DNA of 64,000 nt from Niastella vici (GTDB lineage Bacteria; Bacteroidota; Bacteroidia; Chitinophagales; Chitinophagaceae): positions 62,001 through 126,000 of the forward strand of contig NZ_LVYD01000001.1 in NCBI RefSeq assembly GCF_002077945.1. Direction: 5' to 3'. How positions within the stretch are numbered: the stretch's first letter is position 1; each line of letters begins with the position of its first letter. A program made the position numbers and the translations under genes. The notes under the pieces are model-generated. The model was not told where the DNA came from. It did not search any database and was given only the letters and a program-made list of their open reading frames with translations. Shown here in pieces: positions 1-64,000 of the stretch.

Positions 1-654
1 ATCCAGTAAAACACCCATTGAAATCAAAGCGCCCACATTACAGGCATCCCAGTTGGCGAAATAATGAGTGCCGCAGGTGCCGTTGTGATTGGTGAGAAAA
101 TCGTGGCACACGGGATACAGGTACGTATTCATCATAGTCTTGAAGCGGGTAAAGCTGGTATCAGCCCAATGGGGATAAATGCGCAGCACTTCAGCAGCCA
201 GCGCAAAATCCATAACCGCAATTCCCATTAAACCAGGGATATCGGTGCCGGTAGGCACCTGGTTTACTGCAGCGCTCCAACCGTCCAAATTCCGTTTGGC
301 GCATTCTGCAAACGTAGTGTCGCCGGAAATATACCAGCGTATCGCATTCAGATAAGCAGCATGAGCATCGGCATCGGCCCGCTGCCGGTTCGCACCCATA
401 TTCGCCCGTGGCGCAGCGCCGTAGGTATTTTGTGCTTTTGAATCGGTGATCAAAAGGTTCCAGTCATCGATCCAGGGATGCGTGCTGGCGGCTACTTTTG
501 ATTTCATCCGGTCAAGATCGGCCTGTGTATGCAGGCCACCGGGATGGACAAAGGTTTGTGCCCGGGCAAGATCCTGAAGGGCAAGAACAATCGTTAGCGA
601 TACCAATACCTTGTGTAGAAAGCATTGTTGCCTGTGGTTAATTTTTAACTTCAT
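1..654 (-). CDS. alginate lyase family protein (N-terminal part; cut by window edge)
   Basis: The reading frame opens at an ATG (652-654, complement) and runs off the left edge, so only the first 218 residues are visible. A signal peptide (positively charged start, then a VLVSLTIVLALQ core, ending near ARAQ) points to export. The mature protein starts with FVHPGGLHTQADLDRMK, and the visible part ends around NWDACNVGALISMGVLLD. Both blocks are typical of the alpha/alpha-toroid alginate-lyase domain family, which cleaves uronate polysaccharides by beta-elimination in the periplasm or outside the cell. The substrate cannot be told from this fragment. The active-site tyrosine region lies mostly beyond the edge. 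Family assignment is fairly sure; specificity is open. Confidence 0.75.
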   Translation of the reverse strand, partial: MKLKINHRQQCFLHKVLVSLTIVLALQDLARAQTFVHPGGLHTQADLDRMKSKVAASTHPWIDDWNLLITDSKAQNTYGAAPRANMGANRQRADADAHAAYLNAIRWYISGDTTFAECAKRNLDGWSAAVNQVPTGTDIPGLMGIAVMDFALAAEVLRIYPHWADTSFTRFKTMMNTYLYPVCHDFLTNHNGTCGTHYFANWDACNVGALISMGVLLD

Positions 655-983
655 AGTTGGGATTGTATAATTTTTTCAAATGGCAAATGCCATCAAAAAT
701 ATTATTCATCCTAAAAAACGAAGTGGGGGCTATTGACCTAAAAAGGGGGGTAGTTTGGTCAGGGTTTCCGAAAATACCTGCGTATACTATATGCACAACT
801 CTTTATTATACATAAAGGGCAGGCGCCGAAGCGGAAAAAACACTGGCAAACCTTTTTATACCAGGGAAGTTTTGCCGGGATTATAGGACAGCTGGCACCG
901 TTGCCTTCCAATTCCTTTTGTCTTACATTATTCATTTTTAAGTTGATTTGCTATTTATACCAACTCAAAAATAAAATCACCCG
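655..983. other. gene-free stretch
   Basis: These 329 bases lie upstream of the alginate-lyase-like gene and downstream of the ECF sigma gene, both on the minus strand. No open frame with coding character was seen. A small perfect dyad, ATGGCAAATGCCAT (680-693), sits 26 bases before the alginate-lyase start and could be an operator, but it has no second copy. Confidence 0.4.
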
Positions 984-1544
984 CTACCATTCACATTTCT
1001 CTGACCGTAGCCTTTCCCTTCTTACCTGTTCAATACATTTGTATTTTTGATTGGCTGCAGTGTGTTTGTTCTTCCAACCCATTCTTTTGGAGATTATTTC
1101 AATGGACTCTCTGTAGAAGAAAAGAGCCTTTAATATGCGCTGGCAGTTCTCTGTAATCTTACTCAGCCATGAATTCATTTTTTCCTCGTTTGTCTTTTCG
1201 GGCCTGATCTCAATCGGGAAAACATCTGTGCCGGGCTGGTATTTTTCAATGCTTTCTACCGGCAAAAGCCTGTTGTCTCTTGAACGCTTTAACCATTGAT
1301 TCTTTGCGATGGCAATAAAGTACGTTTTAAGGGAGGAAGTCAACTTAAAGTCCTTCTGATTTATTTTTTGCAACAGAATAACCATTGTATCCTGAAAAAC
1401 ATCTTCCGCATCTTCCAGGTTTCCGGAATTCCTGGTTACATAAGCCTGTACAAACGGGAAATAGTTTGCGTACAAAGCCGCAAAAGCTTCATTACTATCA
1501 CATTTAAGACTGTTTATAAGGATGAGATCAGTTACTTTTTCCAT
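984..1544 (-). CDS. ECF-type RNA polymerase sigma factor
   Basis: This 186-residue protein has the two-domain layout of extracytoplasmic-function sigma-70 factors. The region-2 helix includes LEDAEDVFQDTMVILLQKI (about residues 42-60), which binds core polymerase and the -10 region. A C-terminal region-4 helix-turn-helix spans about residues 135-178 (ENCQRILKALFFYRES, then ISKRMGWKNKHTAANQKYKC). Such factors normally redirect transcription to a small regulon under an anti-sigma factor. No FecR-type or zinc-type anti-sigma gene is adjacent, so it looks like an orphan in this window. The start ATG (1542-1544) is well placed for region 2. Family sure, target genes unknown. Confidence 0.85.
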   Translation of the reverse strand: MEKVTDLILINSLKCDSNEAFAALYANYFPFVQAYVTRNSGNLEDAEDVFQDTMVILLQKINQKDFKLTSSLKTYFIAIAKNQWLKRSRDNRLLPVESIEKYQPGTDVFPIEIRPEKTNEEKMNSWLSKITENCQRILKALFFYRESIEIISKRMGWKNKHTAANQKYKCIEQVRRERLRSEKCEW

Positions 1545-1851
1545 TTTTCATTACCATGCTCATTTGTTGATACCCTGCCAGGCGAATTATCACCCACCCG
1601 GAGGGTTAAAAAAAAGATATATAACTATAAACAATTGTAATTGTTCGAAATACCAGCCAGCATACAAGTACTCATTATTTTTTATATCTTAGGCCCCTGC
1701 AAATGTTCTCAATACAGTTAATTGTCAGGATGACCTTCGAGGTGAGCAACCGGGGCATCAAATATAAACCATTGATAGCGTAGGGATAAAAGTATAGGGC
1801 AACTATATCTTAAAAGAAGTACCCAATAAAATACAACTACCCATCCCTGCC
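1545..1851. other. divergent intergenic region
   Basis: This 307-base stretch separates the sigma factor gene (minus) from the surface-repeat protein (plus). It is AT-rich and must hold both promoters. No convincing -33/-7 pair or operator dyad could be pinned down by eye, and no coding frame is supported. Confidence 0.35.
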
Positions 1852-2556
1852 ATGAAAAATCCTATCAAACCCAAACAACTGCCTGCATGGCCCCGTACCC
1901 TGCTAACCTGCCTGTTACTTTTACTTATATTTCTGACACCCTGGCTGGTAAATGGACAGTGTTTCCCAATATACAAGCCCGACACTTCGGCGCCTAAAAT
2001 AAGAAATGTTATTTTTACAACTCCCATCTCAAGGAACACTACCATCAACGGCCTTGCTATTGGGTTACAACCGGTGCGCTGGCATGGAGCAACAATACTT
2101 AACATCAATGGGCTTTCTATTTCCGCATCGCCCTCGGACCCCATTTTTGCTCTATTCGTATTTTTGTTTGCTTACTACGATAACCCCAAAAGTTCATCAT
2201 ATCCCCGTACAGACTTTGATAGCAGGAATTTATATCCTGAAGCAGATACTTTAAAAAGTGCCTTTAATGGATTGGTACTTGGTTCTGTTACACCAAGGGT
2301 AAAAAGCAATGGAGTGAATGTTTCAGCGATAATTAATTTATCTCATTCAATGAAAGGCCTGTCCATTGCAGGTCTTTTTAACCATCATTATAGTTTCAAG
2401 GGCGTATTAATAGCCGGATTCCGCAACAAAACAACAACAGGAAAAGGTGTACAGATAGGTTTGTTGAACCGTTGCCAGGAAGGAAAAGTTCTTCAAATAG
2501 GACTTCTTAACAAAATTGGTAAAAGAACAATCCCATTTATAAATTTCAAGTTTTGA
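1852..2556 (+). CDS. LA_2272-like surface repeat protein
   Basis: The protein has 234 residues with a hydrophobic N-terminal export signal (about residues 13-35, LLTCLLLLLIFLTPWLVNGQ). The C-terminal half carries repeated units of the form G-L/V-x-I-G/A-L-x-N, for example GLSIAGLFN, GVLIAGFRN, GVQIGLLNR and LQIGLLNK. This pattern is typical of LA_2272-type surface repeats, which are predicted to form outer-membrane beta structure. The last residues (FINFKF) end in an aromatic residue, as expected for outer-membrane barrel strands. Function of the family is unknown. It stands alone, convergent with the 131-residue gene at 2617-3012. Confidence 0.6.
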   Translation: MKNPIKPKQLPAWPRTLLTCLLLLLIFLTPWLVNGQCFPIYKPDTSAPKIRNVIFTTPISRNTTINGLAIGLQPVRWHGATILNINGLSISASPSDPIFALFVFLFAYYDNPKSSSYPRTDFDSRNLYPEADTLKSAFNGLVLGSVTPRVKSNGVNVSAIINLSHSMKGLSIAGLFNHHYSFKGVLIAGFRNKTTTGKGVQIGLLNRCQEGKVLQIGLLNKIGKRTIPFINFKF

Positions 2557-2616
2557 CTATGGTCAGGGAAAGCAAAACAGGTAACGTTGTACAAACTTAG
2601 CCTTCACCTGCTGCTT

Positions 2617-3012
2617 TTATGGGACAGAAACTTTAACAACCTGGCGCACTATGAAAAGGGAAAATAGAGTTGCATGGCAATAAATTCCTGACCCAAAGAT
2701 CAAAAAATGAAATTGTTGTTTATGAGCGGGGGGTGGCTCTACGTTTTCGCCTGGTTGTAAAATAGGTTCAAGCAAATCGGTCGCCTCGTTCTTTAGTGCG
2801 TCAATTTTTTCCTTTTTAGCTTTTGCCGAGTCTTCAAGGTCCTGAAAATATTGATCAACAAACTGCATTTCTTCCGAAGTTACGGGTCGCTCACTTAAGA
2901 GCTGCGTTGCAGCTTCAACCGCCGCCGGCTGATATTCTGCCGGCCGCTTTACTATTTTCAGTAAGTCAGTAGTAGAATAATCCTTATACTGTTGATAAAA
3001 ATCAAAAGTCAT
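2617..3012 (-). CDS. conserved hypothetical, possibly truncated membrane protein
   Basis: This 131-residue protein is not assigned to a named family. The N-terminal 60 residues (YQQYKDYSTTDLLKIVKRP, then YQPAAVEAATQLLSER) look like the short helical head found on Bacteroidota membrane proteins whose tails carry several transmembrane segments. A charged, coiled region (residues 58-85) follows. Only one weakly hydrophobic stretch (about 98-118) remains before the stop, so the membrane part appears shortened or degenerate. It lies downstream of the DUF4272 lipoprotein gene on the same strand with a 105-base gap. It is coding by frame and composition; function unknown. Confidence 0.5.
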   Translation of the reverse strand: MTFDFYQQYKDYSTTDLLKIVKRPAEYQPAAVEAATQLLSERPVTSEEMQFVDQYFQDLEDSAKAKKEKIDALKNEATDLLEPILQPGENVEPPPAHKQQFHFLIFGSGIYCHATLFSLFIVRQVVKVSVP

Positions 3013-3117
3013 GACGCGTTAGAATAGGTTAGTTTTTCTTTATTTGTACGCCGCAGCCTGAATCTGTTACAGCCTCCGGTTCCGGGAAATTCGAGGGTTG
3101 AGTGGCTGCCTTATCTA

Positions 3118-3915
3118 TTATGTATCAGTTGTAATGTCGTCCCAAGCCTTTGCATACATTGTTAACCAATTTAAAGCAAAATGCCTCTCCATTATTATAT
3201 CCTCATTTAAACCAGCTGGTATTGGTTTCCCATTTAAGTCAGCGTCTCTTGTAGCCCAATGTATTCTGTAAATAAGGTCAGTTTCATTTAAAATGTCTTC
3301 CGTGTTGCGCAGCTTTGAATTTGAGATCCATTCTGTTGGATCGGTTTCAAGATCTGGTAAATTTTTGTACTCACTAAAATCACATATCGTTGCAGGAAAA
3401 GATAACTTCTCAAAATTACCTAATGCCCAAAGTAGAACATTTAGATTTTCAATACGCCAGGAGACAGGGTTATTGTCCTTTGGTGTTTTATTTTTAAGTT
3501 CTAAATATTGTCTTTCCTCTGGTGAAACTGCGTTCCATAGATTGTATTTTTTAAAATACTCAATCATTTCTTTTGCAGTTTTTTCTTCATGCGCTACGTA
3601 TATTAACCCATAAAGTACAACAGCCTTCTTTGCAACTTCCTTTTCGTCTCTGAATTTAGCTTCTGTATAATCTTCCACAAATGGAAGGCCCTCTAAAATG
3701 GGTACACCTTTCAGTTTAAGGAATTTGTTGGAAAAGCTTTTCCGCTCTTCTTTTGATAGTTTGTGATCTGTTGGATAGTATGCAACAAAAGCTGTATCCC
3801 GTTTTGTAGCTTTTATGGCTTTTGTAGCTGAATGCTTTTTTTGTGCACACCCGAATAGCGAAAATAATCCAGATAATATGCCCACAAGAAATAGTGAAGT
3901 TATTTGTTTATGCAT
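3118..3915 (-). CDS. DUF4272 domain lipoprotein
   Basis: This 265-residue protein begins with a lipoprotein signal peptide ending in LFSLFGC, with Cys23 as the likely acylated residue, so it should be anchored in an envelope membrane. The remainder matches DUF4272 in layout: a helical middle with AKKAVVLYGLIYVAHEE, the SWRIENLNVLLWALG block (about residues 152-166), LIYRIHWATRDADLNG near 215-230, and the C-terminal ERHFALNWLTMYAKAWDDI signature (about 243-261). The domain is common in Bacteroidota, Firmicutes and elsewhere, often as an immunity- or effector-associated protein, but its biochemical role is not established. No toxin-like neighbour is present here. Confidence 0.75.
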   Translation of the reverse strand: MHKQITSLFLVGILSGLFSLFGCAQKKHSATKAIKATKRDTAFVAYYPTDHKLSKEERKSFSNKFLKLKGVPILEGLPFVEDYTEAKFRDEKEVAKKAVVLYGLIYVAHEEKTAKEMIEYFKKYNLWNAVSPEERQYLELKNKTPKDNNPVSWRIENLNVLLWALGNFEKLSFPATICDFSEYKNLPDLETDPTEWISNSKLRNTEDILNETDLIYRIHWATRDADLNGKPIPAGLNEDIIMERHFALNWLTMYAKAWDDITTDT

Positions 3916-4071
3916 GGTCGTATAAAAGTTGTCAATAACGGTAAACGGCTTGTCACCAGTAGAGACATTCCATTCTCGGTTCCGAGATTACAAAAAATTA
4001 ATGAAAAAAGAAAGGCCTTTCTTACAGGTAAGGTGTTTTAACGTTAGTTTAAGAACGTATATATAAAAAAA

Positions 4072-4097
4072 TTGCAGGGCATTTCCATACCCTGCAA
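4072..4097 (-). terminator. rho-independent terminator of the small coiled-coil gene
   Basis: Arms TTGCAGGG (4072-4079) and CCCTGCAA (4090-4097) form an 8-bp stem with a 10-base loop. On the minus strand the stem is followed by a run of Ts (complement of 4064-4071). It lies 29 bases past the stop of the 78-residue gene. Confidence 0.8.
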
Positions 4098-4125
4098 CTT
4101 CAAAGCGATAAATAGCTTTTCCCGG

Positions 4126-4362
4126 TTAATTTAGCGCTTCTGGCGTTTCTTCTGATGCTGCTGCACTTTCTTCAGCAAACATTTCGCTGGCACTTTCTTT
4201 AGCCGGTTTTGATTTCTTTGCAGATTTGTCAAGAATTTTCTCAAGGGCACTGATAGCTTCCTGGAGTGGTTTTAGTTTTGCCATCAATTCGAGTTCTTCT
4301 TCTTTGAGTTTTTTTAATGCGTCTGTCACTGGGTTTTCTTTTGCAATGATTTCTTTGGCCAT
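4126..4362 (-). CDS. small coiled-coil protein
   Basis: This 78-residue, highly charged protein has no signal peptide. Residues 10-48 (ALKKLKEEELELMAKLKPLQ onward) have heptad spacing of leucines and should form a coiled coil. The tail is rich in Lys, Ala, Glu and Ser and is probably disordered. It has its own terminator and upstream gap, so it is a single-gene unit. Small proteins of this kind are frequent in Chitinophagaceae, but no function can be given. Confidence 0.6.
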   Translation of the reverse strand: MAKEIIAKENPVTDALKKLKEEELELMAKLKPLQEAISALEKILDKSAKKSKPAKESASEMFAEESAAASEETPEALN

Positions 4363-4607
4363 AAGATTGTATTGTTTTTTATTGTCAAGCCTGTTTTCCG
4401 GAAAAACAGGTCGCTAATGTACATTCTTAATTGTAAAAATTAAATACTCCGGCACCATTGAACGGCAGAATATTTTGACACATTGAATACACGGGCGCTG
4501 GTGAATAATTCCTCGCTGAATGGGACAATTTGATGTGAATGAAAACTAATACATTATGTGTGGAACATTCGCTGTATTCAGTATTTATACGAAATAAAAG
4601 TAAAAAC

Positions 4608-4628
4608 CCGCATATAATAATTATGCGG
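4608..4628 (-). terminator. terminator of the GH3 gene
   Basis: CCGCATA (4608-4614) pairs with TATGCGG (4622-4628) across a 7-base AT loop. On the minus strand a GTTTTTAC tract follows immediately. It is 34 bases downstream of the GH3 stop codon. Confidence 0.75.
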
Positions 4629-4661
4629 ATCTTTATTCAGACAAAATTTCCTGTCAAAATA

Positions 4662-7295
4662 TTATTGAAGCAAAACCGTCTTCTTCACCACATTTCCGCT
4701 TACGGGGTTGGCTTCATCGGGCTGGTTTCCACCGACACATATTTTTACCTTTCCTTTCAGGGGTTGGCGTTTACCATTTGCATCTACATAAGTAAGGTCT
4801 TCCCCCTTTACAGTAAAGGTAACCAGCCTGCTTTGCCCGGGTTTCAATGTAATCCGTTGAAATCCTTTCAGGGCTTTTAGCGGCGTTGTGATCGCTGTAT
4901 TCTCATTTATTATATACAATTGAACAACTTCATCGCCTTCCTTTTTTCCGGTATTGGTTACCTGCACTGAAACAGAAACAGCCTTGCCAACCGGCGCCAC
5001 TGCAGGCAATTCGAGCTTGTCGTACCGGAATGTTGTATAACTAAGTCCATAGCCAAAACCATACAATGGCTTTCCGGTAAAATACCGGTACGTTCGGTTC
5101 TTCATGGAATATTCTTCGAAAGCCGACAGATCGCTATCGCTTTTGTAGAAAGTAACCGGCAGTCGCCCTGATGGATTGTAATCGCCAAAAAGTACATCCG
5201 CAATAGCGGTACCAGCTGCCTGTCCGCCATACCAGGCATTTACAATGGCAGGAATATTTTCTGATTCCCATGGCGTTGCAATGGCGCTGCCGGTCATCAT
5301 TACAAAAATGACGGGTTTGCCGGTTGCATGCAAGGCTTTCATCAATGCGGTTTGTGCTGCCGGCAATAGGATAGTAGTGCGGTCACCGCCATTGAAACCA
5401 GGGTCGCTTACTTTCATTTCTTCACCTTCCAGTTGCGGTGAAATGCCACCGGCGAAAATGAACACGTCTGCATCACTGTATTTCTTTGCCAGGGCATCAG
5501 GGTCCGTTTCTACGGCTTGTCCTGTATTCAATTTCAGGGTTGCTTTTCCTTCGCCCTGCCAGTATTCCAATACCAGGTGATAAACAGAATCTTTTGCCGT
5601 TGTTAATTTATAGGTTGCAATATTCCTTTGCTTTCTTGTCCAGGAATCGAATACTGTATTTCCATTGATGGTGAACCGTACACCATCATCTGCTTCCAAT
5701 TCAAAAGTAATGGCGCCGCTTTCTGTAGGCTTGAAGTCGGTAACATAGCGCGCTGAAAAATTATTGGCCCTGAGATTTTCAACAACATTTTCTCCTTCCT
5801 GCCAGTTATGATCTAACCGTTGTTCAAATACCGTTGCTACAGGCTCGCCATTAAGTTCCCTGTTATTATAATAAGTTGCTTTGAACCCAGGTTTCCCGTC
5901 AATGGAACAGGCCTTACTGATATCGATATAGGCGAGAATATTATTATTGGTGAAATTAATCGCCTTTTCATACACTACCTGTGTTGTTGCGCCTACCTTA
6001 TCTTTTATTCCCTGAAAAACAGTGGTAAGTTTGGAAGGCGTTCCGTTATAATTGCCCAATTGCGCGATCACATTATTGGCATTCGGCCCCAATACCGCGA
6101 TCTTCTTCCCGTTCTTTGCCAGTGGCAGGATATTATTTGTATTTTTCAATAACACAATTGATTCACGGGCCATTTGCAAGGCGTGTTGGCCATGTACTGG
6201 CGCATCCAGTTCAGAAGCCGGGGTTTGCGCATACTTCACCATAGATGGCGGATCAAACATGCCCAGTTTGAATCGTACGAGAAAAAGCCGCTTTACAGAA
6301 ACATCAATTTGCTGCTCTGTGATCTTTTTATCTTTTACTGCCTGCACCAATGCTTTATAGGCATCGGTTCCGCAGTCGAGGTCGGTGCCATGAAACACGG
6401 CATCGGCGGAGGCAGATTCTGCATCAGGGTGCGTTTTGTGGTTTTTAAAGAAGTCATCAATAGCCCAGCAATCTGAAGTCACATAGCCCTTAAAATTCCA
6501 TTGGTTGCGCAGAATATCTGTCATCAGCAGATCGCTGGCGCAACAGGGTTGTGTTCTAAAGGCGTTATAGGCGCACATGACGCCGATTACTTTTGAGTCT
6601 ACCACCAGTTTTCTGAATGCCGGCAGGTAAGTATCCCACAGATCATAGGGTGTTACATCGGCATTGAATACATGGCGTGAGGGCTCGGGACCGCTGTGAA
6701 CGGCATAATGTTTTGCACAAGCGGCTGCTTTCAGGTATTTGGGATCGTTGCCTTGCAGGCCACGTACAAATGCATCGCCGAGTGTGGCGGTGAGAAAAGG
6801 ATCCTCGCCATAAGTTTCCTGTCCGCGCCCCCAGCGGGGATCACGGAAGATGTTTATGTTGGGCGTCCAATAGGTAAGTCCGAGGTAACGGGCATTTGTT
6901 TTACCGGCTGCCACTGCTTTATTGAAGATCACCCTTCCTTCCAATGCTGAAAAATCGGCCATTTTAAAAAGGGCCGCCGTATCGAAAGTGGCTGCCATGG
7001 CAATCGCCTGCGGATAAACGGTGACATTGTAGGGAGTTCTTGCCACTCCATGCAGGGTTTCGTTCCACCAGTCGTAAGCAGGTATTTCGAGCCGTGGAAT
7101 GGCGGGGGCGGCATTCAGCATTTGCGACACCTTTTCTTCCAATGTCATGCGGCTTACCAGATCATTGACCCGTTCTTCAAAGGAAAGCTTGTAATTCTGA
7201 AAAGGAAATTTCCCGTTCTGCGCAATTGCGCCCATACTCATTAGTAAGCAAACCGCTAATGGATAAAGAACAAAACTTCTTTTTTTCATATGCAA
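4662..7295 (-). CDS. secreted glycoside hydrolase family 3 with PA14 insert (beta-glucosidase/xylosidase type)
   Basis: This 877-residue enzyme has a signal peptide (YPLAVCLLMSMGAIAQ, cleavage near residue 26). The GH3 N-terminal TIM barrel covers about residues 45-345. The predicted nucleophile is Asp275 in GYVTSDCWAIDDF, and the KHYA substrate-binding motif is at 195-198. The C-terminal alpha/beta sandwich starts near residue 372 and is interrupted by a PA14 carbohydrate-binding module (about 467-590, GFKATYYNNRELNG). It resumes at about 605 and ends in an Fn3-like domain (about 775-875). Such enzymes release terminal sugars from plant beta-glucans or xylans in the periplasm or at the surface. 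Exact sugar preference is inferred only. A second ATG two codons later (7289) would give an equally good signal peptide. Confidence 0.9.
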   Translation of the reverse strand: MHMKKRSFVLYPLAVCLLMSMGAIAQNGKFPFQNYKLSFEERVNDLVSRMTLEEKVSQMLNAAPAIPRLEIPAYDWWNETLHGVARTPYNVTVYPQAIAMAATFDTAALFKMADFSALEGRVIFNKAVAAGKTNARYLGLTYWTPNINIFRDPRWGRGQETYGEDPFLTATLGDAFVRGLQGNDPKYLKAAACAKHYAVHSGPEPSRHVFNADVTPYDLWDTYLPAFRKLVVDSKVIGVMCAYNAFRTQPCCASDLLMTDILRNQWNFKGYVTSDCWAIDDFFKNHKTHPDAESASADAVFHGTDLDCGTDAYKALVQAVKDKKITEQQIDVSVKRLFLVRFKLGMFDPPSMVKYAQTPASELDAPVHGQHALQMARESIVLLKNTNNILPLAKNGKKIAVLGPNANNVIAQLGNYNGTPSKLTTVFQGIKDKVGATTQVVYEKAINFTNNNILAYIDISKACSIDGKPGFKATYYNNRELNGEPVATVFEQRLDHNWQEGENVVENLRANNFSARYVTDFKPTESGAITFELEADDGVRFTINGNTVFDSWTRKQRNIATYKLTTAKDSVYHLVLEYWQGEGKATLKLNTGQAVETDPDALAKKYSDADVFIFAGGISPQLEGEEMKVSDPGFNGGDRTTILLPAAQTALMKALHATGKPVIFVMMTGSAIATPWESENIPAIVNAWYGGQAAGTAIADVLFGDYNPSGRLPVTFYKSDSDLSAFEEYSMKNRTYRYFTGKPLYGFGYGLSYTTFRYDKLELPAVAPVGKAVSVSVQVTNTGKKEGDEVVQLYIINENTAITTPLKALKGFQRITLKPGQSRLVTFTVKGEDLTYVDANGKRQPLKGKVKICVGGNQPDEANPVSGNVVKKTVLLQ

Positions 7296-7557
7296 GATGC
7301 CTTATTGGCAACTGCAAAGTAAAGGCTAAAGTAAATTTCCGAAGCTGTAAAAAAGTATACAAATCGGTCAAAAAGGTAGAAAAATGTTCAAATGGGGGTG
7401 GAAATGATCAACCCATGGGTAATGAGCGTCCAGATCTTTATGCTTCGGGACCATTGCACCTTCATTAGAACGAAGATATATTTCATGGCCCGCATTTTCA
7501 TAATGCCAACTGATAAGTGCGCATATTTGGCAATACGCGTGTCATTCCCGACAGTAA

Positions 7558-8226
7558 GTGTGCAGATTTGGTAAAGCGAAAACAGTTAATAATTTTGTAA
7601 CGAATAATTATATAACCTTGAGCAAGAGAATAATCAGAGCCCAATACGACGACAATACCATAACCGTTTACCAGGCGTATAACAACGCAATTGCACAACC
7701 AGCAGTTGAACATAAAAAATTTATTTCCCCGCCATTTAAAATTGATAGAATGACCTGGATAAAACCATCCTTTCTTTGGATGATGTACCGGTCGGGCTGG
7801 GCAACCAAAGAAAACCAGGAATGCATTCTGGCCATCAAAATAAAACGCGAAGGCCTGGCCTGGGCGCTGGAGAACTCCTGCCTGGCCCATTACGATCACA
7901 CCAGACATTCCTCCAATAAAGAATGGCAAAATGCATTGAAAAGATCGCCGGTGCGTATTCAATGGGATCCCGAAAAAGATATTTTTTTACAACCCCTGCC
8001 CTACCGCTCCATCCAGATCGGGTTGTGGGGGATCGCAGTTGAAAAATATGTTTCAGAATGGATTGCGGATATTGAAGACATCACCGCTCAATGCAAACAT
8101 ATTTATCAATTGATAAAAAATGGACAAACAGATTTAGCAAAGGACCTGTTACCTGTTGAAAATTACTACCCGCTGGCCAATAGCATTGCAGAAAAGATCG
8201 ATGCTACAGCGGGGCCCGGCCAGTAA
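7558..8226 (+). CDS. DUF4291 domain protein
   Basis: The frame is open from a GTG at 7558, but the DUF4291 domain itself starts at IIRAQYDDNTITVYQAYN, just after a TTG at 7618. The true start may therefore be the TTG, giving about 202 residues. Characteristic blocks are TWIKPSFLWMMYRSGWATK, AIKIKREGLAWAL, HTRHSSNKEWQNALKRSPVRIQWDPEKD and LPYRSIQIGL. DUF4291 proteins are soluble, widespread in bacteria and eukaryotes, and of unknown biochemical role. There is no ATG in frame before the domain. The gene is convergent with the fused hydrolase (7-base gap). Confidence 0.75.
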   Translation: MCRFGKAKTVNNFVTNNYITLSKRIIRAQYDDNTITVYQAYNNAIAQPAVEHKKFISPPFKIDRMTWIKPSFLWMMYRSGWATKENQECILAIKIKREGLAWALENSCLAHYDHTRHSSNKEWQNALKRSPVRIQWDPEKDIFLQPLPYRSIQIGLWGIAVEKYVSEWIADIEDITAQCKHIYQLIKNGQTDLAKDLLPVENYYPLANSIAEKIDATAGPGQ

Positions 8227-8233
8227 ATGTGAA

Positions 8234-10135
8234 CTACCGCTTTGGCTGCAACCACCTCGTCAGCGCCTCATTAAACCCATTTGCATTTTCCAGGTTGCTT
8301 ACATGGCCCGCATTGGGTACAATTGCCTGCACTGCAGATGGAACCAGTTCCAGCACCTTGCTCTTGTGTTGGGCATCGGCATCGCCAGTCAACACCAATA
8401 CAGGTACTGTTACCTGCATTGTTTTCAATTTGTCTACGACCGATGTGCCCAGCAAAAATCTTGGTTCAATATGTGTAGGTTGCCAGGCATCCCATTTATA
8501 GATCATATTCCACACCGGTTTTCTAAGTTGCTCAATGGGCCTTCCCTGCCTCATGGTGAGCGCATTGAACCACAACCGCTTGAATGAATCGATGCCCTTC
8601 CGGTATAATTCTGTTATTTCTTTTCGCCGTGTGGCAATGGCTTCCTGCGTCCAGGGAACAGCCGGCCCGGGTGAGCCCATCCATACATCGCCACTGGCTA
8701 ATGTAACCGATTTGACTCTGTTCTGATGCGTTACCAGAAAATCGAGGCCAATAAAACCACCCATCGATAATCCTACTATATGTGCCTTTTTAATCTTCAA
8801 CGCATCCATCAATGCAGCCAGGTCATCTGCATGCGAAGTGTTAGAGAATTCAGCAGGCATGGAAGAACGGCCATATCCCCTTACGTCATACCGTATTACG
8901 CGGTATTTTTTTGAGAAGAAATAGAACTGCGGGTCCCATTCATAATGATCGAACGAATGGCCATGAATAAAGATCAACGGTTCGCCCTGTCCGAGTTCTT
9001 CATAAAATAATTTACCTGCTTTCACCGGCACAAAACCACTTTTTACCGCCGGATTGTAAGCATCTTCTAATGCATCCCGCACCAGCAAGGGCAATACCGG
9101 ACTGGCATAGAATGAAGAGAACCCATTTTTATAACCCGTTATATGCGTAATAAAAAATCCATAGAGATGGTGTTCATAATCTATCCAGGGATAAGCGCCG
9201 GCCCAGGATGGACTGCTGATCAACGTTGCCTCCCCTTTCTCATTCACTTCTTCGCGCCATTCGCCCAAACCGTATATATCGTTTCCTGCGCGGGTGCGGA
9301 TATTTGCAATAAATCTTTCCCGGGATGCATCCGCCGTAAGCACCTGGTTCGCCTGCATAGTGCGCACCGCCTGTTCCGACAAGATCCTTTTACCATTATA
9401 TACACCGCGGTTATAGATCATGGACAGAAAATTCAGGTAATCGTTGAGCGTACTGCGCGCACCGCCACCTAACATGGGGGCATGCCCGCCCGACGAATCT
9501 ACCGGCGTAAAATGGGTCGATGGCATATGCAATGGAATAGCTATCTTCTCCTGAAAAATATTTTCCCAGCTTTTTCCTGTAGCCAGTTCAGCCATTCGGC
9601 CTGCTACCTGCATCGACAGGCCACCATATTTAAATCTTGTTCCGGGCAAGGTATCAGCGGGTAAGTTTACAATCTGGGCAACCGATGTGGCAAGGTCCTG
9701 GTAAATATCAATGGGTGCACCTGCCGGTTGATAATCAGGATAACCAGCCGTATGAGAAAACAATTGCACCAGCGTTGTTTCTCCTTTAATATCTGTAAAC
9801 TCAGGCAGCCACTTATTTACTTTATCATCCCAATGCAACTTTCCTTCATCAACAACCGCAGCAATGGCAGCAGCTGCCAGCCATTTACCAGCCGATGCAA
9901 TGAAGACAACTGTTTCAGGTTTGTAATTGCCAAAATACTTTTTATGGATCAACTGGTTGTTTTGAACCAGCGCAATACCAGCCCCCTTGTAATAACCACT
10001 GTCGACCCAGCTTTTTATTTTGGTATCGAGGAAAGAAAAATCTACATGTAGGGTTACGGCGGTTTTACGTTGCGCGAATGTAATCTGGCTACATAGTAGT
10101 AATGACAAAACAATCGATACGCCTTTACAATTCAT
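8234..10135 (-). CDS. fusion of class C beta-lactamase-fold serine hydrolase and alpha/beta hydrolase
   Basis: This 633-residue exported protein (signal peptide ending near residue 21, TFAQ) joins two serine hydrolases. Residues about 30-360 are a beta-lactamase/penicillin-binding fold domain, with nucleophile motif S81-A-G-K84, Y170-G-G in place of the usual Y-x-N, and an FSHTAGY block. Residues about 372-631 are an alpha/beta hydrolase with oxyanion HGH at 391-393, nucleophile S457 in GLSMGG, an acid at Asp585 or Asp587 (TGDAD) and His611 (NAGHVSN). Both catalytic sets look intact apart from the Y-G-G change. Substrates may be esters, amides or peptides; they cannot be told from sequence. 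It is divergent from the BlaI/M56 operon, whose operators lie in the shared 229-base gap. Confidence 0.85.
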   Translation of the reverse strand: MNCKGVSIVLSLLLCSQITFAQRKTAVTLHVDFSFLDTKIKSWVDSGYYKGAGIALVQNNQLIHKKYFGNYKPETVVFIASAGKWLAAAAIAAVVDEGKLHWDDKVNKWLPEFTDIKGETTLVQLFSHTAGYPDYQPAGAPIDIYQDLATSVAQIVNLPADTLPGTRFKYGGLSMQVAGRMAELATGKSWENIFQEKIAIPLHMPSTHFTPVDSSGGHAPMLGGGARSTLNDYLNFLSMIYNRGVYNGKRILSEQAVRTMQANQVLTADASRERFIANIRTRAGNDIYGLGEWREEVNEKGEATLISSPSWAGAYPWIDYEHHLYGFFITHITGYKNGFSSFYASPVLPLLVRDALEDAYNPAVKSGFVPVKAGKLFYEELGQGEPLIFIHGHSFDHYEWDPQFYFFSKKYRVIRYDVRGYGRSSMPAEFSNTSHADDLAALMDALKIKKAHIVGLSMGGFIGLDFLVTHQNRVKSVTLASGDVWMGSPGPAVPWTQEAIATRRKEITELYRKGIDSFKRLWFNALTMRQGRPIEQLRKPVWNMIYKWDAWQPTHIEPRFLLGTSVVDKLKTMQVTVPVLVLTGDADAQHKSKVLELVPSAVQAIVPNAGHVSNLENANGFNEALTRWLQPKR

Positions 10136-10311
10136 GGATGCGATGTTCTAATTTTTTATAAAAAGAATTGGCCGAGCCGGGCTGTAATATGCACCGAATT
10201 GCCGTAGAAAATGCACTAATCTGGGCAAACGTTGGCACAAAGTCTTCCAAAACAGCTTCCCAGTATATTGATTTTCAGCTTTCTAAAAAATATTTTCCGG
10301 AATATGTTGTC

Positions 10312-10329
10312 TGCCTAAATATTTAGGCA
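10312..10329. promoter_or_regulatory. BlaI-type operator dyad 1
   Basis: TGCCTAAATATTTAGGCA is a perfect 18-bp palindrome located 36-53 bases before the repressor start codon. BlaI/MecI/CopY repressors bind dyads of this size. A second, closely related dyad lies 24 bp further on (centre to centre). Binding is inferred from position and symmetry. Confidence 0.7.
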
Positions 10330-10334
10330 TAATA

Positions 10335-10354
10335 TTGCCTAAGAAATTAGGCAA
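10335..10354. promoter_or_regulatory. BlaI-type operator dyad 2
   Basis: TTGCCTAA (10335-10342) and TTAGGCAA (10347-10354) are exact inverted arms around GAAA. The arms repeat the TGCCTAA core of dyad 1. It ends 10 bases before the BlaI start, where a bound dimer would block transcription of the repressor/peptidase operon and perhaps of the divergent hydrolase. Confidence 0.7.
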
Positions 10355-10364
10355 AACGAGAATC

Positions 10365-10733
10365 ATGAAAAAACTCACTGCAGCTGAAGAGCAGATCATG
10401 CAAACACTATGGAGTTTGGGCAAAGGTGCTTTTATGAAAGATATTCTGGAACACCTGGCAGCAACCAAACCTCATTACAATACGGTGGGCACTTTGCTGA
10501 AGATACTGGTTGAAAAGAAATTTGTAGGTATTAAGAACCCCAACCGCAACAACTTCTATTACCCCCTTATCACCAAAGAAGAATATTCTGCCAGTGGTAT
10601 AAAGGCCATTACAGAAAATTATTTTCAGGGCTCGTACACCAAAGTGGTTTCCTTTCTGGTAGATAAAAAAGAAATGTCGATCGAAGACCTGGAATTTTTA
10701 TTGAGCCAACTTAAAAATAAAGGCAATGAATAG
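10365..10733 (+). CDS. BlaI/MecI/CopY family transcriptional repressor
   Basis: This 122-residue winged-helix protein begins MKKLTAAEEQIMQTLWSLGK, with a recognition helix around HYNTVGTLLKILVEKKF and a wing at GIKNPNRNNFYYPLI. The C-terminal helices (about residues 80-118) form the dimer interface. The ATG at 10365 is preferred over an upstream in-frame TTG at 10335 because that TTG falls inside an operator arm. The next gene (M56 peptidase) overlaps by 8 bases, the usual layout in which the membrane peptidase triggers cleavage of the repressor. It should repress its own operon through the two dyads just upstream. Confidence 0.9.
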   Translation: MKKLTAAEEQIMQTLWSLGKGAFMKDILEHLAATKPHYNTVGTLLKILVEKKFVGIKNPNRNNFYYPLITKEEYSASGIKAITENYFQGSYTKVVSFLVDKKEMSIEDLEFLLSQLKNKGNE

Positions 10734-12078
10734 CCATACCTTATTACTATATGTACTGAAATCAATTTTCATTTCTTGTATTTTTCTGGGCTATTACCTG
10801 GTAGCCTTACGCAACAAAAGCTTTCATTCGTATAATAGATTTTATTTGTTGCTCAGCATGGCGGGCAGCCTGCTCATTCCGCTTTTCAACTTCAGCTGGT
10901 TCACGATCGAGAAGAAAGATATACCTGTCGCTTCTATACAACTGAATTTTATTGCAACGCCACTCTCTAATCATAATACAACGGCTTTTCCCTGGTTGGA
11001 TATTGTCTTTTATCTGGCTATTGGTATAAGCCTTTTCCTGATCACTTTTTTTGCCATGAACGTTTTTAAAGTGTATCAACTGAAAAGAAGATCGGCTATT
11101 CTGAAAATGGATGGCATCGATTTCATTTATACCAACCTGGAGCATGCACCTTTTTCATTTTTAAATAACCTGTTCTGGAAGGAATCTATTTCAATGGATG
11201 AGGAATACGGGAAAAAGATCTTCAAACATGAGCTCACCCATATACAGCAGAAGCATACGCTGGATATCATTTTTTGTCAGGTCATCAATGCCGTTTTCTG
11301 GATGAACCCGTTCAACTGGCTTATTCAAAAAGAACTGAAGGCCATCCATGAATTTATAGCAGACAAAGAAGCTGTTGGCAACAACAATGTGGAAGATTTT
11401 GTGAAGCTGCTTTTACAGGCCCATTACGGAAAGCATTTTTTATCTCCTACACACGCATTCTATTATTCATCTATTAAACGTCGCTTAATTATGTTAACAA
11501 CACCAAACAAAACAACCTGGGGCCCGTTGCGGAAGCTGTTGGTTCTTCCGCTCACCCTGGTAGCAGTTGGCGTTTTATCTGTTTCAATGATTGAAAGGAA
11601 AGCCAATGCTATTGTTGCGCCTATGGTTGCGCCTGTTATCCTTACTCAACAACCTGATCTTTCACCGCCGGTGCAGGAAGCAGCCGTATCAACTACTGTG
11701 AAACAACCGAAGGTTTTCAAACCCATTCCTGCCCAAAAGCCTGCCACTAATAGCGATACCTGTACGCCCGCAAAATCAAAAGCAAACTCACTGACAGCAG
11801 AAATTAATGTTCACGATAAAAATGAGGTCATTACCGCAAGGGCCGAGAAAGTAATGTTGAACCTGGCAGGAAAATCGGATAGCACATTAAAGGCATCACT
11901 TCCCCCGGCGGTATATTACATCGATAATCAACTGGCTACTTCAGATGAAGTCATTAAGCTTAAACCCGAACAAATAAGCAGGATCAATGTTTGGAAAGGC
12001 AATGATGCCATCAAAAAATTCGGTGCTACTATTGGCGCCAATGGTGTAATAGAAATCTTCACAAAAGTGATCCCATAA
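10726..12078 (+). CDS. BlaR1-like M56 family membrane metallopeptidase with plug-like tail
   Basis: This 450-residue protein has four hydrophobic segments: about residues 8-28, 38-56, 91-113 and, after the peptidase domain, about 270-286. The zinc site H168-E-L-T-H172 is followed by E209 in HEFIADKE, typical of M56 peptidases. Unlike BlaR1 it has no penicillin-binding sensor domain. The region beyond the last membrane segment is a Pro/Thr/Lys-rich linker, then a segment with VYYIDNQLATSDEVIKLKPE and GATIGANGVIEIFTK (about 392-448), resembling the plug region of TonB receptors. It is translationally coupled to the BlaI-like repressor and probably inactivates it on an envelope signal. The signal is unknown. 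Confidence 0.88.
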   Translation: MNSHTLLLYVLKSIFISCIFLGYYLVALRNKSFHSYNRFYLLLSMAGSLLIPLFNFSWFTIEKKDIPVASIQLNFIATPLSNHNTTAFPWLDIVFYLAIGISLFLITFFAMNVFKVYQLKRRSAILKMDGIDFIYTNLEHAPFSFLNNLFWKESISMDEEYGKKIFKHELTHIQQKHTLDIIFCQVINAVFWMNPFNWLIQKELKAIHEFIADKEAVGNNNVEDFVKLLLQAHYGKHFLSPTHAFYYSSIKRRLIMLTTPNKTTWGPLRKLLVLPLTLVAVGVLSVSMIERKANAIVAPMVAPVILTQQPDLSPPVQEAAVSTTVKQPKVFKPIPAQKPATNSDTCTPAKSKANSLTAEINVHDKNEVITARAEKVMLNLAGKSDSTLKASLPPAVYYIDNQLATSDEVIKLKPEQISRINVWKGNDAIKKFGATIGANGVIEIFTKVIP

Positions 12079-12098
12079 TAGCCATACTAAAAATAGTT

Positions 12099-12130
12099 AA
12101 GAGACCGGCGGCAACCGGTCTCTTTTTTTT
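12099..12130 (+). terminator. rho-independent terminator after the BlaI/M56 operon
   Basis: AAGAGACCGG (12099-12108) pairs with CCGGTCTCTT (12115-12124) over a CGGCAA loop, followed by a continuous T run to 12130. It ends 52 bases after the M56 stop, so the following hydrolase gene needs its own promoter or readthrough. Confidence 0.9.
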
Positions 12131-12188
12131 GGTGCTACCGAAAACAATTATACCCAATTTTTCATTATTAATTGTAATGGTCATTCTA

Positions 12189-13568
12189 ATGGGTTTGCGA
12201 AAAAAGATTTTCCGTTTTGTATCTCTGGTGCTATTGCTGTTACTGGCATATGGCATCTGGTTTGCGTGGCGGGCCTTTCCCATTATCAGCGGTTTTGGCG
12301 CCAAGAATATGGCCTCCGCCATTTACCTGCAACATCGAAAACCGGCAAGTGTGTTACATGAAGAGCTGGCCTTCTTCCCTGTTTCTCTGGGAACATACAC
12401 TCTCAATACGGAAGATTCTTCTGTTACCGGATCAGTATGGGGATTTGCCCGGCGCAAAGCTATTTACAGAAAAGGGATCGGCTGTACGCTGGTGAATGAT
12501 CTTACCGAAGAAGCTATCAGGGAACAACATTTCAATTTACCACTGGTTCCCAAACAAAACCCCGATACCATTGCCTGGCCGTATGGCGATAAATTATCAG
12601 GCAGCATTCCTTCAACCATCGATACGGTTGTACTAAAGAACGCTATTGACCATGCCATGCAGGCGCCATCGAAAAATGGGGGACCGGCGTATACCCGCGC
12701 TTTTCTGGTGGTATATGATGGTAACATCGTTGGCGAACAGTATGCACCCGGGTTCAACAAGCATTCGGTGATGATCGGCTGGTCGATAAGTAAAAGTTTA
12801 ACCGCTGCCGTTATAGGCGTGCTCACGAAAGCAGGGCAGTTGAACCCTGATGCACCGGCACCCGTACCCGAATGGAAAAATACCTCGAAAGAAAAGATCA
12901 CGCTTAAACAGTTGCTGCAGCAAACTTCGGGACTGGATTATACAGAAGATTACAGCAGCCCCAGCGAGGCAACCAATATGTTGTTCATGCGGGGCGATAT
13001 GGGCGCTTTTACTGCCATGCTTCCGTTGAAATTTAAACCGGGCACTTTCTTTAATTACTCCAGTGGCAATGCCAATATTCTCAGCCGCATCATCCGTCAT
13101 TCGGTGGGCGATTCGGGCTATGCCGCATTCCCTTACCAGGCATTGTTCCATAAAATAAATATGTATTCTCTTTTGCTTGAACCTGATGCATCAGGCACCT
13201 ATATTGGTTCTTCCTATAGCTATGCTACTGCACGCGATTTTGCGCGTTTTGGTTTGCTGTATTATAATAATGGGATGTGGAACGGGGAACAGCTGCTGCC
13301 TGAAAACTGGGTAAAGGAAACGATAAAGCCGGCGGCGGCCAACCAATTGCAACGCTATGGTTTTCAGTTCTGGCTGAATGGCCTTGATAAAAAAGATCCC
13401 GGCAAACGCTGGTTCCCAGATGTGCCGGCCGATATGTATTTTGCAGATGGCTTTGGCGGACAGAACATTTTCATAATTCCCTCCAAAAAACTCATCGTTA
13501 TACGCCTGGGGGTGCATACTGTTGACGAAAACCAGTACCTTAAAGAAGTGATCCAGGCAATCCGCTAA
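12189..13568 (+). CDS. membrane-anchored beta-lactamase-fold serine hydrolase (class C family)
   Basis: With the ATG at 12189 the protein has 459 residues and a positively charged start followed by one membrane anchor or signal (about residues 9-26). The catalytic domain contains S199-I-S-K202 (SxxK), Y290-S-S-G-N (second motif) and a QQTSGLDY block. These mark the beta-lactamase/penicillin-binding/esterase superfamily. Longer frames to a TTG at 12129 overlap the T run of the preceding terminator and are not credible; an ATG at 12177 is a possible alternative. Beta-lactamase activity is not implied: many relatives are esterases or peptidases. Its place next to a BlaI/M56 pair suggests, but does not show, a cell-wall or beta-lactam link. 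Confidence 0.85.
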   Translation: MGLRKKIFRFVSLVLLLLLAYGIWFAWRAFPIISGFGAKNMASAIYLQHRKPASVLHEELAFFPVSLGTYTLNTEDSSVTGSVWGFARRKAIYRKGIGCTLVNDLTEEAIREQHFNLPLVPKQNPDTIAWPYGDKLSGSIPSTIDTVVLKNAIDHAMQAPSKNGGPAYTRAFLVVYDGNIVGEQYAPGFNKHSVMIGWSISKSLTAAVIGVLTKAGQLNPDAPAPVPEWKNTSKEKITLKQLLQQTSGLDYTEDYSSPSEATNMLFMRGDMGAFTAMLPLKFKPGTFFNYSSGNANILSRIIRHSVGDSGYAAFPYQALFHKINMYSLLLEPDASGTYIGSSYSYATARDFARFGLLYYNNGMWNGEQLLPENWVKETIKPAAANQLQRYGFQFWLNGLDKKDPGKRWFPDVPADMYFADGFGGQNIFIIPSKKLIVIRLGVHTVDENQYLKEVIQAIR

Positions 13569-13569
13569 T

Positions 13570-13598
13570 TGTTTGAATTTTGCAAGTTTTTGTTTGAA
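13570..13598 (+). promoter_or_regulatory. AraC-type direct-repeat operator (regulator gene copy)
   Basis: TGTTTGAA occurs at 13570-13577 and again at 13591-13598, a 21-bp direct repeat, as expected for an AraC-family dimer on one face of the helix. The bases between are also largely shared with the copy at 14705-14733. It ends 95 bases before the AraC gene start. Confidence 0.7.
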
Positions 13599-13628
13599 TC
13601 CTATAAAGTCCGGAGGGCCAGGCTGTCG

Positions 13629-13636
13629 TAATTTTA
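13629..13636 (+). promoter_or_regulatory. -7 box of the AraC gene promoter
   Basis: TAATTTTA matches the Bacteroidota -7 consensus TAnnTTTG at 5 of the 6 fixed positions. It begins 38 bases after the start of the second TGTTTGAA half-site, exactly the distance seen at the SDR promoter. No good -33 element is visible, consistent with activator dependence. Confidence 0.55.
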
Positions 13637-13693
13637 TAAGGTGAAGCGAAAAACGTGGGTTTGAAAAATATACAATTGTCTTAAATTTACCAT

Positions 13694-14593
13694 ATGCCCA
13701 AGACAGAAACACTGGAAGATTTTTACCGCCATAAAATGAACTGGTTGCCCGAAAATCTTAAAAAAGATATCGGCCATTTCAATGTGTTTAAAGTGGAGGA
13801 TTGTGTAGGCCCGGGCAAAACACCAGTAGCTTATACCCGGCGCGATTACTACAAGATATCCCTGATGCAGGGCGATTATATATATCACTATGCCGATAAA
13901 AGCATTGAGGTCTCTGGTTCTACCCTCATCTTTTTTAGCCCGAATGTGCCTTACACCTTTGAATCGTTAACCGATGATCCCAAAGGGTTCTTTTGCATAT
14001 TCAGGGAAGAGTTCTTTACAGAAAAGATCCGCGGTGGTATTAAAGATCTGCCCATGTTCATTTCGGGTAATAAACCCAGTTATGCCCTCAACAAAACGCA
14101 GGACAAATTTGTAAGCCAGATATTTGAAAAAATGGTTGATGAAATTGGATCTGATTATGTTTATAAATATGATCTTATCCGCAACTACATTATGGAGATG
14201 ATCCATTATGCGTTGAAAATGCAGCCCACCGAAAACCTGTATCAGCATACAGATGCCAATGCCCGCATCACTGCTGTTTTTACTGAATTGCTCGAGCGGC
14301 AATTCCCTATTGAATCGCCCACGCAACGGTTTACCTTACGTTCGGCCAGGGATTTTGCCGAACAATTATCGGTACATGTGAACCACCTTAACCGCGCCAT
14401 CCGCATCACCACCGGCAAAACCACTACCGATCATATCTTTGACCGGCTTATCAGTGAAGCAAAGGCCTTGCTGAAACATACCAACTGGAACATTTCCGAG
14501 ATCGGTTATTGCCTGGGCTTTGAAGAACCGGCGCATTTCAATCATTTCTTTAAGAAGCAGACCAGCATGACGCCATCAGCATTCAGGAATTAA
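13694..14593 (+). CDS. AraC family transcriptional regulator
   Basis: This 299-residue protein has an N-terminal cupin-like sensing domain (about residues 25-150, with YYKISLMQGDYIYHYADKS and LIFFSPNVPYTFE). The C-terminal AraC DNA-binding domain has two helix-turn-helix units (about 200-299, ending ISEIGYCLGFEEPAHFNHFF). Bacteroidota relatives usually activate a nearby oxidoreductase gene in response to a small molecule. Here an SDR gene follows 234 bases downstream on the same strand. The same operator and -7 box lie before both genes, so autoregulation plus control of the SDR gene is likely. The ligand is unknown. Confidence 0.92.
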   Translation: MPKTETLEDFYRHKMNWLPENLKKDIGHFNVFKVEDCVGPGKTPVAYTRRDYYKISLMQGDYIYHYADKSIEVSGSTLIFFSPNVPYTFESLTDDPKGFFCIFREEFFTEKIRGGIKDLPMFISGNKPSYALNKTQDKFVSQIFEKMVDEIGSDYVYKYDLIRNYIMEMIHYALKMQPTENLYQHTDANARITAVFTELLERQFPIESPTQRFTLRSARDFAEQLSVHVNHLNRAIRITTGKTTTDHIFDRLISEAKALLKHTNWNISEIGYCLGFEEPAHFNHFFKKQTSMTPSAFRN

Positions 14594-14617
14594 AGTTGTT
14601 ATAAATAAATATTTGAC

Positions 14618-14647
14618 AAATGCCTTCCACTACATAGGAGGCATTTT
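14618..14647 (+). terminator. terminator of the AraC gene
   Basis: AAATGCCT (14618-14625) pairs with AGGCATTT (14639-14646), with a further TCC/GGA pairing inside, followed by a short T-rich tract. It is 25 bases past the AraC stop, showing that the SDR gene is transcribed from its own promoter. Confidence 0.7.
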
Positions 14648-14704
14648 CATTCACTCCTTATTCTATTCCTGCAAAATTCAAATAACCTAACCCACACCAA
14701 CACT

Positions 14705-14733
14705 TGTTTGAATTATACAACTATCTGTTTGAA
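14705..14733 (+). promoter_or_regulatory. AraC-type direct-repeat operator (SDR gene copy)
   Basis: TGTTTGAA at 14705-14712 and 14726-14733 again sits at a 21-bp period, with intervening bases similar to the 13570-13598 copy (both have TTGTTTGAATT followed by a CAA). It ends 94 bases before the SDR start. The matching copy before the AraC gene makes chance occurrence unlikely. Confidence 0.75.
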
Positions 14734-14763
14734 AGGCATAATAATGGGCGGGTTGCGTCAATC

Positions 14764-14771
14764 TATCTTTG
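14764..14771 (+). promoter_or_regulatory. -7 box of the SDR promoter
   Basis: TATCTTTG fits the Bacteroidota -7 consensus TAnnTTTG exactly. It starts 38 bases after the second operator half-site start, as in the AraC promoter. The expected -33 position does not carry a TTTG. Confidence 0.65.
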
Positions 14772-14827
14772 TGTCATCAGTTCATGAACGACCAATAACT
14801 TACAACAATCAAATAAAAAAAATAAAG

Positions 14828-15667
14828 ATGAAAAACAAGATATGGTTTGTAACCGGCGCCAGCAAAGGATTGGGACTGGCCCTTGTTAAAAAATTAATTC
14901 AGGAAGGTTATCGCGTTGCCGCTACTTCGCGTAACGTAAAAGAATTGCAACAGGCGGTAGGCGCCGGCCGCGAGGTATTTCTTCCCCTGGCGGTTGATCT
15001 TAAAAATGAAAGCAGTGTTGAAAAAGGAATAAAAGAAACCGTTGCTCATTTTGGATCTATAGACGTAGTGGTGAACAATGCCGGGTACGGCCTTACAGGA
15101 AGCCTGGAAGAACTCTCTGATGAAGAAGTACGTCAAAATTTCGACATCAACGTTTTTGGGGTGCTTAATGTGATCAGAAAAGCATTGCCCTACATGCGCA
15201 AACAGCAATCAGGTCATTTCTTCAATATTGCATCTATTGGCGGGTTCACCGGATCATTCCCTGGCTTTGGCAGTTATACCGCTACCAAATTTGCCATGCA
15301 TGGTTTCTCCGAATCACTGGCAGCAGAAGTAAAACCTTTTGGAATTACTGTTTCTATTGTATCGCCCGGGTATTTCAGAACAGAATTTCTGGATGCCTCA
15401 CTGGGTACGCCCAAAAATGAGATCGCTGATTACAAACTGGTAAGGGAGATACAAACCTTCCATCAAAATGATATGAATCATAACCAGAGTGGCAACCCGG
15501 AAAAAGCTGCCGAAGTTATGATTGCCATTGCCGAACAAAAACAACCAGCGCTGCATGTATTCCTTGGCAAGGATGCGTATCAATTAGCAGAGGTTAAAAT
15601 AAAAGCGGTTCAACAGGATATGGCAACAGTAAAAGAACTCGCCACATCAACTGATTATGCACAGTAA
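14828..15667 (+). CDS. short-chain dehydrogenase/reductase (SDR)
   Basis: Starting at the ATG at 14828, the protein has 279 residues and opens directly on the Rossmann fold. The cofactor motif is T9-G-A-S-K-G-L-G16, NNAG is at 83-86, and the catalytic residues are Ser136 (IASIGG) with Y150-x-x-x-K154 (YTATK). It is a classical cytoplasmic NAD(P)-dependent oxidoreductase acting on a carbonyl or alcohol; the substrate is not predictable. The longer frame from 14708 would add about 40 residues of leader lying over the operator and -7 box, so it is rejected. Control by the upstream AraC regulator is strongly suggested by the shared operator. Confidence 0.92.
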   Translation: MKNKIWFVTGASKGLGLALVKKLIQEGYRVAATSRNVKELQQAVGAGREVFLPLAVDLKNESSVEKGIKETVAHFGSIDVVVNNAGYGLTGSLEELSDEEVRQNFDINVFGVLNVIRKALPYMRKQQSGHFFNIASIGGFTGSFPGFGSYTATKFAMHGFSESLAAEVKPFGITVSIVSPGYFRTEFLDASLGTPKNEIADYKLVREIQTFHQNDMNHNQSGNPEKAAEVMIAIAEQKQPALHVFLGKDAYQLAEVKIKAVQQDMATVKELATSTDYAQ

Positions 15668-15675
15668 TTGTATAA

Positions 15676-15723
15676 GCATTTAATTAAAAAGTCCCGACAT
15701 GTCGGGACTTTTTAATTAAATGC
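15676..15723. terminator. bidirectional terminator: 48-bp perfect palindrome
   Basis: The two 24-base arms are exact reverse complements with no central spacer. The GC core GTCCCGAC/GTCGGGAC is flanked by A and T tracts, so each strand reads as stem plus T run. It lies between the convergent SDR gene (stop 15667) and the VCBS/IPT gene (stop 15733) and should terminate both. Confidence 0.9.
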
Positions 15724-15732
15724 CTGGTTGGT

Positions 15733-18504
15733 TTACTGTATCAATAGGGTGTGCGTCAGTTTTTTATTTCCATCACTCCATACCAGTTTATATACACCGG
15801 CATGTAATTCACCTACCTGCACGGTTGTTTGTGTAGCGTTACTGGCCACAACCATTTTTCTTACTATGCGGCCCGAAATATCGATCAACTGCAAGCTGGT
15901 GCGGTGATCAGTAGCCGGTTGTTGCCAAACCACATAATGGCTTGCCGGGTTAGGGTACATCCTGAATGCTTTGGCTGTGGTCAATGTAGTATTGTTATTA
16001 ATTCCTGCCCGGGTATTCACGAACAATGTGTCAGTTATGGTGCTGTCACCAACAAACGTAAAGCCGGCTTTGCAAGCGGAGCCTGTAGGTGCAAATACGC
16101 ATACTGCACCGGTTCCGCCAGTATCAACTCTGGCCTTGATAACAGTGTCTGAATAATGCCATATGCTATCGGCCGGTATTCCACCAAATTGCACCTGATT
16201 AACTCCGGTAAGATGTTTACCAAAGATGGTCACTACGGTTCCTTTTTGGCCGAAGGTGGGCGTAAAGTTGGTTATTACGGGAACCGTTGTTGTATCAGGT
16301 ATACTTGTACTGTCTTTGATAAATGTAAAGCCAGCTTTTGAAGCGGTACCCAAAGGCGTGGTCACTGATACGTTACCAGTGGCGCCTGTATCTACGATCG
16401 CTATTATTAGCGTATCGTTCTTAAACGTGATGCTATCGGCTGGTATACCACCAAAACTTACTGCATTTGCGTTTGTAAATTTGGAACCCAGAATGAACAC
16501 CTTCGTACCCTTGCGACCGCTTGTTGGCGTAAAGGACGTAATTACCGGTGCTGCAGTGGTATCAGGAATGGTATCCTTTATAAACGTGAAACCGGATTTT
16601 GTTGCTGTACCATAAGGCGTGGTCACCGATACGTTACCGGTGGCGCCTGTATCTACGATCGCTATTATTAGCGTATCGTTCTTAAACGTGATGCTATCGG
16701 CTGGCACGCCACCAAAACTTACTGCATTTGCGTTTGTAAATTTGGAACCCAGAATGAACACCTTCGTACCCTTGCTGCCGCTTGTTGGCGTAAAGGATGT
16801 AATTACCGGTGCTGCTGTAGTATCAGGAATGGTATCCCTGATAAAGGTAAAGCCAGGTTTTGTTGCTGTACCATAAGGCGTGGTCACTGATACGTTACCA
16901 GTGGCGCCTGTATCTACTATTGCCCTGATTGCGGTATCAGTCACAAACACGATACTATCAGCCAGCACACCACCAAAACTCACGGCAGTGGCGCCAGTGA
17001 AATGGGAACCAAAAATGGTTACCCCGGTGCCTTTATGTGCACTTGTTGGCGTAAAGCTGGTAATCACTGGTACAGGACCAGTTTGGGTATTTCTGAAAAT
17101 GGAAACTTTGCTATAACTATTGGTAGCTGTTATATCGGGTTTGCCATCGTTGTTCAGGTCACCGATAGCAACCCCTGTAGGACCAGCGCCCAATGAAAAA
17201 TCGTACCGGTTGTTGAGCAGGATACTATCGCCTGAGCTGGCGTTCTGCAATAAAGTAAGCACATAAATTGAATCGGAAACCACGGCCACATCGGCTTTAC
17301 CATCCCCGTTCAGATCGCCAATGCTAATACCCCTTGACTGTGGGCCGGTAGTGAAATCTTTTCTAACATCAAGCGAAATGCTGCCGGCAGTACTTATATT
17401 CCTGTAAACAGATAAAAAGTGAGAGCCATAATGTGAAAAAACAATATCGGGCTTACCGTCGCCATTCAGATCGGCAATGGCAATATTGCCGGGGTAGCTG
17501 CCCGCAGTATAATTTGTTTTACTTAATGAGATACTTCCGGGAGAACTGAGATTTTTCCATACTGAAATAGTGCCTAAAAAGTTAGCGGTCACTACCTCGG
17601 GTTTTCCATCATTATCAAGATCGCCAATAGCCACTTCATCGGCACGGTCGAACGTACTGAAATCTACTTTTGCCGCAAATGTGACGGCGAACCCAGTGGT
17701 AGTGTTCCTAAAAACGGAGATCAGGCCGCTATTGCTGGAAGTTGTAACCAGGTCGGGTTTACCGTCCCCATCCACATCGGCGATCGCAACGCCTACCGAA
17801 TTTGATCCACACACGTAGGTGGTGGTATCAAATCGTATAGTATCATTTATAGATTTATTCGTATATACCGTTACGGTATTGGAACCAAAGCTGGTTACCG
17901 CTGCATCCAGCCTTCCATCACCATTCAGATCGCCGGTAGCGATACCAAAAGGTTGAGAACCTTGCGGAATATTTCTATACAACACCAATTTAACAGGTCC
18001 GCCGGGAGTGCCATTGTTTCTGTAAACAGAAACAACATTGGAGCTCTGATTAGTTACCATCAGATCGGCCCGGCCATCACGGTTAAAATCAGCAATGGCA
18101 ATATTCCTTGGATTGCCCAAACCAGTAAGATCGGCCTGGCGTGTAAATGCGGTTGAATCGAACGGCGTGTGGCCATAGGCAAAAGTTACAGTGAACGCCA
18201 ACCGCGAATAGGCTGTGAGCCGGTTCGATGTTACCGTAATGGGCGCATATGTGGCGCCTGCCGGTACCGTAACCGTGAGGGATGTGGCTGAAACGGATTG
18301 CAGTGTTGCCCGCACTGCACCAAAATAAACAATGTTGCTATCGGACAAGGTATTAAACCCTGTACCGGTGATGGTCACCGATGTTCCAACAGGCCCCGAA
18401 GTGGGGCTGAAAGAATTAATGACCGGTTGAGCCAATACTGCATGGCTAAAGAATAGTAAAATAATTCCTACACTTCTTTTCAGTGCGAGGTAAACATTAC
18501 TCAT
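15733..18504 (-). CDS. T9SS-secreted VCBS/FG-GAP and IPT/TIG repeat surface protein
   Basis: This 923-residue protein has a signal peptide (IILLFFSHAVLAQ, cleavage near residue 25) and one IPT/TIG domain (about 27-105, SFSPTSGPVGTSVTITG). Six or seven FG-GAP/VCBS-like units follow, with motifs such as IAIADFNRDGRADL, IGDLNGDGKADV and IGDLNNDGKPDI (about 120-470), as expected for a calcium-binding beta propeller. Four more IPT-type domains (about 475-830) follow. The end is a type IX sorting domain beginning near FRMYPNPASHYV (about 845-923), which directs export through the outer membrane. A cell-surface adhesin or glycan-binding role is plausible but not shown. Three of the IPT units are almost identical at DNA level. 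Confidence 0.88.
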   Translation of the reverse strand: MSNVYLALKRSVGIILLFFSHAVLAQPVINSFSPTSGPVGTSVTITGTGFNTLSDSNIVYFGAVRATLQSVSATSLTVTVPAGATYAPITVTSNRLTAYSRLAFTVTFAYGHTPFDSTAFTRQADLTGLGNPRNIAIADFNRDGRADLMVTNQSSNVVSVYRNNGTPGGPVKLVLYRNIPQGSQPFGIATGDLNGDGRLDAAVTSFGSNTVTVYTNKSINDTIRFDTTTYVCGSNSVGVAIADVDGDGKPDLVTTSSNSGLISVFRNTTTGFAVTFAAKVDFSTFDRADEVAIGDLDNDGKPEVVTANFLGTISVWKNLSSPGSISLSKTNYTAGSYPGNIAIADLNGDGKPDIVFSHYGSHFLSVYRNISTAGSISLDVRKDFTTGPQSRGISIGDLNGDGKADVAVVSDSIYVLTLLQNASSGDSILLNNRYDFSLGAGPTGVAIGDLNNDGKPDITATNSYSKVSIFRNTQTGPVPVITSFTPTSAHKGTGVTIFGSHFTGATAVSFGGVLADSIVFVTDTAIRAIVDTGATGNVSVTTPYGTATKPGFTFIRDTIPDTTAAPVITSFTPTSGSKGTKVFILGSKFTNANAVSFGGVPADSITFKNDTLIIAIVDTGATGNVSVTTPYGTATKSGFTFIKDTIPDTTAAPVITSFTPTSGRKGTKVFILGSKFTNANAVSFGGIPADSITFKNDTLIIAIVDTGATGNVSVTTPLGTASKAGFTFIKDSTSIPDTTTVPVITNFTPTFGQKGTVVTIFGKHLTGVNQVQFGGIPADSIWHYSDTVIKARVDTGGTGAVCVFAPTGSACKAGFTFVGDSTITDTLFVNTRAGINNNTTLTTAKAFRMYPNPASHYVVWQQPATDHRTSLQLIDISGRIVRKMVVASNATQTTVQVGELHAGVYKLVWSDGNKKLTHTLLIQ
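16353..16960. repeat. 261-bp in-frame direct repeats (IPT units)
   Basis: Blocks beginning GTCACTGATA or GTCACCGATA recur at 16361, 16622 and 16883, a period of exactly 261 bp (87 codons). The first two copies are nearly identical over most of the unit and the third is diverging. The repeat encodes one IPT/TIG domain each. Such identity indicates recent duplication or gene conversion and allows copy-number change. Confidence 0.85.
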
Positions 18505-18794
18505 AGATAAAGTTTATGTGATTTAAAAAAATAAATGACATGAACGCCAGGTAAAAGCGTTGCACTATAATCCACCTATTCCCTTAATGCCGTCTGATTA
18601 AATAATGAAAAGTCGCCGAAGACCAGTATAGAAGATTTTTTACTTAAGTGAAGTTACTGACGGGAGGCAAGTTAGCAATTAGAAAAGGTATTCTTGTTAA
18701 AAGGTTAACAAATACTTTTACCATCACCGTTACTAACCAGGCGAAGACAAAAGGGAGACATTAATTGCCCCTATTACAGAACAGGATATATATT

Positions 18795-19337
18795 TTACAA
18801 CAATTGATGCGTGTCTTTCAGTATTCCCATTACAAAAATACTTTGTGTATGGCTGATGCCTTTTACCATGCTTAATTTATGCAGGTAAAAATCATGATAG
18901 CTTTCCATATTCTCGCTAACAATTTTTAGCATAAAATCAAATTGCCCTGAAATGTTATAACATTCCAGCACTTCTTTAAATCCTGTTACTGCATCAATAA
19001 ATACCCGGGCAATTTTACGGTTATGTTCCTTTAATGAAATATAACATATGACCATGATGCCTTTTTGCACCTTACGATGATCGATGAGGGTGGCGTATTG
19101 TTTAATAACACCGTTTGCCTCCATGCGTTTTATACGCTCATGTACAGGAGTAGGGCTCAGGTGAACACTGGCAGCTATTTCGCGTACGGTCAGTTTTGCA
19201 TTCTGCTGCAGCAATCGCAGAATGGCATAATCCTTTTCATCGAGGGCGATGGGCGTGGTGGCCGCTTGTTCTGTTTTAGCCGGTATGCGCATGGGAAACT
19301 GTTTATTTGTTCTTTTATCGACGTTAAATTTACTCAT
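18795..19337 (-). CDS. Lrp/AsnC family transcriptional regulator
   Basis: From the ATG at 19337 the protein has 180 residues: a short basic leader and an AsnC-type helix-turn-helix (ILRLLQQNAKLTVREIAASV, then HLSPTPVHERIKRMEANGVI). The C-terminal RAM ligand-binding domain (about residues 85-175) includes VLECYNISGQFDFMLKIV. Members sense amino acids and act as dimers or octamers. The longer frame from 19394 overlaps the divergent gene's promoter and is not used; a Met at 19292 is another possible start. It is divergently transcribed from an MFS exporter with a 75-base shared region carrying an inverted repeat, so it probably regulates that transporter. Confidence 0.9.
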   Translation of the reverse strand: MSKFNVDKRTNKQFPMRIPAKTEQAATTPIALDEKDYAILRLLQQNAKLTVREIAASVHLSPTPVHERIKRMEANGVIKQYATLIDHRKVQKGIMVICYISLKEHNRKIARVFIDAVTGFKEVLECYNISGQFDFMLKIVSENMESYHDFYLHKLSMVKGISHTQSIFVMGILKDTHQLL

Positions 19338-19404
19338 TTGTTCTAAATTATTAATACTTAAACGTACAAACAAAGCATATAAATAGATTTGCACAGAACA
19401 AATG
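19335..19404. promoter_or_regulatory. inverted repeat in the Lrp/MFS divergent promoter
   Basis: CATTTGTTCT (19335-19344) and AGAACAAATG (19395-19404) are exact reverse complements with centres 60 bp apart. The right arm lies just after a -7-like TAGATTTG (19384-19391) for the MFS gene, and the left arm covers the start codon of the Lrp gene. Lrp-type proteins often bind several sites and wrap DNA; binding here is inferred. Confidence 0.5.
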
Positions 19405-19412
19405 AGGCCAAG

Positions 19413-20774
19413 ATGCGAAGAAAACAGATCATTCTATTGGTAGCTTCTACTGCTATATTTTTTGAGGCGCTGGATATTGCCATCCTTAACCTGGCCATTC
19501 CATTAATGCAACAACAATTTCATCTGGATGCCGAAACCATACAATGGGTTCAAACCGTATACGTACTTTTTTATGGCGGTTTCCTGGTGATAGGGGGTAA
19601 ACTATGCGATACCATTGGCCGCAAAACCATTTTCCTTGCAGGGGCTTCTCTTTTCCTGTTCACTTCGCTGGGCGCCGGCTTCTCCAACACCTTTATACAG
19701 TTAACTGCTTTCAGGGCATTGCAGGGACTGGCAGCAGCCATGGTAATGCCATCAGCGCTATCGATCATAACAAATACATTTACCGAACCGGCAGAACGCA
19801 ACCGGTCCATAAGCATCTTCAGTTCTTTCGCGGCCATTGGTTCGGGGTGCGGACTGGCGCTTGGTGGTATAGTAGCAACTTACTTAGGCTGGCAATGGAT
19901 CTTTTTTATCAACGTGCCGGTGATCACCGCAGCATTGATACTGGCTTACCGGTATATCGACAAAGATGTGGTGAACAAACAACAGCCACTTCCTGATATT
20001 GTCTCCAGCATTCTGTTAACATTGATGATTGTGCTGCTCTCCTATGTAGTGCATCACCTGCCGGGTTTCTCAAAAAACTACAGGCTGTTACTTTCATTTG
20101 TAATATTGATCATTGCTGCCGGGTTTATTTTCAAACGCCGCGAACGCACCCTGCAACAACCACTCATCGATCTCACTTTATTCCGGAGCACGGGTACAAT
20201 TACAGGTAATAGCATAACTGTTCTATTAGGCGCCTTCTTTTTAAGCTACCTGTTCTTATTATCACTGGTATTGCAGCACAATATGCATTTGAGTGCAGCC
20301 AACGCCGGCTTGCTGCTCTTTCCGTTTAGCCTGCTGTCATTCTTTGTATCGCGCTATGCGGTTCCTGCCCTGTTTAAAAAAATGACGGTATTACAAACCG
20401 GCATCATGGGCATGGGTCTCATGCTTTCAGGCGCCTTGCTGTTGATGGCGTCAATTATTTTTAACCACAACCTGCCGCTGATCTTATTATCAATAGCCTG
20501 TGTTACCGGCAGTGGCATGTCGGTTTGCTATCCCAGTTTAACGGCGCTGGCCATACGCGATATTCCTCTTACGCAACAGGGCGTAGCGGCCGGCATTTGC
20601 ACCACTTCCTATTTTATTGGCGCCGGCCTGGGTCTCTCGCTGTTATCGCTGGGTATGCAATTATTAACAGCAGCAACCGATACCGTCAATCATATTCCGG
20701 TATTATTGATAAGCTTCTTTGCGTTGCCGGGCCTGGTTTGGTTGTTATTAGTAAGGAAACGAATTTCCCATTAA
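19413..20774 (+). CDS. MFS transporter, DHA2 (EmrB/QacA-like) drug exporter family
   Basis: This 453-residue inner-membrane protein has about 14 hydrophobic segments, as usual for the DHA2 group. Visible motifs are the GGKLCDTIGRKTIF motif A (after helix 2), FRALQGLAAAMVMPSAL, and the motif C-like GSGCGLALGGIVATYLGWQWIFFINVP in the fifth helix, which marks drug:proton antiporters. The ATG at 19413 is used; the longer frame starts at a TTG inside the promoter. Substrate unknown. Control by the divergent Lrp/AsnC regulator is likely, which for this pairing often means export of amino acids or related toxic compounds. Confidence 0.88.
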   Translation: MRRKQIILLVASTAIFFEALDIAILNLAIPLMQQQFHLDAETIQWVQTVYVLFYGGFLVIGGKLCDTIGRKTIFLAGASLFLFTSLGAGFSNTFIQLTAFRALQGLAAAMVMPSALSIITNTFTEPAERNRSISIFSSFAAIGSGCGLALGGIVATYLGWQWIFFINVPVITAALILAYRYIDKDVVNKQQPLPDIVSSILLTLMIVLLSYVVHHLPGFSKNYRLLLSFVILIIAAGFIFKRRERTLQQPLIDLTLFRSTGTITGNSITVLLGAFFLSYLFLLSLVLQHNMHLSAANAGLLLFPFSLLSFFVSRYAVPALFKKMTVLQTGIMGMGLMLSGALLLMASIIFNHNLPLILLSIACVTGSGMSVCYPSLTALAIRDIPLTQQGVAAGICTTSYFIGAGLGLSLLSLGMQLLTAATDTVNHIPVLLISFFALPGLVWLLLVRKRISH

Positions 20775-20786
20775 CATGGGCTCACC

Positions 20787-23700
20787 TTAAAAAATAAACC
20801 TTAACCCCACCTGCATTTGCCAGCGTGAAGGCAGATCGGGACTGGCGGTGAAGGTGGACGTTAACGAAGGATCAAATTGATAAACCGGTGCGTTGTTATT
20901 ATAAGTGACCGATAATGGTTGAAAATAGCCCGATGTAGTGGCATATTTTACCACTCCCCAGTTGCTGCTTATCAAATTTCCGATGTTTACAAAATCGATA
21001 CTCACCTGCCACGTCTTTGGTTTCTTTGTTGGTGAAAATATGATGTCCTGCAGAATGCGCAGGTCAACCTGGCTTAACCAGGGATTTTCGCCGGCATACT
21101 TTTCAGTATATTCTCCGCGATGTTTACGGAGGTATTTGTCGTTGCCAATAAAAGTTTTGAATGCCTGCCGTTGCGCCGCAGCATCCTTAATATTTCCATT
21201 CACATCGGTCAACGGAGCAAACTGCATATTATCGATCTCGGCATTTGTAGGCACATACAACAGGTCGTTCGTAGCTGTTCCATCATTGTTGATATCGCCG
21301 CCATATACATAGGCAAAACGGTTACCCGAATTCCAGGAACCGAACAGGGAAATAGTTGTGGCCGCGTATCCACTATAAATGAATTTTTTCGAAAAGGCAG
21401 CTACAATTCGATGGGTATTGCCATACAGGGAACGCGACAAAACCGCCTTATTGGAATTGTTTAGGATCGGGTTTCTATCAAATGCATCGCTCGATATTTC
21501 TGCAGAAATAGAACTGGCATCTTTTGCGATCAGGTAATTGTAACCGGCCATGGCATAGAAACCGCTCCCAAAGCTTTGCTGTGCCTGGAAAGTAGCATTG
21601 AACTGATAACCCACACTGGTATTGGTAAATGCATAGGTATTTGCAGCGCCCTGGTCGGCCGGCAGGTATACTTTACGCTTATCGCCGGTGCCGGAATTCA
21701 GGGTTCCGGTTGGTGTTCCCAGCTTATAGTTGCGTACCATCATTCCATTTACATCTTTTGTATACGCCACATCTACGGTAAAGATTGTTCCAAACGGCAT
21801 CCTGATATCGGTGCCCAGATTTGACCGCCAAACCTGCGGCCATTTAAAATCGCGGGCGGTAACATTATAGAAAAAACTGTAGGGGTTACCAATATGATTT
21901 CCGAGCCATACAAAAGGGAAACGGCCGGTAAACAAACCGGTACCACCACGCACCTGTACTTTTTTATCACCTGTTACGTCCCAATTAAAACCAAGGCGGG
22001 GCGATAATAATGGTTTCTTTTGTGGCAAACGGGTATTGTCCACATCTTTGCCGGGGCCATTAGTAAGCGATTTTCCATTTTCATCGAACAGCGTTAGATT
22101 GTCTTTATTTGGCAATGTGGGTTTGCCTTCATCATATTTTCCGCCGAAAGTACCATCTGCATTCATTACCGGATTGCGATAACTGGCATTAAAGTAAAAA
22201 GGTATATCCATGCGCAAACCAGCTGTGAGGCGGAAATGTTCTGTCATTTGCCATTCATCCTGCAGGTATGCCGATAGCTGGCCCACGGTTAAATAATACC
22301 AGGTCCACTGGCCGGCAATTCCGCGATTGCGGGCATAATTCACATCAACATCCAGCGGATAAGCGCCAAAAACGTATTTACCGCTTACCGGTACACTGTC
22401 AATGAAAGTTTTTATATCGGCATCTGAAAACAGGGTGGCGCCATAACCGGTCAAATTAAATGAGTTCGCAAACTTGAACGATTCAAAAGAAGCGCCGGCC
22501 GTTATAGTATGATCCTTAAAGAACATATTGAAGTTGTCAGTTACCTGAAAGGCATCCTGGTTAAGGCGGTTGTTGATGGAAAATGGTTCATGGCCCGCAA
22601 TTATATACCGCACTCCGTTCTTGTCAATATTAATGACCGGGAATGGCGCTGAAAATGGATTGCGTTTATCTCTGAATGTTGTATACACCACCCGCAGCTT
22701 ATTGGCATAATCGGGCCCCAATGTCGACTTCAGCTCGGCGCCAAATGATTGCAATTTGTTCACTATTTCATAACCCGAATTTCTGAATTGCAGCGTGGTG
22801 AAATCGGGACCACGCCGGCCAATGGCACTGGGGTGCGCCGGTTTATCCTTATGGGCATCCAATCCATTATAGGTAAAAGACAGGCGATGTTTGGGGTTTA
22901 TATTCCAGTCGAGCTTAACAAGCCATTTATAATTTGTTTGGTCAAGCGTAAAGTGCTGATAAGGCCCTGTTTCATAATTAAATTTCGATTTCAAAATAGA
23001 GCTTACCTGTTGCAGGTCTGTCTCCAGCACCCGGCTTGTATTTGATTTGCCCGCATTGCCGCTGTTTTGGGCCACATAGGAAGATGCTTCATCTTTCCGT
23101 TGATCCGTTTCAAAACTTATAAAATAGAATAACTTGTTTTTCATAACGGGGCCGCCCAGTGAAAAACCGGCCTGCCATTGTTTCAGATCGGGCAATACCA
23201 GCTTGTTATCTTCAATCTTCGATCCGGTGAGTGATTGGTTGCGGTAAAAGCCATAAACGGTTCCCGAAACATTATTACTCCCCGATTTAGTAACGGTATT
23301 AACCCCTGCGCCGGTGAACCCAGCCTGTGTAACATCATAAGGGGCAATGTTCACCTGTATCTGGTCAATGGCGTCGAGAGAAATGGGCTGGGCGCCGGTT
23401 TGTCCGCCCGGTGTGGGCGCATCCAGCCCGAACGGATTATTAAACACGGCCCCATCCAGTGAAAAGTTATTGTACTGTCCGTTTCGGCCAGCAAAGGAAA
23501 GACCATTATAGGTAAAAGAAGCGGAAGGCGTTAACCGCAGGTAATCGTCGGCAGAACGGGAAATAGTTGGCAATGCCCGTATGAGCCGGCTGTTGATATT
23601 CACAGAGGCGCCGGTCTTTTTATTATCAAAGATGGCCCCTCTGCCCGTCACCGTTACTTCCTTGAGCTCACCGGCCTTTTCTTTCAACTGAATCTCAACT

Positions 23701-24020
23701 GAATTGTTTTGCCCCAGTTCAAGGATAACGTTATCAGTAACCGATGATTGGTAATTTATAAAGGAAACGGTAATAGTATAAGGACCGCCCACCCGTAAAT
23801 TGGTAAGGGTAAACCGGCCATCGCCTTTTGTGGCCAGCGCCTGTTTGAAACCCGCATCGGCAAACTCAACCACCACCGTTGCACCTGGCAAAGGCGTGCC
23901 TTTGGGGTCTTTAACAATACCACTAAGCGTTGCCGTGGTAACCTGGGAAAGTAAAACGGGAGAGCAAAGTAAAAACAAGAGCAGCGTAAGCGCATAGTGT
24001 TTGTGAAAATCCTTTCTCAT
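20787..24020 (-). CDS. TonB-dependent receptor, Oar-like, with carboxypeptidase-regulatory N-terminal domain
   Basis: This 1077-residue outer-membrane protein has a signal peptide (ALTLLLFLLCSPVLLSQ). A CarboxypepD_reg-like beta sandwich follows (about 33-112, LSGIVKDPKGTPLPGATVVV), then a plug domain (about 120-250, with FAGRNGQYNNFSLDGAVFNN and GAGVNTVTKSGSNNVSG). The long 22-strand barrel ends in MQVGLRFIF with a terminal Phe. The DGAVFNNPFGLD segment and the lack of a SusD partner place it with Oar-like receptors rather than SusC. These import or bind large ligands, or help surface protein handling, using TonB energy. The ligand is unknown. It is convergent with the MFS gene (12-base gap). 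Confidence 0.9.
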   Translation of the reverse strand: MRKDFHKHYALTLLLFLLCSPVLLSQVTTATLSGIVKDPKGTPLPGATVVVEFADAGFKQALATKGDGRFTLTNLRVGGPYTITVSFINYQSSVTDNVILELGQNNSVEIQLKEKAGELKEVTVTGRGAIFDNKKTGASVNINSRLIRALPTISRSADDYLRLTPSASFTYNGLSFAGRNGQYNNFSLDGAVFNNPFGLDAPTPGGQTGAQPISLDAIDQIQVNIAPYDVTQAGFTGAGVNTVTKSGSNNVSGTVYGFYRNQSLTGSKIEDNKLVLPDLKQWQAGFSLGGPVMKNKLFYFISFETDQRKDEASSYVAQNSGNAGKSNTSRVLETDLQQVSSILKSKFNYETGPYQHFTLDQTNYKWLVKLDWNINPKHRLSFTYNGLDAHKDKPAHPSAIGRRGPDFTTLQFRNSGYEIVNKLQSFGAELKSTLGPDYANKLRVVYTTFRDKRNPFSAPFPVINIDKNGVRYIIAGHEPFSINNRLNQDAFQVTDNFNMFFKDHTITAGASFESFKFANSFNLTGYGATLFSDADIKTFIDSVPVSGKYVFGAYPLDVDVNYARNRGIAGQWTWYYLTVGQLSAYLQDEWQMTEHFRLTAGLRMDIPFYFNASYRNPVMNADGTFGGKYDEGKPTLPNKDNLTLFDENGKSLTNGPGKDVDNTRLPQKKPLLSPRLGFNWDVTGDKKVQVRGGTGLFTGRFPFVWLGNHIGNPYSFFYNVTARDFKWPQVWRSNLGTDIRMPFGTIFTVDVAYTKDVNGMMVRNYKLGTPTGTLNSGTGDKRKVYLPADQGAANTYAFTNTSVGYQFNATFQAQQSFGSGFYAMAGYNYLIAKDASSISAEISSDAFDRNPILNNSNKAVLSRSLYGNTHRIVAAFSKKFIYSGYAATTISLFGSWNSGNRFAYVYGGDINNDGTATNDLLYVPTNAEIDNMQFAPLTDVNGNIKDAAAQRQAFKTFIGNDKYLRKHRGEYTEKYAGENPWLSQVDLRILQDIIFSPTKKPKTWQVSIDFVNIGNLISSNWGVVKYATTSGYFQPLSVTYNNNAPVYQFDPSLTSTFTASPDLPSRWQMQVGLRFIF

Positions 24021-24381
24021 AGCAGTAATTTTAAATTTATGAAAAGCAGTACCGGGTACTGTTTATTCCAGGAATTGGAGGAAGGGGGTCGGGAAATAGC
24101 CTATAAGCCCATTTTCAATGGCCGGCAAATGAGATACAGATTAAACAAGCCCGTTAATTTTTACAGAAGGTAGCTGCCGGATCTGCAGTTGGATAAAGGG
24201 AGGTCCCTTGCGTTGTTTCGTGGTTCACAACCCGGACAGTTGAAGCTAACAGTATCCTAATTTAAGCAAAATAAATTGATTTATTGCACGATAGGGGCGA
24301 GTGGTATTTTCTAGCAAGGATTTTGCATATAGTTTCAAAACGCCCTGTAAAAACAGGTTGCGCCCCTTAAAAGTCAATAAT
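24021..24381. other. divergent intergenic region
   Basis: This 361-base region between the Oar-like receptor (minus) and a small secreted protein (plus) must carry both promoters. It holds a small hairpin, CCTGTAAAAACAGG (24343-24356), 25 bases before the plus-strand ATG. No other structure or coding frame is supported. Confidence 0.35.
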
Positions 24382-24879
24382 ATGAAAAAGATCAGTTTTT
24401 TTGTAGCATTCCTATGCCTGGCATCCGTATCCATGGCCCAATTAAAAACTTCTGTTGCTGCCTGCCCCCCTTTTGAAGTAGACATCCTTGATGGAAAAGT
24501 GAATGGGTTTAAGGCAAATACGATCGCCGGTATGATCAAAAACAAATGGCCCTGCTTTAGCAGTGTTACTACCGACAGCGCTAAATGCGGCGAAGGTGTC
24601 TTTTATAAAGACAAAGGCATTTCGTTTTTTACCAGCCGTGACTATGTGGAAATTACGGAGGGCTTTAAGGGAAAACTCAGTATTCCTTTACTGGGAGCTG
24701 CCCGTGGAAGTTTATTCAAGACCCTGGGAAATCCCAAAATGAAAGATGCTACCTGGGATGCCTATCAAACAAATTATGGTTGCCTGGTACTGCATTTTAA
24801 TAAAGCCAATAAAGTGCGGTTAATACAGTTCAGCACCAATGGAACTGAGACTTTGCAATTGTGTGAACAAGCGAAGTAA
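24382..24879 (+). CDS. small secreted hypothetical protein
   Basis: From the ATG at 24382 the protein has 165 residues with a clear signal peptide (KKISFFVAFLCLASVSMAQ, cleavage after about residue 20). The mature part has five cysteines, including the ACPPFEVDILDGKVNG start and KWPCFSS, KCGEG, YGCLV and LCEQ blocks, so disulfides in the periplasm or outside are possible. No named domain is recognised. An upstream in-frame GTG at 24301 is unlikely, as it would put 27 residues before the signal peptide. It is followed by a strong terminator, so it is a single-gene unit. Confidence 0.7.
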   Translation: MKKISFFVAFLCLASVSMAQLKTSVAACPPFEVDILDGKVNGFKANTIAGMIKNKWPCFSSVTTDSAKCGEGVFYKDKGISFFTSRDYVEITEGFKGKLSIPLLGAARGSLFKTLGNPKMKDATWDAYQTNYGCLVLHFNKANKVRLIQFSTNGTETLQLCEQAK

Positions 24880-24903
24880 TAATTATATGCTTTATGGTTC
24901 AGA

Positions 24904-24942
24904 AGCAGGAAGTAAGAAAAAATGGTTTTCCTACTTCCTGCT
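24904..24942 (+). terminator. terminator after the small secreted protein gene
   Basis: A 17-base arm starting AGCAGGAAGTAAG (24904-24920) pairs with 24926-24942 with one G-T type mismatch over an AATGG loop. A T-rich tract follows on the plus strand. It lies between convergent genes. Confidence 0.85.
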
Positions 24943-24958
24943 TTTTATTTATACCAGC

Positions 24959-25669
24959 TTAGGCATTAAGCACCCTGAGAAATTGCTGCTTGTAGTTCCT
25001 TCCGATAGGCAATGAAAAAGATTGCACATTCACTTCTTCATTATTGTAGCTTACGATCTTATCGACCGATATGATGTACGATTTATGAATACGTACGAAT
25101 TTGTTTTCGGGTAATTTCTCTTCCATATACCCGATGCGCTGGTAAGTGATAACACTTCGGCCTGGCGTTATTATTTTCACATAGTCCTTTATACTTTCGA
25201 TATAAATGATCTCTTTCAAAAATATTTTCACCAGTTCTTTGTTCGCCTTGAAATACATATAGGCCTTTTCAAATGCTTCTTCTTTATTTTCCACGGCGGC
25301 CGGCTGTTTCAGGATATTATATTGGTGAAATTTTGAGATCGATTTCAGAAATCGTTCAAACGAAATGGGCTTTACCAGGTAATCGAGCACATCGAGCTCA
25401 AAACCTTCCACTGCAAATTCGCGATAGGCCGTGGTAAGAATAATGCGCGGCCGTTCCTGCAGCGATTTTATCAGTTCCAGTCCGTTCATGCGGGGCATCT
25501 GGATATCGAGGAAAAGAATATTTACCGGATTTTTTTGAAGAAAGGCAAAAGCTTCCAGCGCATTTCCGCATTGGCCTGTTATTTCCATGTCATCCATTTT
25601 TTCAATGTACGACGTCAACAGTTCCCTGGCAGGCGGCTCGTCATCTACTATCAGGCATTGTATTTTCAC
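24959..25669 (-). CDS. LytTR-type response regulator
   Basis: This 236-residue protein has a receiver domain (residues 3-118) with acidic pocket D9-D10, phospho-acceptor Asp55 in FLDIQMPRMNG, Thr in TTAYREFA and Lys in YLVKPISFERF. The C-terminal LytTR DNA-binding domain (about 130-234) includes IIYIESIKDYVKII and VRIHKSYIISVDKI. It begins 1 base after the end of the histidine kinase gene, so the two form a translationally linked two-component system. LytTR proteins bind two direct-repeat sites. The target genes are not evident nearby. Confidence 0.93.
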   Translation of the reverse strand: MKIQCLIVDDEPPARELLTSYIEKMDDMEITGQCGNALEAFAFLQKNPVNILFLDIQMPRMNGLELIKSLQERPRIILTTAYREFAVEGFELDVLDYLVKPISFERFLKSISKFHQYNILKQPAAVENKEEAFEKAYMYFKANKELVKIFLKEIIYIESIKDYVKIITPGRSVITYQRIGYMEEKLPENKFVRIHKSYIISVDKIVSYNNEEVNVQSFSLPIGRNYKQQFLRVLNA

Positions 25670-25670
25670 A

Positions 25671-26702
25671 TCAGCTTTTTTTGATTTTTAAGATGGTCAG
25701 GAACGACTGGCCTTCGCTCATACATTTAAACTCATGGCGATCGGGATAAATGATCTCGAGCCGCTTTTTTACATTTTCCATACCTATGCCTTTATAAACG
25801 GCATGCCCGTTCAGGGAATCGCCCACGCGGCTGTTCTCAATTTTCACCGTAAGCCAGTCATCTTTTACCGACAGGTCGACCCTTATCCAGCTATTGCCCA
25901 CATCATTGCTTACGCCGTGTTTAAAACTATTTTCGACCAGGGGCAAGATCAATAATGGCGGAATGGTGAATTTGTCAACTGCATCAAAACAGTTTACGGC
26001 TACATCGAGCCGCTCACCATACCTGATCTTCTCCAGCTCAATATAATTGTGAATGTATTCCATTTCCTTGCTCACAGGAATAAACTCCTGGCGGCTGTCG
26101 TACAACATATAACTGAGCAATGATGATAGCCGGTAAATCAGGTCTGATGTTCTGGGATTGTTCTTTAGGGAAAGCGAGTAGATGTTGTTCAGCGTATTGA
26201 AAATAAAATGTGGTTGCACCTGGCTTTTCAGCAACTCCAGTTGCGCTACCGCTTTATCGCGCGCCAGTTCCTGTGCCAGCCGCTGCTGTTCGTACCAGGC
26301 GCGCAGAAAATAGAACATGGTATACAGGGCAACAATGAGATAAATATTAACCGCTTCAATAATGACCTTGGGCGGGAAGAGGTATGGCATGTACTTCCCT
26401 TGCGGATAATACATTGGATAGGTATAGTAATAATTAAAAGCCCGGCGAATAAGTGTAAAGACCACCGCACTCGCTATAAAACCGATGCGAAAGGCGCTAA
26501 TCCTTTTTTTAAGCAGGTATTTTTTTATGAGTACTTCGGTAGTGTACCAGGTGGCCAGCGCAGTAATGGGAACAATGACCAGGGCGTTGATAAGGTAGCG
26601 ATGATATTCATTGGCAATAGACGCCTGCCCTATCCACTCGTACAGGAAATAAAGCAGCCAGAACAAAACACTCCATTTTACATTGCTTTTATTGTAATTC
26701 AT
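25671..26702 (-). CDS. LytS-like sensor histidine kinase
   Basis: This 343-residue membrane kinase has four hydrophobic segments in the first 135 residues, followed by a short coil and the His_kinase domain. The phospho-acceptor is His165 in QVQPHFIFNTLNNIYSL. A HATPase domain ends the protein, with an N box at PPLLILPLVENSFKHGVS and a G box at YKGIGMENVKKRLEIIY. There is no separate periplasmic sensor domain, so the membrane part probably senses the signal. It is transcribed with the LytTR regulator downstream. Upstream lies the A-tract repeat region, in which its promoter should be found. Confidence 0.92.
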   Translation of the reverse strand: MNYNKSNVKWSVLFWLLYFLYEWIGQASIANEYHRYLINALVIVPITALATWYTTEVLIKKYLLKKRISAFRIGFIASAVVFTLIRRAFNYYYTYPMYYPQGKYMPYLFPPKVIIEAVNIYLIVALYTMFYFLRAWYEQQRLAQELARDKAVAQLELLKSQVQPHFIFNTLNNIYSLSLKNNPRTSDLIYRLSSLLSYMLYDSRQEFIPVSKEMEYIHNYIELEKIRYGERLDVAVNCFDAVDKFTIPPLLILPLVENSFKHGVSNDVGNSWIRVDLSVKDDWLTVKIENSRVGDSLNGHAVYKGIGMENVKKRLEIIYPDRHEFKCMSEGQSFLTILKIKKS

Positions 26703-26922
26703 ACCCCCGAAATTCTATTCTAAATTACCTTATACTCAACAAAATGCGGGGGATTCTTAGACAAACGACCTATCTGCACCACAAACGGCAAGTGGGAAGG
26801 GTTTTAGTTCACGGCTTTCTGTTTCGGGTAATCCAACGAGCCGGGATTTCAGTGCCAGGCGCTGCCCAATTAATGGTTTGTTCGGTCATAAGCAGGTATT
26901 TGAACTTTCTTTTAAGCTACAT

Positions 26923-27173
26923 AAAAAAATTTCTCCGCCGGAAAAAAAATTTCTGATGTAAAAACTTTTTTTCTGCGTCATCTAAAAATTTTCTGCAGCA
27001 GAAAAAAATTATCTGCAACGAAAAAAAACTTTATGATGCAAAAACTTTTTTTCTGCATCGTCCAAAAATTATCCGCAGCAGAAAAAAATTATCTGCGCCG
27101 GAAAAAAACTTTATGACGCAAAAACTTTTTTTCTGTGTCATCTAAAAATTTTCTGCAGCAGAAAAAAATTAAA
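26923..27173. repeat. 80-bp tandem repeat with phased A/T tracts (about 3.1 copies)
   Basis: The block G(C/T)AAAAACTTTTTTTCTG starts at 26958, 27038 and 27118, an exact 80-bp period. Flanking bases of each unit also match, giving about 250 bp of tandem repeat. Within each unit, runs of five to eight A or T recur about every 18-22 bp, near two helical turns, and TTTTTTTCTGC faces GCAGAAAAAAA as an inverted pair. Eighty is not a multiple of three and stops are frequent, so it is non-coding. The surrounding gene-free stretch 26703-27593 holds nothing else recognised. It lies upstream of the LytS/LytTR operon. Confidence 0.85.
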
Positions 27174-27593
27174 CGAGTCAGAAATAAGATAAAAATGATG
27201 GCAAAGTTCTTTTTAGCCCCTCTTTAAAAGACTAAATGGCCGTTCAAAAGGACCAAATTTCGTCGCAAAAAGATTGAACAGTGGCAAAAAAATTCATCAG
27301 GGCCATTTGAAGAACAAAATGGTCGTTGAAAAAAGTAAAGCAGGCAGGCAAGTGAAATTAATGATGATCGGCCGGAGATTCTGTCAAGGTTACCAGCCGT
27401 CCCTTATTCAAAAAGCAATAAAACAGGAAAGTAAAAACAGGGGCTTGTGAGGTACGACGTATAAGGGCTTTCATAAAATACTGGTGATTTTAAATTCAGG
27501 TGAACATACGGCAAATTATTTACGTTGTCAATACACACCACAAAAAATTGCAAATTTTGCCGGTAAATCCCTACCGAAACATAAAAAAATAAA

Positions 27594-27610
27594 CCCGCCA
27601 GGGTGGCGGG
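27594..27610 (-). terminator. hairpin with T run (minus strand)
   Basis: CCCGCC and GGCGGG pair over an AGGGT loop, with a T-rich tract following on the minus strand (complement of 27582-27593). It closely resembles the terminator at 30663-30682 and sits 19 bases past the stop of the gene remnant at 27629-27724. Confidence 0.7.
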
Positions 27611-27628
27611 ATTTGTATTAAAGCTCAA

Positions 27629-27724
27629 TTATTTAGGGTCATACCAGGCATTGTAGAAATGCAAGGCCAACCCTTCGGTTCTATTCAACAGCCTGGTAAC
27701 GCAGCTGGTACCGGCGCAACTCCT
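27629..27724 (-). pseudogene. remnant of the 3' end of an FAD/Fe-S oxidoreductase gene
   Basis: Read on the minus strand, the last 31 codons give AGTSCVTRLLNRTEGLALHF and end in YDPK before a stop. The end of the intact oxidoreductase at 30714-33629 reads AGTSCRHQVFDGTGRHALHP and ends in YDALV. The AGTSC, ALH and YD positions align without gaps, and the DNA of the AGTSC-proximal part is clearly similar (for example GCAGCTGGTRCCGGCG). No upstream part of such a gene is present. A matching hairpin terminator follows both copies. It is therefore read as a decayed partial duplicate, moderately sure. Confidence 0.5.
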
Positions 27725-27746
27725 TGTTAATTGTACTTCAAAAACA

Positions 27747-27776
27747 AAGGCAACACTATAAAAATAGTATTGCCTT
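27747..27776 (-). terminator. terminator of the two T9SS/surface protein genes
   Basis: AAGGCAACACTAT (27747-27759) pairs with ATAGTATTGCCTT (27764-27776) with one mismatch over an AAAA loop. The minus strand continues into a GTTTTTG tract. It is 28 bases past the stop at 27804. Confidence 0.7.
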
Positions 27777-27803
27777 ATAGTTTACTGCTCGTGAAAGTAA
27801 TGT

Positions 27804-29162
27804 TTACAGCTTTTCTATTTTCAGGGCTTTCCTGTTGCCATTGCCCCAGCTTATTACCAGGTTGTACAGGCCATGGCTTAACCCGTTTATTTGTAAAGCG
27901 ATCTGACTTGTACCAGCCTGTACATTTGCCAATTGCTGTTTTACCAGAACACCTTTTGTATCGTATATGCGCATCATTACTGTTGTGCTATTTGCCGATT
28001 GAACACTTACCCAGCAACTGCTATACAGCGGGTTAGGATATACACTAACTGCATCGCTGACTGTACAATTGCTTTGCAAAACAGGCGAAAGGGTTTGCAT
28101 GCCATCGCGGTCTTCCTGTATAATGCGGTAAACAGCGCCGGTGAATGACAACGGATCAGTGTAAGAATAAGTGCTTGTTGAATTACTATTACCGGCAGCG
28201 GGCAGTGTTGCTATAGTTTGCCAGTCGCGCCCATTTTTGCTACGACGGACATAAAACACGTTTGTGTTCGCCTCCTGCAATGTTTTCCAGGTAATGACAA
28301 CACCGCTTTCTGCACATTTGGTATTGAATGCCCCCCACACCAGTGGCAGCGCACTCAATGGGGTCGTCAGCGTAACCCGTGCAAAATCAGGAAAGCCAGA
28401 TTTGGTAACTACATTGGTGATGATATTGCGTGTATCAAATCCCTTGCTGTTCCAGTTGATGGCATTAGGGCTTGTTGCCACTATTAATGCGTTTTCATCG
28501 AGGCTGTTCAATTCCGCATCAAAATAATTAAAATTCAAAGTTGTATTCAATGCGGAATTATTGGTTGGCACTATATCATAATACCTGAAAACAGAGCTTC
28601 CCAATCCGCTTCCATTGGTTTGTGAAACATGTCCGCGCCGGATGACCGTACTCCCAAGATTTTGTGCAGAAGTGATCACCGCCCCCAGGTTCCCGGGATT
28701 AACACCAGATGGCGCATTGAGATTGCTGGTAATTTGCACATAACCGCCGATGGTTCCGGTAATGCGGCTGCTTTCGCTTTCTCCGTTTAACGAGGCCGCC
28801 GCATCAAGTGTAATATTGTAATTATTCAGGTTCAGCAATCCGCTGCTGAACGATAATTGATTGTTCACCGTAATATGGTTTTGCAACAACAACGAACTGC
28901 TTGTTTTATTTAATAGCAGATTATAAAATTGGGGTTGGGCAGAACCGGTTATGGAAGTATTTCCCGAACCTGTAAACTGAACAGTGCCGGCTGTTTGAGC
29001 AAAGGTTCCGTTATTCTGAAAATCGAGGTCATCAACAACCAGGTAAGCACCACTGCCCATGACAATGGTAGCGCCGTTGTTATTCAACTGGGCTTTAGCC
29101 AGCTGCGGCAGCAGGCAATTGCCAACAAAAGCTATTATTGATAAAGAAGTTATTTTATTCAT
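27804..29162 (-). CDS. T9SS type A sorting domain surface protein
   Basis: This 452-residue protein has a signal peptide (SIIAFVGNCLLPQLAKAQ). A long beta-rich Asn/Ser/Thr-rich region follows (about 25-270; phrases such as NNNGATIVMGSGAYLVVDDL and TGSGNTSITG). An Fn3-like module near 280-350 (GVVITWKTLQEANTNVFYV) comes next, and then a C-terminal type IX sorting domain from about 370 (VSVYPNPLYSSCWV). It should be exported to the cell surface or medium. The layout with a sorted MSP-like middle is common in Chitinophagaceae; function unknown. It is the second gene of a pair, 9 bases after the S74 protein. Confidence 0.82.
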   Translation of the reverse strand: MNKITSLSIIAFVGNCLLPQLAKAQLNNNGATIVMGSGAYLVVDDLDFQNNGTFAQTAGTVQFTGSGNTSITGSAQPQFYNLLLNKTSSSLLLQNHITVNNQLSFSSGLLNLNNYNITLDAAASLNGESESSRITGTIGGYVQITSNLNAPSGVNPGNLGAVITSAQNLGSTVIRRGHVSQTNGSGLGSSVFRYYDIVPTNNSALNTTLNFNYFDAELNSLDENALIVATSPNAINWNSKGFDTRNIITNVVTKSGFPDFARVTLTTPLSALPLVWGAFNTKCAESGVVITWKTLQEANTNVFYVRRSKNGRDWQTIATLPAAGNSNSTSTYSYTDPLSFTGAVYRIIQEDRDGMQTLSPVLQSNCTVSDAVSVYPNPLYSSCWVSVQSANSTTVMMRIYDTKGVLVKQQLANVQAGTSQIALQINGLSHGLYNLVISWGNGNRKALKIEKL

Positions 29163-29171
29163 AAGCTGTCA

Positions 29172-30545
29172 TTATTGTTGTTCCAGCTTCTCCAGACGCG
29201 TTGTTAATTCTTCCAGCGCCTTTTGTTGCATGGTGATGGTTTTCTTCAATTCCTCTATTTGTTTATTTTGTTCCTGCACCGCTTTTACCAACGGAACAAC
29301 AAAACTTTCATAGCTAAGGCTGTAATGATCTGCTGCGTTTTTGGGTTTATTGATGCCGCTGAAATCATACCCTGTTTTTATAGCTGCCTGTTCCACCTCC
29401 TGGGCAATAAAACCGGTGCGGCGTATTGCGGCCGCTTCATTGTAGGAAGTCTGTAATACATTATTTACAGGATGCGCCATATTATTGGCATCACCTTTCA
29501 TGGAAGCATCGAACCGTTGTACATCGAACTGGTAAGTAACGGGGCGTAATTGCAAAATAAAATCCAGGCCTTTTACATCTTCTTTTATATTATACTTGAA
29601 CCGGCCGTCGGAAGGAGTGGTAAAAGGCACCTGGCCTTCTATTACAGTAACAGCGCTGTTACCAATACGTACTTTATTAGAGGCGTCAACTATAGCGGTA
29701 CAACCTATAGCCGTAGCATTGGTAAGCGCCCCTGAACTTACATCTGCACCATAGCCGATGCCGGTATTATCAACACCAGTTGTAAGACTTATTAGGGAGT
29801 TGCCCCCTATTCCGGTATTATATGATCCACTGGTTGAAAGTGCCATTGAACTAATTCCAACCCCAACATTATTATAACCGTTCGTATTAGTAAATAAAGA
29901 TTGCACCCCAATAGCTGTGTTACCAGCACTTAGGTTATAGAATAATGCCTGGGAACCGAAAGCGGTATTGCCGTTGCCGGTAGTAACAGACATCAACGCC
30001 TGATAGCCAAGTGCTGTATTGTTTTGACCAGTTGTGTTGGCCATTAGCGCCTGCGAACCAATAGCGACATTTTTTCTACCTGTCGTATTCTGGCCCAGCC
30101 CCAGGTATCCCCAGCTTGTATTATTCCTACCAGGATTAACGGTGCTGCTAACATATCCCGCGACCTGGTTATTGACTTTTACCGTAAAGGGAATATCATC
30201 AGTAGTGCCGATAAAATTGGTACCGATGGTGGTACCGCTGTTACCAGTGGTTGACCAGTTATTGCCTGCCATGTCAAGCTTTGTCCAGCCAGTTCCATTG
30301 TAATACCAAAAAGCGTTTGTGTCGGTATCAAAAACAAGCAACCCGGTTGCCGGTGTAGCAATGCCCGTACGCTGGGCAGTTGTCATGCGGGGAATAAGCA
30401 TTCCTTTTGAAGTACTTTTTACATCCAGTATGGCGGTTGCATCAGCAGCAGACCCATCGGTATTAATAGCAACGCTTTGTGCTGTTGCAGCATTCATTAT
30501 AAAATGGCCCAGTACCAATAATAACAGAGGTTTGATAGTCTTCAT
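29172..30545 (-). CDS. secreted tail-fibre-like protein with S74 (endosialidase chaperone) C-terminal domain
   Basis: This 457-residue protein has a signal peptide (LLLLVLGHFIMNAATAQ). The middle (about 120-310) has many turns of a trimeric beta-helix type: NTTGRKNVAIGSQALMANTT, NTTGQNNTALGYQAL, TGNGNTAFGSQAL, NVGVGISSMAL. These resemble YadA-head or phage tail-fibre repeats. The C-terminal S74 domain starts at TPSDGRFKYNIKE, with the Ser-Asp-x-Arg-x-Lys pattern expected for self-cleaving chaperones. A long coiled coil ends the protein (VQEQNKQIEELKKTITMQQK onward). A trimeric surface fibre is inferred. The ATG at 30545 gives a cleaner signal peptide than the one at 30554. Confidence 0.85.
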   Translation of the reverse strand: MKTIKPLLLLVLGHFIMNAATAQSVAINTDGSAADATAILDVKSTSKGMLIPRMTTAQRTGIATPATGLLVFDTDTNAFWYYNGTGWTKLDMAGNNWSTTGNSGTTIGTNFIGTTDDIPFTVKVNNQVAGYVSSTVNPGRNNTSWGYLGLGQNTTGRKNVAIGSQALMANTTGQNNTALGYQALMSVTTGNGNTAFGSQALFYNLSAGNTAIGVQSLFTNTNGYNNVGVGISSMALSTSGSYNTGIGGNSLISLTTGVDNTGIGYGADVSSGALTNATAIGCTAIVDASNKVRIGNSAVTVIEGQVPFTTPSDGRFKYNIKEDVKGLDFILQLRPVTYQFDVQRFDASMKGDANNMAHPVNNVLQTSYNEAAAIRRTGFIAQEVEQAAIKTGYDFSGINKPKNAADHYSLSYESFVVPLVKAVQEQNKQIEELKKTITMQQKALEELTTRLEKLEQQ

Positions 30546-30662
30546 AAAATACATTGCCTTTAAAAGCAGGCGAATTTACTTCTGGTCCCCTTTTTGTCAC
30601 CCCCGTATGTATGTGAACGCAACAATTTTGTATGTAGACAACAGAAAGGTATAAATAAAAAA

Positions 30663-30682
30663 ATCCCGCCGGGCGGCGGGAT
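30663..30682 (-). terminator. terminator of the FAD/Fe-S oxidoreductase gene
   Basis: ATCCCGCC and GGCGGGAT form an 8-bp stem around GGGC. On the minus strand it runs into seven Ts. It is 31 bases past the stop at 30714. Confidence 0.85.
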
Positions 30683-30713
30683 CAAAAACTAATATAAAAA
30701 TTCAATAATTTAT

Positions 30714-33629
30714 TTAAACCAATGCATCATACAACACCTCAACCGGATGCAGGGCATGCCTTCCGGTTCCATCAAATACCTGGTGGCGGCAGCTGGTGCC
30801 GGCGGCGGCAATGATCACCTCCTCAGGCTGTTTGCGCACAGTAGGGAATAACACCAACTCCCCTATCTTCATCGACAGGTCGTAATGCTCTTTTTCGAAA
30901 CCGAATGAACCGGCCATGCCGCAACATCCTGATGGAATGGTTTGAACCGTATAATTCACCGGCAGGGTCATTATTTTCACCGAATGCGTGGTTGATGATA
31001 ATGCTTTCTGCTGGCAATGGCCGTGCAATTGTATCACCTTCTTTTCGGTAGTGAACTGCTCCTTGCGAATAGCACCCTTCTCCACTTCCCGCGCAATAAA
31101 TTCTTCAAACGTAAATACATGTTTGCTCAATTTACGGGCAGCTTCCAGTTGCTCATCGGTTGCCAGGTCAATATACTCATCGCGGAAAGTAAGAATGGCC
31201 GATGGCTCAATACCAATAAGCGGCGTTTCTTCTGAGATGAGGGGGTGCAACAGCGCTATATTCTTATTGACGATCTCTTTTGCCTTTCGCAACAACCCTT
31301 TCGATAACCAGGTACGGCCGCTTTCTATGTGCTGTGGTATCTCCACTTCATAGCCCAGCTTCTCCAGTAATTGAATGGCCTTTATACCGATCTCGGTATC
31401 GTTATAATTGGTGAACTCATCACAGAACAGGTACACCTTGCGCGCGCCTTTTCCGGTTTTTGCTTTGGCATGTTTCTTATACCAGCTTTGCAAAGTGGTC
31501 TTGTACATCGTAGGCATCGACCGCTTTACATTAAAACCAGAGAAGCGCTTTATTAAACCACCTATTACCGGGTTAGTAACTGCAAAATTGTACAGTCCCG
31601 GTGCAAGAGCGCCCAATTTGGCCGAACTCGAAAAACCAGCAATGAGCTTTGAGCGGAAAGGCACGCCGTTGGCATCGTAGTATTGCTGCAGGAATTCGGC
31701 TTTCAATTTGGCCACATCCACATTCGACGGACATTCCGATTTACAACCTTTACAGCTCAGGCAAAGGTCCATTACCTCATAGATCTCTTCATGATCAAAG
31801 CGATTGGCCTTGTCGGAACGCGTCAACATCTCGCGCAAAATATTGGCCCGGGCACGGGTAGTATCTTTTTCATTGCGGGTAGCCATGAAAGAAGGACACA
31901 TGGTTCCGCCCGACAAATGCGTTTTACGGCAATCGCCTGAACCGTTACATTGTTCGGCGTGCTGCAACACATCCTGGTTATGATAACGGAATACCGTTTT
32001 AAAAGCAGGTGTTTGTTGCCCCGGTGTATACCGCAGCATACTATTCATGGATGGGGTATCCACGATCTTGTTTGGGTTGAAGATATTTTCAGGGTCCCAG
32101 GTATATTTGATCTGTTTCAGCAGCTGGTAGTTCTTCTCCCCTACCATTTGCGGAATGAATTCTCCGCGTAAGCGGCCATCGCCGTGTTCACCACTTAATG
32201 AACCGGAATATTTTTTAACGAGGGTCGCAATTTCTTCTGCAATGGTGCGGAATAATTTATTGCCTTCCTCAGTTTTCAAATTTATAATTGGCCGCAAATG
32301 GATTTCACCCGAACCCGCATGCGCGTAGTGCACCGAGTACAGGTTGTATTTCTTCAGTATTTCATTAAAATCACGGATGTATGCCGGCAGGTCGTTCACA
32401 TCTACAGCAGTATCCTCAATAACCGGTACCGCCTTTTCATCACCGGGCAGGTTACCCAGTAATCCCAACCCGGCTTTGCGCAGGGTCCAGATCTTTTTGG
32501 TATCGTCGCCAAACAATAATGGGAAATGATAACCTAAACCAGCGGAACGCATATCGGCTTCCACCTTTTTGGCAATTTCGGTAATCTCTTCTCTTGTATT
32601 GCGGGTAAATTCAATCACCAGTATAGCGCCGGGATCGCCCTGAACAAAAAAGCGGTTCTTACTTTGCTCAATATTATCCTTGGTGCATTCAAGAATGTAA
32701 TGGTCAATGAGCTCACTGGCGCTGGGGTTGTATTTCAGAGCGATCAAATTTGCGCGCAACGATTCGTCGATGGAATTGAAATGCACACACAGCAAACCCG
32801 TTTCCTTGGGCGGTAAAGGCACCACGTTCAATTTTATTTCGGTAAGGAATGCCAGTGTACCTTCTGAACCGGCAATCAAACTACAAAAATTAAACTCCGG
32901 TCCGCCCGCTGTGAAGGGCGCCATTTCCAGCATTACATCCACCGCATAACCGGTATTTCTTCGCTCAATACTTTTTTTCGGAAATTCTTTCCTGATCTCA
33001 ACCTGGTTGTTGTAATCGCTCAACAGGCTGCGAACGGTTTTATAAATATTTGCTTCCAGCGTGGCGCCTTCGCACTTTTTGTGAAACTCATCGATGCTCA
33101 TGGCCGAGAACACCGTTTCGGTGCCATCGCTCAGCAGGGCCTTTACTTCCAGCAAATGCTCGCGGGTGCTACGATATACAACGGAGTTGGAACCGCAGGA
33201 ATTATTTCCCACCATACCGCCGATCATGGCCCGGTTGGCAGTAGAGGTTTCAGGTCCAAAATACAACCCATGTGGCTTCAGGAACATGTTCAGCTCATCG
33301 CGGATGACACCGGGTTGAACGCGTACCCATTTTTCAGCAGCATTCAGTTCCAGGATCTGGGTGAAGTTTTTGGAGACATCCACCACAATACCATTTCCTA
33401 CTACCTGCCCGGCCAGGGAAGTACCCGCCGTACGGGGAATGAGTGAAGTTTTATGGTTGTGGGCAAATACGATCAGCTTTCTGATATCATCTAAGTTTCG
33501 CGGTATGGCTACTGCCAGGGGCATTTCGCGGTATGCCGAAGCATCTGTGGCATACAATACCCGCATGGTTTTATCAAAATACAATTCACCTTCCAGGTCT
33601 TTAGCCAACTGCTGTAAAGAATTGTTCAT
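30714..33629 (-). CDS. FAD-linked oxidase fused to Fe-S (CCG) oxidoreductase, D-lactate/2-hydroxyacid dehydrogenase type
   Basis: This 971-residue fusion starts with a PCMH-type FAD-binding domain (about residues 1-215, with IPRTAGTSLAGQVVGNGIVV and GGMVGNNSCGSNSV). An FAD-oxidase C domain follows (about 225-525, with HAGSGEIHLRPI and SGSLSGEHGDGRLRGEF). Then comes a ferredoxin-like segment with Cys clusters (ECNGSGDCRK and CLSCKGCKSECPSN, about 570-650), and finally a CCG domain with SGCCGMAGSFGF (about 905). This order matches GlcD-GlpC type fusions that oxidise D-2-hydroxyacids and pass electrons to the respiratory chain. The ATG at 33629 is used; the longer frame starts at a TTG beside a GC palindrome. 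The exact substrate is not certain. Confidence 0.9.
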   Translation of the reverse strand: MNNSLQQLAKDLEGELYFDKTMRVLYATDASAYREMPLAVAIPRNLDDIRKLIVFAHNHKTSLIPRTAGTSLAGQVVGNGIVVDVSKNFTQILELNAAEKWVRVQPGVIRDELNMFLKPHGLYFGPETSTANRAMIGGMVGNNSCGSNSVVYRSTREHLLEVKALLSDGTETVFSAMSIDEFHKKCEGATLEANIYKTVRSLLSDYNNQVEIRKEFPKKSIERRNTGYAVDVMLEMAPFTAGGPEFNFCSLIAGSEGTLAFLTEIKLNVVPLPPKETGLLCVHFNSIDESLRANLIALKYNPSASELIDHYILECTKDNIEQSKNRFFVQGDPGAILVIEFTRNTREEITEIAKKVEADMRSAGLGYHFPLLFGDDTKKIWTLRKAGLGLLGNLPGDEKAVPVIEDTAVDVNDLPAYIRDFNEILKKYNLYSVHYAHAGSGEIHLRPIINLKTEEGNKLFRTIAEEIATLVKKYSGSLSGEHGDGRLRGEFIPQMVGEKNYQLLKQIKYTWDPENIFNPNKIVDTPSMNSMLRYTPGQQTPAFKTVFRYHNQDVLQHAEQCNGSGDCRKTHLSGGTMCPSFMATRNEKDTTRARANILREMLTRSDKANRFDHEEIYEVMDLCLSCKGCKSECPSNVDVAKLKAEFLQQYYDANGVPFRSKLIAGFSSSAKLGALAPGLYNFAVTNPVIGGLIKRFSGFNVKRSMPTMYKTTLQSWYKKHAKAKTGKGARKVYLFCDEFTNYNDTEIGIKAIQLLEKLGYEVEIPQHIESGRTWLSKGLLRKAKEIVNKNIALLHPLISEETPLIGIEPSAILTFRDEYIDLATDEQLEAARKLSKHVFTFEEFIAREVEKGAIRKEQFTTEKKVIQLHGHCQQKALSSTTHSVKIMTLPVNYTVQTIPSGCCGMAGSFGFEKEHYDLSMKIGELVLFPTVRKQPEEVIIAAAGTSCRHQVFDGTGRHALHPVEVLYDALV

Positions 33630-33647
33630 GAATCTTCTCCTTTGATT

Positions 33648-33667
33648 GCGCCGCGCCGGCGCGGCGC
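33648..33667. repeat. 20-bp perfect GC-only palindrome in the oxidoreductase leader
   Basis: All 20 bases are G or C and the sequence equals its own reverse complement, centred at 33657/33658. It lies 18 bases before the oxidoreductase ATG, so transcripts could carry a very stable hairpin next to the start. Purely GC tracts of this length stand out in this AT-leaning region. Confidence 0.7.
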
Positions 33668-33801
33668 GCAAATTTACTGGCTTTACGGGTGGTTTGGTAC
33701 AACCCGGTAAAATATTAGATATTTTTCAAAAATTATCTCTCTGGTGTTCAGGTGATTAAGAAAAAACGGTTCCGCAGCCAGCAATAGAAATACCGTCGCA
33801 A

Positions 33802-33990
33802 ATGCCGCCCAGGCTGATTTTTCCGAAATTACCCGTCATTTTCACCCTGTTGCTACAGGCCGCTCTTTCCTGCAAATACCGCTTCGCACCTGCTTCGTTC
33901 ATTACCTGTAATGCCGAAACCACTCCTGTAACCCTGTATTACAACCGAAATAATCCGCCGGTTCATCGCTTTGATCTTAAAAAAGAATAA
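33802..33990 (+). CDS. possible small exported protein
   Basis: This 62-codon ATG frame in the 33672-34323 gap has codon choice like neighbouring genes and a hydrophobic start (IFPKLPVIFTLLLQAALSC) that could be a signal or lipoprotein signal, although the residues before Cys are not a standard lipobox. No family is recognised and no terminator or promoter was found. The remaining gap holds only the direct repeat at 34244-34286. Weakly supported. Confidence 0.25.
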   Translation: MPPRLIFPKLPVIFTLLLQAALSCKYRFAPASFITCNAETTPVTLYYNRNNPPVHRFDLKKE

Positions 33991-34243
33991 TATATTGAAC
34001 GCCAGCTACCTTTGAAAATTAATTTTTGCTTAAAGAATGTCTTTCCTACTCTACATTATTTATCTTGTACACCCATAAAGCTACAGGCGTATTCCACAAG
34101 GAGAAAAATAATAGTGTTGCAGACAAATAATCAGTACCGGCAGGTACAAAATTCTAAATGGTCTATTGAAAAACGCCCAGGCTGATTGCAAAAAAGGGAT
34201 AAAACAATCCCCGTTTCTGCAACACGGCCGGCAATTTTTCTGT

Positions 34244-34286
34244 CATGAAAACGTCATTACCAACCGTTTCATGAAAATGTCAGTAT
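34244..34286 (+). promoter_or_regulatory. tandem direct repeat upstream of the TonB/DUF4249 operon
   Basis: TCATGAAAACGTCATTA (34244-34260) and TCATGAAAATGTCAGTA (34270-34286) match at 15 of 17 bases with a 26-bp period. TCATGAAAACG also faces CGTTTCATGA as an inverted pair. It ends 37 bases before the first gene of the operon, a typical place for a regulator site. The regulator is unknown. Confidence 0.45.
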
Positions 34287-34323
34287 TATTATAATGCAAC
34301 GAGCAATAAACCAATAACTGCTA

Positions 34324-35043
34324 ATGGTAAAATACGCTCTTCCAGTAATATGTTTTGCAGCCTTCTTACAACCGGGGATGGCGCAGAATAACATAAGCGG
34401 CCCTGCAGCCCTGCCCACCATTGTTAATGCCGGCAACGTATACAATCCCTTTATTGAAAAACAATCGCGCCTGTATAATGGCATAGAACATTTGGGTTAT
34501 GCTTTCAAAATAAAAGGGCACGCCTATTTTCTGCAAAGGGAATTGCAAACCGGTAGCGTCGTTTATGATGGGCTTGAATTTGTAAATGTGCCAATGTTAT
34601 ACGACCTGCTGAAAGACCAGGTAGTTGTTCAACACTTCAATGGTTTTACCAAAATAGGACTGGTGCACGAAAAAGTAACAGCGTTTACCCTGAACGGTCA
34701 TCATTTCATTCGCCTTGACAGCCTTTTAGGGCCACCCATTATTACGGGGTATTACGATGAAGTATATACAGGCCGCTTAAAAGTACTGGTGAAAAGGGGA
34801 AAGTACATTGAAGAAACCATCAAGGACGAACTGGAGCGGGAATTCATTCAAAAAGACCTGTTCTTTATTCAGAAAGAAGGCACCTATTATGCAATCAAAA
34901 ACTACAAAGGGTTGTTGGCCCTTTTAAAAGACAGATCAAAAGAAGTAAGACAATACCTGCGCAAAAACAGGATCAAATACCGGAAGGGTCCTGAGAACGC
35001 CATCGTAAAAGCCACTGCCTATTATGATTCGTTAAACAAGTAA
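34324..35043 (+). CDS. secreted hypothetical protein, first gene of the TonB receptor operon
   Basis: This 239-residue protein has a signal peptide (VKYALPVICFAAFLQPGMAQ, cleavage near residue 21). No named domain is recognised. The mature part contains a repeated Tyr/Phe-rich strand pattern (HLGYAFKIKGHAYFLQ, VVYDGLEFVNVPMLYDLLKD). The C-terminal third is basic and helical (LLALLKDRSKEVRQYLRKNR). It ends 1 base before the TonB receptor start, so it is translationally linked and probably acts in the envelope with the receptor. This type of small partner is seen beside STN-type TonB receptors in Bacteroidota, but its role is not established. Confidence 0.7.
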   Translation: MVKYALPVICFAAFLQPGMAQNNISGPAALPTIVNAGNVYNPFIEKQSRLYNGIEHLGYAFKIKGHAYFLQRELQTGSVVYDGLEFVNVPMLYDLLKDQVVVQHFNGFTKIGLVHEKVTAFTLNGHHFIRLDSLLGPPIITGYYDEVYTGRLKVLVKRGKYIEETIKDELEREFIQKDLFFIQKEGTYYAIKNYKGLLALLKDRSKEVRQYLRKNRIKYRKGPENAIVKATAYYDSLNK

Positions 35044-35044
35044 C

Positions 35045-37810
35045 ATGAGACAACTGCGACTGCTTATAGTTTTGAACCTTATCTTTTTACTTACAGGGTT
35101 TTCCCTCAACGCCCAGTCTGACACCAAAAGAGTGAGCATTGAGCTGAAAGGGGCAACCATCGATAGCCTTATCACCGAGCTGGAATCGCAAACAGGTTAT
35201 CACTTTTATTATGATCCGGCGCAGTTTGACAGCCTGCGGGTAAGCGTGTCGGTATCAAATGTATCGCTGCAAAAAGTGCTTGAACTCGTATTTGCCAATT
35301 CTGAATATCATTTTGCCATCCCCGAAAAACAAACTTATGTTTTACTCACCAAAGGAGCTACCATAAAAACAACCCTGCCGCCGGGTTTCTTTTCCAATGC
35401 CACAGCCGACAGCTCGCTGGCAACACCGGTTTACGGCGATAAAAAGAAAACAAGGATCGACGCTTCCATAGAAAATAAATTATTCGAGATCGGTATCCGG
35501 AATAATAATCCCGGTTCAGGTTCGGTAACCATGGCCGGATATGTACGCAATATAAAAACAGGCGAACCGGTGGCCGGCGCTATTATTACATTTACCAGCC
35601 CTGCCATCAGTGTGGCCACTGATCAGTATGGATATTATTCCATCACATTGCCCAAGGGACGCAACCTGCTCACCATTCAGGGTATAGGTATGAAGGATAC
35701 CAGGCGGCAGGTGATGGTGTATACAAACGGCAATTTTGATATTGATATGGATGAACGGGTCACTTCGTTGAAAGAAGTGATTGTATCGGCACAAAAGCTG
35801 GCCAACGTACGCAACGTACAACTGGGTATCGACAGGTTGAGCATAAAAGCCATTAAACAGGTACCAACGGCTTTTGGTGAAGCCGATATCTTAAAAGCCG
35901 TACTCATGCTGCCGGGGGTAAAATCAGTGGGTGAAGCCAGTACCGGTTTTAATGTAAGAGGCGGATCGGCCGACCAGAATCTGATATTGTTCAACGACGC
36001 TACTATTTATAACCCCTCGCACTTCTTTGGATTCTTCTCTGCATTCAATCCTGAGGTGGTAAAAGATGTGGAATTATACAAAAGCAGTATTCCCGCCAAA
36101 TATGGCGGCCGCCTGTCATCGGTGCTCGATATCAGCAGCCGCGAGGGCAATAAGAAGCAATTTGCCGGCGTAGCCGGTATTGGGTTGCTTACAAGCCGCT
36201 TTACCATTGAAGGGCCCATTAAAAAAGATAAAACATCTTTTATCCTGGGTGGCAGAACAACCTATGCCAACTGGCTGCTACAATTCTTACCTCAGGAATA
36301 CAGACACAGCAAGGCTTCGTTCTATGATGTGAACCTGAACATCAGTCACCAGTTCAACAAAAATAACAACCTGTACATAACAGGCTATTTGAGCAAGGAC
36401 AAGTTTAATTTGAACAGCGATACTACCTATGGCTACGCTAACAACAACGTATCCGTAAAATGGAAGCACACCTTCTCGAACAAACTCACCATGGTGCTTA
36501 CCGGCGGGTACGATCATTACGACTATCAAATTGGCAGCGATAAGGACAGCCTGTTTGCCTACAAAATGAAATTTGATATCAACCAGTATAATTTCAAATC
36601 AGATCTTAACTGGTACATCAATGCCAACCATACCATTGACTTTGGTATAAGCTCCATTCGCTACCTGCTGCATCCCGGCACATATGAACCCAACAGTAAA
36701 ACATCGTTGGTATCTAAAGACAACATGGAAGCAGAACATGCACTGGAAAGCGCCGCCTACCTCAGTGAAAAATGGAACATCACTGATGAACTGTCGTTAC
36801 AGGCCGGGCTTCGTTATTCCCTCTATAATTTCCTGGGACCGAAAACGGTGAATGAGTATACGCCCGGGTTACCCATTACAGAAGATAATCAGCAGGGCAC
36901 AAAAGTTTATGAAAAAAACAAATTCATACATACGTACCATGGTCCTGAATACAGGCTGGCGCTTCGTTACAGCCTCACCTCGAGCTTTTCGGTAAAAGCC
37001 GGCTACAATTCATTAAGGCAGTATATACATGTTTTGTCGAATACCACTGCCATTTCACCAACCGATATCTGGAAGCTCAGCGACCCCAATATTAAACCAC
37101 AGATCGGCGACCAGGTTTCATTTGGTTTATACAAGAACTTTAAATCGAACACAATTGAAACCTCGGCAGAAGTGTATTACAAGAACATAAAAAATTACCT
37201 GGATTACAAAAGCGGGGCGCAGCTGGTTTTGAACCACCACATTGAAACCGATGTAATGAGCACCAAAGGGAAAGCTTATGGTGTAGAATTGATGGTGAAA
37301 AAACAAAACGGCAAATTAAACGGCTGGATCAGTTATACCTGGTCGAGGATCTTGCTGAAGATGGATGACTCAACCAAGGGCGAAGTCGTTAATGGCGGAA
37401 AATATTACCCTGCCAACTACGACAAACCAAATGATATAACCATGGTGGGCAATTACCGCTTCAGCCACCGGTTCAGTGTTTCCCTGAACGTTACCTATAG
37501 TACCGGCCGGCCCATTACCCTGCCCGTAGGGCGTTTTTATTATGCCGGTTCGTGGCGGGCGCTCTATGCCGATCGCAATGCGTATCGCATTCCGGATTAT
37601 TTCCGTACCGATCTTTCAATGAATATTGAAGGCAATCATAAAGTGCATCAGTTAACACACAATTCCTGGACGGTAGGTATATACAACCTCACAGGAAGAA
37701 AGAATCCGTACTCGGTGTATTATGTTTCTGAAAATGGCGCCATCAATGGATACAAGCTATCCATTTTCGGAAACGCCATACCGTTTGTAAACTTTAATAT
37801 CAGGTTTTAA
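35045..37810 (+). CDS. STN-domain TonB-dependent receptor
   Basis: This 921-residue outer-membrane receptor has a signal peptide (LLIVLNLIFLLTGFSLNAQ). An STN (secretin/TonB short) domain follows (about 28-105, VSIELKGATIDSLITELESQ). A CarboxypepD_reg-like domain comes next (about 160-245, AGYVRNIKTGEPVAGAIITF), then a plug (about 265-385, GFNVRGGSADQNLILFNDAT) and a barrel ending in FVNFNIRF. STN domains often pass a signal to a FecR/sigma pair, but none is encoded in this operon. The neighbours are the linked 239-residue protein upstream and a DUF4249 lipoprotein and an MG2-type protein downstream. The imported ligand is unknown. Confidence 0.92.
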   Translation: MRQLRLLIVLNLIFLLTGFSLNAQSDTKRVSIELKGATIDSLITELESQTGYHFYYDPAQFDSLRVSVSVSNVSLQKVLELVFANSEYHFAIPEKQTYVLLTKGATIKTTLPPGFFSNATADSSLATPVYGDKKKTRIDASIENKLFEIGIRNNNPGSGSVTMAGYVRNIKTGEPVAGAIITFTSPAISVATDQYGYYSITLPKGRNLLTIQGIGMKDTRRQVMVYTNGNFDIDMDERVTSLKEVIVSAQKLANVRNVQLGIDRLSIKAIKQVPTAFGEADILKAVLMLPGVKSVGEASTGFNVRGGSADQNLILFNDATIYNPSHFFGFFSAFNPEVVKDVELYKSSIPAKYGGRLSSVLDISSREGNKKQFAGVAGIGLLTSRFTIEGPIKKDKTSFILGGRTTYANWLLQFLPQEYRHSKASFYDVNLNISHQFNKNNNLYITGYLSKDKFNLNSDTTYGYANNNVSVKWKHTFSNKLTMVLTGGYDHYDYQIGSDKDSLFAYKMKFDINQYNFKSDLNWYINANHTIDFGISSIRYLLHPGTYEPNSKTSLVSKDNMEAEHALESAAYLSEKWNITDELSLQAGLRYSLYNFLGPKTVNEYTPGLPITEDNQQGTKVYEKNKFIHTYHGPEYRLALRYSLTSSFSVKAGYNSLRQYIHVLSNTTAISPTDIWKLSDPNIKPQIGDQVSFGLYKNFKSNTIETSAEVYYKNIKNYLDYKSGAQLVLNHHIETDVMSTKGKAYGVELMVKKQNGKLNGWISYTWSRILLKMDDSTKGEVVNGGKYYPANYDKPNDITMVGNYRFSHRFSVSLNVTYSTGRPITLPVGRFYYAGSWRALYADRNAYRIPDYFRTDLSMNIEGNHKVHQLTHNSWTVGIYNLTGRKNPYSVYYVSENGAINGYKLSIFGNAIPFVNFNIRF

Positions 37811-37820
37811 ATAAGATAAT

Positions 37821-38963
37821 ATGAGAACGTTTGTATTCTGCTGCCTGACGATACTGCTGCTCTGTTGCAAAGAAAAATACAATGCACCGGTAAATGTGCC
37901 TAAAACCGGGTACCTGGTCATTGAAGGTTATATCAGCGCCAACGGCCCTGCCGAGATCCATATTTCACGCACCATTCCATTGGCCGATACCGCCAAACTC
38001 ATCAATGAAACGCTGGCCAAAGTACAGTTGCAGGGGCGTGATAACTCAACCTACAACCTGAGTGAAACCAGCGGCGGAATGTATATCAATTCCGGGATCA
38101 ATCTCAATAGCAGTCAGCAATACCGGCTTTATATAAAAACCCTTTCAGGCAAAGAATATGCATCGGATTATGTGAATGTAAGAGCGGCGCCGCCGATCGA
38201 CAGTGTGGGCTGGATACGGCAAGACGGCGGCGTACAGCTATATGTAAATACCCATGACCCTAAAAATAATACCTGGTATTATCGCTGGACAACCGAAGAA
38301 ACGTGGGAATTTCATTCAACGTATTCCACAACGATTGATTTTTCGAGAGACCCCGTTACCCACCGCATTGACGGAGTTAAATGGCGATACCCCAATCAAA
38401 CCCGGGAAGAAAAAATATATACCTGCTGGAAGGGAGAAATCTCAAGCAACCTCTTATTGGGCTCATCGGCCAAGCTGAGTATTGACAGTTTACACCGGTC
38501 GCTCATTTTTATAGAACCGTCATCGTGGAAACTGAGCGTGTTGTACAGCCTGCTCGTATCACAATATGCACTCAGCAAGGAAGAATATGAATTCCTTGAC
38601 AAGATGAAAAAAAATTCAGAAGAAACAGGCAATGTATTTGGCCGGCAACCCTCTGAGCTCAAGGGAAATATTCATTGTCTTTCAAACCCCAGCGAACCGG
38701 TGATCGGCTATATCGGCATTGCCAACCGCCAGCAAAAAAGGATCTGGATCAGCAGGAATGATGTGCCCGACTGGCGATATTTTCAAAACTGCGAAACCTA
38801 TAATGTAACAAAGGATTCCGCAGAGTATTACTCTTACCTTACGCCTGTAATTCCCCTTGATATAGACCCGTTCGGGAACATAAATGTATATTTTGCTGCG
38901 TCCCCAACCTGCGTTGATTGCACTTTACGTGGCACCAATACAAAACCATCTTTCTGGCCATAA
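37821..38963 (+). CDS. DUF4249 family lipoprotein
   Basis: This 380-residue protein has a short lipoprotein signal (TFVFCCLTILLLCCKEK; Cys15 or Cys16 acylated). The mature part matches DUF4249: an early beta domain with GYLVIEGYISANGPAEIHIS, an NLNSSQQYRLYIKTLSGKEY block, and a C-terminal segment containing RIWISRNDVPDWRYFQNCE and CVDCTLRGTNTKPSFW. DUF4249 proteins regularly follow STN/plug TonB receptors and are thought to be their surface or periplasmic partners, a SusD-like position but not a SusD fold. The gene starts 10 bases after the receptor stop. Confidence 0.85.
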   Translation: MRTFVFCCLTILLLCCKEKYNAPVNVPKTGYLVIEGYISANGPAEIHISRTIPLADTAKLINETLAKVQLQGRDNSTYNLSETSGGMYINSGINLNSSQQYRLYIKTLSGKEYASDYVNVRAAPPIDSVGWIRQDGGVQLYVNTHDPKNNTWYYRWTTEETWEFHSTYSTTIDFSRDPVTHRIDGVKWRYPNQTREEKIYTCWKGEISSNLLLGSSAKLSIDSLHRSLIFIEPSSWKLSVLYSLLVSQYALSKEEYEFLDKMKKNSEETGNVFGRQPSELKGNIHCLSNPSEPVIGYIGIANRQQKRIWISRNDVPDWRYFQNCETYNVTKDSAEYYSYLTPVIPLDIDPFGNINVYFAASPTCVDCTLRGTNTKPSFWP

Positions 38964-38997
38964 TAAAACCATTGACCTGATATAACAGTTTGCATAC

Positions 38998-41388
38998 ATG
39001 AAACTAAATAAGCACATACATATAATAACCACCTTGCTGGCGCTGCTGCTTTTAAATACTATCAGCGCCCAGGATGTTTTAACGGGCATACCCGACCGGT
39101 TCAAACAATATTATGCCGGGAACAGCCCTGAGAAACTGTACGTGCATACCGACAAAAATTTCTACCTGGCGGGTGAACTGTTATGGTTCAAAATTTATAA
39201 TGTAGATGCCGCTTTATACCAACCGGTTGACCTGAGCAAGATCGCTTACGTTGAAATTCTCGACAAAGACAACAAACCCGTAATGCAAGCCAAAATTGCA
39301 CTCAGCAAGGGAAAAGGCAATGGTTCGTTTTATTTACCGGTTTCTATTAACTCGGGTAATTACAAGCTGCGGGCCTATACCAACTGGATGAAGAATCTTT
39401 CTGTAGGTTATTATTTTGAAAAACCCATAACTATTGTAAACACCTTAAAAACTTATTCTACACAAGCTGCCGATACAGGCAACCGCTATCAGGTTGCATT
39501 CTTTCCCGAAGGGGGTAACCTGGTGAAAGCCGTCACCAGCAAAGTTGCCTTCAGGGTTACCGACCGTTTTGGAAAAGGGGTTCACTGCAAAGGCGTGGTA
39601 CTATCAGCCAACAATGATACCATGGCCAGTTTTCAAACTTTTAAATTTGGCATGGGGCATTTTCTATTTACACCAGCCAGCACCCAACCGGCAAAAGCCC
39701 TGATAACCCTGGCCGATGGCAACACTATTTCACAAACCCTGCCTGCCGTTTATGATGAGGGTTATGTAATGCAATTAGCCGAAGAGGCTTCAGGTACTAT
39801 CACGATATCGGTGACCGGCCGCTCCGTGCCCGATCAACCTGTTTTCCTTTTTGCGCATAGCCGCCAGGTTATGCAGGTGGCCGAAAAACAATCGCTCATA
39901 AACGGGCAGGCCCGTTTTGTGATCGATAAAAACCAACTGGCCGAAGGCCTCACGAACATTACGCTTTTCAATGAACAGCAACAACCGGTATGTGAGCGGC
40001 TGTATTTCAAAAAGCCGCAACAGGTATTAACAGTTGCCGCCAATAGCAATGCGGCCCAATATGGCAACCGTAAACGGGTGGCAATTTCAGTGAATACCCG
40101 GCATGCCAATGCCCAGGCGGGCACAGCTGCAGAGCTATCGTTAGCGGTTTACCGCCTTGACACCTTGCAAACAATTGATGCCAATTCGCTGCCTGGTTAT
40201 TTATGGCTCACATCGGAACTTACGGGTAATATTGAATCACCGGAATATTATTTTTCAGCAGCCACTGATGAAATTAAAGAAGCTACTGACAACCTGATGC
40301 TGGTGCATGGCTGGCGGCGTTTCAATTGGGAACAGGTATTGCATGATAACCGCCCTGCATTTGAATATGCGCCTGAATTTGATGGACACATTATTACCTG
40401 CCAGGTAAAACATAACACGGGCAATGCCACCATGGCCCCGGAAGAGGCCTGGTTATCGATACCCGGTATACAATTGCAATTCTATAATTCTAAAATCAAT
40501 AAAGAAGGGAAAGTATATTTTGACGTGCGGGATTATTATGGGCAAAACGAGATCATTGTTCAAACCGATGCGGTCGACAGCAATTTCAGGGTTGATGTAC
40601 TGAATCCGTTTTCTGAAAAATACAGCGACTGGCAATTGCCTGCCTTCGCTCTGCCACGGGCTACCCAACAAAACCTCAACGAACAAAGCATCGGCATGCA
40701 GGTGCTCAATACCTATGAGGGAAGCAAATTAAGCCGCTTTGCGGTTCCTGCCATTGACACAGTACCATTTTACGGAAAGCCCTTTAGAGTTTACATGCTC
40801 GACGATTATACCCGTTTTACCACTATGGAAGAAGTATTGCGTGAATATGTTCCCGAGGTAGCGGTACGCCGGTATGGCGGTCAGTTGCATCTGAAAATGT
40901 TTGATTTTGATATAAGGGATTTTTATTCAACCGATCCGCTTATTTTACTGGATGGGGTTAAGGTAGATAATACTATCCTCATGAACTATGATCCGCTAAA
41001 GGTAAACAAGCTGGAAGTGGTGACGAATAAATACATCAACGGAGAATTTATTTACCATGGTATTGTAAACTTTACCACCTACCATGGAGATATACAGGAC
41101 CTTAAACTGGATTCAAAAGCGGTGATCCTCGATTATGATGGGTTACAGTTAAAACGTGAATTTTACTCACCGGTGTATAAAACTGAACAGCAGGCATTAA
41201 GCCGCATACCTGATTTCAGGAACCTTTTATACTGGTCGCCCGATGTACGAACCGATAGCAAAGGCCAGGCTACTGTTGAGTTTTATACATCAGACAGAAA
41301 GGGTAAATATGTAGCTGTTCTGCAGGGCATGGATGATGCCGGGTATGCAGGAAGCTATTATTTTACGTTTGATGTAACAGATAAATAA
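38998..41388 (+). CDS. MG2-domain/plug-like envelope protein, operon end
   Basis: This 796-residue exported protein has a signal peptide (HIITTLLALLLLNTISAQ). It begins with an alpha-2-macroglobulin MG2-like domain (about 40-145, EKLYVHTDKNFYLAGELLWF and SGNYKLRAYTNWMKN). Several beta-sandwich domains follow, with a GWRRFNWEQV block near 440. A plug-like segment (about 610-720, DPLILLDGVKVDN and GIVNFTTYHGD) resembles TonB receptor plugs. The last part (VRTDSKGQATVEFYTSDRKG) is again macroglobulin-like. No thioester motif is seen. This type is common next to DUF4249 systems; it is probably a periplasmic or surface scaffold. Biochemical role unknown. Confidence 0.82.
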   Translation: MKLNKHIHIITTLLALLLLNTISAQDVLTGIPDRFKQYYAGNSPEKLYVHTDKNFYLAGELLWFKIYNVDAALYQPVDLSKIAYVEILDKDNKPVMQAKIALSKGKGNGSFYLPVSINSGNYKLRAYTNWMKNLSVGYYFEKPITIVNTLKTYSTQAADTGNRYQVAFFPEGGNLVKAVTSKVAFRVTDRFGKGVHCKGVVLSANNDTMASFQTFKFGMGHFLFTPASTQPAKALITLADGNTISQTLPAVYDEGYVMQLAEEASGTITISVTGRSVPDQPVFLFAHSRQVMQVAEKQSLINGQARFVIDKNQLAEGLTNITLFNEQQQPVCERLYFKKPQQVLTVAANSNAAQYGNRKRVAISVNTRHANAQAGTAAELSLAVYRLDTLQTIDANSLPGYLWLTSELTGNIESPEYYFSAATDEIKEATDNLMLVHGWRRFNWEQVLHDNRPAFEYAPEFDGHIITCQVKHNTGNATMAPEEAWLSIPGIQLQFYNSKINKEGKVYFDVRDYYGQNEIIVQTDAVDSNFRVDVLNPFSEKYSDWQLPAFALPRATQQNLNEQSIGMQVLNTYEGSKLSRFAVPAIDTVPFYGKPFRVYMLDDYTRFTTMEEVLREYVPEVAVRRYGGQLHLKMFDFDIRDFYSTDPLILLDGVKVDNTILMNYDPLKVNKLEVVTNKYINGEFIYHGIVNFTTYHGDIQDLKLDSKAVILDYDGLQLKREFYSPVYKTEQQALSRIPDFRNLLYWSPDVRTDSKGQATVEFYTSDRKGKYVAVLQGMDDAGYAGSYYFTFDVTDK

Positions 41389-41390
41389 AA

Positions 41391-41406
41391 CCTGTTGCGC
41401 AACAGG
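41391..41406 (-). terminator. short palindromic hairpin after the operon
   Basis: CCTGTTGCGCAACAGG is a perfect 16-bp palindrome just 2 bases after the MG2 gene stop. On the minus strand it is followed by a GTTTTATT tract, so it fits best as terminator of the leftward 92-residue gene 110 bases away. It may also slow plus-strand transcription. Confidence 0.55.
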
Positions 41407-41516
41407 AAACAATAAATATAGGGTACGGACCGGTACTTAAAAGGCGCAGGAATCCCCCTAACCTAAACATACATCTAAAAGCTAGCCATCTGGAACTGTC
41501 GTTATATGTATAATTT

Positions 41517-41795
41517 TTACAGATCTGTTCTTTGATTCAATAAGAATGCGGCTTCAACAAGGGCTTCCATTTTTTCATAAAAGTAAATATGGTCATTACG
41601 CTGTTGGCCTTCCTGGGAAATGCTGCGGCTGCTGCTTACAATTTCCACCATCCAGTTCCATAAGATTTGCCTTACTTCCTGTAAATGATAACTTTCAAAA
41701 AAGTTTTCAATAGCCAGCCGGGGGTTCTTTAATTCTTCTTCATTCAGGCGAAGTGGTTGATTATGCCAATCAGGGTGCTTATTAAGAGACCGCAT
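41517..41795 (-). CDS. small hypothetical protein divergent from XRE regulator
   Basis: From the ATG at 41795 the protein has 92 residues; an in-frame ATG at 41867 would add 24 residues with no domain character. Blocks include LNEEELKNPRLAIENFFESY, LQEVRQILWNWMVEIV and HIYFYEKMEALVEAAFLLNQ, all helical. Similar short proteins are common in Chitinophagaceae, and they are often found opposite a small XRE-type regulator as here. No function is known; it is soluble and has no signal peptide. Confidence 0.55.
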   Translation of the reverse strand: MRSLNKHPDWHNQPLRLNEEELKNPRLAIENFFESYHLQEVRQILWNWMVEIVSSSRSISQEGQQRNDHIYFYEKMEALVEAAFLLNQRTDL

Positions 41796-41981
41796 AATAG
41801 CTTGGTTAATGGTGAAGGAATACTTATTGAAATGGGTAAATGCCCTAAAACAGGTTATTCTTGCCATTGCAATCCCCTGATGATGCTTAAACGAAGATAA
41901 TATATTTTTTAATATGATGTACTATATCACAGCCGAAAAATTAAAAAAAAACTTCATCTTAACCTTCTAATACCTACACCA

Positions 41982-42200
41982 TTGGCTGCTAACCAACAGA
42001 TATTGAAAACGTTCGGCGCAAACCTGCGTCATTTCAGAAATGAAAAAGGCTTGAGCCAGCGCGATTTGTACGCGCTTTGTAATATTGACAATGCCGAAAT
42101 AAGCAGAATGGAAAACGGCGAGGTGAATGTTACACTCAACACACTGGCTCAGTTAGCCGAAGCGCTGGATATTCCTGCTTATATGCTCTTGAAACAGTAA
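41982..42200 (+). CDS. XRE family transcriptional regulator (single helix-turn-helix domain)
   Basis: This 72-residue protein consists almost only of a Cro/C1-type helix-turn-helix (about residues 8-68, LRHFRNEKGLSQRDLYALCN, then IDNAEISRMENGEVNVTLNT). The frame opens with a TTG (41982); no ATG is available before the domain, so TTG is the likely start. It is divergent from the small hypothetical gene, a conserved-looking pair, and probably regulates the shared 180-base region. Confidence 0.75.
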   Translation: MAANQQILKTFGANLRHFRNEKGLSQRDLYALCNIDNAEISRMENGEVNVTLNTLAQLAEALDIPAYMLLKQ

Positions 42201-42252
42201 TATCCTTTTACAGGGGCGGAATTGCAGACGCCACCAATTCCACCAATAAAAA

Positions 42253-42273
42253 ATCCCCCGACTAGCGAGGGAT
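42253..42273 (-). terminator. imperfect hairpin with T run on the minus strand
   Basis: ATCCCCCG (42253-42260) pairs with CGAGGGAT (42266-42273) with one mismatch over ACTAG. On the minus strand it is followed by TTTTTTATT. It is 14 bases past the stop of an unassigned minus-strand frame (42287-42382), and may also serve the Idi gene further upstream. Confidence 0.5.
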
Positions 42274-42286
42274 CCAGGTAATTTTG

Positions 42287-42382
42287 TTATACCTGCAAAG
42301 GTGTTCGTACATATTCTTCATAGTTATTGATGTATAACCGCTTTACAGGTCCATTTGGGAACAGTTCTGGTTTCGTTCATAA
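42287..42382 (-). pseudogene. possible 3' gene remnant
   Basis: A minus-strand frame without its own start reads TKPELFPNGPVKRLYINNYE and ends in EYVRTPLQV at a stop (42287-42289), with a hairpin terminator just after it. The composition looks coding but no family is recognised. It may be the tail of a lost gene. The gap between the XRE gene and Idi (42201-42603) otherwise holds only the small frame at 42392-42514. Confidence 0.25.
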
Positions 42383-42391
42383 GATACCGTT

Positions 42392-42514
42392 TTAAAAACG
42401 GGGCCCGTTTCGCAGGTTATTGGACTTTGTATTCCAAATATACCCTGCAGCAAACAGGATAGCCAGCCCTATGACGAACAATTCAATAAAATGATCAATA
42501 TGTTTACAGGCCAC
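42392..42514 (-). CDS. possible 40-residue single-membrane-span protein
   Basis: From a GTG at 42514 the frame encodes 40 residues with one hydrophobic helix (IELFVIGLAILFAAGYIW) and a charged end (NTKSNNLRNGPRF). It lies 89 bases downstream of Idi on the same strand. Small single-span proteins are easily missed, but with no ATG and no clear ribosome site this remains tentative. Confidence 0.25.
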   Translation of the reverse strand: MACKHIDHFIELFVIGLAILFAAGYIWNTKSNNLRNGPRF

Positions 42515-42603
42515 TAAGGGTTTTCTGTATTATTGTAGAAGATCGTAAAGCATTGGTGGAACACTATATTTGTCTTTCTGCCCTTTTTCTTGCCCGGGAG
42601 GAA

Positions 42604-43146
42604 TTACACCACTTTTTTCAGCAGGTTTTCGACAGCCCATTGCTGTACTTTAGGAAATGCAATATTGAACCAGGTAGTATATTTCTGCGGGTGCGATTGC
42701 AGCGTAGCTTCTATTTCTTCCAGGCTTTTATAGCAGTAATCTTTCACCTCCATAGGATCGGGTGATATACGGCCATCGTACATGCCAATAAAAACATGAT
42801 CAAATTCATGCTCTGTTAAGCCATGCTCAAATTCGGCCAGGTACGTAAAATCAAAAACCTTTTCGAGTAAAGTAGTAAAACCCATTTCTTCGTGCAGGCG
42901 CCGGGTGGCTGCCATTAAGGTATCTTCGCCCGGTGCCGGGTGGCTGCAACAGGTATTGGTCCATAATCCCCCGCTGTGGTATTTACTTACGGCCCGTTGC
43001 TGCAGCAGCATTTCCCCTTTACTGTTGAAGATAAAAATGCTGAAAGCACGGTGCAACACCCCTTTGCGATGGGCCTCCATTTTTTCCATTACTCCAATGG
43101 GTTCATCCTGTTCATTTACCAGTATCACGTCGGTTACTTTACTCAT
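42604..43146 (-). CDS. idi: isopentenyl-diphosphate delta-isomerase (type 1, Nudix fold)
   Basis: This 180-residue cytoplasmic enzyme interconverts isopentenyl and dimethylallyl diphosphate, feeding carotenoid, quinone and lipid-carrier synthesis. Diagnostic blocks are HRAFSIFIFNSKGEMLLQQR, the catalytic Cys in GLWTNTCCSHPAPGE (about residue 66), a Nudix-type ATRRLHEEMGF and the second catalytic Glu in LTEHEFDHVF (about residue 115). Length is standard for type 1 Idi. It is the last gene behind a MerR(B12)-ECF sigma pair, the regulator type that controls carotenoid genes elsewhere. No crt genes are visible in the window. Confidence 0.95.
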   Translation of the reverse strand: MSKVTDVILVNEQDEPIGVMEKMEAHRKGVLHRAFSIFIFNSKGEMLLQQRAVSKYHSGGLWTNTCCSHPAPGEDTLMAATRRLHEEMGFTTLLEKVFDFTYLAEFEHGLTEHEFDHVFIGMYDGRISPDPMEVKDYCYKSLEEIEATLQSHPQKYTTWFNIAFPKVQQWAVENLLKKVV

Positions 43147-43360
43147 GGTACAAAGTTGCTAAATATTCATGGTGTTACCATAATTGCCTGTACAAAATCA
43201 TGGTTTCAGGCCAGTTAACCGAAAAGGACAGAAGTATCAGGTTTATTGAATTTTACAATTCAATATCAAATGGAAAGAAGATAACAATACGATCCTGACA
43301 ATGATTTTGGATAAATACAGTATCCCCTACCGGTTCAGGTGTTAACAGGTAAATAAACTA

Positions 43361-43861
43361 CTAGTGCCGTTCTATTTGCGTCTTTAACAGCTTACGGGCA
43401 AAGTGAATACGGCTCTTGATGGTACCCAGCGGTTCGCCAAGCATGTCGGCAATTTCGTGGTATTTAAAGCCATCGAAATACAACAGGAAAGGGTTTCTGA
43501 ATATCTGGGGCAGGTTATGAATAGCTTCCTGGATATCTTTTAACCGCAAATTTGATTCAGCATTATTAGCAACTACGCTTTGTGTCTGGTTAATCAGAAA
43601 ATCATTAGGAGTACTATCAAAAATAGTATTCTGTTTAACTTTCCTTCGGTAATTGTTAATAAAGATATTACGCATGATAGTATACAGCCACGCCTTGATA
43701 TTAGTGCCTACACTATACTTGTCCTTATTTGCCAATGCACGAAACAGTGTTTCTTGAAACAGGTCTTTTGCAGCCTCGGAATCTCTCGTCAACGTTATTG
43801 CAAACGGCTTCAAAAACTCCGCATTGTTCACCAGCATTTGATTAAATTCAACCGTCGACAT
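43361..43861 (-). CDS. ECF-type RNA polymerase sigma factor
   Basis: This 166-residue protein has region 2 (DSEAAKDLFQETLFRALANK and IKAWLYTIMRNIFINNYRRK, about 27-78) and region 4 with helix-turn-helix (LPQIFRNPFLLYFDGFKYHE, then IADMLGEPLGTIKSRIHFAR, about 117-160). The start ATG is at 43861. No anti-sigma gene is next to it. Instead a CarH-like MerR regulator lies 243 bases upstream and Idi 214 bases downstream, both on the same strand. Its promoter carries a pair of GTTTAAAT/ATTTAAAC boxes over a -7-like TAAATTTG (43889-43896, complement), so it is probably repressed by the MerR protein. Confidence 0.9.
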   Translation of the reverse strand: MSTVEFNQMLVNNAEFLKPFAITLTRDSEAAKDLFQETLFRALANKDKYSVGTNIKAWLYTIMRNIFINNYRRKVKQNTIFDSTPNDFLINQTQSVVANNAESNLRLKDIQEAIHNLPQIFRNPFLLYFDGFKYHEIADMLGEPLGTIKSRIHFARKLLKTQIERH

Positions 43862-43870
43862 AAAAAGTTT

Positions 43871-43899
43871 GTTTAAATAATTTCACTCCAAATTTAAAC
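43871..43899. promoter_or_regulatory. paired GTTTAAAT/ATTTAAAC boxes over the sigma promoter
   Basis: GTTTAAAT (43871-43878) and ATTTAAAC (43892-43899) are exact inverted copies separated by 13 bases (21 bp start to start). The right box overlaps a minus-strand -7-like TAAATTTG. The same 8-13-8 layout is found before the MerR gene at 45016-45044. Confidence 0.6.
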
Positions 43900-44104
43900 A
43901 TAAATTGAATAAGGGAAAAATCCGGGCGATTAATAATTCTATAATAAAATATTGAACCACCCCAACCGCCTTCCAGGCATATGACGAATATGACAGCGCA
44001 GAAAGGACCATCCCCCATTGAGATTGACGGTTAATGGGCCAAAATATTTGTTAAGAAAATTAAAATTCAGGCCTGAACAGAAATATTAAATAAATTATTA
44101 ATAA

Positions 44105-44983
44105 TTATAGTACGGCTATGAATTCCAGTACTTCCCCTAAAGACCGTTTAAGGAGAACACCGGCGGGCAGTTTTTTCAGATTACAGTTCGTTAACTGACC
44201 CGAAACTATGATCTGGACCTGGGGGGCGTGTTGGCGGATCCGGGTGATAAATTTTTCGAAATTGAAGTTGCCGGCAATACAGGTGAGGTGGGTATACAGG
44301 TAATCGGGTTGTTTACAGGAGGTAATAAATTCAAGATCATGGAAAGGCACATTAGCGCCCAGGTAAATGACCTGTACGCCGCGGCTTTTAAGCAGGTAAT
44401 AGGTGTACAGCAGCCCAAGCTCATGATACTCACCTTCGGGCAAAAAAAGGATCACTTTTTTGTTGACCGAAATATGTGAAACCACGCTTTCGATGCCCAC
44501 AATGAGCTTTTGCCTGATAATATTGGTAACAACATGTTCCTGGGCAGGGTGAATATGGCTGGCCTGCCATAAAATGCCAATTTTATCGAGAAATGGAAAA
44601 ATGAGGAAACTGATGGCTTTATCGATCCCTTTTGCAATGATATAATTATCCAGCACATCCTCGAATTTCTCCAGGTCGAGGTCGATCATGTACTGTAACA
44701 TATCATTAACCAGCCGTTCCTGCTGGGCTTCGATATGAGAGAGAGAAACAATTTTTTCCCGCACTTCCTGAGAGCTCATTTTATCGATATGGGAAATTTT
44801 ATACCCGTATTTATTGAGCAGGGCAATATTCAGTACTATTTTTAATTCCTCATTGGTATAGTAGCGAATGTTGGTAGAAGTGCGTTGGGGCCGTAAAAAG
44901 GAATAGCGTTGTTCCCAAATACGAATTGTATGGGCTTTAATACCAGAAAGATTTTCCAGGTCCTTTATGGTAAACGCATTCAT
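44105..44983 (-). CDS. MerR-type regulator with B12-binding light/cobalamin sensor domain (CarH/LitR-like)
   Basis: This 292-residue protein has a MerR helix-turn-helix (residues 3-70, FTIKDLENLSGIKAHTIRIW and YYTNEELKIVLNIALLNKYG). A four-helix cap follows, with W139-x9-E149-H150, the cap motif of adenosylcobalamin-sensing CarH proteins. A Rossmann-type B12 domain (about 172-290) has E185-Y-H187-E-L-G190 in the place of the D-x-H-x-x-G cobalamin-ligand motif. In CarH the dark tetramer represses carotenoid genes and light breaks it. The key His is kept here, so cobalamin binding is plausible. It is followed by the sigma factor and Idi genes. Sensing of light is inferred, not shown. Confidence 0.88.
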   Translation of the reverse strand: MNAFTIKDLENLSGIKAHTIRIWEQRYSFLRPQRTSTNIRYYTNEELKIVLNIALLNKYGYKISHIDKMSSQEVREKIVSLSHIEAQQERLVNDMLQYMIDLDLEKFEDVLDNYIIAKGIDKAISFLIFPFLDKIGILWQASHIHPAQEHVVTNIIRQKLIVGIESVVSHISVNKKVILFLPEGEYHELGLLYTYYLLKSRGVQVIYLGANVPFHDLEFITSCKQPDYLYTHLTCIAGNFNFEKFITRIRQHAPQVQIIVSGQLTNCNLKKLPAGVLLKRSLGEVLEFIAVL

Positions 44984-45015
44984 ATACAGTTAACTACAAA
45001 GTGCAATATCAAATT

Positions 45016-45044
45016 GTTTAAACACGCTATAAGATTGCTTAAAC
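45016..45044. promoter_or_regulatory. paired GTTTAAAC/GCTTAAAC boxes before the MerR gene
   Basis: GTTTAAAC (45016-45023) and GCTTAAAC (45037-45044) lie 21 bp apart, the same spacing as the boxes before the sigma gene. They are enclosed by an exact 10-bp inverted pair AAAGTGCAAT/ATTGCACTTT (44998-45007 and 45051-45060). They end 33-61 bases upstream of the MerR start, fitting autoregulation. Confidence 0.6.
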
Positions 45045-45101
45045 TAAACCATTGCACTTTTTAACCTGTAATATAAGCAAAACACTGTCAGGCATTTACG
45101 C

Positions 45102-46055
45102 TTAGGCAACTTTTCTTTCGGCATTTCCTGAAATAACCAGCAATGGCTTTCTGCGGGGAAAGGTGAAAGGCAAAAACCTGGTGAGCTTCTCCCGGTTCGT
45201 TTGAAGATATCTGCGGAAGATGAACAAAAAGATCAGCAAATAGATAAAAATAGTAGCCTCGAATAATATATGGAATTTGCGCAACGCATAGGTGCGAAAT
45301 GAAAAATTGTTTGCGATCTCTTTTCCAACAGCGAGTGTAAGAAAACCTTTTATTACAGGCATTACAACAGGGATCTTATCCCAGTTTGTATAGCGTACAT
45401 CATTATAAGCGTAATGATAATTATAATCAGCAGGGACCTGTGATTTGTAATAGTCCCAATTATTTTTTACATCGTCAAAACTTGCCAAACTACCGTTGGC
45501 CCGTTTGAAATACAGATCATATGAACCATCCAGTACAACCCAGCCTTTGGCCATTTTTGCCTCTACAAGAATATGCCCGCCATAAAGCCCGTCTACTTTC
45601 ATTTGAGCGATTCGATTGGGAATTTTCAATTCATTTAACAGGCGGCTTAAGATATATGCATAACTACCACAAGCCCCATTAGTGGTCATAAGATCATAAG
45701 TAACGGGATGAATCAGCGACGCTTTAAGTGTATTGATCTCTTTATTTGCAAAAATACCAGCCCGGTTTTTACCCAGGCTATAAGTAAGGTGCAAACTATT
45801 TAGCAGAAGAGCTTCTTCGTTATTTTTTGTACGTGGTGTTTCATCCTTCACGTAGCTGGCAAGGGCTTCAAAAAGCTTTTTCTCGTATGAATCTTCCGAG
45901 TAAAAATAAAGAAGGGATGCTAGTAAAAAACCATTTACAAACACCAGTGTATAGCGGGAAGTAAAGGTTTTGCCAACAGATTTGGCAAAACTTTTTCTAA
46001 AAGATTTCAAAGGCCATGATTTATAGGGGTAAACAAAAAACAGTATGGAATTCAT
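45102..46055 (-). CDS. membrane-anchored transglutaminase-like protein
   Basis: From the ATG at 46055 the protein has 317 residues; the longer frame from 46208 adds a Cys/Lys-rich leader that looks non-coding. A membrane segment near the N-terminus (about 35-52, YTLVFVNGFLLASLLYF) and another near the C-terminus (about 266-283) bracket a transglutaminase-type domain. Its Cys129 is in NGACGSYAYILSRLL, His161 in GGHILVEAK and Asp176 in WVVLDGSYD, the full papain-like triad. Such domains act as amidases or cross-linking enzymes at the envelope. It lies at the downstream end of the polysaccharide cluster but after a 273-base gap, so membership is uncertain. Confidence 0.75.
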   Translation of the reverse strand: MNSILFFVYPYKSWPLKSFRKSFAKSVGKTFTSRYTLVFVNGFLLASLLYFYSEDSYEKKLFEALASYVKDETPRTKNNEEALLLNSLHLTYSLGKNRAGIFANKEINTLKASLIHPVTYDLMTTNGACGSYAYILSRLLNELKIPNRIAQMKVDGLYGGHILVEAKMAKGWVVLDGSYDLYFKRANGSLASFDDVKNNWDYYKSQVPADYNYHYAYNDVRYTNWDKIPVVMPVIKGFLTLAVGKEIANNFSFRTYALRKFHILFEATIFIYLLIFLFIFRRYLQTNREKLTRFLPFTFPRRKPLLVISGNAERKVA

Positions 46056-46328
46056 ACCATTATTTATTTTTCCTAGGATATTGTTCTTGTTTTTAACAAT
46101 ATGACAGACTTCCGTGGGGTTACTTAGTTTAATGCAAAAGTAGTATTTTTCGCAAAAAAAACATTTTAGCCACACAATAAAATATTGCTGGCTTATCAAG
46201 ATCCCCAATTACCGTCTACACATTGTTGATAGGGTTAATATCAATTCTTAAAAACGGGCAAAGATAGATTATTATTATTCCAAATACGTATACCAGTGTT
46301 TTCACTTATTAAAACTCAAAGGAAACAA

Positions 46329-47072
46329 TTACAAAGAAGGATTTAACAGCATTCCGCTGTCGAGAAGGGATTGAATCGGCTCCATAATATTATCACCGGC
46401 CGAACGAAGTGTATTGAGATGACGCATATGATGGCAATCTGTGCCCAGCAGATTTATGAAACGTTTATTTAACAGGTAATGGGCCAGTTGCAGGGAGGCT
46501 TTTCCATAATAACCAGTGAGCGACAAAATATTCAACTGAAAAAAACAACCTGCATTTTTCAGCTCATCGTACCACCTTTTATCGCTCATAAAATATAAAT
46601 ACCGTTCAGGATGCGCCAGCACTGGCTGGTATCCCTTCATTTGCATGTTGAACAGCTTTTCTTTAAAATTGAGGGGCGTGGTTACAAAGGAAAATTCAAC
46701 CAACACCCAGTTTTCGTGTAGAGTAAGTAAGGGGATATTGTTTTGCAGCAATTCATCAAAATGTTCATCGAGGAAGTATTCTGCGGCAGCTCTAATGGGA
46801 ATAGCTGAATTATTTGCCTGCAACGCCTGTTGCAATTGCTGGTATGCTGTACCAATGGTAGCAGCGTCGTTCTTGTATACATCCCACAAAATATGCGGGG
46901 TGGTAATAAACTTCCGGTAGCCCAGTTCCTGCAAACCGGCTATCAGCTGCAGCGAGGTTTCTGCATCTGGCGATCCGTCGTCAATTCCGGGTAATAAATG
47001 CGAGTGCATATCAGTACCCAGACCACTCAGATCAATACGGGCTCTTTTCTTTTTATTAAAAATAGAAAACAT
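46329..47072 (-). CDS. CpsB/CapC-type tyrosine-protein phosphatase (PHP fold)
   Basis: This 247-residue protein has PHP-type metal-binding motifs: DMHSHLLPGIDDGS (21-34), the TTPH block (about 57-60), VLAHPERYLY (about 155-164) and LLGTDCHHMRHL (about 214-225). CpsB-like enzymes dephosphorylate the BY-kinase that controls capsule chain length and export. It sits at the promoter-distal end of the leftward polysaccharide cluster, 36 bases after fcl. The kinase/Wzc partner itself is not visible and should lie beyond the right edge. Confidence 0.9.
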   Translation of the reverse strand: MFSIFNKKKRARIDLSGLGTDMHSHLLPGIDDGSPDAETSLQLIAGLQELGYRKFITTPHILWDVYKNDAATIGTAYQQLQQALQANNSAIPIRAAAEYFLDEHFDELLQNNIPLLTLHENWVLVEFSFVTTPLNFKEKLFNMQMKGYQPVLAHPERYLYFMSDKRWYDELKNAGCFFQLNILSLTGYYGKASLQLAHYLLNKRFINLLGTDCHHMRHLNTLRSAGDNIMEPIQSLLDSGMLLNPSL

Positions 47073-47108
47073 GTAAGAATCAATATAAAAACAATACCGG
47101 CAGCAAAG

Positions 47109-48047
47109 CTACAACCCGCCAGCATACAATTGTGAAAATTCCTGGTACACTTTCCCAATCCCTTCGCGCAGATCTATCCGGGCCTTCCACCCCAGGTTAT
47201 GCAATTTCCGTACATCCATCAGTTTGCGGGGGGTACCATCGGGTTTCAACAGGTCATGTTCAATATTGCCCTCGTAGCCAACAACTTCCTTAACCATTAA
47301 TGCAAGGTCTTTTATCGTAATATCTTCGCCGGTACCAATATTTACAAACCCCTCTTCATTATATTGTTGCATCAAAAAATAGCAGGCATCTGCCAGGTCA
47401 TCGGCATGCAGGAATTCCCGTCGTGGCTGGCCGGTACCCCACATTATAACTGATGGCTCGCTTTTTAGTTTAGCCTCATGGAATTTTCTTATAAGGGCGG
47501 GCAACACATGTGAAGTTTCGAGGCTGTAATTATCATTAGGGCCGTATAAATTCGTAGGCATTACCGAAATGAAATTACAACCGTATTGAGCGCGATAGGC
47601 ATCGCACATTTTTATACCTGCAATTTTTGCAATGGCATAAGGTTCATTCGTGGGTTCCAATAAACCGGTGAGCAGGTACTCCTCCTTTAGCGGTTGGGGG
47701 GCCAGTTTGGGATAAATGCAGGATGAACCCAGGAACATAAGTTTCTTAACACCATTCACCCAGGCATTGTGAATGATGTTTGATTGCATCATAATATTAT
47801 CGTAAATAAATTCAGCCCGGTATGTATTATTGGCCAGAATACCACCTACTTTAGCCGCCGCTACAAAAACGTAATCGGGCTTTTCCTGCTTCATGAAGTC
47901 CTGTACCGCCTGTTGGTTGCGCAGGTCAAGTTCAGACGAAGTGCGCATCAGAATATTATTAAATCCTTCCTGATGCAGTTTACGTACAATGGCTGACCCC
48001 ACCATACCCCGGTGACCGGCAACGTATATTTTGCTATTAGAATTCAT
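47109..48047 (-). CDS. fcl: GDP-L-fucose synthase
   Basis: This 312-residue SDR-extended enzyme starts with the NADP-binding [17 protein letters not shown] and carries the family blocks [40 protein letters not shown] (catalytic Ser/Cys region) and [19 protein letters not shown] (Tyr-x3-Lys). It converts GDP-4-keto-6-deoxy-D-mannose to GDP-L-fucose by epimerisation and reduction in the cytoplasm. Its substrate is supplied by Gmd encoded at 49253-50368. The gene starts 61 bases after the acyltransferase gene in the same leftward cluster. Confidence 0.95.
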
Positions 48048-48108
48048 TTTTTGTTCAGATAAACATTTAAGGAACTAATTTGATTTGATTAATAAAGCAA
48101 AAACAATA

Positions 48109-49209
48109 TTAGGCCTGCTGCACAGGATATTCGATTTCAGGTTGCACTATTTTCTTTTTAGATTCGAAATACTTCTTAAGCTTTAAAAATTTCAATTCAA
48201 ATAAATAAAAGCTTACAGTAGCTACGAGATAGGTAGAAACAATAGCCAATATAAAATTAAGCGCAATACTTTTTGTCTTCAAAAACACACTTATTAGCCC
48301 AATACACATGGGATGATACACATATAACCCATAACTGATCTTACCAGAAAATAAAAGAGATTTTGTTTCAAGGATCCTTTTAACGGGATGAGTTTCTTTA
48401 ATAGAAACAACAAATCCTATTACAGCAAAATACGTAAATGAAAGGAGTATAAACTTGGAGACCTGTATTACCGGATTAGCGGCACCTGTAAAAACAGTCC
48501 AAAGACCGAGGGTTGGAATCAATATAGCTACAGCCAAATAAAGAAATTTTTTAGCGTTTTTTTCATTCAACTTCTTTTTAGTTTCCAGAATTGCCAACAA
48601 CGTCCCAACAGCGAGTTCATCTATTCTACAGAATGTGAAATAAAACACTTCATAATTAAGCTTTACCAACAATAGTCTTACACAAAACGCTAAAATGATA
48701 ATAAATACGCTCGATACCATTAATTTCCTGCTACTCAAAAAGTAAACTAAAAGAGGCCAGAATAAATAAAAATGTTCTTCTACCGCCAAAGACCAAAAAT
48801 GTATTGGTCCTTCATTAGGCCATCTAAATGTCATGGCGAAATTTTGAAGGTACAGCCAGTGATATTTTTGTAAACTCAGGCTGACAATGGGTGTATTAAG
48901 AGTTAACGGGAGAAGAATATAATAGATAGCAAGAAATAAATAATACAAGGGAAATATCCTCAGGGCTCTTCGTGCATAAAAATTTACGAAATAACCTGGA
49001 GATTCTTTTGTACTCAAAAGAATTCGGGTTATTAAAAAGCCCGATAAAACAAAAAACAGGGAAACTCCTGTTTGTCCAAAAACTGCAATTTTATTTAAAA
49101 CAGCAAACAGGCCGGTTGCTTTAAACTCTCCAAAAAAATGGAAAACAATTACCATTAGAGCTGCAATAGCCCTGATTCCATCCAGTTCTTTGTGATACTT
49201 TAATTCCAT
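48109..49209 (-). CDS. acyltransferase 3 family membrane protein
   Basis: This 366-residue protein has about ten membrane segments and starts with the family signature HKELDGIRAIAALMVIVFHF, including the putative catalytic His. GQTGVSLFFVLSGFLITRIL and FWSLAVEEHFYLFWPLLVY are further hallmark blocks. Members O-acetylate or otherwise acylate surface polysaccharides in the inner membrane. Base composition is visibly more AT-rich than most of the window, as often seen in glycan clusters. It lies between gmd and fcl. Confidence 0.9.
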   Translation of the reverse strand: MELKYHKELDGIRAIAALMVIVFHFFGEFKATGLFAVLNKIAVFGQTGVSLFFVLSGFLITRILLSTKESPGYFVNFYARRALRIFPLYYLFLAIYYILLPLTLNTPIVSLSLQKYHWLYLQNFAMTFRWPNEGPIHFWSLAVEEHFYLFWPLLVYFLSSRKLMVSSVFIIILAFCVRLLLVKLNYEVFYFTFCRIDELAVGTLLAILETKKKLNEKNAKKFLYLAVAILIPTLGLWTVFTGAANPVIQVSKFILLSFTYFAVIGFVVSIKETHPVKRILETKSLLFSGKISYGLYVYHPMCIGLISVFLKTKSIALNFILAIVSTYLVATVSFYLFELKFLKLKKYFESKKKIVQPEIEYPVQQA

Positions 49210-49252
49210 ACCCTGGGGTTAATAAGGAGTTTTTGAACGGCTTTCATCCAAC

Positions 49253-50368
49253 TTATTCAAACTGATTACGCACATAGTAGCCCGATTCCTGTAACAACTT
49301 TTCTTTTTTGAACAAATCCACGTCATTAGCAACCATTTCCTTAACAAGCCCGGCCAGGTCATATTTCGGTTTCCAGTTTAACTGCGTTTGCGCTTTTGTG
49401 GGATCACCTATAAGCAGGTCAACCTCGGTGGGACGGTAATATTTCTTATCTACAGCAATTACTTCTTTACCAATTTCAAGATGATAATCCGGATTTTTAC
49501 AGGCTTTCACCACCCCTGTTTCATTTTCTGCTTTGCCTTTAAATTCCAGCTCAATGCCAACTTCTTCAAATGCCATTCTTACAAAATCACGAACTGGTGT
49601 AGTAACGCCAGTGGCAATTACATAATCTTCCGGCTTTTCCTGTTGTAAAATCAGCCACATAGCCTCAACGTAATCTTTGGCATGGCCCCAATCGCGTTGC
49701 GCATCAAGGTTACCGAGATATATTCTATCCTGCAATCCAAGGGCTATTTTAGCCACACCGCGGGTGATCTTCCTGGTTACAAAAGTCTCCCCACGTAATG
49801 GAGATTCATGATTGAACAGGATACCATTTACTGCATACATATTATATGCCTCGCGGTAATTTACCGTGATCCAGTAGCCATACAATTTGGCAACAGCATA
49901 TGGCGAACGAGGATAAAATGGCGTTCTTTCAGACTGAGGAACTTCCTGAACCAGCCCGTATAATTCAGATGTAGATGCCTGGTATACTTTTGTTTTCTTG
50001 GTCAGGCCCAATAAACGTACCGCTTCCAGTATACGCAATGTTCCAATACCATCGGCATTAGCAGTGTATTCAGGAGTTTCAAAACTTACATGCACATGGC
50101 TCATGGCCGCGAGGTTGTAAATTTCGTCGGGTTGGGTTTCCTGTATAATGCGAATGAGATTGGTTGAATCGGTGAGATCACCATAATGTAATTTTAAACG
50201 TACATTCTGTTCATGCGGATCCTGGTATAAATGGTCAATACGCTCTGTATTGAATAAAGAACTTCTGCGTTTGATACCATGCACTATATATCCCTTTTTC
50301 AATAACAGGTCGGTTAAATATGCACCATCCTGCCCGGTTACCCCTGTAACCAATGCTACTTTTTCCAT
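49253..50368 (-). CDS. gmd: GDP-mannose 4,6-dehydratase
   Basis: This 371-residue enzyme makes GDP-4-keto-6-deoxy-D-mannose, the precursor of GDP-L-fucose and GDP-perosamine. It shows [19 protein letters not shown] (NADP site), [20 protein letters not shown] (catalytic Thr/Ser and Glu), [20 protein letters not shown] (Tyr-x3-Lys) and [19 protein letters not shown], a hallmark of Gmd. Length matches the family. The end of the GT2 gene overlaps its start by 13 bases, so the two are coupled. A shorter Gmd homologue lies in the same cluster at 55812-56774. Confidence 0.96.
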
Positions 50369-51117
50369 ATACTGATCGGGTTAAATTGTAATATCTTTCT
50401 TATTGGTTTAAGCCATGTAGTAAAAAAATAAGGTTTCAGGCCATTCAGTTTCCAGGCCATTTCGTCTTCTTTATTGGCCCTTAACCTGTTTTTTAAAGAA
50501 GCGTTGCTCATACCACCCACACGCATTTTCACCAGCACTTCCGGTATATACCGTGCACTGACGTTATGCTTTAACAAAACACGCAACATCAATTCATAAT
50601 CAGCTGCTGACCTTAAAGAAGTATTGAACAATCCACATTTATCATATACCTGGCGGCGTACAAAAAAAGTAGGATGCGGAGGCATCCATCCATAATACAG
50701 GTTCCCCTTTTTATAGACGCCAGACTTCCATGTACGGATAACAGCCTGCACATTAGTGGCTTTTACATACAGAAGATCGCCGTATACTGCATCAACTGCA
50801 GGATCTTTGAAAGCAGCTGCAACTTTTGATAATATAAAAGGACTGGTATAAAAATCATCGGAGTTTAATATACCAATTATATCGCCTGTAGCCAGTAGTA
50901 CGCCCTTGTTCATGGCATCGTAAATTCCGTTGTCATTTCCGGAAATTACTTTGGCTACATGTGTAAACTCATTCACTATGGCAAGGGTGTTATCATTGGA
51001 TGCCCCATCAACAATAAGATGTTCAATATTGGTATATTGTTGTTCTGCAATACTCACCAGGGTATCTCTGATAGTTGCGGCACTATTATAGGTGGCTGTG
51101 ATTATTGAAATCTTCAT
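50356..51117 (-). CDS. glycosyltransferase family 2 (GT-A)
   Basis: This 253-residue transferase has the GT2 start [53 protein letters not shown] and a metal-binding ILNSDD (about 83-88), followed by AVYGDLLYV. It resembles WcaA/WcaE-type enzymes of colanic-acid-like clusters and adds one sugar to a lipid-linked unit on the cytoplasmic face. It overlaps the WcaF-like gene by 4 bases upstream and gmd by 13 bases downstream. Donor sugar unknown. Confidence 0.92.
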
Positions 51118-51677
51118 TTATCGCTAATTACACGTTGGCGCACAGGTTCGGCAGGGTTGCCCTGATATACAGTATATTGCTCCAGATCCTTTGTGGCAAC
51201 AGACAAAGTGGAAAGGACTGCATGCGTTTTACAAAGAATACCCGGACATACTATTGATTGGGCACCTATCCAAACACCATCCTCCAACTCAATGCCTTTT
51301 ACCATTAAATCAAAACTCTTTTTTGAATAATTATGATTACCGGTCAAAAGCATAGCTCCTTGCGAAATGCATACACTCTTACCGATCGTTACATTGGCCA
51401 GATTGTCGATCCACACCTTTTCCCCTATCCATGAATAGTCACCAATTGACAACTTCCATGGATATTTTATATTAATTGCAGGTTTCAGCACCACTCCCTT
51501 TCCAATCTTAGCACCGAAAACCTGTAACCAAAATCTTTTAACTCCACCACTAACATTCAGTGGATTGATAAAAAAAATGACATTAATAAAATACCACAAA
51601 AGCTGTTTTAACTTACCTGCACCAATCTCACGTTTATACCACTCATTATTATAGATTGAATGATCGACTGCGCTCAT
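51114..51677 (-). CDS. WcaF-type hexapeptide O-acetyltransferase
   Basis: This 187-residue protein has the left-handed beta-helix hexapeptide pattern (IGKGVVLKPAINIKYPWKLS, VTIGKSVCISQGAMLLTGNH, DGVWIGAQSIVCPGI). LTGNHNYSKKSFDLMVKGIE with its catalytic His is typical of WcaF/colanic-acid acetyltransferases. It probably acetylates a sugar of the repeat unit in the cytoplasm using acetyl-CoA. It overlaps the GT2 gene by 4 bases (stop/start coupling). Confidence 0.9.
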   Translation of the reverse strand: MSAVDHSIYNNEWYKREIGAGKLKQLLWYFINVIFFINPLNVSGGVKRFWLQVFGAKIGKGVVLKPAINIKYPWKLSIGDYSWIGEKVWIDNLANVTIGKSVCISQGAMLLTGNHNYSKKSFDLMVKGIELEDGVWIGAQSIVCPGILCKTHAVLSTLSVATKDLEQYTVYQGNPAEPVRQRVISDK

Positions 51678-51766
51678 GTCGAATAAAAATATAATTATTA
51701 GAAATTAATTCTTATAGAAGCATGTTTCTCAACTCCCGGTTGCAAAATAAGTATTAAGCAATTTAT

Positions 51767-52906
51767 TTAACTAAATAGATCATTATAAATCTTTTTAAGA
51801 TCGTCTTTCTGAACAAATCCTTTTGCGAATTGCCAGGCATTATATGACCACGTATTGTATTCAGCCTGGTTGAATGATGCAAACCGTTGCAGTACTTCCG
51901 AAAATTTTTCCGGCTGCTGTAAAGATATATCCCAGCCAGCTTGTATACTACCCAAATTTCGCCAGGGTGTTTGATCGCTGATAACCACGGGTTTACCTGC
52001 TGACAAGGATTCAAAGATCGCATGCCCAAAGTTTTCCCCTTTTGTCGGCAAAGCAAAAATGTGGTGTTGAGCTATGATGGCTGGCAAATTATAATTAGGA
52101 ATCTCCCCCGTAAACTGCACCTTTATATTTTCAGGATATTCATCCGTTATAGTTTTGCAATGTCTGGTATATTCTTCGTCTTCAGCATTACCAACAATTG
52201 TAAGTAAAACATGTCCTTTTACCGGTTGAAGAGCTCGTAACAGAAAATCAAGGTTTTTTACTGGATGCAGCCTTCCGATAAAAATAACCGACAACTCATT
52301 TTCTTTTTTAACGATGCTTCCCGGATAATCTTTTATAATACCCGGAAAATTAGAAGCTAGCGACAAACGCACTTTACTTCCAAAATATTTTAGCACGTCG
52401 TTTTCTTCCGTTTTATCGGTAGCATGAAAATGAATCTTTCTGTGCAATCTTATCTGGCGGAAAATAGTAAGAAAAAGCTTCTTTTTCGATGATTTAAACT
52501 GAACTGCGCTTTCCTTCAGCATGCCTCGCGGTGCCAGAACAATTTTGCTGTTAATTAGACCAAGGCGTTGCATCAACACCGGATAAATAGTAAAATACCG
52601 TGAGTACATACTGTTCAGGTAAATAAAATCGGGATTAATCTTCTTTAACTGAGCACGAATATGACACCACGAAAGCTGTTGGGGGGAGCAATAAAATACC
52701 TTTACTCCTTTGTCATAATCTATCCATTGATCTACATTTATATTGGGATAAGGCGATGTTTCATTTAAATCGCGATCGGTGGTAATTAAATAGATATTGT
52801 ATTCGCCTTTCATTTGATGTACAAAATGTACGCATGAACGAATAGGGCCACCGGCTTTATAACCAGGTTCGAACCAATCGGCAAATACAAGAATTGTTTT
52901 ATTCAT
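51767..52906 (-). CDS. glycosyltransferase family 4 (GT-B)
   Basis: This 379-residue protein has an N-terminal acceptor domain with WFEPGYKAGGPIRSCVHFVH, a typical GT4 glycine-rich start. The C-terminal nucleotide-sugar domain has VIFIGRLHPVKNLDFLLRAL (about 215-235) and the E-x7-E-type region HIFALPTKGENFGHAIFESL (about 295-315). It probably adds a sugar to the lipid-linked repeat unit. It lies 8 bases downstream of the AsnB-type gene. Donor not predictable. Confidence 0.9.
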   Translation of the reverse strand: MNKTILVFADWFEPGYKAGGPIRSCVHFVHQMKGEYNIYLITTDRDLNETSPYPNINVDQWIDYDKGVKVFYCSPQQLSWCHIRAQLKKINPDFIYLNSMYSRYFTIYPVLMQRLGLINSKIVLAPRGMLKESAVQFKSSKKKLFLTIFRQIRLHRKIHFHATDKTEENDVLKYFGSKVRLSLASNFPGIIKDYPGSIVKKENELSVIFIGRLHPVKNLDFLLRALQPVKGHVLLTIVGNAEDEEYTRHCKTITDEYPENIKVQFTGEIPNYNLPAIIAQHHIFALPTKGENFGHAIFESLSAGKPVVISDQTPWRNLGSIQAGWDISLQQPEKFSEVLQRFASFNQAEYNTWSYNAWQFAKGFVQKDDLKKIYNDLFS

Positions 52907-52914
52907 GGTACTTT

Positions 52915-54771
52915 CTACTCAATCCCGTTTTTTTCCAACCAATATTCCAGTATTACAAACAACCATATTTCCATCCATCTCACTGATGTATCATTATTTA
53001 AAAACCGTTGCCAGTAGGTAAGCAGGTTTTTACCATTTATAAAATCTCGTTGAGCAATTCGCTGAAGATGAGTTTCACAAAAGGACCGAAGCTCATTCTT
53101 CATCCAAACACTCCATGGGAATAAAAATCCCTGTTTTTTACGATGCACTATCTCATCTGGGAGCAATCCATTTAATGATTCCACCAGTAGCTGTTTGGGA
53201 TAATGCGGGTATTTATAATGATCTGGTATTGCCAGTACGAATTCAATTAAGTCATGATCAAAAAAAGGCTCTCGTGCTTCTAGTGAAACAGCCATACTGA
53301 ACTGATCTGTATCTTTTAACAGGGTAAACTGCGTGTAACCGGTATATTCGGCTATTGAAACCTGACTTAACAACGGATATTTTTCCAGAGTTGCAGGTAA
53401 TTTAACCAGCTGCTCCTCCAACATCGGCCTGCTATTATTCCATTTGGTTAGTGAAGAAAGTAATTGTGGTGCAATGATCCTTCTGAATTCAGGATAAAAA
53501 TATCTGATAGTTGTATCAGGAGCATTCAACAAAGCCTTCATTCTTTGTGATTTATTGCTGCCACCTAATGCAAGCCTGGCTCCCAAACGCAATAATTTCG
53601 CTGGCCCCCATACCGATGCATACTTCTTAAATTGAAGATACTGTTTAAAGAAGGGATAGCCGGCAAACAGTTCATCACCCCCTATTCCTGATAATGCTAC
53701 TGTGAGGCCACTTTGTTTGATGGCCTTAGAAACCACATATGTATTAACGCCATCTCCACTTGGCGTGTCCATGCTATTAAGGGCATTCGTTAATTCATCA
53801 AGAAATACTGCCGGCTTTAACAAAATCTGATTATGGTTCGTGTTGAATTTGCGGGAAATGATATTTGCATAGCCAGACTCATCAAATTCTTTTTCCTGAA
53901 AACCTACCGTAAATGTATTTGGACGGCCAGTACCGACTTCTGCCATGAGGCCAACCACAGCACTGGAATCAATACCACCCGATAAGAATGCCCCAAGAGG
54001 AACATCACTTACCAACCGTCTTTCAACGGCATTACACAACAACTGGCGTACCTGTTGCTGAACTCGTAAGCGGTCGCCAAAATCGAAATCAATTGTCGGC
54101 GTACTGGTAATATCCCAATATTTTTTGATGCTATATTTATTACCGCGAATGGTAATGGTACTACCGGCTCCCAGTTGTAGAATTCCTTGAATGGCCGATT
54201 CTGGAAAACCAACCGATTGATAACTTAAAAACTCAATGATAGCCGACTTATTTGCTTTAGCAGGCACAATGCCGCTTCCAAGCACTCCCCGCAATTCTGA
54301 AGCAAACAGGAACACATTATCATTAACGAAGTAATACACAGGCTTCACACCCATTCTATCTCTCGCAATAAACATTACCTGTTCAACAGTATCCCATATC
54401 ACAAAGGCGAACATACCTTTTAAATATGGCAAACAGGCTTCGCCCCATTTACTGTATGCAGCCAGCAATACTTCTGTATCGCTATTCGTACTGAACGGAT
54501 ATTCGGGCAGAAGTTTTTTTACATCGCGGTAATTATAAATTTCTCCATTGAATATGATCAGGTACCGGCCGGTATGATCAGCTATAGGTTGATTGGCAGA
54601 TGATGACAAATCAATAATTGACAACCGACGATGCCCCAAAGCAATGGTATCGTTAGTGAAAAATCCATCTGCATCGGGTCCACGGTGCGCCATAGCATCA
54701 GTCATTTGACGGATAGTAACAGGTAAATCGATACTCCTTTTAAATGCTACAATACCGGCTATGCCGCACAT
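52915..54771 (-). CDS. asnB: asparagine synthetase-type glutamine amidotransferase
   Basis: This 618-residue protein has an N-terminal class-II glutaminase domain with catalytic Cys2 (MCGIAGI) and blocks AHRGPDADGFF, LGHRRLSIIDLS and FNGEIYNYRDV. A C-terminal AsnB synthetase domain carries the PP-loop LSGGIDSSAVVGLMAE (about 260-275) and TVALSGIGGDELFAGYPFFK. In polysaccharide clusters such AsnB/WbpS-like enzymes usually amidate a uronic acid or other carboxyl sugar rather than make asparagine; that is an inference here. It sits between two GT4 genes. Confidence 0.9.
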   Translation of the reverse strand: MCGIAGIVAFKRSIDLPVTIRQMTDAMAHRGPDADGFFTNDTIALGHRRLSIIDLSSSANQPIADHTGRYLIIFNGEIYNYRDVKKLLPEYPFSTNSDTEVLLAAYSKWGEACLPYLKGMFAFVIWDTVEQVMFIARDRMGVKPVYYFVNDNVFLFASELRGVLGSGIVPAKANKSAIIEFLSYQSVGFPESAIQGILQLGAGSTITIRGNKYSIKKYWDITSTPTIDFDFGDRLRVQQQVRQLLCNAVERRLVSDVPLGAFLSGGIDSSAVVGLMAEVGTGRPNTFTVGFQEKEFDESGYANIISRKFNTNHNQILLKPAVFLDELTNALNSMDTPSGDGVNTYVVSKAIKQSGLTVALSGIGGDELFAGYPFFKQYLQFKKYASVWGPAKLLRLGARLALGGSNKSQRMKALLNAPDTTIRYFYPEFRRIIAPQLLSSLTKWNNSRPMLEEQLVKLPATLEKYPLLSQVSIAEYTGYTQFTLLKDTDQFSMAVSLEAREPFFDHDLIEFVLAIPDHYKYPHYPKQLLVESLNGLLPDEIVHRKKQGFLFPWSVWMKNELRSFCETHLQRIAQRDFINGKNLLTYWQRFLNNDTSVRWMEIWLFVILEYWLEKNGIE

Positions 54772-54793
54772 AATTACAGTATTAAAAATTTAT

Positions 54794-55822
54794 TTAACTA
54801 ATTGAATGACTAAGAATAACATTCTGGTAAAGGTTCAAATACTTTTCAGCAATCACTTCCGGATCAAACCTTTTAATATTCTCAAAACCACGCGCAATCA
54901 TGTCCGTTCTAAATGAATCATCATTAATTACTTTTTCCAACCCTTTCCTGATCTCACTTGCAACAAATGGATCTACCATTACAGCAGCCTCTCCTGCCAC
55001 TTCAGGCATGGAATATAAAGTACTTGTTATAACGGCCCTGCCTACAGCCTGCGCTTCCAGAATAGGCATGCCAAAACCTTCATAAGTTGAAACAAGACTT
55101 AATATATCAGCCTGTTCATATCGTTCCATGATCTGCTCATCAGTCAACCCCCATTCATAAATGTATTGAATATTATACTTCTTTAGCAGGGCCTCATACG
55201 CATCATTCTGTTTTCCGACAATATTCAACACACAGGGTAGCCCCTGAAGGGCTTCTATAAGCTTTGGAATATTTTTATTAGGTGCAGTCCCAACCTGTAA
55301 AATCCTCGGGCATTCTTTATTGAAGGGTTTCTCTGCTTTCTTAAACTTCGAAGATATAGCTACAGGTATAACAACAATTTTATTCGGATCGCATTTATGG
55401 TGACGCAAAATCTCCTGCTTTGTTGATTCTGAAATCGCAGTAATAAATTTTGCCCGGCGTTCAGGAATGGAAAGCCAAAACAACTTGAGTACGCTATACT
55501 TAATACCTCTGGAAGAATTCAGATGTACACAATCTAAAATGGTTTGGATGGTTGCGTTCCGTTTTAAAAGCAGTCCCAGATAATTTACATCACCGGTTAT
55601 ATGATTTACTTGCCCCTGATTTCGCCAGGCTTGGTAGCAATTATATAAACGCTTAAATAGCCCCGCGCTTTCATAAGCAGAAACAACAACCCGTGAATTA
55701 ATTTTTCCATTCAGTCGCTTTCTAACATCCTCAAAAATAAATTCCACGCTGTAGTTACCAACCGTCCTTGGCTTTCTGTGAAAGAATACCACTTCCAGAG
55801 ATGCCTTTTTCTTATTTTCCAT
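54794..55822 (-). CDS. glycosyltransferase family 4 (GT-B)
   Basis: With the ATG at 55822 the protein has 342 residues; the longer frame begins at TTG (55843) inside the preceding gene and is less likely. Blocks HITGDVNYLGLLLKRNATIQ, AISESTKQEILRHHKCDPNK (acceptor domain), ILQVGTAPNKNIPKLIEALQ and the nucleotide-sugar site ILSLVSTYEGFGMPILEAQA (E-G-F-G-x-P-x4-E, about 248-267) mark it as a GT4 mannosyl-/glucosyltransferase-like enzyme. It overlaps the Gmd-like gene by 11 bases. Confidence 0.9.
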   Translation of the reverse strand: MENKKKASLEVVFFHRKPRTVGNYSVEFIFEDVRKRLNGKINSRVVVSAYESAGLFKRLYNCYQAWRNQGQVNHITGDVNYLGLLLKRNATIQTILDCVHLNSSRGIKYSVLKLFWLSIPERRAKFITAISESTKQEILRHHKCDPNKIVVIPVAISSKFKKAEKPFNKECPRILQVGTAPNKNIPKLIEALQGLPCVLNIVGKQNDAYEALLKKYNIQYIYEWGLTDEQIMERYEQADILSLVSTYEGFGMPILEAQAVGRAVITSTLYSMPEVAGEAAVMVDPFVASEIRKGLEKVINDDSFRTDMIARGFENIKRFDPEVIAEKYLNLYQNVILSHSIS

Positions 55823-56774
55823 AATTCTTAAACTCTTCCTCAATTATTAAATTCAAAACCTCAAAAAAATCCATATCATACTGCCAATTCAAAACCGAGC
55901 GTGCCTTTTTATTTGAACCGTATATATCTTCTATTTCGGTAGGCCTGAAAAGGGAAGGATTTATTTTAATGCAGCTTCTGTCTATGTTCAATTTGTCAAA
56001 AACGTAATAAACAATTTCCCGTAATGTAATTGACTTGCCTGAACTGATAATAAAATCATCGGGCTGATCCTGTTGTAACATCATCCACATGGCCTCTACA
56101 TATTTCTCTGACCAGCCAAAATCGCGTTTTATATCCAGATTACCGAATTCAAGGCATTCACGTTTACCATGAACGATTTCAATTGCTCCTTTAATTAATT
56201 TTTTTACGAAGAAATTTTCTCCTCTCAGATATGACTCATGATTGAAAAGAATACCACAGCTGGTATATAAATTATAAGATTCCCTGTAATTTATGCATAC
56301 ATAATGCCCGGTAACTTTTGAAATAGCATATGGGCTTAACGGATGTACTATGGAATTCTCGGTGATCGGAAGTTGGTTTACCTTCCCGAACATTTCGCTG
56401 GTTGAGGCCTGGTAAAAACGAATAACCGGATCTATTAATCTTATAGCCTCCAGTATATTTAATACTGAATGAATATTAAACGTTATTGTACCAATGGGTT
56501 GTTGAAAGGATAATGAAACTGCACTTTGAGCAGCAAGATTGTATATTTCAGTTGGCTTGCAATTAGTGATAATATTTAAAACCTGCGACAAATCGCTTAG
56601 ATCACACTCAAGCAGCTCCACTTTATCAAGCAATTCCAGATACTTTAAACGGCCTAAGTTCGACCCATAATTAGATCTTATAAGGCCTGTTACTTTATAT
56701 CCTTTCTCAATTAGAAGCCTTGATAAATAAGCTCCGTCCTGCCCGGTTATCCCGGTAATTATAGCTCTTTTCAA
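55812..56774 (-). CDS. second GDP-mannose 4,6-dehydratase-like enzyme
   Basis: This 320-residue protein has the same motif order as Gmd: [79 protein letters not shown] and FRPTEIEDIYGSNKKARSVL. It is about 50 residues shorter, mainly near the C-terminus, and has L-R-G preceded by Y rather than P. It may be a second dehydratase, or a relative producing or reducing a related 6-deoxyhexose such as GDP-rhamnose. With the DegT enzyme upstream it could feed GDP-perosamine-type sugars. It diverges clearly from the gene at 49253, so it is not a recent duplicate. Confidence 0.82.
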   Translation of the reverse strand: MKRAIITGITGQDGAYLSRLLIEKGYKVTGLIRSNYGSNLGRLKYLELLDKVELLECDLSDLSQVLNIITNCKPTEIYNLAAQSAVSLSFQQPIGTITFNIHSVLNILEAIRLIDPVIRFYQASTSEMFGKVNQLPITENSIVHPLSPYAISKVTGHYVCINYRESYNLYTSCGILFNHESYLRGENFFVKKLIKGAIEIVHGKRECLEFGNLDIKRDFGWSEKYVEAMWMMLQQDQPDDFIISSGKSITLREIVYYVFDKLNIDRSCIKINPSLFRPTEIEDIYGSNKKARSVLNWQYDMDFFEVLNLIIEEEFKNYGK

Positions 56775-56820
56775 ATTATATTAATCTAAAGTTACAACCA
56801 CCCAAGTACTCAAAAGCACC

Positions 56821-58224
56821 TTACTCATAAAGCCACTTTTGAATTGTTGGAAAAACAGTTTTACTTAAAATCCAGAACACCAGAAGGTTCGTACACAAAC
56901 GGCCAAATAAGAACAAGCCATCAGCCTCGAAACTGATAAAATTATACAGGGTGACATTTATTATGGCAAATCGAAAAACCAAATTCAATTGGTGCATGTT
57001 GTAAAATGTACGATAGATAAGCACTATAAAAAGCGCAAGTAAAGACAGGGGTAAAAACATTCCGATAAAACCGAAATCAACATAGGAGTCAGCAAAATAT
57101 CCTAAACTGAACGCTGCCCCTTTTTGTAATCCGGCATACTTAAACCCGGTGTATTTATTGGTCTTTTTGCTAGGTTCGTAGATAGACTTTTCAGGAAAGA
57201 GAATGCGGGGAGTAAACACAAAGGAAACATTTTCCCACCATAATTTCCCATTTTCATGTGGCATTATTTTAGGAATTCTGTCCATGACTTTAGTGAGATG
57301 GAGTATATATTGTATCCTGTAAAGCGACATAGTCATTGACGCTTGATATTGATTCCACGAAATGGTTTGCACCTTCTCACCAATCTTGGAAAGCGCTTCG
57401 GACTTAGAAACGTTTACAACTTGCATACGTGAACCCTGATTTAGAAATTCACGGTATCCCCCCTTTACGGCCGTCCAGGTAACAAAAACAAATAATAAGC
57501 TTACGGATATTAATAAGAAATTAATAAACTGCCGGAATGTTATTTGCTTAATGAATGTAAGAGAAACAATGATCGTATAAAAAAGTACTTCCTTGAAAGA
57601 TGAAAAATAAGAATAAAGGCCTGATATAAATTCATATGCCAATATTACAATCAGGACCATTCTATTTTTCTTACTAAGCCAAACTATGACACCATACCAG
57701 ATAAAAAATATCCATTTAAAAAGCGACACAGTTACCAGCATCTGAGCAAGACCACTGGTATTTCCAAACACGAATCCTATCGAACTTAAAAACAAAGTTG
57801 AAATAATATAGAGAATTAGTAACTTCTTTTTATTAACCAGGCTCGCCTGCTTTTGAAAATCCTGGTCTGAGTATACGGGCAGTTTGCTCACTCCTCTGCT
57901 TATAATAAAAGCCATTAACAATAGCCCCAAACATGCTACAAGCAAAGCATTAGGTGCATTTTTAGATAAAAAATCAATTGGCTTTTCTTTTACATTCATC
58001 CATATTACATAAGCAACCACCTGTACCCATTGGAGTGTAAAAGCAAAAACAATAATACCGGGCCTGTTATACTTCCACAGAATTGCCAGCATTCCAAATA
58101 AAGTGGCAAAACAAAGAAATAAATACATACCGTTTTGAAACAGAGGCAATGTCAAAACACTTAATGCAAGTATTATTATTACTCCTGTTGAAAAACTTAT
58201 CTTATTTGAAAATGCGCTAATCAT
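56821..58224 (-). CDS. Wzy-like polysaccharide polymerase or O-antigen ligase (multi-span membrane protein)
   Basis: This 467-residue, strongly hydrophobic protein has about eleven or twelve membrane segments and one longer hydrophilic loop (about residues 270-345, containing RIPKIMPHENGKLWWENVSF). Loops of that size near the middle are typical of Wzy polymerases. No conserved motif is strong enough to name it by sequence alone; the call rests on topology and position inside the cluster. It is AT-rich like its neighbours. It would join lipid-linked repeat units in the periplasm. Confidence 0.65.
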   Translation of the reverse strand: MISAFSNKISFSTGVIIILALSVLTLPLFQNGMYLFLCFATLFGMLAILWKYNRPGIIVFAFTLQWVQVVAYVIWMNVKEKPIDFLSKNAPNALLVACLGLLLMAFIISRGVSKLPVYSDQDFQKQASLVNKKKLLILYIISTLFLSSIGFVFGNTSGLAQMLVTVSLFKWIFFIWYGVIVWLSKKNRMVLIVILAYEFISGLYSYFSSFKEVLFYTIIVSLTFIKQITFRQFINFLLISVSLLFVFVTWTAVKGGYREFLNQGSRMQVVNVSKSEALSKIGEKVQTISWNQYQASMTMSLYRIQYILHLTKVMDRIPKIMPHENGKLWWENVSFVFTPRILFPEKSIYEPSKKTNKYTGFKYAGLQKGAAFSLGYFADSYVDFGFIGMFLPLSLLALFIVLIYRTFYNMHQLNLVFRFAIINVTLYNFISFEADGLFLFGRLCTNLLVFWILSKTVFPTIQKWLYE

Positions 58225-58268
58225 GAATTATTAAGTAATGGGAAACCCAGGTAAACCTATGGCTACAA

Positions 58269-59444
58269 TTAATCCTTTGTTTTGAGGGTGTCCAGAATAT
58301 TTAGTACAGCCCTTACAATTCGCTCATATGAAAAATCTGTAATCCGCTTTTCTGACTCACGGTTCATTTCGGCTAATTTTTTTCTGTTTTCAAGCAGTGC
58401 AGTTAAAAACGATACACATTCTACATGTTTTCCATGTGGAAATATTATTCCATTCTTATGAGAAACCAGATCAACTCCACAACCCACTTTATCAGAAACC
58501 ATAATGGTACGACTGCTTGCCATCGCTTCATTCACGGCAAGTCCCCAGGTTTCTCCGGGACCATTGGAAGGTAGAATAAATACATCACCTAACCTATACA
58601 CAACTGGCATTAAATTCTGGTTTTGAAAATCTAGGAAATGAATTCGTGGATCACCATTCGCAGCATTCTTCAAAGTCGAATCAAGATGCCCATTTCCTAC
58701 AAGTATGAACCTAATATCCTTATTAGGTATTTCCGAAGCGACTTTTAATAGAAGTTCGGGATTTTTTTTGCTTTCGAATTTACCAGCAAACAGCACTACA
58801 AGATCAGAATCGTTGATATTTAACCTCTTGCGCCAGTCCCTCGCTTTTTGCTCATTTACTTCCGGATTATTGCAAAACCTTTCGTTGTCTATAGCATGAG
58901 GAACAAACACAAGTTGGTGTTCCTTTAAGCCATGTTTCCGGAAATACATTTTATTATTGGTACCGGCATACAGTGCAAAATCAACATGGGAAAAAACCCA
59001 CCGCAGGAAAAATCTCCTGATAAGTTGCCTGATCCCAACTTTTTCATCTAACAAAGTAGAATCGCCACGGAATAAGACTGGTACCTTTTTATAGAAAAAA
59101 CGGAGACACCTTAAATGACTGTCAAAACTCCAGCCGAAAACTAATAAAGCATCTGGCTTCCATGCCTGGATTCTTTCTATAAGATCAGGATTGATGATAC
59201 CTTTGAAATGATGAGAACCTGGCTCATTTGAAATATTATCAACATACTCATAATCGTACCCCTCCAACAGGGGAATATCCCATTCTATTACCTTACCAAA
59301 ACCAGGATCATACTTTGCTCCCATACCCGCCCTCCCCCAGGTATAAAATACTTTTACAGCAATTTTACCAGTTTCATTTAATAGTTTAAACCATGGTGCA
59401 TTATACTGAATGGGATGTGTGGTAATTATAGCAAGTCGTTTCAT
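58269..59444 (-). CDS. glycosyltransferase family 4 (GT-B)
   Basis: This 391-residue enzyme begins RLAIITTHPIQYNAPWFKLL, a start known from capsule GT4 enzymes. The C-terminal domain has LVVLFAGKFESKKNPELLLK and the nucleotide-sugar site FILPSNGPGETWGLAVNEAM (about 295-314), with the distal Glu. It starts 1 base after the next upstream gene (59446-60729) ends, so the two are coupled. Donor and acceptor are not predictable. Confidence 0.9.
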   Translation of the reverse strand: MKRLAIITTHPIQYNAPWFKLLNETGKIAVKVFYTWGRAGMGAKYDPGFGKVIEWDIPLLEGYDYEYVDNISNEPGSHHFKGIINPDLIERIQAWKPDALLVFGWSFDSHLRCLRFFYKKVPVLFRGDSTLLDEKVGIRQLIRRFFLRWVFSHVDFALYAGTNNKMYFRKHGLKEHQLVFVPHAIDNERFCNNPEVNEQKARDWRKRLNINDSDLVVLFAGKFESKKNPELLLKVASEIPNKDIRFILVGNGHLDSTLKNAANGDPRIHFLDFQNQNLMPVVYRLGDVFILPSNGPGETWGLAVNEAMASSRTIMVSDKVGCGVDLVSHKNGIIFPHGKHVECVSFLTALLENRKKLAEMNRESEKRITDFSYERIVRAVLNILDTLKTKD

Positions 59445-59445
59445 C

Positions 59446-60729
59446 TCATTTCTTTGTAACGGCCTGATTTAAAAGATCAGCCAGCTTTGCTGTCACACTT
59501 TTAGCTGAATACTCCTCGAATGCCTTTAAATTAATAGTACTGAAATCATACTTCTGAACCAATTGCAAAAAAGCTTTAAACTTCTGTATGAATTGAGCCC
59601 TGAATACCGATTGAAAATTTTCTTCATTGAATCCCATCGTAAGCCCACATTCAGACATTTCGATAACCTCCTTTGCCGTGCTTTGTTCATGCAATAGGGC
59701 CAGTATGGGTTTACCAGACAAGGCACCCTGAAAAACTTTTGAAGGGGTATAGTGTGGTTGTGTGCTGCCTATAACTAAAACGCCATCAGCCGCTTTTAAA
59801 TGGATCAGTACATCTAAATAGGGTATACGCTGCGGATATTCAAAGATCATGTTGCCCCACAATCCTTCAAACTCCGCTGCCAGGTTTTTAACATAATATG
59901 CAGTAGGATCATTCAATACCTTACCTGTTCCTATAAAGTGAAACCGTACATTTTCAAAAAGCCGTTTGTTATCATAAATCTCTTTACAAAAGCAACGAAA
60001 AACCTCAACTGCATTTGGAAGCAACACACCTGCATATATGACATCAATTATATTGGGTTCCTTTTTAAACAGGTAAGGCTGCAATTGCAGTTTATTCAAT
60101 ATATTAAAATCATTCTTTTCTCCGCCATAAGGCATCGCACCGGCAATGCATTTCCCTTTCAGATGCATGTTACGCTCTAATACTCCCATGTAATACCCCT
60201 CCGCAACACCTGTAATCAAAGATGCTTTTTTCACTGCAATAGGTTCCAGCGTTTTTGCTAAGACCGTACTAAACCATGCCCGCGAAAATTTCCTGTCAGA
60301 TCCAGGGAAATGATGAACCCATGGATCAATATAATCTATTCCATACTTTACTCCGGTACTATAATGCAACCATCTTCCTAATAAAGCAACATAAAAAGAA
60401 GGAATAGCTATATATATAAAATCTATTTTCTCTTTTTTTACCAATTTCTTTGCCTGCTTATACAATTGAAAAAAAGCGCGCAAGCCAATGTCCCCGATGA
60501 ACCGTGGCCGGGTAACCGGCAACGCATTCGCTTTTTCTATATGTAATCCTTCCGGTAATAATTCCACAAGATTATAATCCAGTTTCTCTTCATAATACTT
60601 TTCATCCACCATTAAGATAACAGGCTGCCAGTTAAACGCCGGCAAATGTTGTGCAAACAGGCGGGAACGATGAACAGCTGCCAGGTTAGAAGGGGGAAAA
60701 TGAGGAGAAATTATCAAAACTTTTTTCAC
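59446..60729 (-). CDS. glycosyltransferase-like protein (GT-B, diverged)
   Basis: This 427-residue protein starts KVLIISPHFPPSNLAAVHRS, the usual opening of GT4-like enzymes that act on surface glycans. The C-terminal half has DVIYAGVLLPNAVEVFRCFC and ADGVLVIGSTQPHYTPSKVF with GALSGKPILALLHEQST. The E-x7-E nucleotide-sugar motif is altered, as in the diverged group found in Bacteroidota clusters. It is 1-2 bases from both neighbours, so it belongs to the same operon. Confidence 0.8.
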   Translation of the reverse strand: MKKVLIISPHFPPSNLAAVHRSRLFAQHLPAFNWQPVILMVDEKYYEEKLDYNLVELLPEGLHIEKANALPVTRPRFIGDIGLRAFFQLYKQAKKLVKKEKIDFIYIAIPSFYVALLGRWLHYSTGVKYGIDYIDPWVHHFPGSDRKFSRAWFSTVLAKTLEPIAVKKASLITGVAEGYYMGVLERNMHLKGKCIAGAMPYGGEKNDFNILNKLQLQPYLFKKEPNIIDVIYAGVLLPNAVEVFRCFCKEIYDNKRLFENVRFHFIGTGKVLNDPTAYYVKNLAAEFEGLWGNMIFEYPQRIPYLDVLIHLKAADGVLVIGSTQPHYTPSKVFQGALSGKPILALLHEQSTAKEVIEMSECGLTMGFNEENFQSVFRAQFIQKFKAFLQLVQKYDFSTINLKAFEEYSAKSVTAKLADLLNQAVTKK

Positions 60730-60731
60730 AA

Positions 60732-61937
60732 CTAATTGGTTTGCTTCCAGGATTTTAAAAGTTTATTACTTTCAACGCTCCATGAATTTCTTTGAGCATA
60801 TTTCCATCTGGCCAACTTGTTTGCCAGAATTATATCACGCTTATCAAGCAAAGAAGAAATTGTTCTTTTTAAATCAGTCTCTTCGAGTGATGAAATAACC
60901 CCGTGATCTGAAAATTTTTCAATGAATGAGCTTTGTGCTTCAGTACCGGTGGCAAGAATATACAAGCCGGCTTGAAAATAAGCCCAGATCTTGTTTGATA
61001 AAGCCAGGTTATTATTTTCATCTTTACCAGGTTCAATCGCAAGACCAATATCATATTGCACAAGACGACGATGCAGATCTTCCTGTGTCAAAGAAGATAT
61101 TATTGTAACATATTTCCTGTTGATGAGGTACTGGTCAAAAAAAGATTTATTCAGGTTTCCAATCAACGTCAGCCTAACCTTGTCCTGAAAGGAATCCAAT
61201 ATAGGTAACACTTGCTCAAGCCCTCTTGTAACGTCAATATTCTGTGAAAACCAGATGAAATGTAAATACTGAATATCCTTATTTTCAGCAGGCACTCCGA
61301 AATCGCTCGCGGCAAAAGTGTTATTAACTACAAATTGAGGAGACGTTTTATTCTTAGTGCCTAAAGCAAACACACGATGCATAATTGGTTCCGACGCGTA
61401 AGACACATATGCGGCTTTAGGTAAAACCTTCTTTAATAATTGCTCATTCACCTGCCTTATAAAAGGATCAGACCCTTCCCCCGGGTGATAGTCCTCTACA
61501 TCAATACCAAATGCTGATTGCCGGTTTTTGGCAAATTTAGCGGCAGGATAAAAAGCGCCCGGATTATGTGCTATAATAAGATCAGGAGAAATATTTATTT
61601 TTCTTAGTAATCCGTTTATCAGAATGCTTCTTCGGCTAACAGCCATGCCAATAACCCATGTGGTACGAATCCCAAATTTGTATAACCACCGGCACGCATT
61701 CTCTATTAACACTGACTTTAACCAATTCCAGTAAGACGAGCGGCCTGCTGGCAAATGGTAAAAAGTCACATCTTTAAGCACTTCGATAATCTGCCTCTCT
61801 TTGTCCTTAGTCCAGTTGTCCATTTCGAAAGCCACAACCGATACCTTATATCCTTCATCAAGAGCCAATTCCACCTCCTTACGGCACCGTGGATTACAAG
61901 CCAAATTAGTACTGGTTAAAAACAAAATATGCTTCAT
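60732..61937 (-). CDS. glycosyltransferase (GT-B, family 4-like)
   Basis: This 401-residue protein opens with HILFLTSTNLACNPRCRKEV, a common Bacteroidota GT start. DLIIAHNPGAFYPAAKFAKN marks the acceptor domain, and YLHFIWFSQNIDVTRGLEQV with IGLAIEPGKDENNNLALSNK the donor domain. No transmembrane region is strong, so it is cytoplasmic or peripheral. It overlaps the next gene upstream (61934-63088) by 4 bases. Confidence 0.82.
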   Translation of the reverse strand: MKHILFLTSTNLACNPRCRKEVELALDEGYKVSVVAFEMDNWTKDKERQIIEVLKDVTFYHLPAGRSSYWNWLKSVLIENACRWLYKFGIRTTWVIGMAVSRRSILINGLLRKINISPDLIIAHNPGAFYPAAKFAKNRQSAFGIDVEDYHPGEGSDPFIRQVNEQLLKKVLPKAAYVSYASEPIMHRVFALGTKNKTSPQFVVNNTFAASDFGVPAENKDIQYLHFIWFSQNIDVTRGLEQVLPILDSFQDKVRLTLIGNLNKSFFDQYLINRKYVTIISSLTQEDLHRRLVQYDIGLAIEPGKDENNNLALSNKIWAYFQAGLYILATGTEAQSSFIEKFSDHGVISSLEETDLKRTISSLLDKRDIILANKLARWKYAQRNSWSVESNKLLKSWKQTN

Positions 61938-63088
61938 GAAAAACGTGATTCTATCAATTTTTCAATTCCGGCAATATGTGATCGATATGAATTTTCCATA
62001 GCGAAAAGTATACGGTCCCGTTGTAAATCAGTCAGCTCACCTGATCTAACCCTTTTCAATATTTGCGAAAACAGCGATAAATATTCACTGTTATCCTTTG
62101 AATCGAGCATGTCAATAATATTATTATCGCGATAAGTTGACATATAATGAGAAACTACCGGCTTGCCTGTACTCAAGTATTCAAGTATCTTATGCGAATT
62201 TGAACCATCCCACATTTTACTTGTAGTTGTTTGCCAACAGACCCAAAACATATCAGCCATTTTTACTTCTTCGCTTAATACAGATGGGTGTACCGCTCCA
62301 CGCAAAACAACATTTGGCTGAGATTGAAGAAATCTGACGAAATCAAACACCTCTGGTTTATCAAAAGCTACAAAGTTTCCCTTTATCTCATACTGCCCCC
62401 AAAAAACGAATTGAGTATCGGGATGAGCAGAAATGACTTTTTTCATGGTATTTCTATCGGGCGCTTCCATTAAAAGATTGCCTACATAACCCACCGTTAT
62501 TTTGCTTTTAGGATGAATTGTACCAGGTAACTGGTCCAATGCTTCCTGTGCAATCCTGGTAAAGTGCCGGTTTACACCATGATTAATAAAATGAGCCGTT
62601 TTACAAGCAGGTTTTAATAATTCAACTATCGTATCTGAGACCCCTAAACAAACATCTGCCGTAAACGCCTCTTCGGGTAAATGATCATAATAGAAAAGGT
62701 CAGCAGCAAAAAAGATATTTACCGAAGCTTTAAACCATTTCAGATTCAGAAAGCGGTAAGGATCGAAGCACCAGACTATATCGGGTCGCAGCCCAATTGC
62801 TTTGGTCAGCAATTTCACCTGCGCTTTCAAAAGTAACCGGAAAATAGGATCAGGTAAGAAACGCTTTCCCCTGAAAACCGGCCGGTATTTTACAATATAT
62901 AAAGACGGATGATCTTCTGAGGGAGAAATGGTTATTCCCTTGTTTTGCAGATCGGGTGGTTCTATAAAAAAAACCCTATTACCTCTTTCCGCCAGTTCAA
63001 GAGCATAATGATGCTTGGAAACACGCATTGTGCCCCATCGGTCAGAAGAAAGAAGATATACAACCTTATTATTGAATTGAAATCCCAC
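61934..63088 (-). CDS. glycosyltransferase family 1-like protein
   Basis: This 384-residue GT-B enzyme has VVYLLSSDRWGTMRVSKHHY (acceptor side), DIVWCFDPYRFLNLKWFKAS and ADLFYYDHLPEEAFTADVCL in the middle. The donor side has ITVGYVGNLLMEAPDRNTMK and WDGSNSHKILEYLSTGKPVV (about 306-325). The latter is typical of GT1 enzymes transferring fucose, mannose or rhamnose in capsule clusters. It lies 3 bases after the DegT gene and overlaps the next by 4 bases. Donor unknown. Confidence 0.82.
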   Translation of the reverse strand: MGFQFNNKVVYLLSSDRWGTMRVSKHHYALELAERGNRVFFIEPPDLQNKGITISPSEDHPSLYIVKYRPVFRGKRFLPDPIFRLLLKAQVKLLTKAIGLRPDIVWCFDPYRFLNLKWFKASVNIFFAADLFYYDHLPEEAFTADVCLGVSDTIVELLKPACKTAHFINHGVNRHFTRIAQEALDQLPGTIHPKSKITVGYVGNLLMEAPDRNTMKKVISAHPDTQFVFWGQYEIKGNFVAFDKPEVFDFVRFLQSQPNVVLRGAVHPSVLSEEVKMADMFWVCWQTTTSKMWDGSNSHKILEYLSTGKPVVSHYMSTYRDNNIIDMLDSKDNSEYLSLFSQILKRVRSGELTDLQRDRILFAMENSYRSHIAGIEKLIESRFS

Positions 63089-63091
63089 GAA

Positions 63092-64000
63092 TTATTTCTG
63101 ATAAAATTCTGCTACACATTGACTAACGTATTGAATTGCCTCTTTCGTTAATTCCGGATACATCGGTAAAGAAAGTATTTGATTTTGGTAACGGGCAGCA
63201 ATGGGAAAATCCTGCGGAGTGCCTGATAAATGCTTGTATGCCGGTAAAAAAGGGAGTGGTGTTGGATAATGTATAGCGGTTTCTATTCCTTTTTGCTTTA
63301 AAAATGCGGCCAGCTCATTACGGCGCTCGGCCAGTACTACATACAAATGGAATGTATGCCGCGAGCCATTGCGCACTTTAGGCGTTTTTATTGAAGGGAT
63401 ATTTTTTAAATATTCATCATACACAGCAGCATTGGCTATCCGCTGCTCGGTCCATTGACCAATATAAGGTAGCTTGGCATTTAAAATAGCAGCCTGCAAT
63501 CCATCGAGCCTGCTGTTAATTCCTTCGATTTGATGTTGATGCTTAACCAAAGCGCCATGATTGGCATACATCCGGCATTTTTCTGCCAGCTTATCATCAT
63601 TGGTTATAATTGCCCCGGCATCACCATAAGCCCCAAGATTTTTACCCGGGTAAAAACTTAGGGTGCCTGCAATGCCCCAGGTACCTGCATTGCGTTCTTT
63701 ATACTGAGAAAAATGTGATTGCGCACAATCTTCAATAAGATATAGCCCGTGTTTTTCACAAAGTCTGGTAATCGCTTCAATATCCACCATCTGCCCGTAT
63801 AAATGTACCGGGATGATTGCTTTGGTACGGGAAGTTATTTTTTCTTCAATCCGGTCCACATCGATGGTATAATAGTTTGGTTCAATATCAACAAACACCG
63901 GAATGGCCCCGGTTTGTCCGATGGTCTCAGATGTAGATATCCAACTGCATGCTGTTGTAATTACTTCATCTCCGGGCCCAACCCCCAGCATCTTCAATAA
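63092..64000 (-). CDS. DegT/DnrJ/EryC1/StrS-type sugar aminotransferase (partial, N-terminus cut off)
   Basis: The frame runs off the right edge and is open to the last base; about 303 C-terminal residues are visible and roughly 60-80 N-terminal ones are missing. PLP-site blocks are present: GPGDEVITTACSWISTSETI, FVDIEPNYYTIDVDRIEEKI, LYLIEDCAQSHFSQY (Asp binding the pyridine ring) and LSFYPGKNLGAYGDAGAI with the Schiff-base Lys. Such enzymes transfer an amino group to a keto-sugar nucleotide. With the Gmd enzymes here, a GDP-perosamine-type product is possible; other amino sugars cannot be excluded. Confidence 0.92.
   Translation of the reverse strand, partial: LLKMLGVGPGDEVITTACSWISTSETIGQTGAIPVFVDIEPNYYTIDVDRIEEKITSRTKAIIPVHLYGQMVDIEAITRLCEKHGLYLIEDCAQSHFSQYKERNAGTWGIAGTLSFYPGKNLGAYGDAGAIITNDDKLAEKCRMYANHGALVKHQHQIEGINSRLDGLQAAILNAKLPYIGQWTEQRIANAAVYDEYLKNIPSIKTPKVRNGSRHTFHLYVVLAERRNELAAFLKQKGIETAIHYPTPLPFLPAYKHLSGTPQDFPIAARYQNQILSLPMYPELTKEAIQYVSQCVAEFYQK

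Follow-up and report, generated by a model that had tools for sequence, protein, structure and literature searches.

Two copies of an AraC/XylS-type operator-promoter unit were found in the window (the whole stretch of 64,000 nucleotides from Niastella vici that was analysed), one preceding an araC gene and one preceding the neighbouring gene of an SDR family oxidoreductase. Judged from sequence comparison, this is a real and well conserved regulatory module of a known kind, in which a one-component activator of the AraC/XylS type probably controls both its own gene and the SDR gene via tandem half-sites. Comparison of genomes established the operator, the distance that separates it from the -7 box and its association with one clade of AraC proteins. 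In the mechanism that we propose, an AraC dimer would occupy the two tandem 16-bp half-sites, which lie 21 bp apart, and the promoter-proximal half-site would reach into the place of the -33 element, so that RNA polymerase would use only the TAnnTTTG -7 box and would need the activator. The activator would turn on both the araC and the SDR promoter; binding, activation and positive self-regulation are what we infer from this arrangement (Table 1).

Table 1. Features of the araC-SDR locus, with positions in the window
Feature	Position	Strand	Evidence
araC operator made of two direct 16-bp half-sites (13570-13585 and 13591-13606) with a 21-bp period	13570..13606	+	sequence; 10/10 genus genomes
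-7 box of the araC promoter, TAATTTTA	13629..13636	+	invariant in 10/10 genus genomes
AraC/XylS-type regulator, 299 aa	13694..14593	+	Pfam HTH_18 9.2e-17, HTH_AraC 7.1e-11; predicted fold
Third half-site, inverted, upstream of the SDR operator (CTGCAAAATTCAAATA on the + strand)	14669..14684	-	14/16 matches
SDR operator, two direct 16-bp half-sites (14705-14720 and 14726-14741)	14705..14741	+	sequence; 10/10 genus genomes
-7 box of the SDR promoter, TATCTTTG	14764..14771	+	38 bases from the start of the second half-site, equal to the araC distance
Palindrome GTTCATGAAC in the predicted SDR leader, contains a short upstream ATG	14780..14789		exact in 9/10 genus genomes
SDR family oxidoreductase, 279 aa, presumed output gene	14828..15667	+	Pfam adh_short 1.3e-50

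The preliminary description had placed two copies of TGTTTGAA-N13-TGTTTGAA at 13570/13591 and 14705/14726, and -7 boxes at 13629 and 14764, each 38 bases from the start of the second half-site; all of these coordinates proved to be exact. The copies are the only two exact pairs in the window, one for araC and one for the SDR gene, and at up to 3 mismatches 6 pair matches were present against 1.99 expected. The half-site itself covers 16 bp and not 8 (best form TGTTTGAATTTNGYAA, with a 21-bp period), and the 37-bp operator has the consensus TGTTTGAATTTNGYAA-N5-NGTTTGAANNNNRYAA. According to PMC9723704 the Bacteroidota -7 box is positioned at -12 to -5, and with the boxes taken in this way the second half-site spans approximately -50 to -35. 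Transcription would start at about 13641 for araC and at about 14776 for the SDR gene. The distances of 95 bases (araC, ATG at 13694) and 94 bases (SDR gene, ATG at 14828) from operator to start codon were also as described, but not as a fixed feature, and we rejected their near equality as a rule: the SDR distance ranges from 91 to 102 bases within the genus, and among the best 80 of 588 loci of the wider set introduced below the distances run from 16 to 119 bases for the SDR gene and from 40 to 131 for araC. A generic sigma-70 promoter scan found 4 sites where shuffled sequence gave 5.9, a result that one would expect in this phylum.

The araC and SDR genes are arranged in tandem. The C-terminal domain of the regulator carries two helix-turn-helix motifs (Pfam HTH_18 with 61.6 bits and HTH_AraC with 42.4 bits), and the predicted model has helices at 218-298 with a TMt of 0.80 to MarA, in line with a C-terminal domain of the AraC/XylS type. 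The N-terminal part, where members of the AraC/XylS family have a cupin-like domain for ligand and dimer contacts and where Pfam gave no match, is predicted to form beta-strands (29-131) followed by three helices up to residue 201, and in this model, with a pTM of only 0.55, the TMt was 0.69-0.71 to the RhaR domain and 0.52-0.57 to the AraC domain. Full-length AraC-family chains rank first by E-value against the regulator model, yet with TM values of 0.28-0.33. The nearest NCBIfam model of the regulator is HpaA (69 bits, far under the cut-off of 274.65) and that of the SDR protein is the PRK06180 subfamily (294.7 bits, slightly under the cut-off of 298). The closest named AraC relatives among the matches listed (best 80 of 588) belong to Longitalea (93% identical) and Niastella (91%). 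The surroundings of the locus include a gene for a serine beta-lactamase-fold protein (12192-13568), of which the stop codon lies one base 5' of the araC operator, and directly upstream of that gene a small BlaI/MecI-like regulator (recognised by eye) followed by an M56 (BlaR1-type) peptidase (10335-12078). On the minus strand, at 15733-18504, a large secreted-type protein is encoded, which carries a Por secretion tail besides its FG-GAP and similar IPT/TIG repeats.

Conservation in relatives that keep the AraC-SDR pair was complete, as the preliminary description led one to expect: all ten genomes of the genus set (that of the window included) retain the pair with the operator in front of both genes, and an SDR gene (76-100% identical) lies behind all ten SDR operators. 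In an ungapped comparison of these ten genomes (mean majority identity), the two half-sites scored 0.99 and 0.94 at araC and 0.96 and 0.94 at the SDR gene, and the -7 boxes 1.0 and 0.93, respectively. The 22-bp spacers are poorly conserved (0.66 at araC, 0.64 at the SDR gene), and identity in the flanks was 0.54 and 0.61 over the 20 bases upstream and 0.58 and 0.76 downstream. A scan of the ten genomes with both gaps left free gave 51 matches, against 7 for a reversed-pattern control. Out of 961 combinations allowed, a half-site gap of 7 together with a -7 gap of 21-23 accounted for at least 42 of the 51 (one match was unplaced), among them those of two AraC paralogues and of an aldo-keto reductase gene. 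Related genomes also gave 20 AraC matches of lower identity (41-72%); at 13 of these a site could be recognised by eye, and none was found at the other seven (L065, L067, L069, L070, L072, L074 and L078). Near the distant AraC paralogues of L065 and L067 we noted a TGTTTGCA pair at a 21-bp period, with no -7 box at the usual place, which is possibly a variant operator.

For the wider set we used a profile of nine AraC sequences and took the best 80 of 588 confirmed loci, in named genomes, which according to a count of titles fall in 18 named Bacteroidota genera. A locus titled Thalassovita (L200) carries a Bacteroidota-type module; Thalassovita is an alphaproteobacterium, and the source is probably a mislabelled metagenome assembly. 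Allowing 2 mismatches in the 20 fixed positions, the operator was found at 78 of the best 80 of 588 loci and at 0 of 400 randomised loci, a test that is not wholly independent because the pattern was written after related loci, including those of other genera, had been seen, and L122 and L123, two of the 80, come from the genus that served to define it. This comparative evidence supports the earlier claim of an AraC-type operator. The match had at most one mismatch in 67 and was perfect in 45 of the best 80 of 588 loci; at 2 mismatches no operator was found in L186 and L193. The operator precedes an SDR gene in 67 of these best 80 of 588 loci, in agreement with the proposal that the SDR gene is the main output, and in the other 13 no SDR was called downstream of it (calls being BLAST matches to the window SDR at 1e-10, so that distant SDRs count). 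A total of 90 operator sites was obtained from the best 80 of 588 loci, with 68 before an SDR gene, 11 before an araC gene, four before another gene and seven without a gene called in range. The proposed self-activation was only partly borne out. It stands for the lineage of the window, as predicted autoregulation with the operator before araC in all ten genus genomes; in the wider set this arrangement was seen in only 11 of the best 80 of 588 loci.

The consensus of 61 SDR promoters from the best 80 of 588 loci reads TGTTTGAATTTNGYAAT-NATCN-GTTTGAAT-NNN-GTAAT, followed after 21 bases by TAANTTTG. When half-site gaps of 0-14 and -7 gaps of 14-30 were counted over the best 80 of 588 loci, the peak fell at the same place as in the genus scan, with 81 matches for the combination (7, 22) and 53 for (7, 21), and the remaining combinations averaged 2.3; the lesser peaks are nearly all the same sites out of register (41/42, 36/37, 36/36, 29/32 and 23/24). 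Among 149 genomes of the class, the exact operator occurred in four, all belonging to the ten with the AraC clade (at 1e-60), and in none of the 139 without it. With the own genome left out it occurred in 3 of 148, all among the nine with the clade (P ~1.6e-4, ignoring relatedness; two of these three genomes are of one genus). The exact pattern is incomplete, because six of the ten genomes with the AraC clade gave no exact site. Apart from those of the own genome there are five exact sites, in three genomes of other families, and they follow the end of an AraC match at a distance of 5-204 bp. Binding of the operator by AraC is a prediction, and the source genome encodes many AraC-like proteins (44 matches at 1e-5), so one may ask whether the repeat is bound by a different regulator, with the window AraC only a passenger. 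We regard this as very unlikely in view of the co-occurrence of operator and AraC clade across the 149 genomes, the exact sites that adjoin the end of an AraC gene in three genomes of other families and the operator at 78 of the best 80 of 588 AraC loci; direct repeats of 15-16-bp sites have moreover been described for AraC-type proteins (PMC5481539, PMC3878776).

In the source genome (10.06 Mb), pairs of TGTTTGAA with a spacing of 0-30 gave 8 matches, against 2 in a reversed-pattern control. The spacing was 13 in three of the eight, and each of these three has a -7-like box at +38. When 2 mismatches were allowed and nothing else was required, 61 matches were found in the genome against 13 in the reversed-pattern control. 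Of 11 inexact sites that we inspected, four lie within genes and seven are intergenic, and the 8-bp motif alone is not specific because only one of the 11, the aldo-keto reductase site, was clearly an operator. The pair had been put forward as a ready motif for the regulon; given the excess of chance matches at 2 mismatches, we abandoned it for that purpose. The same 61 occurrences of a short 8-mer pair could be taken to mean that the repeats are chance products of A/T-rich intergenic DNA, a reading to which we assign a negligible probability considering the conservation, geometry and co-occurrence results. Adding a second box (AA) per half-site and the -7 box to the pattern left four sites in the genome at up to 3 mismatches and no control match, namely those of araC, the SDR gene, a site on contig C95 and the aldo-keto reductase gene on contig C47. 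The search motif ending in TAnnTTTG, as first proposed, needs to be changed, as it would miss the araC promoter itself (TAATTTTA). A further candidate operator was noted at G000:C68:73743-73771, with GACCTTTG at +38, a gene 94 bases after the start of the site and a poor second half-site.

The aldo-keto reductase operator is present in eight of the ten genus genomes, with the gene downstream in all eight (Pfam was run on the own copy only); G008, one of the two genomes that lack it, is no more than 61% complete. The second half-site of this operator is poorer (approximately 10-11/16), and the genome has AraC paralogues with similar operators, which may bind distant sites instead. Control by the window AraC rather than by a paralogue is likely. 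The third exact TGTTTGAA pair, on contig C95, is located upstream of genes for a [2Fe-2S] protein and a molybdopterin-binding oxidoreductase. We saw this site nowhere but in the own genome; the one comparable case, in G006, precedes another [2Fe-2S] protein. We consider the molybdenum oxidoreductase operon a candidate extra target in the own genome. As the likely targets would be an SDR, an aldo-keto reductase and a molybdenum-dependent oxidoreductase, carbonyl or aldehyde compounds might be the signal, which is a weaker suggestion than the targets themselves. The palindrome GTTCATGAAC in the SDR leader was found elsewhere, among the best 80 of 588 loci, only in L122 and L123, two of the ten genus genomes, and a search of the own genome for ATCAGTTCATGAACGA returned the SDR leader as the only exact site. 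The upstream ATG reads MNDQ-stop in the window and is in frame with the SDR gene in L086. The palindrome may be the site of a second regulator.

The operator often shares bases with the regulator gene. In 47 of the best 80 of 588 loci (L128 included) the araC stop codon falls within the TTTGA of the first half-site, at one fixed offset, and two more operators in this set begin directly after the araC stop. The ending is GTT TGA in 45 of the 49 overlapping or adjoining loci (best 80 of 588), so that the last residue is Val in most. In the genus, the SDR operator lies away from the araC end and araC has its own operator. An AraC paralogue that shares 35-38% identity with the window AraC and is accompanied by an MFS transporter gene has a variant operator of the same geometry, with the same overlap of the stop codon, at seven genus loci (own included, G000:C13:219131-219195; Pfam was run on the own transporter).

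Class II activators of the AraC/XylS family contact the polymerase in such a way that the protein replaces the upstream promoter element, and at araBAD and Pm the operator overlaps the -35 region. The tandem direct-repeat operator found here, with its period of ~21 bp next to or over the -35/-33 region, conforms to this pattern. It had been noted that no -33 element is evident, and the comparison agrees: in 68 SDR promoters of the best 80 of 588 loci no TTG ended 16-23 bases before the -7 box (a TTG was seen at 15 bases in two, and 21 counts fell at 24-28). In this phylum the -33 TTTG is described as required for full activity and not as essential (PMC2483708). With the second half-site reaching the -33 position and no TTG, the promoter should be weak without the activator.

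In nine of the ten genus genomes (L055 being the one without), an inverted half-site with at least 12/16 matches lies 35-36 bp before the SDR operator; the chance of this is ~3.5e-4 per genome by composition, the genomes being related. No inverted half-site was found at the ten genus araC promoters, and none was seen at -35/-36 of the aldo-keto reductase or C95 sites, although 11/16 positions match at -40 in L202 and 12/16 at +24 in L204. In the nine genomes that have it, conservation of the inverted block was 0.84 against 0.53 and 0.69 in the flanks, a comparison that favours the block because the rows were registered on the best match among four offsets. In other genera, 15 of 68 SDR promoters (best 80 of 588 loci) show an inverted match at -42. 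We did not count it as support, because an operator that overlaps the stop places the araC codons for FKKQT (identified by eye) at this position.

Repression of the own gene is known among autoregulated AraC proteins, and an inverted half-site such as that of the SDR promoter could help to form a repressing state, so that the same operator might be mainly a repressor site, at which the unliganded AraC dimer blocks and the ligand releases the SDR and araC genes. This is unlikely, since without a -33-like TTG (68 SDR promoters, best 80 of 588 loci) the promoter should be weak in the first place, and since the distance between operator and -7 box varies by no more than 1-2 bp, which is what one would expect if the polymerase is contacted. 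Keeping activation of both promoters as the preferred reading, the observations on stop codon and inverted half-site might be joined, tentatively and with considerable doubt about the whole, as follows. The AraC module would occur across many Bacteroidota genera with the operator often in the regulator stop codon (GTT TGA inside TGTTTGAA), the last codons and the DNA target evolving as one sequence. In the lineage of the window, where the operator lies away from the stop, a second copy before araC would close a feedback loop. The dimer would there be able to pair tandem half-sites ('on') or, through the inverted third half-site of the SDR promoter, inverted ones ('off'), like AraC at araBAD, which switches between pairings in two states.

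The module shares with AraC/XylS activators at araBAD and Pm the direct-repeat half-sites with a 5' and a 3' box and the dimer (here predicted), and differs from them in the box sequences, the Bacteroidota -7 box and an operator that often lies in the regulator's stop codon. XylS is described as binding two 15-bp direct repeats, with boxes A (TGCA) and B (GGTA) 6 bp apart (PMC5481539). For the HTCS regulators of Bacteroides, direct-repeat operators were predicted at an average distance of 21 bp, including some 16-bp sites with a 5-bp spacer (PMC3878776), and the window operator, with 16-bp direct repeats at 21 bp, is similar. Unlike the HTCS, which have sensor, kinase and receiver in one chain, the window protein has in its 299 aa only an AraC-type DNA-binding domain that is found by Pfam, and the targets of HTCS are polysaccharide loci, whereas those of the window module would be oxidoreductases. 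In the aldehyde response regulon of the YqhC type in E. coli, inducible by glyoxal, furfural or similar compounds, the AraC activator acts on a reductase gene and an aldo-keto reductase gene. The operators found here before the SDR and aldo-keto reductase genes might point to a comparable set of targets, control being predicted, but YqhC and yqhD-dkgA are in divergent gene order and araC and the SDR gene of the window in tandem. To our knowledge, one-component AraC operators seem to be little described in Bacteroidota. RhaR of Bacteroides is a known AraC-type case (PMC3878776). Our literature searches found no description of the operator or the AraC clade; one of them, which mainly matched unrelated papers, counts for little as evidence of absence.

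The fixed operator-promoter geometry, which extends from Niastella to Flavobacterium and Hymenobacter, provides a usable pattern for regulon searches and a straightforward way to examine how promoters that lack a -33 element are activated in these bacteria. A specialist would find two parts unusual, the overlap with the stop codon and the inverted third half-site, and the operator in the stop codon is a simple case of coding and regulatory DNA sharing bases.
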